A stretch of 46,755 nucleotides of DNA, taken from the NCBI GenBank assembly GCA_018895275.1, contig JAHIOQ010000156.1:1-46755 (forward strand), read 5' to 3'. This document shows, piece by piece, positions 1-46,755 of this stretch (positions are counted from its first letter, which is position 1; each line of letters starts with the position of its first letter). Under the pieces are notes generated by a model. It saw only the letters and a program-made list of their open reading frames with translations, ran no database searches and was not told the origin of the DNA. The DNA comes from Candidatus Omnitrophota bacterium. GTDB taxonomy: Bacteria; Omnitrophota; Gorgyraeia; B26-G9. The position numbers were made by a program, and so were the translations under genes.

Positions 1-24
1 CAGCTTTTCTGTTAACATCTATTT

Positions 25-96
25 GACCTCCATGGGTTTCACCCTTTGGGTGATGGTTACTGTTTTTGTTATATAACCATTGTACCATCGGAGGTC
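25..96 (-). promoter_or_regulatory. Candidate structured 5' leader (three-way junction) pairing with the Shine-Dalgarno of a gene that starts at 18 (minus) and leaves the window
   Basis: Minus strand: GACCTCC(96-90)/GGAGGTC(31-25) extended by ATGG/CCAT across one bulge; ATGGTTA(80-74)/TAACCAT(59-53); CACCC(52-48)/GGGTG(44-40). GGAGGT lies about 7 nt before ATG at 18-16. Confidence 0.5.
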
Positions 97-127
97 GTTC
101 TTTTTTACTCCTTTTTTTATTTTCTAT

Positions 128-476
128 TTAGGATTTAGGGTGTTTTAATTCTAGCTTATTTACCCCGTTAGAAAGCCTCTTTCTAACGGGGTTTACTTCC
201 CAGTCGCCGGTCAGGGTTATTTTATCGGTTACGCCGGTTTCTTTTTGGACATTGAACGTGAACCGGTTATATTCATCAGACTGCCATCTGCCGCCAAGTT
301 TTACGATATAGATGTGGTCATTCCCTAGGGTAGGTAACGTAGTTATCCTCGCCTATTTCAAATTTTCCGTCGAGAACAGCCCTAAATCCGGGCACTCTCG
401 ACTTCTTACCCGTTTTTTCATAAACAAGCCTGTTGCGTGGATCTATTTCGTATCTTATTTTTTCTGTTTTTTTCAT
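128..476 (-). pseudogene. Remnant of a small conserved protein, two halves in different frames
   Basis: Frame 1 (476-318) MKKTEKIRYEIDPRNRLVYEKTGKKSRVPGFRAVLDGKFEIGEDNYVTYPRE*; frame 2 (322-128) NDHIYIVKLGGRWQSDEYNRFTFNVQKETGVTDKITLTGDWEVNPVRKRLSNGVNKLELKHPKS*. Confidence 0.45.
162..192. repeat. Perfect 14-bp-stem palindrome with 3-nt loop
   Basis: ACCCCGTTAGAAAG-CCT-CTTTCTAACGGGGT. Confidence 0.8.
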
Positions 477-506
477 TACACTCTGCTTAGATTTGCCTTT
501 GAACGT

Positions 507-550
507 CGCACCTTCTTACTCTAATCCTACACTACTCTGTAGAAGGTGCG
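507..550. repeat. Inverted repeat flanked by direct repeats GAACGTCG
   Basis: CGCACCTTCT (507-516)/AGAAGGTGCG (541-550); GAACGTCG at 501-508 and 555-562. Confidence 0.6.
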
Positions 551-613
551 GGGTGAACGTCGTAAAAGTTCAAAACCCTTTTCTTCTCCCCGTCGGGAGC
601 CTCACCCAACATC

Positions 614-1146
614 CTATTGCACTTCCAACATATTTCCTTTATAACCATATCTCTCAAGGAGTCGCCGAGCAGAAGTTATACAGCCTGCAGTGCTATAATT
701 TGTGTCTATCCATAATCCGTTGGAGAGTTTTTTGGGAGCTCGAAAGCTATCGCCGTATTTATGTTTTGGCTCCACATTAACCAGATTGCTTTTATGCCCC
801 GCGACTGCTATGGGACAGTCGGCTTTCTTTAACTTATCCTTTCCGATAAGCCATTCTGCTATTTTTATCAAAATCTCATAGGAATTGCGAATTTCAAAAA
901 CTTTGCTTCAATGAATAACACCTTTTTCTCATTCTTTAAAAGTGAGTAATCTGGGAATCCCTCCTCCGTGGAAATGTTTGGTTGAACCTCCTCTGGGTTT
1001 TCAGGATTCCAACCTAAATCTTTTAAAATGGGGTTAATTATTTGATACCTAACAGATTCCTCACTCTTTTCATAAAGGCCTCGGTATTTTTTCATTCTTT
1101 CAATCACCATTTCTAATGTTTCTTTTAAGTCCGCCATATTCCTCAC
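614..1146 (-). pseudogene. Internally deleted/frameshifted restriction-endonuclease-like protein (HsdR_N-type N-terminus plus C-terminal domain)
   Basis: ORF 868-1146 carries VRYQIINPILKDLGWNPENPEEVQPN...FPDYSLLKNEKKVLFIEAK; ORF 614-871, extended upstream in frame as FEIRNSYEILIKIAEWLIG..., carries APKKLSNGLWIDTNYSTAGC. Confidence 0.6.
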
Positions 1147-1163
1147 CTCTTATCTTTTATTTG

Positions 1164-1300
1164 TCACTTCTGCGCCAACATCTCTGCTGCTTCTTCCATA
1201 TCTTCCGGAAACACATCCACATAATATCTCCGCAACGTCGTCGCCACATTTTAATGTCCTAGATCCTTTACTTTTGCAACGTTTATTCGTTTTTGAAATA
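1164..1300 (-). pseudogene. C-terminal remnant of a tyrosine recombinase/integrase
   Basis: Reads RINVAKVKDLGH*NVATTLRRYYVDVFPEDMEEAAEMLAQK*: an LGH...TT.R.Y signature with an in-frame stop right after LGH. Confidence 0.6.
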
Positions 1301-1330
1301 TTCCAAACCCGCATTGGAAATGGTTTGACT

Positions 1331-2257
1331 CTAATTATAGGATGTCCCTAAACTTCCTTCAATCCAAAACTTATCTTTTAAACTTTTCGCATAACCTTCT
1401 AACCCGGGAAATAATGTTGCATTATTAATATTCATCCGATTCAAATCTACAATAGCTTCTTTTCGAGCTTCTGACGAAACGACTATCTTGAGAATATATT
1501 TGAGATAATGATTCTCCCCTTCGCTCATAGCATCAATATTACCTTTAAACGATTGGCTGCTTCCCGTGCACAAAAATACCCCTTGTTGAATAGCCAATCG
1601 TTCATTGGCGTGCGCCGGATTTACCGGGAAAACCATGCTTAATGCTTTGGGGTTTTTCCAAAAATCTTGAAAGGTCTCTTCCTTTCCAAAATCAGCCAAG
1701 ATAGTAATTTCTTCTTTTTTCCCTTCTTTTATCTCTTTATGAAATTCCTTATTATATTTTTGGACAGATCTCTCTTTGCACCAATCTGCGTTGACACACC
1801 AGATAGCGCCATTCTTATTATAACATTCATCAAAGGCAAAAAAGGCCGCCACATAAGGCGAATAAGTAAAATCCAACAGGCGCGTAGGACATCCATAATG
1901 CTGCATCAAGGCAAGCCATTCCAACGTATTTCCGGGTTTTTGACAAGACGAGGAAAAATAATTATTGGCTTCTCGTTTAAATTCCTTTAAAAGAATTCCC
2001 TCTTCTATCTGTTCAAGAATTAAGTTGCCGGTTCTGTCCTTAGTTCCCCAATTGTTTTTTTTCCACGTTTCCAGTGAGGTTTGCAATGACCAATCAGCGT
2101 ATCTTTGGCACCTAAAGATCCAACCACGATCGAATTTAGCAAGCATTTTTTTTATTTCATTCCAACTCGCATACGGTTTAGTTGTAACACCTATTTCATT
2201 TACTGCCGCAGCATCTCGATCCTCTATTACTATAAAATCCCAAATTGTTCTACACAA
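1331..2257 (-). CDS. FRG domain-containing protein
   Basis: LMQHYGCPTRLLDFTYSPYVAAFFAF motif; 308 aa. Confidence 0.75.
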   Translation of the reverse strand: MCRTIWDFIVIEDRDAAAVNEIGVTTKPYASWNEIKKMLAKFDRGWIFRCQRYADWSLQTSLETWKKNNWGTKDRTGNLILEQIEEGILLKEFKREANNYFSSSCQKPGNTLEWLALMQHYGCPTRLLDFTYSPYVAAFFAFDECYNKNGAIWCVNADWCKERSVQKYNKEFHKEIKEGKKEEITILADFGKEETFQDFWKNPKALSMVFPVNPAHANERLAIQQGVFLCTGSSQSFKGNIDAMSEGENHYLKYILKIVVSSEARKEAIVDLNRMNINNATLFPGLEGYAKSLKDKFWIEGSLGTSYN

Positions 2258-2440
2258 AATTATCCTCCTTAACGAAAAGTGCCGCTCCCTAAATTCCGAT
2301 ATAACTCTATGATTCCTAATTTTTTATCTTAATATTATCCGCAATAATTCTTTATTTTTCGTCTTTCTCTGTGTCTCTGCGCCTCTGTGTGAGGATCTGT
2401 TTTTTGCAAGATATTCAACTCGCAACATTCAACGATATGC

Positions 2441-2881
2441 CTACACATCAAAAATCACCTCTGCCTGTAAAATATTATTTAGGGTTTTTATGTTCAGGTT
2501 ATGATAGGTCACGGCCTTTATCTCTGTTTTTCGTTTGTAGCCGGCGTTTAGTTCGTGCGCGGATAGGCGTGCTTTAAGCGAGCATTCGGTGAGTTGTTCG
2601 AGATGAAACGGAAAAAATATGATGTTATGTATATCGGAAAGTCTGAGCAGCTCGCTAAGCCAGCTTACCAGCAATTCTTCTCTGTTTGCCGCGCTTACCT
2701 CTACGGAAAAAGATCTCTCTTGAATGTCTCGCGGCTGCCTTTTTTTAGGGCAGGCGATAATAGAAAACATCCCTCTTGCCGCATTTACAAATAATTCGCT
2801 GCTGTCTTTTCCAAAGGCCCGTAATCCGATGTCCGCCGTGTGCTCAAACAGCTCATGCGATTTCCGCAATGTCCTCGCCAT
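2441..2881 (-). CDS. Archease family protein
   Basis: [31 protein letters not shown] ... [10 protein letters not shown] ... AEVIFDV; likely start at [12 protein letters not shown], overlapping the gyrA end. Confidence 0.85.
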
Positions 2882-5324
2882 TTTCGATTTCTTCGTCATC
2901 TTCTCTTGCCGCCAATCCGGCAACCGCAACGACCTTATCTTTGCTGTCTATACGCATCAACCGCACCCCTTGCGTAGACCGGCCGGTAGTGCGCACCTCT
3001 TTGATCGGGCAGCGCACGATCATGCCGCTGGAGGTTATGAGCATGAGCTCATCCGTATCCACAACCGCATTCAGCCCGACTACCAGGCCGTTGGTTGTTG
3101 TGGTCTTTATGTTGATAAGGCCCTTGCCGCCGCGGCGTTGCACCTTGTATTCGTCCATCCCGGTACGCTTGCCAAAGCCGTTCTCGGTTACGGCGAGCAA
3201 GGTCGCGTCTTTTCGCACAAGTTCCATGCCGATAACTTCATCTTTTTTCGCCAGGGAGATCCCGCGTACGCCGGATGCCGTTCTCCCCATGTCGCGCACG
3301 TCTTTTTCGCTGAAGCGAATTGCCTTGCCTTGTTTTGTCGCCAGGAATATTTCCTGCTCTCCGTCCGTCAGTTTACAACTTATCAGCTCATCTTTGTCGC
3401 GCATGGTGATTGCGCTGATGCCGCCTTTACGCGGCCGGCTGTACGACATAAGGTCTGTTTTCTTTATGACCCCGTTGCGCGTGGCCATCACCAGGAACCG
3501 CCCCTCTGTAAATTCCTTCACCTGTATCAGTGCGCTGACATTTTCTCCTTGCGCGATTTGTAAGATATTAACAATCGCCTTGCCCTTAGAGGCTCTTCCG
3601 CCCTGGGGAATCTCGTAGACCTTCAGCCAATAGACCTTTCCCTGGTCGGTAAACACCAGTAAATAATCGTGCGTGGAGGCAATGAATAAATGCTCAATAA
3701 AATCTTCTTCGCGCATTCCCGCTCCGGAAACACCTTTTCCGCCGCGGCGCTGCTTGCGATAGGCGCTCACCGGCAGCCGTTTTATATACCGGGCATGAGA
3801 AAGCGTGATCACCACGTCTTCGTCGGCGATGAGGTCTTCGATCTCAAAGTCGTCGATCTGGGCGATAATCTGCGTGCGGCGTTCGTCTCCGTATTTTTTG
3901 CGCAGCTCTTCAAGCTCCTCTTTAATAATCGCCAGTATTTTTTTCGGGTCAGCAAGAATGGCTTTTAAAATAGTTATTTTCTTTATCAGCTCCAGGTATT
4001 CGTTTTCTATTTTTTCCCGTTCCAGGGCGGTAAGCCGCTGCAGCTGCATCTCCAGAATCGCCTGCGCCTGGAACTCGCTCAGCCCGAATTTTTCCATCAG
4101 GGCCTGTTTTGCCTCCGGAGTGTTTTTTGACTCGCGGATGGTTTTAATCACCTTGTCCAGGTTATCCAGGCAGATTTTTAATCCTTCCAGTATATGCGCC
4201 CGCTCCTGCGCCTTGCGCAGTTCAAATTTTGTCCGGCGCGTGATAATTTCTTTGCGATGCTCAATAAAATAATACAATATCTGTTTCAGGTTCAATATCC
4301 GCGGCTGGTTATCGACAAGCGCCAAAAAGATGATCCCGAACGTTGTTTCCAGCTGCGTATGCTTATAAAGCAGGTTTAAAATTACCTGCGCAACCGCGTC
4401 GCGCTTAAGCTCGATGACCATGCGCATGCCGTCTTTGTCCGATTCATCGCGAATGTCGGAAATTCCTTCGATTTTTTTCTGCTGCACCAGTCCGGCGATT
4501 ACCCCGATCACGTTCGCCTTATTTACCTGATAAGGAATTTCCGTGATAACAATCGATTCCTTGCCGCTTTTCTGTGTTTCGATAACCGCCTTTGCCCGGA
4601 TTTTAATCGGCGACCTGCCGGTCTCATAGGCTTTTTTAATCCCCTCGCGGCCGCAGATAATACCGGCCGTGGGAAAATCCGGGCCTTGAATCTTTTTCAT
4701 TAAATCTTTTATTTGCGCGTCCGGATTGTCGATAAGATAAATTAACGCGTCGATAACTTCGGTTACGTTGTGCGGCGGGATGTTTGTCGCCATACCCACG
4801 GCAATTCCGCTGGAGCCGTTGATCATGAGGTTCGGCAGCGCCGCCGGCAAAACCGTCGGTTCTTCCAGAGACTCGTCAAAATTAGGGACAAAATCAACCG
4901 TTTCTTTTTCAATGTCAATAAGTAATTCGCGGGTAATTGCCGCCATACGCGCTTCCGTATAACGCATCGCCGCCGGGGAGTCCCCGTCCACCGAGCCGAA
5001 ATTGCCCTGCCCGTCGACCAGCGGGTAGCGCAAGGAAAAACTCTGCACCATTCTGACTAAAGAATCGTAAACCGCCACATCGCCGTGCGGATGGTATTTA
5101 CCAAGCACTTCTCCGACGATACGCGCGCTTTTTTTGTACGGCTTATTATGCTCAAGGCTCAATTCTTTCATGGCGTAGAGAATACGCCGGTGCACCGGCT
5201 TAAGCCCGTCGCGGATATCCGGCAGCGCGCGCCCGACAATAACGCTCATCGCGTAGTCGATATAAGACTTTTTCATTTCCGCTTCGATAGGTACGGCTAC
5301 AATTCTTTCGTTTTGTGCATACAT
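2853..5324 (-). CDS. gyrA: DNA gyrase subunit A
   Basis: [33 protein letters not shown]; GyrA-box QRRGGKG. Confidence 0.98.
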
Positions 5325-5355
5325 GGGATATTCTCACTCCTGTTTTTTCTTTAAA

Positions 5356-7884
<2,529 letters not shown>

Positions 7885-7925
7885 TTATATATTTTTCCAT
7901 CCGCGCTGCGAATTAACTCTTTTAA

Positions 7926-8237
7926 TTATTGATAAACATCCGGGCTTCCTATTTTAAATCTTAGCTCGTCTATTTTTGTTTCGCCGAGAAAATGGTTGAT
8001 TTTTTTTAAAATCTTTTTCTTTTCTGTTGTCAGATGGTGCAGCCACGCCGAATTGGAAACAACAACCGTCAGCGTGTTATTTTTAATCGCTGCCGGCGCA
8101 GTATATTGTGCCGCCTGAGCCGGCATAATCTCTTTCCAGGAATCAATAATTATTGCCTGCCGGGATTTTTTTTGATGCTCATGTTTTTCCAGAATTCCTT
8201 CAATGATTTTTGCAATCGGTACTATTTTTCTGTCCAT
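7926..8237 (-). CDS. dciA: DUF721/DciA family protein (candidate replicative helicase loader)
   Basis: Small protein between dnaN and gyrB; SWKEIMPAQAAQYTAPAAIKNNTLTVVVSNSAWLHHLTTEKKKILKKIN. Confidence 0.8.
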   Translation of the reverse strand: MDRKIVPIAKIIEGILEKHEHQKKSRQAIIIDSWKEIMPAQAAQYTAPAAIKNNTLTVVVSNSAWLHHLTTEKKKILKKINHFLGETKIDELRFKIGSPDVYQ

Positions 8238-8240
8238 TTT

Positions 8241-9362
8241 TTATACCAGCTGCATCGGTAACACGATATAAACATACATCCCGTTTTCTTCAGTTAGTAC
8301 CTCTCTAAATACACCGGGTTTTTCCGCGTCATTTAGTTCAAAATCTACGGTTTCATTTTGCAGGTTTTTCAACACATCCATTAAAAAAGCCGGGTTAAAA
8401 CCGACGGTTAATTCGTTTCCTTTGTAGTCCATCGTAATCTCTTCTTTAACTTCTCCGATATCCGGAGTCATCTTTGAAATCACAAGTTTATTTTTAAATA
8501 CATCCAGTTTTATCGACTGCGAATCCTGACTGGTAAATAAACTCGCTCTTTTTATCGCGGAAAGCAGCCGGTCTTTTTCAATATGAATTTTTTCCTGTTT
8601 TTCTTTTTGTTTTTCTTTCGGAATTATCTGCTCATAACTAGGAAATTCTCCTTCAATAAGGCGTGATACGATCGTTGTTGTTCCGTCTAATTCAAAAGCA
8701 ATTTGATTATCGGAAAATATTATCTTTACCTGGCCTTCATCTTTTAAAATCTTATTCAACTCATTGATTGTTTTTATCGGAATAATCACCTCTTTTTTAT
8801 TAATCTCCAGAGGCAGCGCGCTTTCAATTAAGGCCAGCCTTCTTCCATCGGTAGCCACAAGGCGCAATATTTTATTTTTCAGCATGAATAATGTCCCGTT
8901 TAATACATAGCGGGTTTCGTCCCGGGACATCGCGAAGCTCACTTTTTTTAAAAGTTTTTTTAATACCGCCTGCGGAAGTATAATATTTTCTTTATTGTTA
9001 AATTTAGGAATCGTCGGAAATTCCTCTTTCGGTAACCCGATTAAACGAAATGAGCATGAATCACAATCGATTATCATATTAAAGTTTTTTCTTACGGTTA
9101 TGGTTATTTCTCCTTCCGGAAGCTCTCGGACAATATCGGCAAATCTTTTTGCCGGAACAGTGATGTTTCCTTCTTCAATTACTTCCGCTTTTGCACAATA
9201 AATAATTCCAATATCAAGATCCGTAGTATTAAATAATATTTTATCTTTCGAAGCTTCGATTAATACATTTGATAAAATAGGTAGTGTTGTTTTTGTTGCC
9301 ACAGCGCCTTCTACGGTTTGAATCGCGCTGGTAAGAACGCTTTTGGAAACCTTAAATTTCAT
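8241..9362 (-). CDS. dnaN: DNA polymerase III beta subunit (sliding clamp)
   Basis: MKFKVSKSVLTSAIQTVEGAVATKTTLPILSNVLIEA; C-terminal YIVLPMQLV. Confidence 0.97.
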   Translation of the reverse strand: MKFKVSKSVLTSAIQTVEGAVATKTTLPILSNVLIEASKDKILFNTTDLDIGIIYCAKAEVIEEGNITVPAKRFADIVRELPEGEITITVRKNFNMIIDCDSCSFRLIGLPKEEFPTIPKFNNKENIILPQAVLKKLLKKVSFAMSRDETRYVLNGTLFMLKNKILRLVATDGRRLALIESALPLEINKKEVIIPIKTINELNKILKDEGQVKIIFSDNQIAFELDGTTTIVSRLIEGEFPSYEQIIPKEKQKEKQEKIHIEKDRLLSAIKRASLFTSQDSQSIKLDVFKNKLVISKMTPDIGEVKEEITMDYKGNELTVGFNPAFLMDVLKNLQNETVDFELNDAEKPGVFREVLTEENGMYVYIVLPMQLV

Positions 9363-9456
9363 TTTATCCCCCTTTTTATCAACAAGTTATTCTATATACT
9401 ATGTATTATTTTTTTATATAAAGATAGTAGTTGTAATAGTAGTGCAGCATCTTTTT

Positions 9457-9465
9457 TGTGGATAA
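9457..9465 (-). promoter_or_regulatory. DnaA box TTATCCACA in the dnaA-dnaN gap
   Basis: tgtggataa on + strand; variant TTATCAACA nearby at 9376-9384. Confidence 0.6.
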
Positions 9466-9493
9466 CCCCTTTAACCCCTTTTTTTACAAAAGG

Positions 9494-10852
9494 TTATTTT
9501 GTTTCTATTTTGTTAATAAGTGATGTTAATAAATCTTTTACTTTTGTATTAATTTTTGATAACTTCCGTATTTTTTCATACGCGTGTAAAACCGTAGTAT
9601 GGTCCCGTCCGCCGAAATATTCGCCGATTTCCGAAAGAGAGTGATTTGTTAGCTCTCTCGCCAAAAACATGGCGATTTGGCGCGGATAAGAGATAATCTT
9701 TTTTCTCCCCTCCTTTTTTATATCAGAGATTCTAATATCAAAATTTTCAGCAATAACCTTCTGAATGCAGTCAATAGTGATGATTTGCGTATGCGCGTCT
9801 TCTTTTATTGCGTCCTTTAAAACCTCTTCGGCAACCGCGATTGAAATTTGATTATTTGTTAATAAAGAATAGGCAACAACCCTAATAAGCGACCCCTCCA
9901 GCTCTCTGATATTTGAATGAATTTTTTCGGCGATAAAAAACATTACGTCATCCGGCACCTTTACAATTTCCCGCTCCGCTTTTTTACGCAAAATAGCAAT
10001 GCGTGTTTCCAGGTCAGGCGGTTGAATATCCGTAACCAGCCCCCATTCAAAACGGGAAATCAGGCGCTCTTCGAGTCCGGGAATATCTTTCGGCGAACGG
10101 TCGCTGGAGAGAATAATCTGTTTATGCGCATCATAAAGGGTGTTGAACGTGTGGAAAAATTCTTCCTGAGTGCTTTCCTTTCCGGCGATAAATTGGATAT
10201 CATCAATTAATAAAATATCTACATTGCGGTATTTTTCGCGGAAACGCATCGTGGTTCTCGTCTGAATAGCATTGATCAGCTGGTTCGTAAATCGCTCACT
10301 GGTAGTATATGATAATTTTGCTCCGGGGGTTTTCTCTAAAATAAAATGCCCGACCGCCTGCATAAGGTGCGTTTTCCCTAACCCCACCCCGCCGTATATA
10401 AATAAAGGATTATAAGCGCGTGCCGGGGATTCGGCAACCGCGGAGCTTGCAGCATGTGCGAACCTATTGCTGGGCCCGACGACAAAACTATCAAAGGTAT
10501 ATTTAGGATTTAAATAAACATCCGGTTTGTGGCGTGGCTCGGAGGGCGTTTTTTCTCTGGAGATGCCGGCAATTATTTTTTCCGCGATCTGAGAAGCCTG
10601 CGTTGTTCCGACGATAAAATCAATGCGCAGCTGCGAAGAGGCAATACGGGTAAGCGTTTCGCAAAGCATCTCATAATAATGATCCAACAGCCATTCCTTA
10701 AAAAATTTATTTGGTACCTCGACGTTGATTTGCTCGTCGGAAAGCATGACCGCCCTTGTCGGCTTCAGCCAGGTTTCAAAACTTTGCGCGGGAATCTCCT
10801 GTTTAAGAACAGACAGAACTTCGGACCATAGTTGTACAGCATTATTGTGCAT
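9494..10852 (-). CDS. dnaA: Chromosomal replication initiator DnaA
   Basis: NPLFIYGGVGLGKTHLMQAVGH; C-terminal GGRDHTTVLHAYEKI. Confidence 0.98.
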   Translation of the reverse strand: MHNNAVQLWSEVLSVLKQEIPAQSFETWLKPTRAVMLSDEQINVEVPNKFFKEWLLDHYYEMLCETLTRIASSQLRIDFIVGTTQASQIAEKIIAGISREKTPSEPRHKPDVYLNPKYTFDSFVVGPSNRFAHAASSAVAESPARAYNPLFIYGGVGLGKTHLMQAVGHFILEKTPGAKLSYTTSERFTNQLINAIQTRTTMRFREKYRNVDILLIDDIQFIAGKESTQEEFFHTFNTLYDAHKQIILSSDRSPKDIPGLEERLISRFEWGLVTDIQPPDLETRIAILRKKAEREIVKVPDDVMFFIAEKIHSNIRELEGSLIRVVAYSLLTNNQISIAVAEEVLKDAIKEDAHTQIITIDCIQKVIAENFDIRISDIKKEGRKKIISYPRQIAMFLARELTNHSLSEIGEYFGGRDHTTVLHAYEKIRKLSKINTKVKDLLTSLINKIETK

Positions 10853-11054
10853 AGCGGTAAGTATAAGGCCTTTATTTATTAACAGACATGAATTAAAAAA
10901 ACACTATTGTATCTTCTTTGTTTTTAAATAGTTATAATTTTGTTTCCTAAAACAATCCACATGTTATCCACAGCACGAATATTCCCGGAATAACTACTAA
11001 AAAATTATTATAACAGAAAGAAGGACAAATTCAAGAGTTTTTTTGAGTTTTTTG
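10853..11054. other. oriC: Candidate chromosomal replication origin (oriC)
   Basis: Very AT-rich gap between divergent dnaA and rpmH; consensus DnaA box TTATCCACA at 10964-10972; genes on both sides point away. Confidence 0.65.
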
Positions 11055-11082
11055 TTGACTAAAATAACAGTTGTGCTATAAT
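11055..11082 (+). promoter_or_regulatory. sigma70-like promoter for rpmH
   Basis: TTGACT (11055-11060), 16-nt spacer, TATAAT (11077-11082). Confidence 0.75.
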
Positions 11083-11121
11083 TTTTAGATATAAAAAATA
11101 ATAAGGAAAGAGGGATGCCGG

Positions 11122-11259
11122 ATGAAGAAAACTCTAAAGCCAAAATCAAACCTGAAAAGAAAAAAAACACACGGGTTTCGCGAGAGAATGAAGTCGAAAG
11201 ACGGGCGCGCAATATTGAAGCGTAGACGGCAAAAGGGACGCAAAAAACTTACCGTCTAA
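11122..11259 (+). CDS. rpmH: 50S ribosomal protein L34 (not in the supplied ORF track)
   Basis: [45 protein letters not shown]. Confidence 0.95.
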
Positions 11260-11260
11260 A

Positions 11261-11593
11261 ATGAAGCAGTGCGGCCTATCAAAGAAAGAGCGCCTGTTAC
11301 GGCCTTTCCAATATAAAAATGTATATCGATACTGTTTGCGAAAAAAGGGCAGGCAGGTGTGGGTATACACCATGCCAAACGGCTTAATGCACAACCGAAT
11401 TGGTATTAGCGTAAGCAAAAAGACCTGCACCAACAATGTTAACCGCAACCGGGTGAAGCGGATTATCCGGCAGGTTTTTCAACGGAATAAGGATATCTTT
11501 GGAGAGGGGAAAGATATTGTTTTTGTGTTAAAAGAAATGCCGGAAACAGCTAGTTATGACTTTTTTAAAGAGGCGATATTGAAACTTTTCTAA
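11261..11593 (+). CDS. rnpA: Ribonuclease P protein component
   Basis: Follows rpmH; NRIGISVSKKTCTNNVNRNRVKRIIRQVFQ. Confidence 0.92.
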   Translation: MKQCGLSKKERLLRPFQYKNVYRYCLRKKGRQVWVYTMPNGLMHNRIGISVSKKTCTNNVNRNRVKRIIRQVFQRNKDIFGEGKDIVFVLKEMPETASYDFFKEAILKLF

Positions 11594-11602
11594 AAAGCTG
11601 AG

Positions 11603-11833
11603 ATGAAAAAAACGGTCTTATTTTTAATTGATTTTTATCGCAACTATTTATCAGGATTAATGTTAAAGTCTTGCAGGTTTTATCCCAGCTGCTCGGTGTA
11701 TGCCAAAGAGGCAGTGAAAAAAAAGGGTGTTTTAAAAGGAATTTTGCTTGGTTCATGGCGAATCCTAAGATGTAACCCTCTGTCCCGCGGCGGATACGAC
11801 CCTGTAGATAAGGTGCGCAATAATGAAAAATGA
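11603..11833 (+). CDS. yidD: Membrane protein insertion efficiency factor YidD
   Basis: [45 protein letters not shown]. Confidence 0.95.
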
Positions 11834-13448
11834 AAAGAATTTTCTTTTAGCCGTAATTATTACAGTAGTTGTATTGTATTTTTACCCACTGCTTATAAAG
11901 CAGTTTTTTCCGCAGTTTTTTACTCCCCCTGAGGAAATCCAAATAAAAGGCCCAGGCAGTACGGTTGGTAGGCCACAAACAGAAACCGCGTTTCAATCGG
12001 GCCCAAAAGAATACGCTAATCCTGTAACAACTGCCCCTGTAAAAACTTACACGATAGAAAATGACCTTTATCGCGTTGTTATCGCTAGTCCGGAGGCTGA
12101 TATAAAACGCATAGAGCTTAAGAAGATAACTGACCCCGGAACACAGCTGCCGACGGTTTTGGTTGATGTTGGGACTCAGGGAAGGGGAATTTTTTATCAA
12201 GAAGGGCTGTTGCTAGATTCCGTTTTGGAGGGCATCGAAGAAAGCAATACGGCCGTAGAATTCATCTATAGTAAAGGCAATAAGTTAACAATAATAAAAC
12301 GGATCGAGCTTGATGCCCGGATGTATAAAATAAGCCTGATAACGGAATTTAAAAATGCATCGGACAAAGAGATTTTTACAGGGTATTCCTTTGTTGCCGC
12401 AACCGGCCTTAATGAGGTTAGCGGTATAGAAGACAGGTTTAGAGACGCGATGGCCATGTTCAAAAACGGCAAAATGTACAAGAAAAACATAAACAGCCTG
12501 GAGTCGTTGCGAAAGATAGAGGGAGACATACATTTTGCCGGCTTTAAGACAAGATATTTTTCGCTTGTTGCGACTCCGCTAAACGGCGCTGACTATTTTT
12601 ATACCCAAAAAGCCGCGCCAGGCTCTCCCGGCGCAAAGGCGAACGTGGGAATAGGTTGCAAGCAACTTGCTATTATGCCGCAACAGACCGTTCGCCAAGA
12701 GGTTGTGCTTTATGCCGGCCCTACGGATTATGAGACGATGTCCGGCCTTAACCTGGGAATAGAGGCGATTCGCGGAAAAGGGTTTTTTGCCGGAATTTCC
12801 GAAATGCTGCTTATGCTGCTAAGGTTCCTATATAAGCTCTTAAATAATTACGGATTAGCCGTTGTTGTGCTTGCGATTATAATTAACCTCTTTTTGGCGC
12901 CGTTAACGATCAAAAGCCTTGTGTCCATGAAGGAGATGCAGTCCCTGCAACCGCTGGTGGAACAGCTTCGCAATGAACACAAGGACAATCCGCAAAAGCT
13001 AAACAAAGAAATAATGGGATTATATAAGAAGCATAAGGTCAATCCGGCAGGAGGGTGCTTGCCGATGCTTTTGCAGATGCCGATCTTTTTTTCCTTGTAT
13101 AATGTGTTAATGCGGGCCATTGAATTAAGGGGCGCAAGCTTTTTGTGGATAAAAAACCTGGCGGCGCCGGATGCATTTATAAACTTACCGGGAGAATATC
13201 CGCTGATAGGAAGTTCTATAAATATTTTACCGATAATAATGATTGCAGTGTCGTTTTTTCAGCAGAAGCTTACAAATCCAGCGCAGGCAAATGATCAGCA
13301 AAAGGCAATGGCCTTTTTAATGCCGTTTTTTCTCGGATTTATTTTTTATAATTTTCCTTCGGGACTAGCGCTGTATTTTCTAACCAACTCTATTTTTTCT
13401 TTTGCAATACAACTTGGTATTAGCAAAAAGGCCAAGGTGTGCTCCTAA
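11823..13448 (+). CDS. yidC: Membrane protein insertase YidC
   Basis: [48 protein letters not shown]. Confidence 0.96.
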
Positions 13449-13508
13449 ACCGCTGGACACATAAAGAAGGCGGACGGAAAAGGTACAAAGTGAACGAAGG
13501 GGAGTAGT

Positions 13509-13730
13509 ATGGTTGAGAAAGATGAAGCAAAAGAGCACATCAGGACAAGAGAATTTGAGGGGAACACGGTTGAAGAAGCAATTAGCAATGCCCTTGACGA
13601 ATTAAATCTGCATCGGGATAAGATTAAAATCCATATTTTAACCGAAGGGCAGCGCGGATTATTTGGAATGCAGGGGGCGAAAAAGGCCAAAATCCAGGTC
13701 AGCATCCTTGCGGATGACGCAAAGACTTAA
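13509..13730 (+). CDS. Jag N-terminal-domain-only protein
   Basis: FEGNTVEEAISNALDELNLHRDKIKIHILTEGQRGLFGMQGAKKAKIQVSI; stops before any KH/R3H region. Confidence 0.8.
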   Translation: MVEKDEAKEHIRTREFEGNTVEEAISNALDELNLHRDKIKIHILTEGQRGLFGMQGAKKAKIQVSILADDAKT

Positions 13731-13753
13731 AATGTTCCACGTGGAACATTTTA
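13728..13753. promoter_or_regulatory. parS: parS-like centromere site
   Basis: 26-bp perfect palindrome TAAAATGTTCCACGTGGAACATTTTA containing TGTTCCACGTGGAACA. Confidence 0.85.
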
Positions 13754-13812
13754 GTAAATAATAGAAAACAACGGACCTAAAAAGAATTCACCCCCCCAAA
13801 AAAACACATTTA

Positions 13813-15621
13813 ATGAGCACAATAACCCTTCCAAAAACATATGATGTGATTGTAATCGGCGCCGGGCATGCGGGATGTGAAGCAGCGTTGGCTGCCAGCC
13901 GTATGGGGTGCGAAACGTTATTGACGACAATTACCATTGATTCTATTGCTCAGATGTCTTGTAATCCGGCAATCGGCGGCCCGGGAAAAGGGCAGCTGGC
14001 TCGGGAAATTGACGCCTTGGGAGGAGATATGGCCAAGGCCATTGATCTGGCGGGCATACAGTTTCGGATGCTTAATACGAAAAAGGGGCCGGCAGTATGG
14101 TCTCCGCGCGCCCAGGCGGACAAGTGCCTCTATCAGAGTGTAATGAGAAGCAGCCTTGAACGCCAGGAAGGCTTGGAGGTTAAGCAGTTGATGGTAACGG
14201 GCCTCGTTATCAAAAAAGGGGCGGTTGCCGGTGTTGTTACGGACAGCGGCTTGAAAATTTTAGGAAAAACAGTCGTGGTTGCCGCCGGCACGTTTCTTAA
14301 TGGGGTTATCCATATTGGAAATGCTACGCTCTCCGGCGGCCGAATGGGAGAGTTTTCTTCCGTTAGTCTAGGTCAATGCCTGCGTGAGTTGGGATTCTCG
14401 ATGGGGAGGCTAAAAACCGGGACTTCGGCGCGGCTGCTTTCGCGCTCAATCGATTTTTCCTGTTTCGAGCCGCAGTTAGGAGATAAAAATCCCAGCCCGT
14501 TTTCTTATGATACAAAGTCAATTAATATAGACCAGGTAAAGTGTTATCTGGGGTATACAAACAAAAAGACGCACAAATTAATCAGAGACAATCTATCCCG
14601 CTCTCCTTTGTATAGTGGAAAAATTAAAGGAACCGGCGTTAGGTATTGCCCGTCGATTGAGGATAAGGTGGTAAAGTTTCCGGAAAAAGACCGCCACCAA
14701 ATCTTTCTTGAGCCGGAAGGCCGGAAAACCTGCGAGATTTATGTTAACGGACTATCAACCAGCCTGCCGCAGGATGTGCAGATAAAGATGTTGATGACGA
14801 TTGACGGATTGAAAAAGGCACAGATCATGCGTTTTGGATACGGGATAGAATACGATTATGCCGATCCGACGCAATTATTAGCGACATTAGAAACGAAAAA
14901 GGTTCGCAACCTTTATTTTGCCGGCCAGATCAACGGGACCACCGGATATGAAGAGGCTGCCTGCCAAGGACTTATTGCCGGCATTAACGCGGCGCTGCGC
15001 GTGAAGAATAAATCGCCGTTTGTGTTGGACCGGACGCAGGCATATATCGGGGTGCTGATTGACGACCTTACAATAAAGGGCACAGAGGAACCGTACCGGC
15101 TTTTTACTTCGCGCGTTGAACACCGGCTTGTGTTAAGACAAGACAACGCGGATTTACGGCTAAGCAAATATGCGTTTAAATTAGGCTTGATTTCGCGGAA
15201 AAAACTTGCTACAATAAAACAAAAAGGAAAAACAATCTCTACGGAATTAAGTAAACTGAATAGTTTGCGGCACGGAAACACGACTCTGGCGAAATTACTG
15301 AAGCGGCCGGAGATGAATTATCAAAAAATTGCCGCGCTTGATTCTCGCGTGGCAAAGGTTTCCGAGGAAATAGCGGCGCAGATTGAAATCGAAATAAAAT
15401 ACGAAGGATATATTCAACGGGAAAAGAGTTTTATTCAACGCCTGAAAAAGCTCGATGATAAAATTATCCCGGAGAATTTTCCATATAAACAGATAAACGG
15501 ATTGAAGAAAGAAGCGATGGAAAAGCTGGACAAAATAAAACCGCGGTCTATTGGCCAGGCAATGCGAATTTCCGGAATTTCCTCCGGCGACATCGCGCTC
15601 GTTCTTCTTCGTCTTGAATAA
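13813..15621 (+). CDS. mnmG: tRNA uridine-5-carboxymethylaminomethyl modification enzyme MnmG/GidA
   Basis: YDVIVIGAGHAGCEAALAASRMG; SCNPAIGGPGKGQLAREIDALGG. Confidence 0.97.
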   Translation: MSTITLPKTYDVIVIGAGHAGCEAALAASRMGCETLLTTITIDSIAQMSCNPAIGGPGKGQLAREIDALGGDMAKAIDLAGIQFRMLNTKKGPAVWSPRAQADKCLYQSVMRSSLERQEGLEVKQLMVTGLVIKKGAVAGVVTDSGLKILGKTVVVAAGTFLNGVIHIGNATLSGGRMGEFSSVSLGQCLRELGFSMGRLKTGTSARLLSRSIDFSCFEPQLGDKNPSPFSYDTKSINIDQVKCYLGYTNKKTHKLIRDNLSRSPLYSGKIKGTGVRYCPSIEDKVVKFPEKDRHQIFLEPEGRKTCEIYVNGLSTSLPQDVQIKMLMTIDGLKKAQIMRFGYGIEYDYADPTQLLATLETKKVRNLYFAGQINGTTGYEEAACQGLIAGINAALRVKNKSPFVLDRTQAYIGVLIDDLTIKGTEEPYRLFTSRVEHRLVLRQDNADLRLSKYAFKLGLISRKKLATIKQKGKTISTELSKLNSLRHGNTTLAKLLKRPEMNYQKIAALDSRVAKVSEEIAAQIEIEIKYEGYIQREKSFIQRLKKLDDKIIPENFPYKQINGLKKEAMEKLDKIKPRSIGQAMRISGISSGDIALVLLRLE

Positions 15622-15659
15622 ATCAAAAAACAGGATTGTGTTTAAAATAGTATTGAAAT

Positions 15660-15679
15660 AATGTTCCACGTGGAACATT
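15660..15679. promoter_or_regulatory. parS: Second parS-like site
   Basis: 20-bp perfect palindrome AATGTTCCACGTGGAACATT; core identical to the first site. Confidence 0.85.
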
Positions 15680-15794
15680 GAAAATCGCGCATAGCATAAG
15701 GGGAGAGGGAATAAAATAACCAATAATCAAGATACAATAACCAAATAATAACCAATGACCAAATTCAAATTATCATAATTCAGGGAGGTGTCTA

Positions 15795-16508
15795 ATGGCA
15801 GATAGGGGGGCGTATGTCCGGAAAAATTATTTTGTACGCAAAGGGTTTCAGTTAAAATTTAGTTTGATAATTTTTATCACTACGTTAGTAATCAGTGTTA
15901 TCGCGATATGGACCACATATATAACTACCTGGAGCGAGATTTCCACCTTAGTCCAATCAAGGGAGTTTGTAAACAAGATCGATAATGTTTACAAAAACGG
16001 CATTGATGAAAAAAGCGCAGGGATGATCAACTCTATCGTTGTGCTGGAATTTGCGGAAATTTTCAGCCGCGTTTCCAATATCCTTGTTTTGCGCCTGATT
16101 GCCGGGTCCTTTGTTTTATTTATCTTAAGTATTTTTGTTTCGCATAAAATTGCCGGGCCGATTAGCCGCATGGAGAAGGCGGCACACGCCATAGAAAACG
16201 GCGACCTTAGCGTTGACTTAAGTACTCTTCGGGCCGGGGATGAGCTTGCTGACCTGGCCAGGGCAATTGACGGCGCGATTGTCAAAATAAGATTTCTGAT
16301 GCAAAGATATCGCGAAATGGCCACAAAGCTTACGGAATTAGCGGTAAAGATTTCGGCTTACGAAGATGGCGGGAAGGGTGCTTCGGAAGAATCAACAAAA
16401 CTGATTAGAGAGCTGGAAGTTGTTAGCAGTCAACTTGTTACGGAAATGAACTTTTTTCGGACCAAGAAGCAGGAAGTTGAAGAAGTCCAAAAAGACAAGC
16501 CGGAATAA
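15795..16508 (+). CDS. HAMP domain-containing membrane protein
   Basis: Two TM segments; SHKIAGPISRMEKAAHAIENGDLSVDLSTLRAGDELADLARAID; no output domain visible. Confidence 0.75.
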   Translation: MADRGAYVRKNYFVRKGFQLKFSLIIFITTLVISVIAIWTTYITTWSEISTLVQSREFVNKIDNVYKNGIDEKSAGMINSIVVLEFAEIFSRVSNILVLRLIAGSFVLFILSIFVSHKIAGPISRMEKAAHAIENGDLSVDLSTLRAGDELADLARAIDGAIVKIRFLMQRYREMATKLTELAVKISAYEDGGKGASEESTKLIRELEVVSSQLVTEMNFFRTKKQEVEEVQKDKPE

Positions 16509-16556
16509 TCGGACAACTGCTATTTAAGAATTAAAACATAGAAAGAAAAGGTTTTT

Positions 16557-17417
16557 ATGGGTAAGATTATTGGTGTTTGTAATCAAAAAGGCGGGGTTGG
16601 CAAGACAACGACGACGATTAATATAGGTGCGTTTCTTGCGCAAAGCGGCAGCCGGGTTCTTATTGTTGATGCCGACCCGCAGGCAAATGCGACAAGCGGA
16701 TTGGGCATCGATAAGAAGACCGTGCAACGAGGCGCTTACGAGGCGCTCATGGGCATTGCTGCTTTGGAAGAGATTGTTCTTTCCGGTCCGGTGCAGAATC
16801 TTTTTGTTGCGCCTTCAAGCGTATCTTTGACCGGAGCGGAAATTGAACTGGTAGACACTCCGCAGCGCGAATTCCGAATGAAGGCGATGTTCGGGGCGAC
16901 AAAGGAGCAGTATGATTTTATTTTTATTGATTGCCCGCCGTCTTTGGGCCTGCTTACACTGAACGTATTGGTTGCTGCGGACAGCGTGATTATTCCCTTG
17001 CAGTGCGAATATTATGCCTTGGAAGGATTGAGCCAGCTTATGGATACAATTTCTCTCGTAAAAAAGTCATTGAACCCCTTGCTTGCGATTGAAGGTGTTG
17101 TCTTAACCATGGCGGATTATAGGACGCGTTTAACCGGAGAGGTAATAAAAGAGGTGCAGGAGTATTTTAAGGATAAGGTGTTTGAATCAATAATTCCCCG
17201 GAACATTCGTCTCAGCGAAGCCCCGGGGTTTGGACAGCCGATTCTTTTGTATGACCCGTTTTCTATCGGCGCACTCAAATATGAATCATTGGCAAAGGAA
17301 TTAATTGCCAGGCAGCCCCATAATGCGCAATCTCAGAGCAGTGCGCTATTTCCGGAGCAGGCAGCAGCGGTCGAGCAGGATAGCGGAGTGCAGGGCGCCG
17401 GAAACACCGCGGGCTAG
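16557..17417 (+). CDS. parA: Chromosome partitioning ATPase ParA/Soj
   Basis: MGKIIGVCNQKGGVGKTTTTINIGAFLAQSG (deviant Walker A). Confidence 0.96.
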   Translation: MGKIIGVCNQKGGVGKTTTTINIGAFLAQSGSRVLIVDADPQANATSGLGIDKKTVQRGAYEALMGIAALEEIVLSGPVQNLFVAPSSVSLTGAEIELVDTPQREFRMKAMFGATKEQYDFIFIDCPPSLGLLTLNVLVAADSVIIPLQCEYYALEGLSQLMDTISLVKKSLNPLLAIEGVVLTMADYRTRLTGEVIKEVQEYFKDKVFESIIPRNIRLSEAPGFGQPILLYDPFSIGALKYESLAKELIARQPHNAQSQSSALFPEQAAAVEQDSGVQGAGNTAG

Positions 17418-17454
17418 TGAATGAAAAATTTTTGAACGACAAAGGAGGTCGAAA

Positions 17455-18306
17455 ATGGAACGCAGGGTACTGGGAAAGGGATTAGGGGCATTGATTTCCC
17501 CTGAAGAGATTGAAGAGCACAAAGACCTTGTTTTCTTAAAACCGGAGAACATCGCACCGAATCGCTACCAACCGCGTTTGAATTTTAAGGAGGATAAACT
17601 GCAGGAGCTGATTGATTCTATCCGGGAAAAAGGTGTTGTGCAGCCCGTGGTTGTTCGTAGAAGTAAAAATAATAATAATGAATATGAGCTTATTGCCGGA
17701 GAACGCCGCCTGCGCGCGGTAAAGGCCCTGGGACATAGAGAAATCCCGGCGGTTGTGAAAAATGTCGGCGACCAGGAAATGCTCGAGATCTCGATCATTG
17801 AAAATATCCAGAGAGATGACCTGAACCCTCTGGAAGAGGCTAAGGCCTATGAAACACTGATGAAGGATTTTGGCTTTACGCAGGACCAGGTGGCGCAGAC
17901 AGTGAGCAAAAGCCGCGCGACGGTTGCGAATATGCTGCGGCTGTTATCCCTGCCGGAAAAGGTAAAGGATGCGATGTTTCGTGAAGATATTACTTTTGGA
18001 CACGCTAAGGCCATTTTAAGCGTTGAGACGATAGACAAACGCTTGGCGCTTTTGGAAAAGATTGTTTCTCAAGGGTTGTCCGTAAGAGAGGCGGAACATC
18101 GGGCGGCCGCATCTGCGTCCGGCCGAAAGGAAAGGATAAAATTCCGCCAGAACAAAGACCAGCACGTTGTCCAGCTGGAGGAGGAGATGCAGCATATCTT
18201 CGGTACAAAGGTCAGTGTTTTTCACGGCAAAAAGAAAGGACGTGTCCAAATAGAATATTATTCACTGGATGATTTGGAAAGAATTTTAAACATTGTCCGC
18301 ACGTAA
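17455..18306 (+). CDS. parB: Chromosome partitioning protein ParB/Spo0J
   Basis: RKVLGKGL-like start; ELIAGERRLRAVKALGHREIPAVV; IENIQRDDLNPLEEA. Confidence 0.96.
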   Translation: MERRVLGKGLGALISPEEIEEHKDLVFLKPENIAPNRYQPRLNFKEDKLQELIDSIREKGVVQPVVVRRSKNNNNEYELIAGERRLRAVKALGHREIPAVVKNVGDQEMLEISIIENIQRDDLNPLEEAKAYETLMKDFGFTQDQVAQTVSKSRATVANMLRLLSLPEKVKDAMFREDITFGHAKAILSVETIDKRLALLEKIVSQGLSVREAEHRAAASASGRKERIKFRQNKDQHVVQLEEEMQHIFGTKVSVFHGKKKGRVQIEYYSLDDLERILNIVRT

Positions 18307-18355
18307 CGATAAAGGGACAATGCTTAAAGAAGAAATTTTGTATAAATGGAGACGC

Positions 18356-18628
18356 GCTTAAACGCCGGAAAAATATCTAAATTTAGTTTATTGACGCCTG
18401 GGCGCAGGCTTGCAGGGTAAATCTCTTCGATATTTACCCCCGCAGCGCCTCAGGCATTAATTCGCATATATAATTAATGTTGGCAGCAGGGCCGATAGAT
18501 TATAGATTTAAATAGAGGAAGAATCCCTTGCTTAAACGCTGAGAAAAATCCCTTCGGAATTTTCCTCATCAAGCTGCGGGATTAATTCGCACAGATAATT
18601 TATGTCGGCAGGAGCCTCCATAAATTAT
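18356..18628 (+). ncRNA. Candidate tandem structured leader/regulatory RNA upstream of ndk
   Basis: Repeated blocks GCTTAAACGC (18356-18365, 18530-18539) and ATTAATTCGCA...ATAATTwATGTyGGCAG (from 18456, from 18581); hairpins 18396-18455 and 18595-18628. Confidence 0.45.
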
Positions 18629-18649
18629 GTGCTCATTAAGGAGGGAAAG

Positions 18650-19150
18650 ATGAAACAGCAAACATTGGTACTAATTAAACCGGACGGACTGGTGAAGTCC
18701 CTTACCGGTAATATATTAACCCGGCTTTCGGAAACAAAGCTGGAAATTATTGCCGCAAAAATTGTGAAGGTTTCACCGGAGCTGGCCAGGGAGCATTATC
18801 AGAATCTTGCGGAGCAGCCGTTTTTTGAAGAACTTATTAATTATCTGCAGGGCAATCTGCATGCCCGGCGCAAGGTTTTGGCCATGGTTTACTGGGGTGA
18901 GGATGCAATTACAAAGGTCAGGGATTTGGCCGGGGCGACGAATCCGGAAGAGGCAGAGCCCACCTCTATCCGCGGGGCTTATGGGAGAATAACCTCTAAA
19001 GGGGTTTATGAAAATGTCATCCACGCCTCCTCGAATGAAAAAGAAGCTGAACGGGAAATAAAGCTATGGTTTGAACCGGAGGAGATAATCCTTGACGTAT
19101 ATCCTTCACAGACAAAGACCTTGAGCATTGCAAAAAGGGTTTGGGCTTAA
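18650..19150 (+). CDS. ndk: Nucleoside diphosphate kinase
   Basis: MKQQTLVLIKPDGLVKSLTGNILTRL; SIRGAYG; ENVIHASSNEKEAEREIKLWF; GGAGGG before ATG 18650. Confidence 0.93.
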   Translation: MKQQTLVLIKPDGLVKSLTGNILTRLSETKLEIIAAKIVKVSPELAREHYQNLAEQPFFEELINYLQGNLHARRKVLAMVYWGEDAITKVRDLAGATNPEEAEPTSIRGAYGRITSKGVYENVIHASSNEKEAEREIKLWFEPEEIILDVYPSQTKTLSIAKRVWA

Positions 19151-19256
19151 GCTTGCAAGGCCTGTTTTTTTTGGCAACAAAGAAAGAGGCGTGATATACT
19201 TTAAGCAGGAATGATTTAAGGGCATTTATAATCAATTTAATTAATGGGGAAATAAA

Positions 19257-19676
19257 ATGGGAAGTGTTTTTGTTTTTATTAAAAACAAGTCAAGGAGAAA
19301 ACCCGGCGGCTTTACCCTTATTGAACTGATGATTACTTGTCTTATTATTTCGGTGCTGGTGATGATTGCCATCCCGCTATACCGCCAGGCGATGTTTCGG
19401 GCACATGAACAGGTTGCGGTCAATAATCTTTATTCCATATATCAGGCGGAAAAACAATATTGGTTTGATGTGACTCCTAACCAATACACCGGGTTGACGG
19501 TGAATTTAACCGATTATGTGGACTTTGCTACTACCGACAATTATTGGCTTTATTTTCTCGCGTTAAACGGCGAGGGGTTTACGGCAACGGCACAATATGT
19601 AAGGAATCCGCCTGTCCGTCTAATTGAAATTGATGAGACAGGTTCTTTAACGTTTACAAATTGGCCGCCGCCATAA
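19257..19676 (+). CDS. Type IV pilin-like protein
   Basis: RRKPGGFTLIELMITCLIISVLVMIAIPLYRQ (prepilin cleavage motif plus helix). Confidence 0.88.
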   Translation: MGSVFVFIKNKSRRKPGGFTLIELMITCLIISVLVMIAIPLYRQAMFRAHEQVAVNNLYSIYQAEKQYWFDVTPNQYTGLTVNLTDYVDFATTDNYWLYFLALNGEGFTATAQYVRNPPVRLIEIDETGSLTFTNWPPP

Positions 19677-19693
19677 GAGGAAGGTTCCTCTTA
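19674..19693. terminator. Palindrome between convergent pilin and TA genes, possible bidirectional terminator
   Basis: TAAGAGGAAGGTTCCTCTTA; no T-tract. Confidence 0.35.
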
Positions 19694-19710
19694 ATGTTGC
19701 CTGATCGGAA

Positions 19711-19977
19711 TTACCGATAAATCTCTTTGCGGTGGCCGATATCTAAGATATATACTATTATTTCTCGTCTGCTTACGGAATAGATAATTCGATATACCCC
19801 CACGCGCAAGGAATATCTTCCCTTCAGCTTATCCTTTAGGGGCTTACCGATAAAAGGGGTATGCCGAAGGTTTCCAAGAGCGTTATCTATGCGCTGGAAA
19901 AGCCGGCGATCGGTATAAAAAAGTTTCTTGTAAAATTTATTTGCCTCTGATAATAGTACAATTTTATACAAGGCCAA
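19711..19977 (-). CDS. RelE/ParE-family toxin
   Basis: NALGNLRHTPFIGKPLKDKLKGRYSLRVGVYRIIYSVSRREIIVYILDIGHRKEIYR. Confidence 0.88.
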   Translation of the reverse strand: MALYKIVLLSEANKFYKKLFYTDRRLFQRIDNALGNLRHTPFIGKPLKDKLKGRYSLRVGVYRIIYSVSRREIIVYILDIGHRKEIYR

Positions 19978-20236
19978 GTTCCTTTCGCGCTTTTTCCAAA
20001 GGAATTCCTTTGCCGGCCTTTATTTCCTTCTCAGCCTGCTTGATACTATGCATAAGACGCCGATCAGACATAATCTCTATTGTTTCTAAAATACTTTCGT
20101 AATCCTCTATGCTCATTATTACCGCTTCTGGCCGGCCACGCTTAGTAATGATATAGCGGTCTAACCTATCGTGGACTGCTCCTAGTATATCGGATAGTTT
20201 TGGCCGTAACTCTCTTACGGAAATCGTATTTACCAT
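19964..20236 (-). CDS. Phd/YefM-family antitoxin
   Basis: MVNTISVRELRPKLSDILGAVHDRLDRYIITKRGRPEAVIMSIEDYESILETIE; overlaps the toxin by 14 bp. Confidence 0.85.
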   Translation of the reverse strand: MVNTISVRELRPKLSDILGAVHDRLDRYIITKRGRPEAVIMSIEDYESILETIEIMSDRRLMHSIKQAEKEIKAGKGIPLEKARKELGLV

Positions 20237-20304
20237 ATTTCTCACCTCCAAAGCAAGTGTACCATATTGCGTAAACATTGTCAAACGAAGGGAACGTGTT
20301 TGGC

Positions 20305-21738
20305 CTAATCTTTTAAGCGCATCGTGGCGATTCCGGGAACAAAGACATCTTTATTGCTTAACTCCACTTTTTTCCGGATAACCCCCTTGGGGTCGATAAA
20401 GCAGGAAACCCCGGTGTTCGCGCAGCGGATAAACCAGCAGCGGTTTTCAATCGCGCGAAAGACGCTGATCGCCGTATGCTGCGGAGGTTCGGTGCTGTTT
20501 TTGAACCAGGCCTCATTGGTGACGGTGAGGAGGAACTGCGCGCCCTTATCCCGGAATCTTTTTACGAGGAAAGGGAAAAGATCTTCGAAGCAGATAAGTA
20601 CGCTAAAGGACGTGTTTGGCCGTCCGGCAGCCGGCAGAGGAAATACCGTGTGTTTTTTTCCGGCGGAGAAGTCCGCGATGGGAAAATCAGCCAAAAACCA
20701 GAGGATCTTTTTGTAGGGGATGTATTCTCCGAACGGCACAAGGTGTATCTTGTCATGAAATTTCTGCAGATGCCCGTCCGGCGAAAAAAGAAAAACGGAG
20801 TTATAGTATCGGCGCGTTTCGTAATCCTCCCGCGGGCTGCCGACCAGCAGATGTGTTTTTAATCGCTGCGCCAGCTCTACAACACTGCTGTAGAGCTGCG
20901 GTTCGTCGAGCAGGTATCCGGGTACGGATGTTTCCGGCCAGATAATAATGTCCGGTTTTTCTTCTGCCGCAATTATGCTTAGCTGCCGGTATTTTTCGAT
21001 AATGGCTGTAGCATAGTCGGGGTCCCATTTTATTTCCTGGGCAATGTTTCCCTGCACAATACTTACGGTGATATCCGGCCCCTGCCGGTTTAAATGCAGG
21101 CAGTAAGCCCCATAACCGTAAAAGATAGCGGCAAGCAATAAGGGAACAACGATTGCGGGATTATTCCAGGGGGTACGTCTGCGCAAAACGAATATTTGGG
21201 ATAGCGCCGTGTTGGACATTGCCAGCAGATAGCTTATTCCCCAGACCCCGGTTATGTCCGCGATTTGAATCAGCGTCAAATTTTTGTATTGTGTATATCC
21301 GAGCAGCCCCCAGCCGAATCCGGAAAACATCATGCCGCGCAGCTGCTCAATGCTTATCCACAACAACGGGATTAAAAAAAGAGCCGGCCGGGAGGTTAGT
21401 CGGGGGAAAAACAGGCTGTAAAAAGAGAATTCCAGCCCCAGGTATGCGCATAACAACATGAAGCCGATAAGGCTGACGTGTGCCAGCCAGTAAACGGTTG
21501 CCAAAAAAAATGTGAACGCAAAGCTAAAAGACAGGATACAACGCTGCCGCAAAGATGCGTTGTGTAATGCGATGAAGAAAGGAACAAGGGCGAACCAGGC
21601 AAGAAAGCCAAGATTGTACGGCGAAAACGCCAAGGCCAGCATCCCGGAGGAGAACAATACCAGGATAAAGCGGCGTGTTTCAAACAAAGCGCTTGCCGCC
21701 GGGGAAGAGTTGTTTTGCCGATAGAGTTGCCGGTTCAT
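20305..21738 (-). CDS. lnt: Apolipoprotein N-acyltransferase
   Basis: [55 protein letters not shown] overlaps the secA stop (ATGA). Confidence 0.93.
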
Positions 21739-24578
21739 GTTCCGCAGCATTTTTTAAATTTTTTACCGCTTCCGCACGGGCACGGCTCATTGCGCCCGAC
21801 TTTTTGTTCCGGCCGGATGTGCGTCCTGGGTTTTTCCGATACAGCCCCTTGTTCCGGCTGCATGCTAAGCGGGACGGTCTGCCCTGCGGCCGGTGTGGCA
21901 TTAAATTGTGTTGTTTCAGGATGCGAGAAAGAAACCGGAGTTTGCGCGAAAACCCCCACGGCCTCCTGCTGGCGAAACGCGGTTACCTTAAACAGAAATT
22001 CCAGGGTTTCTTCCTTTATGCGCGAGATCATGTCGGAAAAAAGCAAATAGGCCTCATTCGTATATTCAACCAACGGGTCTTTTTGTCCGTAGGCGCGCAG
22101 GCCGATGCCTTCGCGCAGAGAGTCCATGGTGTGTAAATGGTCTTTCCATTGGCTGTCAAGGATGTGCAGGCAGATTGCGCGTTCAAAATCTTTATGCATC
22201 TGCGGCCCCATGCCTGCGACCTTTTCGTTATAGGCCTTGAGCAGGGCGTTTTTGAGCTGTTCCGGTATGTCGCCTTGTTCCGGGGTTTTAAAAATAACGC
22301 CGAACTTTGACCGCAGGCATTCTTCAAGGCCGGAGAGGTTCCAATCCGCAGGGTGAGTTTTTTCCGGCAGATACTGTCCGACAATTTCTTCGACACTTTC
22401 GTCAATGAGGCCGAGTATATAATCGCGGGTGTTTTCCTGTGTCAGGATCATCCGGCGCTGTTCGTAGATAATCTCGCGCTGCTTATTCATGACATCGCCG
22501 TATTTAAGCAGCTGTTTGCGGATTTCAAAATTATGCGACTCCACGCGCTGCTGCGCGATTTCGATGGATTTGCTGATTAACGGATGGTCTATGGGCATGT
22601 TTTCTTCCCATTGCACAAAGTTCATGAAGCGCGTAATCTTGTCCGAGGCAAAGATGCGCATCAGGTCATCCTCCAGGGACAAATAAAAACGGCTTGAGCC
22701 GGGGTCTCCCTGCCGTCCTGCCCGGCCGCGCAGCTGGTTGTCGATTCTGCGGGATTCGTGCCGCTCGGTTCCGATGATATGTAAACCGCCGAGCCCGACA
22801 ACCGCTTCATGCTCTTTTTTTATCTCTTCTTTAACGCTTTGCAGCGCGCTTTCTTTCTGTTCCTTTGTCGCCAGCTGCGGGTCAATGCCTTTTTTGCGCA
22901 GAAGCTCTCCGGCAAAGTATTCCGCGTTGCCTCCCAGGAGAATGTCGGTGCCGCGGCCGGCCATGTTCGTGGCAATGGTTACGCGGCCGAACCTGCCGGC
23001 CTGGGCGATTATCGATGCCTCTTGCTCATGGTATTTGGCGTTAAGCACGTTATGCGCTATGCCTTTTTGTTTGAGCATGCGGCTGAGCAGCTCGGAATTT
23101 TCAATAGAGATCGTGCCGACGAGCGCCGGGCGCTTTTTTTCATACAACTGCTCGATTTCCGCGACTACCGCGGTAAATTTTTCTTTAGCGGTTTTAAAGA
23201 TTACATCCGGAGCGTTTGCGCGGATAAGCTTCTGGTTTGTGGGAACAACGACCACGTCCAGCTTGTAAATATGCCGGAACTCCGCTTCTTCGGTAACCGC
23301 GGTTCCGGTCATTCCGGCGAGCTTGGCGTACCTGCGGAAATAGTTCTGAAAGGTGATTGTCGCCAGGGTCTGGTTTTCGCGCTCGATTTTTACGCCTTCT
23401 TTTGCTTCAACCGCCTGGTGCAAGCCGTCGCTCCAGCGTCTGCCGGGCATAAGCCTTCCCGTGAATTCGTCAACGATTATGACCTGGCCGTCCTTGACCA
23501 CATAATGGACATCGCGTTTAAACAGCGGAGAATGCGCCTTTAATGCCTGGTCCACATGGTGCTTTAATTCCATGGTTTCCAGGCTGCTGAGATTTTCAAC
23601 CCCGAGCATCTTCGAGACCCTTACTTCTCCGTCCTCGGTAAGATAAACGGCATTTGCCTTTTCATCCACAATGTAATCGCCACTTTCCTCTTTTGTTTCC
23701 TCGTTTTTTTCGCCTTGTATAAGCTTTGGGATAATCTTATCAATCTTGTAATATTTATCCGTGGATTCCTCCGCAGGGCCGGAGATGATCAGCGGCGTAC
23801 GCGCTTCATCGATAAGGATGCTGTCGACTTCGTCGACAATGGCAAAATTAAGTCCGCGCTGCGACATGTCTTCGCTGCGCATAACCATATTGTCCCGCAG
23901 GTAGTCAAATCCGAACTCGTTATTAGTTCCGTAGGTAATATCGCAATTATAGGCCTCTTTTCGATAGATTGGCCGCAGGCGCGCCATGCGGTCGTCGCGG
24001 GCGGATTCATCGTTATAAGCCGGGTCGTATACAACGGAGTATTCATGGGCGATAGACCCGCAGGAAAGTCCGAGCATGTGATAAACCGGCCCCATCCATC
24101 CGCAGTCTCTCTGTGCCAGGTAATCATTAACGGTTATCAGATGCACGCCCCGGCCGGTCAGCGCGTTTAAGTAAACGGCCAGTGTGGCTACAAGGGTTTT
24201 TCCTTCGCCGGTGGTCATCTCGGCGATTTTTCCTTCTTGCAGCACGATGCCGCCGATCAGCTGTACGTCAAAATGCCGCATGTTTATACTGCGCCGCGCC
24301 GCTTCGCGGCAGACGGCAAATGCCTCGGGAAGGATATCGTTAAGCGCTTCTTTTTCCAGGCGGATGCGTTCGTTATCATCCGCGTCGTTACCGGCATTTG
24401 CCTGCACGTATTCGCGAATCCTGGTTTTAAATTCTCCGGTTTTTTCGCGCAGCTGTTCGTCGGAAAGCTGTTGTATCTGCGGTTCCAGGGAATTGATTTT
24501 GGGTACAAGGGGCGCGATGCGCTTGATCTCTTTTTCGTTATGGTTGCCGAAAATCTTATTTTTAATAAAATTAAACAT
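21735..24578 (-). CDS. secA: Preprotein translocase subunit SecA
   Basis: [35 protein letters not shown]-terminal zinc motif [20 protein letters not shown]. Confidence 0.98.
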
Positions 24579-24729
24579 AGCAAATGTCTCCTTTTGCCGC
24601 CATGGATGAAATATCCAGGCCAACAAGGATATTATTATAAGGTATCGGCTGGAAAATGGCAAGGGTATTTATGTTGACTAAATAACCGGGGCAACCGTTT
24701 TAAAAAAGGAGGAAACTTTCCGTGGAAGA

Positions 24730-25140
24730 TTACCACCCGCCCGGATCGGTAAAGGGATATGTAGATCCGGTCCAGGCTTCATCCTGGTTAAAAAAGATGA
24801 GCAATCCGTTCCAATGTCCGCCGACCCTGGTGGCTCTTACTGTCCAGGCAGCGTCTGTTGCGACTGTAACTTGGTATGTCCAGTCGGTGTTATCGCTGAA
24901 ATTCGCGCCGACACGTGCGGCTAACTCAGCGATAGTATCCGCATTGTCAGCAAAGGTTTGGTCTTCCGCGTAGCAATCCAAGGCGGCATTGCGCATTGTT
25001 TTCAGATTGTGGATGGCCTGGGAACATTTTGCCCGTTCCACGGAACGCGCATAATTGGGAACGGCCATGGTGACCAGGATGCCGATAACCAATACGGCAA
25101 TCATCAATTCAATCAGCGTAAAACCGGAAATCTTGCGCAT
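24730..25140 (-). CDS. Type IV pilin-like protein
   Basis: MRKISGFTLIELMIAVLVIGILVTMAVPNYARSVERAKCSQAIHNLKTM. Confidence 0.88.
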   Translation of the reverse strand: MRKISGFTLIELMIAVLVIGILVTMAVPNYARSVERAKCSQAIHNLKTMRNAALDCYAEDQTFADNADTIAELAARVGANFSDNTDWTYQVTVATDAAWTVRATRVGGHWNGLLIFFNQDEAWTGSTYPFTDPGGW

Positions 25141-25227
25141 AAAAATAATCTCCTTTATTTCGTAAGTACCTGCAATGCTCCCACGTTAAGTATACCTTTT
25201 TTTATAAACAAAAGCAATAAAATTTGG

Positions 25228-25233
25228 TATAAT
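25228..25233 (+). promoter_or_regulatory. Candidate -10 element immediately upstream of the glycosyltransferase ATG
   Basis: TATAAT ends 6 nt before the ATG at 25240. Confidence 0.4.
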
Positions 25234-25239
25234 TAAGGC

Positions 25240-26412
25240 ATGACTGTTAATGTAAAGAAATGCCGTATTCTACATATAATCACTACGCTGGAATTAGGCG
25301 GCGCGCAGAAAAATGCCCTGGATATTCTCGCCGGGCTGGATCCTGCCGCCTATGATAAATTTCTTATTTGCTCTCCTCAAGGTCTGTTGCAAGCGGAAGC
25401 AAAGGTAATCCCCGGATTGCATCTTTGTGTTTTAAAGTCTTTGCGCCGGGAAATTTCTCCCTTGTATGATTTGATTGCCTTGTTTAAGCTGGTCCAGTTC
25501 ATTAAGTCAAACAATATCGACGTTGTGCATACGCATAGTTCCAAGGCCGGGATACTCGGCCGCTGGGCGGCCTGGTTTGCCGGAGCGCCGCTGATCGTTC
25601 ATTCTATTCACGGCTGGAGTTTTAATGATTACCAGTTTCCCTGGCTAAAAAAAATATATATATTCCTGGAACGGGCTGCCGGGCGCATTACTACGCAATT
25701 TGTCGCGGTTTCTGTTTCCGACATCAACAAAGGTCTTGATAATAAGATCGGCGCAAGAGCTTCGTACGCGCTCATTCCTTACGGTATTGACCGCAATGCG
25801 TGGCATGCCGGCGCGGATAGCGCCGAATTAAAAAAAGAACTTGGAATTAATCCGGATAATACGGTTGTCGGCATGGTCGCCTGCCTGAAACCGCAGAAAA
25901 ACCCCTTGGATTTTATTTACGCCGCGCGTGAAATTGTTCAGTTGGGCTATAAGGCAAGTTTTATTTGTGTCGGCGATGGGGTGTTGCGTACGGCCATGGA
26001 ACAGCGGATTCGCGATTATGGACTGGAAAAGAATGTTTTTTTACTCGGTTGGCGCAAAGATATGGAAAAAATACTGCCGCTGTTTGACATTAGCGTGCTT
26101 ACTTCTCTCTGGGAAGGGCTGCCGATTGCCTTACTGGAGGCCATGGCCGCGCAAAAGCCGGTTGTTGCCTATGGCGTAGACGGAGTAAAGGAAATTGTCC
26201 GCGACGGAATTAACGGGTATTGTCTTGCTCCCCGGGATAGGCAGGGGCTTGTAGAGAAGCTGTGCATTTTACTGGACAATCCGGAGTTAGCAAGGGAACA
26301 GGGCCTTGCCAGTAAGACGTTACTGCAAGAAACCGCGGCCTTTTCGCGAGAAACAATGCTCGAGAGCATTCGAGACCTATATCATAAATTGGCGCAAATA
26401 AAACACCAGTGA
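25240..26412 (+). CDS. Glycosyltransferase family 4 (GT-B fold)
   Basis: HIITTLELGGAQKNALDIL; VVHTHSSKAGILGRWAAW; SLWEGLPIALLEAMAAQKPVVAYGVDGVKEIV. Confidence 0.93.
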   Translation: MTVNVKKCRILHIITTLELGGAQKNALDILAGLDPAAYDKFLICSPQGLLQAEAKVIPGLHLCVLKSLRREISPLYDLIALFKLVQFIKSNNIDVVHTHSSKAGILGRWAAWFAGAPLIVHSIHGWSFNDYQFPWLKKIYIFLERAAGRITTQFVAVSVSDINKGLDNKIGARASYALIPYGIDRNAWHAGADSAELKKELGINPDNTVVGMVACLKPQKNPLDFIYAAREIVQLGYKASFICVGDGVLRTAMEQRIRDYGLEKNVFLLGWRKDMEKILPLFDISVLTSLWEGLPIALLEAMAAQKPVVAYGVDGVKEIVRDGINGYCLAPRDRQGLVEKLCILLDNPELAREQGLASKTLLQETAAFSRETMLESIRDLYHKLAQIKHQ

Positions 26413-26477
26413 GCGTTGAAAGCTGCATATTGAGTATTGGATTTTGTTTGTCGCCTTAGTTGCGGATGCCCCAGGGG

Positions 26478-26912
26478 TTAGACCGGAGGCCAATGGTTAA
26501 AACCCCCGGGATAGGTTATTGTCGGCGCCTGCTTATATGGATGGGTAAGTGTGATTGTCTGATTGATGAAACGGCCGACAAGGCGGCTCGCGGTAATCGT
26601 AAAACTATAGTTTTTTGGCGGGCCGGGATCGTTTACCACGACAACTGTATATTGCCAGTCGCCGTCGTTTTGAGAGAACTGATTGTAGGTTTGCAGCGTA
26701 GCCAGATTGTTCGTGTAGCTGGTGTTTTCGACAAAAAAGTTGATTAGTGCCGTGCGTATGCAATGCAGGTTTTCCACGGCCTTTGCGCCGAGCGCCTTTT
26801 CCACGGAATTTATGTAAAGAGGGTAGGCGATCGCCGAAACAATACCGACGATCAGCACGGCGACCATAAGTTCAATAAAAGTAAAGCCGAAAACATTTTT
26901 TAGTTTTTGCAT
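26478..26912 (-). CDS. Type IV pilin-like protein
   Basis: MQKLKNVFGFTFIELMVAVLIVGIVSAIAYPLYINSVEKALGAKAVENLH. Confidence 0.87.
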   Translation of the reverse strand: MQKLKNVFGFTFIELMVAVLIVGIVSAIAYPLYINSVEKALGAKAVENLHCIRTALINFFVENTSYTNNLATLQTYNQFSQNDGDWQYTVVVVNDPGPPKNYSFTITASRLVGRFINQTITLTHPYKQAPTITYPGGFNHWPPV

Positions 26913-27112
26913 GATAATTATTATAACGCAGCCGTACAAAAAAGCAAGTTTTTATTGTTTTTCTGTGAGGGCGTTGCGTCCTGAAGGTGGGATAAAAACC
27001 CTACAGCGGAAAATCCTCCGCCGGGAAAAATCTATTGACAGCCGCCGGATTCGATGATATATTTAGTGATGTAAATAGTTAACCCTATTAATATTTAATA
27101 TGACAAATAAAA

Positions 27113-27565
27113 ATGGATAAGCAGAGTCTTCAGGAGTTTGCCGAACAATTGGTTCGCGCGCTGCCGCAGCTTATGCGCGGAGTTTTAAGCCGGCAGACGG
27201 ACGCCCTGGCCAGGGGAAAGGTTACGGCCCCGCAGTTTGTAGTGCTGGATTCCTTGTATGAGAAGGGTGTCCTGAAGATGGGGCAACTGGCTGCGGCACA
27301 GCGGATAAGCCTGCCGGCAATGACCGGGCTGGTGCAGCGTTTGTGTATGCTGAAACTGGTAAAAAGGCTGTATGATGAAAAAGACCGCCGCGTAATCAGT
27401 ATTGACCTTACTCCTGCGGGAAAACAGCTGGTGAAAACCTTCCGCGCGCAGAGGGAGAAGATAATTGTCGAGATTTTCGGCCGGTTGACGGAGCAGGAGC
27501 GCCGTGAATACCTGCGGATTGTGCTTAAACTAAACGAGATTCTATATAAAGATGAAAAAAAATAA
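27113..27565 (+). CDS. MarR-family transcriptional regulator
   Basis: TAPQFVVLDSLYEKGVLKMGQLAAAQRISLPAMTGLVQRLCMLKLVKRLYDEKDRRVISIDLTPAGKQL. Confidence 0.9.
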   Translation: MDKQSLQEFAEQLVRALPQLMRGVLSRQTDALARGKVTAPQFVVLDSLYEKGVLKMGQLAAAQRISLPAMTGLVQRLCMLKLVKRLYDEKDRRVISIDLTPAGKQLVKTFRAQREKIIVEIFGRLTEQERREYLRIVLKLNEILYKDEKK

Positions 27566-29072
27566 CAGGCATTTTTATGATTGGGAATTTAAAAAAAGGT
27601 TCGCGGCGGCAATAATTGCCACCGCGGCAATGCTGCTTGGCTGTGCTGGGGATTGCCGGGCTTTGGATTCCGGTGCTCAGGCGGAGGTCGTGGCGTTGTC
27701 CTTAGATGACGTTAGCCGGCTCGTGTTGAAAAACAATCCGGATATTCAGATGGCAAAATACGACGCGTATATCCGCAGGACGGATTTAAAGGACGCGAGG
27801 TCGATTTTTGATACGATGCTCTCCCTGCAGGCAGCCTATCTTAATGACCGGAGAAAAACATCCAGTACGCTTTTGGGTACGAAGTCGACAACAACGGATT
27901 ATTCGCTTGGTTTGGAGAAAAAATTACCTAGCGGGACAACTCTCGGTATCAGCGCGGACGACAGCCGTGACTTTTCAAATTCCGCGTTTAGCTCTTTTCC
28001 CACAGGGCATGAAGCAAGCGTGAAGTTTTCTTTGCGCCAGCCGCTGGGCAATAATTTTTTCGGAATGATTGACCGCGGCCGCATAAAGATCACGAGGCTG
28101 GATATAGAAAACAGTGATTTTCAGGCGATCGTCCGCATTGAACAGGCGTTGGCGCAGGCGCAAACGGCATATTGGCGGCTGGTGTTAAAACAGGAAGAAT
28201 TAAAAACCGCTCGGGCGATGCTGGAAAAGGCGGAACAATTGTACGCTGTTTTTAAGGATAAGCATGCGTTGGGACTGGTAGAAGACGCGGAGCTTTTCGG
28301 CGTTGAGGCAAATGTCGCGCAGCGCCGTTCAAGCATCGCCGCGCTTACGCATGAACGGACAATGGCCAAAAACGAGGTGCTGCTTTCTTTGCACGAAGAA
28401 GACCTGAACATTGTGATTGTGCCGCAGGACGCCCTTGATATTAGCGAAAGGGCGCTGGATTGGGAGGAAAACCTGCGCCGCGCCCTGGAGCAGCGCCGGG
28501 ATTATAAGCAGGCGCAAAATGATGTGGCCATGAAAAACATCGAGCTGCGCTTAAAACGGAACAGCCGCTGGCCGCAGGTTGACCTTGAGGCGTCGTTTCT
28601 TCACAATGGCCTGGAGGCTTCGCAGGCAAAGGCCTGGGAGAATCTTACGCAGGAAGATAATCCGCAGTGGTATATGGGGCTGTCGGTACAGGTTCCGCTG
28701 GAAAACCGCGCGGCAAGCAGTAAACACGAGAAGGCGCAGTGGGAAAAGGCCAAGGCGCTTATTGCCCTGAAAAAGACGGAAAGCATTATCGCCGTAGAGA
28801 TAAACAATAGCGTTGATGCCGTAAATAATACCATAGAAAAACTAAAATTGCAGGAGCGGATTGTCAGCCTGCAGGAAAACAAGCTTTTATTTGAAGAACA
28901 GCGCTTTGCCAAAGGCCGCTCGGACACGGATACGTTGATTCGTTACCAGGAAGACCTGCAGCAGGCGCAGCTCGCATTAAGCGGTGTGAGGTTTGAGCAG
29001 AAAAAGGCAATGATTGACCTGTTGCTGGCGGAGAATTCTCTTTTGGATTTATATTGGAAAGAGGCTCTCTGA
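27552..29072 (+). CDS. TolC-family outer membrane efflux protein
   Basis: LSLDDVSRLVLKNNPDIQMAKYDAYI...; coiled-coil pattern with signal-like N-terminus. Confidence 0.88.
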   Translation: MKKNNRHFYDWEFKKRFAAAIIATAAMLLGCAGDCRALDSGAQAEVVALSLDDVSRLVLKNNPDIQMAKYDAYIRRTDLKDARSIFDTMLSLQAAYLNDRRKTSSTLLGTKSTTTDYSLGLEKKLPSGTTLGISADDSRDFSNSAFSSFPTGHEASVKFSLRQPLGNNFFGMIDRGRIKITRLDIENSDFQAIVRIEQALAQAQTAYWRLVLKQEELKTARAMLEKAEQLYAVFKDKHALGLVEDAELFGVEANVAQRRSSIAALTHERTMAKNEVLLSLHEEDLNIVIVPQDALDISERALDWEENLRRALEQRRDYKQAQNDVAMKNIELRLKRNSRWPQVDLEASFLHNGLEASQAKAWENLTQEDNPQWYMGLSVQVPLENRAASSKHEKAQWEKAKALIALKKTESIIAVEINNSVDAVNNTIEKLKLQERIVSLQENKLLFEEQRFAKGRSDTDTLIRYQEDLQQAQLALSGVRFEQKKAMIDLLLAENSLLDLYWKEAL

Positions 29073-29117
29073 ACCTGGTGCAAATTCGAGTTAAAAAGAA
29101 GGGCGTAAAAATATACT

Positions 29118-32100
29118 ATGAAATTTGCCGAATTTTCCGTAAAACACTCTTTGTTTATAAACCTTGTTTCCGTGCTTGTGCTTATTATCGGGGTTATTTC
29201 CATGTTTTCCCTGCGCAGGGAAGCCTTTCCTCCGGTTGCCTTTGACGTGGCCATTGTAAGTACCTACTATCCGGGGGCATCGGCGGAGGACGTAGAAAAA
29301 ATGGTAACTACTCCCTTGGAAAAAGAGCTTAAAGAGGTCGAAGATATTGATGAAATCAGTTCTGCTTCCCGGGAAGGGGCATCGGTTATCTCTCTGGAGA
29401 TTAATCCCGATGCCACGGACAAGCAGAAGGTTATTAATGATATCCAGAAGGCGGTGGACAGGGTAACGGACCTGCCGGATGATATTGAAGACCGGCCGGT
29501 CGTCCAGGAGATCAGCAGTAAGATCTTTCCGATTATAAATATTGCCTTATCCGGAGATATTAATGAGTTTAAGCTCCAGGAATTGGCGGATACTTTAAAG
29601 GACAGGCTTGAAGATATTTCCGGAGTATCCTCTGTTAAGCGATACGGTTACCGCAATCAGGAATTTTGGGTGGAGCCGGATCTTGAGAATATGCGGCAGA
29701 TGCATGTGTCCATTGAAGAGATTATGGACAGCCTGGCCGGCCGTAACGTGAGCATTCCCGGAGGCAAGCTGCAAACAGACGGTGAAGATTTTAATATTAA
29801 GACCATGGGGGAGTTTACGAGTAAGGTAGAAATTGAAAACGTGATTATCCGCGCCAACGATGCCGGCAACTGGCTGCGGGTGAGGGATGTGGCCAAGGTG
29901 AGCCATACGTTTGAAGAAGAAACGGAGATTCGTAAAGGGTTCGGGAAAAAGGCGATTACCCTTGTTGTAAGCAAAAAAGAAAAAGGGGATGCGATTGCCG
30001 TTACGGACGAGGTATTCAGGATATTGGAAGAGTTTAAGCGCACGGCGCCGAAAGAGCTTACGGTTACTCCCTATGATGATTTGTCTTATTATATTAAGCG
30101 CCGGCTGAAGGTGCTTAGTAATAACGGGATTATCGGGTTTATCCTTGTCGTGCTTATATTGTTTGCCTTTCTGCATCCTCGTCCGGCGATATTTACGGCC
30201 CTGGGTATTCCGATAGCCATGGGCGCGACCTTTGGATTTATGATGTATGCCGGCATTACGGTAAACCTATTGACAATGTTTGGGCTTATTATTGTTCTGG
30301 GGATGGTTGTCGATGATGGGATAATCATTTCTGAAAACGTATACCGTTATGTGGAAGAAGGGATGCCGCCGCGCGAAGCGGCAATTAAAGGCACGAGTGA
30401 GGTTATTGCTCCGGTTACGGCGACGATTGTGACGACAATTGTCGCGTTTGTGCCGCTGATGTATCTGAGCGGCATTATTGGAAAGTTTCTCAAGTACATA
30501 CCGCTGATGGTGATTATCGCGCTTAGCGCGTCCATGCTGGAGGCATTTATTATTTTACCGTCCCACTTAGCGGATTTTGTGAAGCCGATCCGCGGCCGTA
30601 AAAACGGCAAGGGTGCGGCTAAAAAAGAAGAATTTTTGCTTGCGTTTATTCGGGAGAAGTATAAAAGGATACTGGAAGGGGCATTAAAGCACCGCTATTG
30701 GGTTGTCTTTATCACCATTATTGCGCTTATCGGTTCTTTGTGCCTGGCAAAGATGGGAATGAAGTGGAGCATGTTCAGCGCAAAAGGGGTTGAAGAGTTT
30801 CAGATTCGCGCGGAAGCCAAGGTCGGCACTCCGTTGGAAAAGATGAATGAATTAATGGCACTGGTGGAGGACGTCGTGAATTCCATGCCGCCTAAATACC
30901 TGCAGATGTATACCACTACCGTCGGCGAGATTTCCGAAGGCCGCGGGATGAGCGATCCGGGGTCGAAGTTCGGCTCGCACGTTGCCCAGATACATGTTTA
31001 TCTTACCCCGATGCAGCAAAGGGATAAGGAGCCGCACGAGCTGGTTGAAGAGCTGCGGCCGCAGCTGGAAAAAATCAAAGGATTTGAAAGACTGTATTTT
31101 AATGAACTCAAAGAAGGCCCTCCGGTGGGAAGGGCGATAGAGATCAATATAAGGGGAGAAGAATTTAGCGTTCTTAAGGATCTGACTCAAGAGGTAAAAG
31201 ACTTTGTGGGGTCAATAGAAGGAACGTCGGATCTTACGGATAGCTATGACCTTGGCAATCGGGAGCTGCGCATTGTCGTAGATAAAGAAAAGGCGGCAAA
31301 GGCATTTCTTAGCGTAGGCCGGATTGCGGCAAGTATCCGAAATGCCTTTGCCGGCGGTATCGCCACGACGATAAAACAAACCAAGGCGGAAGAAGAGATC
31401 AAGGTCAGGGTGCGGTTGCCGCAGCTAGAGAGAGATACCATGAAGGTGTTCGAGAAAACGTTGATTCCCAATACCAGAGGAAATCTTGTTCCCTTGTCGG
31501 CGGTGACGCATATTGATTTTGACCAGGGGTTGCGTTCGATAACCCACCTTGACGGGAAACGCTACCTGCAGGTGGCCTGTGGGGTTGATGAGAAAAAAAT
31601 CAGCACGCAGGAAGTGGCGGATGCGATAATGAAAAAATTCGGTGATATATCACAGAAGCTTCCGGGGTATTCTCTGCGTATCGGCGGAGAACAGAAGGAG
31701 AACCGGAAGACCTTGAAGAGTTTACTGGCGGCGTTTTTTATCGCGGCGCTGGCAATTTTTATGATTTTGGCCACGCTTTTTAACTCGCTTATTCAGCCGT
31801 TTATTGTTATGCTTACGATTCCGTTTGCGCTTATCGGCGTGGTTTTAGCGCTGTTCTTTCATAATGAGGCGATCAGCATGCTTGCATTGATCGGAGTTGT
31901 CGGCTTGTCCGGGATTGTTGTAAATGATTCCATCGTGTTGGTTGATTTTATCAATAAACTGCGCCTACAGGGTCTCTCCCGGCGCGATTCGATTCTCCAG
32001 GCCGGCGCGCTGCGCATGCGTCCGGTATTGCTGACTACTTTGACAACGGTTGCCGGGTTAAGCACGGTGGCCTACGGTATCGGCGGCTTTGACCCGTTCC

Positions 32101-32285
32101 TGCGGCCGATGGCCTTATCGATTGCCTGGGGGCTGGCGTTTGCCACCGGATTGACATTAATCGTAATGCCATGTTTTTACGCGATAATCGATGACCTGAC
32201 CATGAAGATTGCCTGTCATCCCACGGTCATGAGGATATATAAAAACGGCTGTAATAATAGTGATAAAGCGGGTAGTGAGAAATAG
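29118..32285 (+). CDS. RND-superfamily (AcrB-like) efflux permease
   Basis: 1055 aa; SLRREAFPPVAFDVAIVSTYYPGASAEDVEKMVTTPLEKEL; VLGMVVDDGIIISENVYRYVEEG. Confidence 0.95.
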   Translation: MKFAEFSVKHSLFINLVSVLVLIIGVISMFSLRREAFPPVAFDVAIVSTYYPGASAEDVEKMVTTPLEKELKEVEDIDEISSASREGASVISLEINPDATDKQKVINDIQKAVDRVTDLPDDIEDRPVVQEISSKIFPIINIALSGDINEFKLQELADTLKDRLEDISGVSSVKRYGYRNQEFWVEPDLENMRQMHVSIEEIMDSLAGRNVSIPGGKLQTDGEDFNIKTMGEFTSKVEIENVIIRANDAGNWLRVRDVAKVSHTFEEETEIRKGFGKKAITLVVSKKEKGDAIAVTDEVFRILEEFKRTAPKELTVTPYDDLSYYIKRRLKVLSNNGIIGFILVVLILFAFLHPRPAIFTALGIPIAMGATFGFMMYAGITVNLLTMFGLIIVLGMVVDDGIIISENVYRYVEEGMPPREAAIKGTSEVIAPVTATIVTTIVAFVPLMYLSGIIGKFLKYIPLMVIIALSASMLEAFIILPSHLADFVKPIRGRKNGKGAAKKEEFLLAFIREKYKRILEGALKHRYWVVFITIIALIGSLCLAKMGMKWSMFSAKGVEEFQIRAEAKVGTPLEKMNELMALVEDVVNSMPPKYLQMYTTTVGEISEGRGMSDPGSKFGSHVAQIHVYLTPMQQRDKEPHELVEELRPQLEKIKGFERLYFNELKEGPPVGRAIEINIRGEEFSVLKDLTQEVKDFVGSIEGTSDLTDSYDLGNRELRIVVDKEKAAKAFLSVGRIAASIRNAFAGGIATTIKQTKAEEEIKVRVRLPQLERDTMKVFEKTLIPNTRGNLVPLSAVTHIDFDQGLRSITHLDGKRYLQVACGVDEKKISTQEVADAIMKKFGDISQKLPGYSLRIGGEQKENRKTLKSLLAAFFIAALAIFMILATLFNSLIQPFIVMLTIPFALIGVVLALFFHNEAISMLALIGVVGLSGIVVNDSIVLVDFINKLRLQGLSRRDSILQAGALRMRPVLLTTLTTVAGLSTVAYGIGGFDPFLRPMALSIAWGLAFATGLTLIVMPCFYAIIDDLTMKIACHPTVMRIYKNGCNNSDKAGSEK

Positions 32286-32336
32286 TATGCAGTAAGGAGT
32301 AAGCAGCTAAAAATCCCAAAAAACAAATCACACTTA

Positions 32337-32366
32337 TCGGAAATTTAACTTTGGGTAAATTTCCGA
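32337..32366. repeat. Perfect 11-bp stem-loop in the moxR leader
   Basis: TCGGAAATTTA-actttggg-TAAATTTCCGA. Confidence 0.75.
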
Positions 32367-32417
32367 ACCAGTTGCACCGAATTAAACGAAAAATATCTTA
32401 GAGAGAAGGAGGAAACT

Positions 32418-33410
32418 ATGAGTGCGGGAATTACGGCAATCAATGAGAAGGTGAAACAGGAGAGCGTTTTTATTAAAGATCTCACCCGTCAGATCGAGAG
32501 TGTTATTGTCGGGCAAAAATATCTTATCGAGCGTTTACTGGTCGGCATCCTGGCAAACGGGCATATCCTGCTGGAAGGGGTGCCGGGACTGGCGAAGACT
32601 CTTTCCGTTAATGTGCTGGCACAGGCGATTAACACGAAGTTCCAAAGGATACAGTTCACGCCGGACCTCCTGCCGGCAGACCTGCTGGGCACGCTGGTGT
32701 ATAATCCGAAAGACGGGCAGTTTACGACGAAAAAGGGGCCGATATTCGCCAATATCATCCTTGCCGATGAAATTAATCGCGCGCCGGCAAAGGTACAGAG
32801 CGCGCTGCTGGAAGCAATGCAGGAGCGGCAGGTAACCATTGGGCAGGCGACGTTTGCCTTGGAAGCGCCGTTTATAGTCATGGCTACGCAAAACCCGATA
32901 GAGCATGAAGGAACGTATCCTTTGCCCGAGGCGCAGGTGGACCGTTTTATGCTGAAGCTTAAAATCGATTATCCCAGCAAGGAGGAAGAGCTGCAAATCA
33001 TTCGCCGCATGGCGCAGACGAATAAAAAAATACAGATTAAACCCGTGATTGAGCCGAAGATGATTTTAGCGGCGCGTACGGTTGTCGATGAAATATATGT
33101 CGATGAAAAGATCGAAAAATATATCCTGGACATTGTCTTTGCCACACGCAAGCCGCAGGAGCATAATTTGGCGCATTTAAAAGACCTGATTCAGTACGGG
33201 GCATCGCCGCGGGCAAGTATTTATTTGATTGTTGCCGCCAAGGCATACGCCTTTATCCAAGGGCGTGGCTATGTTACGCCGCAGGATGTAAAATCCATCG
33301 GCATGGATGTGCTGCGGCACCGCGTGATCGTTTCCTATGAGGCAGAGGCAGAGGGCAAAACCAGCGAAGATATTATCAAAAATATTTTTGATGAGATTGA
33401 AGTACCGTAA
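32418..33410 (+). CDS. MoxR-family AAA+ ATPase
   Basis: GHILLEGVPGLAKTLSVNVLAQ; FTPDLLPADLLGTLVYNPKDGQF; ATQNPIEHEGTYPLPEAQVDRFMLKL. Confidence 0.96.
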   Translation: MSAGITAINEKVKQESVFIKDLTRQIESVIVGQKYLIERLLVGILANGHILLEGVPGLAKTLSVNVLAQAINTKFQRIQFTPDLLPADLLGTLVYNPKDGQFTTKKGPIFANIILADEINRAPAKVQSALLEAMQERQVTIGQATFALEAPFIVMATQNPIEHEGTYPLPEAQVDRFMLKLKIDYPSKEEELQIIRRMAQTNKKIQIKPVIEPKMILAARTVVDEIYVDEKIEKYILDIVFATRKPQEHNLAHLKDLIQYGASPRASIYLIVAAKAYAFIQGRGYVTPQDVKSIGMDVLRHRVIVSYEAEAEGKTSEDIIKNIFDEIEVP

Positions 33411-33697
33411 AAGTTGCAAGCTGCAGGCTGCAAGCTGCAGGTTAAAAGCTTGAAACCTGAAATGTACTGTCTTAAAGATGAGTTAACCTCTGGTAATGGG
33501 TAACGGTAACGAAGCCCGTATCGGTAACGTTTAACGGTTACGGCTAAAAACAGTGTATTTTAAGACGATAGACGTTGCCGTAAGACGAAACCCTCCAGAG
33601 GACAGGCGGGCCGTAACCTTAACCGTAACCTTTTAGGGCTATAACTGTCAACACATCTTCTTGATTATACACCTGCAACCTGTAACCTGAAACTTAT
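33411..33697. repeat. Intergenic region of short quasi-periodic word repeats
   Basis: gcaagctgcaggctgcaagctgcag (33417-33440); ggtaatgggtaacggtaacg (33493-33513); ccgtaaccttaaccgtaacc; acctgcaacctgtaacctgaaac near 33671. Confidence 0.7.
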
Positions 33698-33700
33698 TTT

Positions 33701-34591
33701 ATGTTACCCAAAGAGATAATTGAAAAAATCAAACGCATAGAGATAAAAACCTCGCGGATGGTCACCGATGTTTTTGGCGGACAGTACCACAGCGTGTTTA
33801 AGGGCAGGGGTATGGAATTTGACGAGGTGCGCGAATATCAGCCGGGCGATGAAATCCGTTCCATCGACTGGAACGTTACCGCGCGCATGGGGCACCCCTT
33901 TGTGAAGAAGTTCGTGGAAGAACGGCAGCTGACGGTGATGCTGCTTATGGATGCCTCCGGCTCAAGTTATTTCGGCACGCAGAACCAGCTTAAAAGCGAG
34001 ATTGCCGCGGAGCTGTGCGCTGTGCTCGCCTTTTCCGCGATAAAGAATAATGACCGCGTGGGGCTGATTATTTTTTCCGACCGCATCGAAAAATTTATTC
34101 CGCCGCGCAAAGGCCTGCGCCATGTCCTGCGCGTGGTCAGGGAGGCCTTGTACCACAAGCCGGAGGGCAAAGGCACGGATATACGCCTTGCCCTGGAATA
34201 CCTGAACCAGGTTATCCGGAAAAAGGCGGTCTGTTTTTTAATCTCCGATTTTTTCTCCGAGGATAAAAACGAAGGCCTGCTCCAGCTGAAAATCACGAAC
34301 AAGCGGCATGACCTTATTGCCGTAACCGTCACCGACCCCGCGGAGCAGGCGCTGCCGGAAGCGGGAATTATCAGGCTGGAGGACGCGGAAACGCGCGCGG
34401 CATTCTACGTTGATTCCTCCTGCCGCGCCGTGCGCGAGGCGTTTCAGGGCCGCAGCAGCCGGCTGCTGGCACAGCGCACGCGTATGCTGCGGCAAGCCGG
34501 CGTGGATGTTATCGATATAAACACGCAGCGCCCTTATACGGAGGCGTTATTCCGGTTTTTTCGGACCAGGGAAAAAAGATTACGGGGTTAG
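33701..34591 (+). CDS. DUF58 domain-containing protein
   Basis: GQYHSVFKGRGMEFDEVREYQPGDEIRSIDWNVTARMGHPFVKKFVEERQLTVMLLMDASGS. Confidence 0.95.
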   Translation: MLPKEIIEKIKRIEIKTSRMVTDVFGGQYHSVFKGRGMEFDEVREYQPGDEIRSIDWNVTARMGHPFVKKFVEERQLTVMLLMDASGSSYFGTQNQLKSEIAAELCAVLAFSAIKNNDRVGLIIFSDRIEKFIPPRKGLRHVLRVVREALYHKPEGKGTDIRLALEYLNQVIRKKAVCFLISDFFSEDKNEGLLQLKITNKRHDLIAVTVTDPAEQALPEAGIIRLEDAETRAAFYVDSSCRAVREAFQGRSSRLLAQRTRMLRQAGVDVIDINTQRPYTEALFRFFRTREKRLRG

Positions 34592-34592
34592 T

Positions 34593-35579
34593 ATGCATAG
34601 CCGTTTCGGCAGATCAAAAATACAATTATGCCTTGTCTTTACCGCGCTGCTTTTGATGTTCGCGGGGCAGAATCTTTTTGCCGCAAAGCAGTCAGACGCG
34701 GTGGCGCCGGTTTTGATAAAGGCTGAAATAGACGCGCGCGAGCTAAACATCGGCGATCCGTTTCATTATATCCTGACCGTGCAGGGGCCGCAGGATATGC
34801 AGATTGAGCCGCACGGGGAAAAAGGAGAGGCATTCGGCAAATTTTTCATCAAAGACTATGAGCGCAAAGACCGTACGGACAAAAGAAACAGGACGCGGAA
34901 GATAATCCTGCGCTATGCGCTGGCCGCATTCGAAACCGGAGAACTGACGATTCCCGCGTATACGCTTGTTTGCCGCATTCCCGGGCAGGCGAAAAAAGAA
35001 GAGATTAAAAGTGATTCCGTAAAGGTTACGGTGAAGAGCGTTATTGTTGAAAAAACGGATCAGAATAATCCGGACATCAAACCGCTGAAGCCGAAAATAG
35101 TCCGCTGGCAGAATTATCTTCTCTGGCTGCTCGTCGCCGCTGCGGTGGTGCCGGCGGCTTTTTTGCTCATAAAGAGGCTGCGGCAAAAGGCGCGGCCGGC
35201 TGCGGCGCCGCCTTTGCCGGCGCATGTGATTGCCTATCAGGAGCTTGAGCGCCTGCAAAAGGAAGGGCTGATTGCCAGGGGCCTGATCGAGGAATATTTC
35301 GAGAAATTGTCCGGCTGTATCCGCAGATACCTGGAAAACCGTTTTCATCTGCGCGCGCCGTGGATGTCCACGGAGGAATTTTTAGAGGCGGCGAAACGTT
35401 CACCCTTGCTTAGCGCGCCGCAGAAGCAATTGCTGAAGAGTTTTTTGACTTTGTGTGACCTGGTGAAGTTTGCCCGGTACAGCTCGTCTCCGGTAGAAGC
35501 GGACGAGTCTTTTAACGCGGCAAAAGATTTCGTTGGACAGACGAAAGAACCGGAAGAAGAGAGAAAGAATGGTATTTAA
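34593..35579 (+). CDS. BatD/DUF4381-like membrane protein of the Bat operon
   Basis: Signal peptide; periplasmic beta-rich region; TM near residue 175; C-terminal LIEEYFEKLSGCIRRYLENRFHLRAPWMSTEEFLEAA. Confidence 0.7.
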   Translation: MHSRFGRSKIQLCLVFTALLLMFAGQNLFAAKQSDAVAPVLIKAEIDARELNIGDPFHYILTVQGPQDMQIEPHGEKGEAFGKFFIKDYERKDRTDKRNRTRKIILRYALAAFETGELTIPAYTLVCRIPGQAKKEEIKSDSVKVTVKSVIVEKTDQNNPDIKPLKPKIVRWQNYLLWLLVAAAVVPAAFLLIKRLRQKARPAAAPPLPAHVIAYQELERLQKEGLIARGLIEEYFEKLSGCIRRYLENRFHLRAPWMSTEEFLEAAKRSPLLSAPQKQLLKSFLTLCDLVKFARYSSSPVEADESFNAAKDFVGQTKEPEEERKNGI

Positions 35580-36558
35580 AGATCCTTGGGTGTTATTACT
35601 GCTTGTTTTTGTGCCCTTACTGCTGTTGCGGAAAAGAACCGCCGCGGCATCCGTGCGTTTTTCTTCCCGCAGTCTTATCGCAGGGCTGGCACCTTCGTGG
35701 AAACTTTTTGCGCGGAATAAGCTGGTGGCGCTGCGCATGCTTAGCGCGGCCTTGTTTATTGTTGCCCTGGCGCGGCCGCAGGCGCCGGTTACGCACCAGC
35801 GTATATATAAGGAAGGAGTGGATATTGTCCTGGCGCTTGATGTCTCCACCAGTATGCGCGCGCTTGATTTTACGCTCGGCAATAAACGCTGCGACCGCTT
35901 GTCTGTGGTTAAAAAAGTTGTCGAAGAATTTATAAAAGAAAGAAATAATGACCGCATCGGCATGATTGCCTTTGCCGGACGGCCGTATGTCGCCTGCCCG
36001 TTAACGCTGGACCATGATTGGCTGATGCGCAACCTGGAGCGGGTGGAAATCGCTATGGTGGAAGACGGCACGGCAATTGGCTCGAGCATTGCCGCGGGGC
36101 TTAACCGGCTGCGGCAGTCAAAGGCAAAGACAAAGATTATTATTCTCCTGACCGACGGCCGCAATAACGCCGGAAAGATTTCTCCCCTGACCGCCGCGGA
36201 GGCGGCCAAGGCGTTGGGCGTGAAGATTTATACCATCGGCGCCGGCAGTATCGGCGAGGTCCCGTATCCGGTACAGAATGCCTTTGGGCAGACGAGTTAT
36301 CAATATGTAAAAATAGACATGGATGAGTCCTTGTTGGCAAGGATTGCCGATATGACAAATGGAAAGTATTTTCACGCGACGGATACGGCGTCATTAAAAA
36401 CGATTTATGAACAGATAAACAAGCTGGAAAAAACGCTGTTCCAGCAGCCGGAATACCGCAATTATCAGGAACGATTTGTTGTTTTCGTATTGTGGGCAAT
36501 TGCCTTTCTTTTCTTGGAGCAGGTGTTGTCGTCCACGCTGCTGCGGGCTGTTCCCTGA
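35569..36558 (+). CDS. batA: VWA domain protein, BatA-like
   Basis: IVLALDVSTSMRALDF (MIDAS); ILLTDGRNNAGKISPLTAAEAAKALGVKIYTIGAG. Confidence 0.92.
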   Translation: MVFKDPWVLLLLVFVPLLLLRKRTAAASVRFSSRSLIAGLAPSWKLFARNKLVALRMLSAALFIVALARPQAPVTHQRIYKEGVDIVLALDVSTSMRALDFTLGNKRCDRLSVVKKVVEEFIKERNNDRIGMIAFAGRPYVACPLTLDHDWLMRNLERVEIAMVEDGTAIGSSIAAGLNRLRQSKAKTKIIILLTDGRNNAGKISPLTAAEAAKALGVKIYTIGAGSIGEVPYPVQNAFGQTSYQYVKIDMDESLLARIADMTNGKYFHATDTASLKTIYEQINKLEKTLFQQPEYRNYQERFVVFVLWAIAFLFLEQVLSSTLLRAVP

Positions 36559-36590
36559 GGCGAGGAAGCAGGAGTAAACAGAAGGTTTTC

Positions 36591-37595
36591 ATGAAGTTTG
36601 TTAATACACAGCTCTATTTTTTATTAGTTCTGCCGGCATTGCTTGCGCTCGTATATATCTTTGCGTTTAAGCAGCACCGTAAACGGCTGGAGAGGTTTGC
36701 CTCCGGCCGCCTTCTGCCGGGGCTGACGCCTTCTTACAGCAGCCGCAGGCAGAGGCTGAAAATGACGGTTATGCTCGCCGCGGTTTTGCTGAGCGTTATC
36801 GCCGTATGGCGGCCGCAATGGGGGTTTGTCTGGGAAAAGGTTGAACATCGCGGGATCGACTGTTTTGTAGCCGTGGATGTTTCCAAGAGTATGTTGACCA
36901 AGGATGTGCTGCCGAGCCGGCTGGAGCGGGCAAAGCTTGCCTTAGAGGACCTTGTCCGGGAATTGCAGGGAGACCGCGTGGGGCTGATTGCCTTTGCCGG
37001 CAGCGCGTTTGTGCAGTGCCCGCTGACTATAGATTACAGCGGTTTTTTGCTTGCCGTGGAGGACCTGAACGCTTACAGCATTCCGCAGGCGGGAACAAAT
37101 ATTGAAAATGCGATCGAAGAAGCACGCCGGAGTTTTGCCGCCGGTTCGCAGGGCGTCAACCGTGCGCTGATTATCCTTAGTGACGGGGAAAGCCATGAAG
37201 GAAATCCCGCGGCTGCGGCGGAACAGGCGGCAAAGGAAAACATTACGATTTATACCATCGGTGTGGGGACAACTGAAGGAGAGCTTATCAGCGTTAGCGA
37301 CGAAAACGGCAACAGCAGCTTTTTGAAAGACAGCGAAGGTCGTGTCGTAAAGTCCCGGCTTAACGAAGCGCTGCTGCAGGACATTGCCCTAAAAAGCGCG
37401 GGGATGTATGTAAAGGCCACTCCGACGCGATTTGGCCTGGACATGGTTTATAATAATAAAATCGCGTCCATGGAAAAAAAGGAATTAAAAAGCAGCATGG
37501 AGAAGCAGTTATTAGAGCGGTTTCAGTTTCCGCTGTCTTTGGCTTTGCTGTGTTTATTTATCGAACCGTTTATTTCAAACCGTAAAAGACAATGA
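36591..37595 (+). CDS. batB: VWA domain protein, BatB-like
   Basis: DCFVAVDVSKSMLTKDVLPSRLERAKLAL; ILSDGESHEGN. Confidence 0.92.
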   Translation: MKFVNTQLYFLLVLPALLALVYIFAFKQHRKRLERFASGRLLPGLTPSYSSRRQRLKMTVMLAAVLLSVIAVWRPQWGFVWEKVEHRGIDCFVAVDVSKSMLTKDVLPSRLERAKLALEDLVRELQGDRVGLIAFAGSAFVQCPLTIDYSGFLLAVEDLNAYSIPQAGTNIENAIEEARRSFAAGSQGVNRALIILSDGESHEGNPAAAAEQAAKENITIYTIGVGTTEGELISVSDENGNSSFLKDSEGRVVKSRLNEALLQDIALKSAGMYVKATPTRFGLDMVYNNKIASMEKKELKSSMEKQLLERFQFPLSLALLCLFIEPFISNRKRQ

Positions 37596-38245
37596 AAAAA
37601 AATATAATATGGTACACGGTATTGCTTAGCTTTTTTTTCTGTTCCGCGGCGTTCGCGGAAGAAGCGCCGCAGGCATGGAAGTATTATAATCAGGGAGTGG
37701 ATTCTTATCATAAACTTGATTATAATAAGGCTGTGGAAAACTTTCAGCAGGCATTGAATACCGAAGATAAGCAATTGGAACAGTGGTCGAATTATAATGC
37801 CGCCAGCGTGTATTTCAAGCAGGCGCAGAAGCTGGAGTCCGGCAATCAGGAGCAGGCATTGCGCAATTATGAAAATTCCCGGCAGTTTTTCCGGCGCGCC
37901 ATAGAGCTGAACCCGCGAGATAAAGATGCCAAGTACAATTATGAGGTTACGCTGCGTAAAATTGAAGAACTGAAGAAAAAACAGCCGCAGGGACAGCAGA
38001 AGCCGGAAGATAAACCGCAGGATAAAAATGCGGCAGGGGAAAAACAGCCGGAACCGGCGGCAGGCCGGCCGGAGGAGAAGAAAGACGCGGGCGCTGAAGC
38101 GCAGGCAGGCAGCCGCCGCGAGATGTCCAAAGAAGAGGCCTTGATGCTGCTGGAGAATTTTCAACAGGCGGAAAAGGCGCAGGACAAATTATTGCTGCAG
38201 GAGAAAGAGCGGCAAGCAGAACAGGAAAGCGGGAAAGACTGGTAA
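37592..38245 (+). CDS. batC: TPR protein, BatC-like
   Basis: Signal peptide; YYNQGVDSYHKLDYNKAVENFQQAL; Q/E/K-rich tail. Confidence 0.85.
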   Translation: MKKNIIWYTVLLSFFFCSAAFAEEAPQAWKYYNQGVDSYHKLDYNKAVENFQQALNTEDKQLEQWSNYNAASVYFKQAQKLESGNQEQALRNYENSRQFFRRAIELNPRDKDAKYNYEVTLRKIEELKKKQPQGQQKPEDKPQDKNAAGEKQPEPAAGRPEEKKDAGAEAQAGSRREMSKEEALMLLENFQQAEKAQDKLLLQEKERQAEQESGKDW

Positions 38246-38246
38246 T

Positions 38247-40085
38247 ATGAAACGATTTTTCGGCGGGGTTATTTTTGCCTGTATTTTTATGGCGCAGGGT
38301 ATCTTCGCGGCATATGCTAAAGATATTCCCTTTGAAATATCGCTTGAGCGCAATTATGTCGAGGTCGGAGACGTGCTCCAACTGGGGCTGGTATTTGAGA
38401 ATACGCAGGGTGTTTCCGCGCCGCAGCTGCCGGACATTGACGGGTTTAAAAGCCAGTACATCGGCCCTTCGACAAAAATGACGATTGTAAACGGCCGGAT
38501 GTCCTCCTCAATAACGCATTATTATAAGCTGGTGGCAATAAAAAAAGGCACATTTTCGATTGGTCCGTTGTCCTTTTCCTTCAAGGGAGATACGTATTCG
38601 GCTGCGGCAGTAACGGTTACGGTGGCTGACCGCGGACAGGCCGGCCGGCAGCCGTCGAACATAAGCCCGCTTCCGGCTAGAGAAGAGCCCCACTTGGAAC
38701 AGGAATTGGACGGTAAAATATTTATGTCGCTTTCCGCGAAAAAAACACAGGTCTATTTGAATGAACGCATTTCCGTAACGCTAAAGCTCTATGTGAACCA
38801 GCTGACCGTGCGGGATATCCAGTATCCGGCGTTTGAAGGAGAAGGTTATACGAAAGAGGAATTTTCTTCGCCGCGGCAGTACCGGGAACAGATGAACGGA
38901 AGGTTCTATGACGTTGTTGAATTCAACACGGAAATTTCTCCGACACGGGAAGGCGAGATTGTTGTCGGCCCGGCAAATCTGCAATGTAAAATTGTCGGCA
39001 AAAAAGAACGGCGCAACCGCGGTTTCGGACTGAATGATTTTTTTGACGACTCTGTTTTTGGCGACTTTTTCGGCCGCACGCAGTTGTTTTCCATGGAAGT
39101 GAAGTCCGCGGAAGCGGTGATAAAGGTTTTACCGCTTCCGGAAGAACAAAGGCCCGCGGAATTTTCCGGAGCGGTAGGGGATTTTCAAATGAAGGTGCAA
39201 AGCGCGCCGCTTGAGGTGCGCGCCGGAGACCCGATAACGCTAACGATGACGATCAGCGGCACGGGAAATTTTGACAGCGTGCAAAGCCCGGTACTGGCTT
39301 CTGCGGAAGGATTTAAGGCCTATTCGCCGCAGCTGCAGGAAAAGGGCAATGAAAAGGTATTTGAACAGGTGATTATCCCTCAGGAAGAAATAATAGAACG
39401 GATTCCCGCGATAAACTTTGCCTTTTTTAATCCGGATGAAAAACGGTATGTTGTTCTGAATCAGGGAGCGGTTCCCATAAAAGTTCTGCCGGCAGCGGAA
39501 AAGAAGGGAGCGGTTGTCGCTGCGGCACAGCAGCAGAAACAGCCGCCGACGACCACGCAGATTCTCGGTAAGGACATTGTTTATATAAAAGATGATATCG
39601 GACATCTGCAGCCGCGCGGTGAATACCTGCACCGGAACGCGCGGTTTATGGCCATGCAGCTGCTGCCGTTATTTATGCTCGCCGGGGCGGCTATCTTTCG
39701 CCGGCGCAAGGAACGTTTAATCAGCGACGTGCGCTACGCGCGGAAATTGCGTGCGCCGAAAATCGCGCGGATAAAGATAAAGGCGGCAAAAAATTATCTC
39801 AATCAGAATAATCCGGAGGCGTTTTATAATGAAATATTTAAGACGCTTCAGGAATATCTCGGGCATCGTTTTAACCGTTCCTCGGCGGGGATAACGGCAG
39901 AGGTTGTTGATGAATTGATTCGCGGTGAATGGCTGGCTGCGGATATCGGCGGCAAGCTAAAGACATGTTTTAATGATTGCGACACCGCGCGGTATGCGGC
40001 AGCGGCCTTTGATAAAGAAAAAATGCGGCAGGCCCTGGCAATCCTGGAAGAAACCATAGATTATCTGGAAAGGAAGCGCGGATGA
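38247..40085 (+). CDS. batD: BatD-like oxygen-tolerance protein
   Basis: EISLERNYVEVGDVLQLGLVFENTQGVSAPQLPDIDGF...; C-terminal TM. Confidence 0.88.
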   Translation: MKRFFGGVIFACIFMAQGIFAAYAKDIPFEISLERNYVEVGDVLQLGLVFENTQGVSAPQLPDIDGFKSQYIGPSTKMTIVNGRMSSSITHYYKLVAIKKGTFSIGPLSFSFKGDTYSAAAVTVTVADRGQAGRQPSNISPLPAREEPHLEQELDGKIFMSLSAKKTQVYLNERISVTLKLYVNQLTVRDIQYPAFEGEGYTKEEFSSPRQYREQMNGRFYDVVEFNTEISPTREGEIVVGPANLQCKIVGKKERRNRGFGLNDFFDDSVFGDFFGRTQLFSMEVKSAEAVIKVLPLPEEQRPAEFSGAVGDFQMKVQSAPLEVRAGDPITLTMTISGTGNFDSVQSPVLASAEGFKAYSPQLQEKGNEKVFEQVIIPQEEIIERIPAINFAFFNPDEKRYVVLNQGAVPIKVLPAAEKKGAVVAAAQQQKQPPTTTQILGKDIVYIKDDIGHLQPRGEYLHRNARFMAMQLLPLFMLAGAAIFRRRKERLISDVRYARKLRAPKIARIKIKAAKNYLNQNNPEAFYNEIFKTLQEYLGHRFNRSSAGITAEVVDELIRGEWLAADIGGKLKTCFNDCDTARYAAAAFDKEKMRQALAILEETIDYLERKRG

Positions 40086-40858
40086 AACTTTTCAGGATAC
40101 TTATAGCTGTGCTGATATTGATAATAAGCGCCGGCTGTGCCTATGCCTTCAGCCCGCAGGACGCTTCGCAGGTGCGCGCCTTTTTTTACAAGGCGAACAA
40201 TGATTTTAAGCAGGGCGATTACGAATCAGCGGCAGCCGAATATGAAAAACTGATTGCGGCGGGAGTGGAGAGCGGCAATGTTTATTATAATCTCGGCAAT
40301 GCTTATTTTAAAGCCGGGCATTTGGGAAAGGCAATCGTTAACTATGAGCGCGCAAAACGTCTTATCCCGCGGGACAGCGACCTGAACGCCAACCTTGTTT
40401 TTGCCTTATCCTTGCGGGAGAATCCGGTTTTAGCCAAAAAACATGTTTTGCCGGTGCGTGTTTTGCAGCGGGTTGGCGCATATTATACTCTTGACGGATT
40501 GACGATAGTGGTATGCAGCGCCTATATTTTTCTGCTAATCGGTTTAAGTATAATGTTATTGGTCAAAAAACCGCTTGCTTTTATAAAAAACAGCGTTATT
40601 CTCTGCGCTGCGGCAGTTTGTCTTTTCGGTACTGCCTGGGGGCTGAAATATTATGAGGTTTGCGCGCAGAAGCCGGTGGTAATGATCGACGCGTCTACGG
40701 ACTCAAAATTTGCTCCTTCCGATACAGGGGTTACGCATTTTAAGCTTTATGAAGGCACGCAGGTAAATATTGTTAATGAAGACGGGGCGTGGGTGCGGAT
40801 CAAGACCCCGGACGGAAAGATCGGCTGGGTGCGCGGGGATACCGTGGAAAGAATCTGA
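40082..40858 (+). CDS. batE: TPR plus SH3-like protein, BatE-like
   Basis: GNVYYNLGNAYFKAGHLGKAIVNYERAKRLIPRDSDLNANL; C-terminal LYEGTQVNIVNEDGAWVRIKTPDGKIGWVRGDTVERI. Confidence 0.88.
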   Translation: MKLFRILIAVLILIISAGCAYAFSPQDASQVRAFFYKANNDFKQGDYESAAAEYEKLIAAGVESGNVYYNLGNAYFKAGHLGKAIVNYERAKRLIPRDSDLNANLVFALSLRENPVLAKKHVLPVRVLQRVGAYYTLDGLTIVVCSAYIFLLIGLSIMLLVKKPLAFIKNSVILCAAAVCLFGTAWGLKYYEVCAQKPVVMIDASTDSKFAPSDTGVTHFKLYEGTQVNIVNEDGAWVRIKTPDGKIGWVRGDTVERI

Positions 40859-40986
40859 TGATTTTGTTGCGCAAAAGCCGCAAAAAAGTTGTTATTCTTG
40901 CTTTTTTTCGCATTTTATGCTATCTTACAGCATACGCAATAAGTGGTTGGGAAGAATAAACGCGCTTTAGCCGGAGGAGGTAGAAG

Positions 40987-41292
40987 ATGAAAAGAATTGT
41001 ATTTAGAAATATTGATTTAGGGTCGGTGTTTAAATTGTTTGCCGGGATAGGCTTTGTTATGGGCTTTATCTTTGCTTTGTTCAGCGTAGGCTTCGGCAAT
41101 GAAGTCCTTAAACAGCAGCTGCAAAACATCCCGTACATCGGCACGATGCTGGGCGGATTTTTCGGAGCAATTTTTGTCGGGCTAATCAGTGCGCTATTAA
41201 ACGGCCTGTGTGTGGTATTGATCGCTGTTCTTTACAACATCTTTGCGATGATTCTCGGCGGGATTGAAATGGAGATTGACGAGAAAAAATAA
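40987..41292 (+). CDS. DUF3566-like small membrane protein
   Basis: Two hydrophobic segments; NGLCVVLIAVLYNIFAMILGGIEMEIDE. Confidence 0.6.
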   Translation: MKRIVFRNIDLGSVFKLFAGIGFVMGFIFALFSVGFGNEVLKQQLQNIPYIGTMLGGFFGAIFVGLISALLNGLCVVLIAVLYNIFAMILGGIEMEIDEKK

Positions 41293-41306
41293 GCAGAACA
41301 TATTGT

Positions 41307-41383
41307 GCGGCCGTGGCTCAATTGGATAGAGCATCAGTCTACGGAACTGACGGTTAGAGGTTCGAGCCCTCTCGGCCGCGCCA
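41307..41383 (+). tRNA. tRNA-Arg (anticodon ACG)
   Basis: gcggccg acceptor, CTACGGA anticodon loop, ggttcgagccc T-arm, encoded CCA. Confidence 0.97.
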
Positions 41384-41443
41384 TAAATGAAAACATCACT
41401 TATGGTTGGTGGCTAAAGAGTTAGCAGGCCAAGGAGGGAGGGG

Positions 41444-41725
41444 ATGAGCATGGAGCATTGTGAATATCTTCCAAAGTGTATGTTTTTTAATGATGTCATG
41501 CAAGATATGCCGAAAAAAAGCGAAGAACTAAAGGCGTATTATTGCAAGCAGCATTTTACGGAATGCGCGCGATATATAGTACTTCAGGCATTAGGAAGAG
41601 AAAATGTGCCCGCAATGTTATTTCCGATGCAGACGGATGAAGCAAAAAGACTTATTATTGAAGAGGAACACTGGTCTGATAAATATAGAAAATCAGATTC
41701 CGCAGGCACTGAATCCACGGAATAA
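41444..41725 (+). CDS. Small conserved cysteine-motif protein of unknown function
   Basis: CEYLPKCMFFND ... YYCKQHFTECARYIVLQALGRENVPAMLFPMQ; GGAGG near start. Confidence 0.65.
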   Translation: MSMEHCEYLPKCMFFNDVMQDMPKKSEELKAYYCKQHFTECARYIVLQALGRENVPAMLFPMQTDEAKRLIIEEEHWSDKYRKSDSAGTESTE

Positions 41726-41814
41726 CCGGCTCGATACGGGGAAAAAGGGGCAGAGAGACAGATATAATGGAAAATCTCTCTGTTTCTTTGCTTATTAGCA
41801 GGATTTTGTTGAAA

Positions 41815-42285
41815 ATGAATAAAGAGCATGACAAATATTATATGCTGGAAGCACTCAAGCAGGCGGCCAGGGCCGCGGAGCAGGATGAGGTTCCCGTAGG
41901 CGTAGTGATTGCGTGCAAAGGAAAAATCATTGCGAGAGCGCACAATCAGGTGGAGCTGCTCAAAGACCCTACGGCGCACGCGGAAATGATTGCCTTAACG
42001 CAGGCAACGAATTATTTAGGTAATAAGTGGTTGTCGGAATGCGTGATTTATGTTACAATCGAGCCGTGTTCCATGTGCAGCGGCGCGTTGATCCTGGCGC
42101 GTATCCATAAGATTGTGTACGGCGCTGCGGACCCCAAGACCGGCGCCTGCGGCTCGGTAATCGACCTTGTCAATAATAAGAAGCTCAATCACCGCATTGA
42201 CGTATGCAGGGGCGTGTTAGAGCAGGAGTGCGGATTGTTGTTGATCGAGTTTTTTAAAAAACAAAGGGCGCGCGGGAAAAAATAG
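41815..42285 (+). CDS. tadA: tRNA-specific adenosine deaminase
   Basis: EVPVGVVIACKGKIIARAHNQVELLKDPTAHAEMIAL; VTIEPCSMCSGALILARIHKIVYGA. Confidence 0.95.
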   Translation: MNKEHDKYYMLEALKQAARAAEQDEVPVGVVIACKGKIIARAHNQVELLKDPTAHAEMIALTQATNYLGNKWLSECVIYVTIEPCSMCSGALILARIHKIVYGAADPKTGACGSVIDLVNNKKLNHRIDVCRGVLEQECGLLLIEFFKKQRARGKK

Positions 42286-42361
42286 CTGTAGGGGCGGGGC
42301 TTGTCTCCGCCCGGATAAAATAACGATAAGACATCCAAAAGTTTATGATATAAAATTGCGG

Positions 42362-42453
42362 GGAGAGGTGCCAGAGAGGCCGAACGGAGCCGCCTGCTAA
42401 GCGGTTGGCCTGGGAAACCGGGCCCCTGGGTTCGAATCCCAGCCTCTCCGCCA
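42362..42453 (+). tRNA. tRNA-Ser (anticodon GCT)
   Basis: ggagagg/cctctcc acceptor, CTGCTAA anticodon loop, long variable arm, encoded CCA. Confidence 0.96.
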
Positions 42454-42576
42454 TGAACCACTCGCTTCGCTCGGGCTACGCCCTGCACCTGAAATGGTGC
42501 AGGGTTCATGGCCCGGCCATAAAACAACGAAGCGAGTGGTGAATGCCCTGAACCTGACGAAGGAATGGTTTAGGGC
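42450..42576. repeat. Nested/alternative inverted repeats abutting tRNA-Ser
   Basis: GCCATGAACC(42450-42459)/GGTTCATGGC(42503-42512); ACCACTCGCTTCG(42457-42469)/CGAAGCGAGTGGT(42528-42540); CCCTGCACC/GGTGCAGGG(42481-42504); GCCCTGAACC/GGTTTAGGGC(42545-42576). Confidence 0.85.
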
Positions 42577-42640
42577 TAATATTGTTTGATGCTCTTCGAA
42601 AAGATTTTTCAGATTTTCGCTCGGGGTCATGGTTTACGCA

Positions 42641-42937
42641 ATGTATCACGTATACGTGTTAATAAGCTTAAAGGATAAAAAGTTCTATATTGGTTTTAGT
42701 GAAGATGTATTGCAACGAGTAAAAGAGCATAACTCAGGCAAAAATGTTAGCACCAAATACCGCCGTCCGCTAAAGCTTATCTATTACGAAGCCCACCTAT
42801 CAAAACAAGATGCAATGAAAAGGGAACGATATTTTAAAACCGCTAAAGGAAAGACCACTCTAAAGCAAATCTTAAAAATTTCCCTGCAAAATTATTCCCC
42901 GAACGTAGCGAGCGAGTCACTGACAACTTTTATTTAA
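42641..42937 (+). CDS. GIY-YIG nuclease family protein
   Basis: MYHVYVLISLKDKKFYIGFSEDVLQRVKEHNSGKNVSTKYRRPLKLIYYEAHLSKQDAMKRERYFKTAKGK. Confidence 0.93.
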   Translation: MYHVYVLISLKDKKFYIGFSEDVLQRVKEHNSGKNVSTKYRRPLKLIYYEAHLSKQDAMKRERYFKTAKGKTTLKQILKISLQNYSPNVASESLTTFI

Positions 42938-42952
42938 AAATCAATGGACAGC

Positions 42953-43022
42953 GGAAACCTGCCTGTCCTCCGTAGCTTTAGCGAAGGGGGGTGAGCGACG
43001 GGTTCCAATCCCAGTTTCCACA
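42953..43022 (+). pseudogene. Possible degenerate tRNA or tRNA 3'-end remnant
   Basis: GGAAAC(42953-42958)/GTTTCC(43015-43020); GGGTTCCAATCCCAG resembles the T-arm GGGTTCGAATCCCAG of tRNA-Ser. Confidence 0.35.
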
Positions 43023-43440
43023 ATAATCTTGAGTGATCAATTAACATACCTCTTCCATATTTTCAACAACATATATCATCAGGAAATCACAGACAACATC
43101 AGTTATCATCAGATAGGAATTGTTTGTTTTTAGTGGTTTATGTGGTGGAAATGTGGTGGGGCGAGATGTATTTAACCATCTTATTCCATCCCCCGTCGCA
43201 AATGTATTTCAGGCTACCTTGGCAAAAATGATTTCCAAGTTGTGTAATGTATAGTAGAGGAGTATAATTATTACATATTGTTATCTCCTTACACGTTGCG
43301 CTGTTTATGCAGCGAAGGGAAAATCGCATGTTTCAAATTTGGGGGGCAGTGGAGATTGAGAAAAGATGAAACAGAGAAGTGGTCGAAATCATATCCTTTT
43401 GCGCAAGGAAAATAAGAAATTTTAGGGGACAATAGCATAA

Positions 43441-46400
43441 ATGATACAAAGCTTTAATAATAAAACCGAGAAAGTCGGTGATGACTTCAAAAAGAATATC
43501 GGTAAAGACAGCCGACTGCAAGTCGCGGCGGGGATTTTTACTATATACGGTTTTGAATGTCTTAAAACTGAATTAAAAAAAATTGATAAGTTAAGTTTTA
43601 TTTTTACAGATCCAACATTTATCGAAGCTGATAAAAATAGAAGAGAGAAAAAACAATTTCAAATCAGCGCCGATTTTCGACAAAAGGCTATTAGCGGCTC
43701 AGAGTTTGAAATAAATCTAAAAAATGAACTTAAAGGAAAAGCAATTGCCAAAGAGTGCAAAAAATGGATAGAGCAAAAGGTGATTTTTAAAACTAATATT
43801 GGCGATAAATATATCCAGCCGCATATAACGCTTGAGAATGGTGAGAATAAATATGAGTACATGGGGATTAATGAATTTAGCAGTGCCGGGTTCGGCTACG
43901 AAAAAGACAATTCCGTTTTGCATCAGATAATTAAGACAGACGATTATGAAGCAACTAAGCAGTACATCCAAAATTTTGAAGAAGTATGGAATGATGAAAA
44001 GATAGTAAAAAACGTAACCGACGAGGTTCTTGGATATATCGCGGACCTTTATAAGGAAAACTCCCCGGAATTTATCTATTACCTGACGCTCTATAATATT
44101 TTTGATGAGTTTTTGGAGGATATCTCCGAGGATGAACTTGCCAATGAGAAAACCGGGTTTAAAAAATCTGTTATTTGGAATAAGCTCTACGATTTCCAAA
44201 AGGATGCCGCATTAGGAATTATTAACAAGTTAGAACGACACAATGGCTGTATTCTTGCTGATAGTGTAGGGCTTGGGAAGACCTTTTCAGCATTAGGCGT
44301 TATTAAATATTATCAGGAAAGAAACCGCACCGTACTTGTTCTCTGTCCCAAGAGACTCGGAGATAACTGGCAAACATTCTTAAATAATTATGATGACAAT
44401 CCCTTGGTTAAAGACCGTTTAAATTATCATGTTTTATATCATACGGATTTATCCAGAGAACAAGGGCAATCAAACGGAATAGATTTATCGCGAATAAACT
44501 GGGGTAATTATGATTTAGTAGTCATTGATGAATCGCATAATTTTAGAAATAATGACCCCCGAAAAGATAGAGTGACCCGCTATCAAAGACTGCTGAATGA
44601 TGTTATGAAAGCGGGAGTTAAGACTAAAGTTCTTATGCTCTCAGCAACTCCAGTCAATAACAGATTTACTGATCTAAAGAACCAGATTGCTTTGGCATGT
44701 GAAGGCGAAACAGGTATAGCTGACGGCAAAATGGATGCAGATAAATCTATCGAAACCATTTTAACAAATGCTCAAAGGATCTTTAACGAGTGGTCCAAAT
44801 TACCGATAGAAGAAAGAACTAGCCAAGCGTTACTGAAACGGCTTAATGCAAATTTTGATTTTTTCAAATTACTTGATAGTGTGACAATAGCCAGAAGTAG
44901 AAAGCACATAGAGAAGTATTATGACATCAATAAGATCGGCAAATTCCCAAACAGGTTAAAACCTATTACCCATCATGCGGATATAACGGCACTGGAAGGG
45001 TTTATTGAAATATCAGAGCTATATAAAGAACTCTCGAAATTATCAATGTCGATATATTCACCCACGGAGTACATATTGGAAAATAAACGGCAGTTTTATA
45101 GCGACATTTACGATACTAACGTTAATGAGAATGTAAGCTTTAAACAAGTACACAGGGAAAAAAATCTTCAAACTCTTATGAGGGTAAATTTTCTTAAAAG
45201 ATTAGAGAGTTCGGTTGATTCATTCAGGATCACCCTTGGCAAGTTTATCAAAGAGATTGAGCAGACCATCGACAAAATCGAAGCGTTTGAAAAAACCGGC
45301 GTTCAAGCTTTTGCCGAATCTACCCAGTTTAATGATATCAATCTGGATGCGGATAGCGATGACTGGCTGAATGATGAATTTAGCGTCGGCGGCAAAGTGA
45401 AAGTCAATTTGGAGGATATGAACACTTCCGGATGGAAGCAGGACTTGGAGGCCGACGTTCGTATTGCCAAAGCAATATTTGCAGAAATGGAAAAGGTAAC
45501 ACCGGAGCACGATACAAAGCTTAGAGATTTGAAGACATTTATTAAAAACAAGATCGAAACCCCTATAAATCCGGGAAATCGGAAAATTCTAATATTCAGT
45601 GCTTTTGCGGACACGGTGAATTATTTATACGAGAATATTGCCGATTATAATAAAACGCTTAATCTGGAAACCGCGAAGCTAACCGGCTCAGATGAAAATC
45701 AGACAACGCTGAAATTAAATAACAACTTCAATAATATTTTGATCAATTTTTCTCCACGGTCTAAAGAACGAAGAAATAAAGATGCTCCGGAAATAGATAT
45801 TTTAATTGCGACGGATTGTATCTCTGAAGGCCAAAACCTACAAGACTGCGACACACTTATCAATTATGACATACACTGGAATCCCGTTCGCATAATACAA
45901 CGGTTTGGGCGTATAGATAGAATTGGGTCGATTAACAAAGATATCCAGCTGATTAACTTCTGGCCTCAATTATCCCTTGATGACTATATCAATCTGAAAA
46001 GCCGTGTTGAAAGTAAAATGTTTATGGTCGATGCAACAGCAACCGGTGAAGATAACGTTCTTACCAACAAATCATCGGATTTACTGTTTAGAAAGAAGCA
46101 GTTGGAAAAATTGCAGGAAGAGGTAGTTGATATTGAAGAGATGGGTTCGGGAGTTTCAATAACCGATTTAGGGCTAAATGATTTTCGTATGGATTTAGTC
46201 AACTACATTAAACAGAATGGAAACCTTGCAAGTATTGCAAATGGAATGCACTCGGTTTGCAAAAAGGACATAGCACGGGGAATCGAAGAAGGGGTAATTT
46301 TTGTCTTAAAGAATATAAACAACGAAGTAAATATCGATAAAACCAATCAACTTCACCCTTTTTATCTGGTGTATATAACCGCGGATGGAAAAATTGCATC

Positions 46401-46686
46401 AAATCATTTGAATGTAAAAAACACGCTGGATATCCTTCGGTCGCTCTGTAAGGGCAATAGTGAGGCGATGAAAGATGTTTATGAAGCGTTTAATGAGGAA
46501 ACCAACGATGGGAAAAATATGGTCAAGTATTCTGATCTTTTAAATAAATCCATCGAATCAGTGCTCCACGTGAAGGACGAAAGTGATGTCGACAGCCTAT
46601 TTACATCAGGCGGCACAACGGCTCTTATGAACAATATAAAGGGGCTGGAGGATTTTGAACTGCTTACCTTTGTGGTGATAAAATAA
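43441..46686 (+). CDS. SNF2-type DEAD/DEAH helicase (1081 aa), probably defence or restriction-modification associated
   Basis: ILADSVGLGKTFSALGVIKYY (Walker A); VVIDESHNF (DExH); MLSATPVNNRFTDLKNQI; ATDCISEGQNLQDCDTLINYDIHWNPVRIIQRFGRIDRIGS (helicase C). Confidence 0.9.
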   Translation: MIQSFNNKTEKVGDDFKKNIGKDSRLQVAAGIFTIYGFECLKTELKKIDKLSFIFTDPTFIEADKNRREKKQFQISADFRQKAISGSEFEINLKNELKGKAIAKECKKWIEQKVIFKTNIGDKYIQPHITLENGENKYEYMGINEFSSAGFGYEKDNSVLHQIIKTDDYEATKQYIQNFEEVWNDEKIVKNVTDEVLGYIADLYKENSPEFIYYLTLYNIFDEFLEDISEDELANEKTGFKKSVIWNKLYDFQKDAALGIINKLERHNGCILADSVGLGKTFSALGVIKYYQERNRTVLVLCPKRLGDNWQTFLNNYDDNPLVKDRLNYHVLYHTDLSREQGQSNGIDLSRINWGNYDLVVIDESHNFRNNDPRKDRVTRYQRLLNDVMKAGVKTKVLMLSATPVNNRFTDLKNQIALACEGETGIADGKMDADKSIETILTNAQRIFNEWSKLPIEERTSQALLKRLNANFDFFKLLDSVTIARSRKHIEKYYDINKIGKFPNRLKPITHHADITALEGFIEISELYKELSKLSMSIYSPTEYILENKRQFYSDIYDTNVNENVSFKQVHREKNLQTLMRVNFLKRLESSVDSFRITLGKFIKEIEQTIDKIEAFEKTGVQAFAESTQFNDINLDADSDDWLNDEFSVGGKVKVNLEDMNTSGWKQDLEADVRIAKAIFAEMEKVTPEHDTKLRDLKTFIKNKIETPINPGNRKILIFSAFADTVNYLYENIADYNKTLNLETAKLTGSDENQTTLKLNNNFNNILINFSPRSKERRNKDAPEIDILIATDCISEGQNLQDCDTLINYDIHWNPVRIIQRFGRIDRIGSINKDIQLINFWPQLSLDDYINLKSRVESKMFMVDATATGEDNVLTNKSSDLLFRKKQLEKLQEEVVDIEEMGSGVSITDLGLNDFRMDLVNYIKQNGNLASIANGMHSVCKKDIARGIEEGVIFVLKNINNEVNIDKTNQLHPFYLVYITADGKIASNHLNVKNTLDILRSLCKGNSEAMKDVYEAFNEETNDGKNMVKYSDLLNKSIESVLHVKDESDVDSLFTSGGTTALMNNIKGLEDFELLTFVVIK

Positions 46687-46691
46687 GAATA

Positions 46692-46724
46692 AGCCACGAA
46701 AGGCACGAAATTACACGAAAAGGA
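46692..46724. repeat. CACGAAa-type quasi-periodic intergenic repeat
   Basis: gccacgaaaggcacgaaattacacgaaaagg. Confidence 0.6.
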
Positions 46725-46755
46725 TTTATAATTATGGATTTAATTTATAAGGATG

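Follow-up and report, generated by a model that had tools for sequence, protein, structure and literature searches.

What does a folded RNA leader at the extreme end of a bacterial contig control, when the gene behind it leaves the assembly after six codons? The question is raised by the left edge of contig JAHIOQ010000156.1 of a Candidatus Omnitrophota bacterium, of which the whole stretch of 46,755 nucleotides was analysed (hereafter the window). On the minus strand, the segment at window positions 25-96 is predicted to fold into a three-way junction, the closing stem of which buries the Shine-Dalgarno (SD) sequence of an ATG codon at 18-16. The arrangement had been taken in a preliminary description, made from the letters of the window, for a possible translational riboswitch or autoregulatory leader of a class that its author did not recognise.

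The MFE fold reproduced the 11-bp closing stem just as it had been described. Its 5' arm (85-96, minus strand) is an anti-SD sequence composed of GACCTCC (96-90), a bulged G at 89 and ATGG (88-85), and is conserved or compensated in 18 elements (see below). The 3' arm, CCATGGAGGTC (25-35), consists of CCAT (35-32) and GGAGGTC (31-25), and carries the SD sequence GGAGG at 31-27, separated by 8 nt from the ATG. Within the junction stand two hairpins, hairpin A (54-79; TGGTTAT at 79-73 paired with GTAACCA at 60-54), with 7 bp and an A-rich loop of 12 nt, and hairpin B (39-53; TCACCC at 53-48 paired with GGGTGA at 44-39), with 6 bp and an AAA loop; both loops and the first stem had been given correctly, and the second stem is to be corrected from 5 bp to 6 bp. 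The predicted free energy of -30.0 kcal/mol was compared with that of 200 dinucleotide shuffles (-14.95 ± 2.8), none of which was as stable (z = -5.38), in support of the proposed SD-containing stem around a multi-helix junction. The leader carries no U-tract, the paired element being the SD sequence itself. A scan of the whole window against Rfam gave two tRNAs only and no match for the leader at the gathering threshold, in agreement with the earlier failure to recognise a known class.

Elsewhere in the window, at 2853-13448, gyrA-like, gyrB-like, dnaN-like and dnaA-like genes form a minus-strand row, after which rnpA-like and yidC-like genes stand on the opposite, plus strand. This gene row, read from ORF translations alone, suggests a replication-origin region near position 11000.

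The insertion sequence that carries the leader

The first 110 bases of the window were found in four occurrences in its own genome, each at a contig end. These four copies are identical inward from CCCTAAATCC (window 140), and their outward flanks are unrelated. This comparison marks the sequence from window 140 inward as the left end of a mobile element, where contig assembly stops, with position 140 as the first base of the element and CCCTAAATCCTAAATAGAAA (121-140, minus strand) as the left terminal inverted repeat. Five other contigs of the same genome end in the inverted copy of CCCTAAATCCTAAATAGAAA followed by one common interior sequence, and represent the right ends; the inverted repeat is 20 bp long and perfect between the left and right ends in this genome. 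The multi-copy nature of this repeat explains the break of the contig at the start of the window. Sequences related to the left end were identified in further genomes of the same family, where they too lie mostly at contig ends, and an exact DNA pattern scan gave one further match, at a contig end of a Candidatus Omnitrophota MAG; the same kind of scan gave no match among viral contigs. The flanking DNA contains, about 22 bp beyond the left end of the element, a perfect 13-bp hairpin, CCCCGTTAGAAAG-AGG-CTTTCTAACGGGG (window 163-191, minus strand), with no clear T-run.

The open reading frame that starts behind the leader (1-18, minus strand) leaves the contig after MLTEKL, six codons that fit the pattern of its homologues. 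A homologous left end (G002:C55) continues for 89 codons (MIAKKLHRVTLKKEWEPT...), which match the N-terminus of IS1380 transposases (NF033539, E = 1.2e-5). Using this fragment as the query for a phylum-wide transposase search, we obtained complete relatives, including L038 (1612 nt) and L040 (1622 nt), two contigs each spanned from end to end by one insertion sequence (IS) unit. The transposase of L038 (432 aa) scored 212 bits against NF033539 (cut-off, 180) and 100 bits against Pfam PF13701 (DDE_Tnp_1_4). On the right side, contig G005:C40 carries the C-terminus of a transposase (60% identity over 40 aa) and, behind it, a right end very similar to those of the window's genome, so that this right end is tied to the same IS1380 family. 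Terminal inverted repeats and a unit of about 1.6-1.7 kb, as expected of IS1380 elements, were thus found in the ends from the window's genome together with L038 and L040. A search of the window's genome with the PF13701 profile and with the full transposase found nothing, because the body of the element is not assembled there. Judging from the homologous left and right ends, the gene in the window, of which six own codons are assembled, is that of an IS1380-family transposase.

An IS200/IS605-type single-strand transposon, suggested by the hairpins, was rejected, since inverted repeats form the ends of the element and its transposase belongs to the DDE type. In three complete or decayed copies (L047, L048 and L051), no 4-bp flank match was obvious by eye, the exact termini being uncertain and the copies possibly rearranged. 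A decayed internal remnant of the same IS was also noticed (L029:1300-1500, in G002:C79), which has lost its leader from between left end and transposase and contains stop codons.

These data bear directly on the reading in which a cellular gene is controlled by a riboswitch or an autoregulatory leader. The layout, an SD-containing closing stem around a multi-helix junction, speaks for that reading, and as a description of the structure it stands; the leader is, however, multi-copy, lies inside an IS ahead of transposases, and belongs to no Rfam class. Unless some leader of this kind proves to precede a gene other than a transposase, this context refutes the cellular-gene reading, which we regard as scarcely credible.

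Conservation and covariation of the leader

An alignment of twelve leaders (A1) was prepared and a covariance model (R1) was built. R1 finds the leader in 15 of 386 genomes of the phylum Omnitrophota, including all 8 genomes with a close transposase relative, together with several that took no part in model building (G159, G236, G239, G316 and G321). In most cases where the sequence exists, a transposase start lies downstream. Individual folding of the distinct full leaders gave an SD-covering closing stem and two inner hairpins in 18 out of 18, even though the MFE fold weakens one inner hairpin in a few of them.

The pairings are kept through compensatory changes ahead of a single gene family, which was the key test put forward for the leader in the preliminary description, and the closing stem gives the clearest case: GACCTCC/GGAGGTC in the window is replaced by GCCCCTGTTGTT/AACAACAGGAGC in G159 (with one mismatch) and by ACTCCTTGTTTT/AAAACAAGGAGT in G239. 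In a second alignment (A2), 91.8% of the cells were paired, compared with 35-46% after sliding of one arm. In A2, the sequences of which are related to one another, 13 double-changed cells were counted, as compared with 3.7 for shuffles (0 of 500). Double changes were found for 5 of the 7 closing-stem pairs. The inner hairpins behave differently from each other. A hairpin is formed at the position of hairpin A in each of the 18 elements, with shifting register and widely varying sequence, and fixed-column counting on A2 detected no covariation there. For hairpin B, A2 gave no evidence of covariation because its sequence is nearly invariant. The covariation term of RNAalifold on A1 was nearly nil (0.08), since hairpin A is misregistered by MAFFT and A1 still lacked the more variable leaders. 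The comparison as a whole supports a structured RNA in the leader, one that is absent from Rfam.

The same data allow us to weigh the proposal that the repeats act as DNA, the palindromes serving the transposase as subterminal binding sites, with the RNA fold as a by-product. Hairpin B is indeed a nearly invariant palindrome at a fixed distance of about 76-88 bp from the left terminus in the Omnitrophota elements, and ISEcp1, an IS1380-family element well known as the mobiliser of blaCTX-M genes, has the same palindrome, TCACCC-N3-GGGTGA (TTTCACCCATTGGGTGAAA; L082:460-478, E. coli plasmid NZ_LT985276.1), at 77 bp from its left end, the transposases being about 22% identical. Against the proposal, the 3' arm of the closing stem is always at the SD sequence, the arms covary as the sequence changes, the structure tolerates G-U pairs, and in 14 of the 18 leaders the more stable fold is that of the sense strand. 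As an account of the entire leader it is very unlikely, and a role as a DNA site may be confined to hairpin B alone. A similar palindrome, CACCC-TGC-GGGTG, was noticed upstream of a Cupriavidus transposase (L087:302).

A promoter-like box between the arms

Between the 5' arm of the closing stem and hairpin A, which overlaps its final T, lies the sequence TACAAT (79-84, minus strand), preceded in the window by TG at 87-86. The motif TANAAT is invariant in all of the 20 leaders compared, with a G two bases upstream in 19 of them, and it is unchanged whether it is largely paired (L040, L047 and L049) or unpaired (the window, L023 and L038). Such invariance regardless of pairing argues for a role at the level of DNA, of which the simplest would be that of a promoter -10 box, extended (TGn) in many elements. 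For this putative leader promoter no -35 box was recognised, and neither was a better promoter upstream on the same strand. Transcription would start about six bases below the box, near window position 72, and a start at this point would remove the 5' arms of both the closing stem and hairpin A. The predicted pairing of the SD sequence ranged from 0.83 to 1.0 in read-through RNA against 0.07 to 0.65 in RNA from the predicted start, some elements thus keeping partial pairing (up to 0.65) in the latter. That the SD sequence is freed follows trivially from the removal of the arm; what is informative is that the box invariably lies between the two arms.

The likely -10 box inside the structure, the transposase gene behind it and its location within one end of a mobile element together point to a passive protection from read-through transcription, at the expense of the riboswitch or autoregulatory interpretation proposed earlier. 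In this model, RNA entering from a neighbouring gene would hold both arms of the closing stem, form the three-way junction and hide the SD sequence of the transposase. The promoter of the element itself, with its -10 box just inside the 5' arm, would direct a start beyond that arm, at about window position 72; without the 5' arm the lock could not form in this RNA, and the transposase would be translatable. We consider it probable that the leader of this IS1380-family transposase acts in such a way, as a cis-encoded lock against read-through transcription.

The principal competing explanation is that the native transcript also carries the lock, having started upstream of the 5' arm, and that the junction is a regulated switch to be opened by some factor, for example a host protein, a small RNA or the transposase. 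In its favour, the structure is more elaborate than a simple lock would require, and hairpin B, nearly invariant and found again as a palindrome in ISEcp1, looks as a protein-binding site is expected to look. This explanation is opposed by the invariant TANAAT inside the lock, by the lack of any better same-strand promoter recognised upstream, and by the free change of hairpin A in sequence and register; we judge it unlikely. It is similarly improbable that the junction serves as a switch through hairpin B, bound as RNA or DNA by the transposase or a host factor, and so makes translation of the transposase depend on copy number or on the context of insertion. Alongside the lock, hairpin B may have another role, separate and older, and, being common to ISEcp1, is perhaps ancestral to the IS1380 family.

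Other IS1380 members and known self-protection systems

Locks of an analogous kind but of different build, with a -10-like box inside, are predicted for IS1678 and ISSsu5 from Enterococcus plasmids (z = -4.75 and -4.38), and for three further subgroups of Omnitrophota elements, L090, L091 and L092 (z = -4.8, -3.1 and -4.5). The transposases of IS1678, ISSsu5 and ISEcp1 are only about 21-22% identical to those of the Omnitrophota elements. IS1678 and ISSsu5 share with the Omnitrophota element the IS1380 transposase and the SD lock, in their case around TGCTATGGT, but their locks are without hairpin B. Conversely, ISEcp1 shares the transposase family and TCACCC-N3-GGGTGA, but no clear lock was found in its leader, nor in the leaders of L095-L097. 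For actinobacterial members of the family the folds are suggestive of a lock (z = -3.8 and -2.4), and the leaders of the Streptomyces and Cupriavidus members gave no convincing SD lock. For ISPme1, another IS1380 element, the transposase promoter is reported to be much weaker than the outward promoter (PMC9330008). A literature search in a limited collection found no paper on IS1380 in combination with RBS or secondary structure, or with hairpin or promoter.

In IS10 and IS50, an inverted repeat at the outer end hides the transposase SD sequence in read-through mRNA only, the native transcript beginning inside that repeat. The protection of Tn10/IS10, and of IS50, from external promoters (Davis, Simons and Kleckner 1985, cited in PMC2965389) is the closest precedent. 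In the Omnitrophota element, too, the SD sequence is predicted to be hidden solely in read-through mRNA, and the arrangement of the IS10/IS50 type, the 3' arm of an inverted repeat lying over the transposase SD sequence, was found in 18 of the 18 distinct full leaders. The present lock differs from that of Tn10/IS10 in being built as a three-way junction around a pair of inner hairpins, in belonging to an IS1380 element of Omnitrophota, and in having its covariation documented across many elements. An RNA secondary structure at the left end is also described to repress transposase translation in IS200 (Beuzon et al. 1999, cited in PMC2965389), much as the left-end structure would do here; IS200 is, however, a Y1 single-strand transposon with another structure, and antisense RNA and Hfq also act on it. 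The 'mobile attenuators', 5' terminators of IS elements that limit expression after insertion in a transcribed region (PMC2965389), would resemble the present leader in curbing expression within transcribed DNA from the 5' part of an IS; they are intrinsic terminators, whereas here the U-tract is absent and the SD sequence is paired instead.

The novelty of the leader is that of a variant of a known IS self-protection device, and not of a new riboregulator of a cellular gene. What looks like a riboswitch where a contig stops can prove to be the outer end of a repeat, and the IS1380 family gains a specific and testable model for the silence of its transposase after insertion into transcribed DNA.
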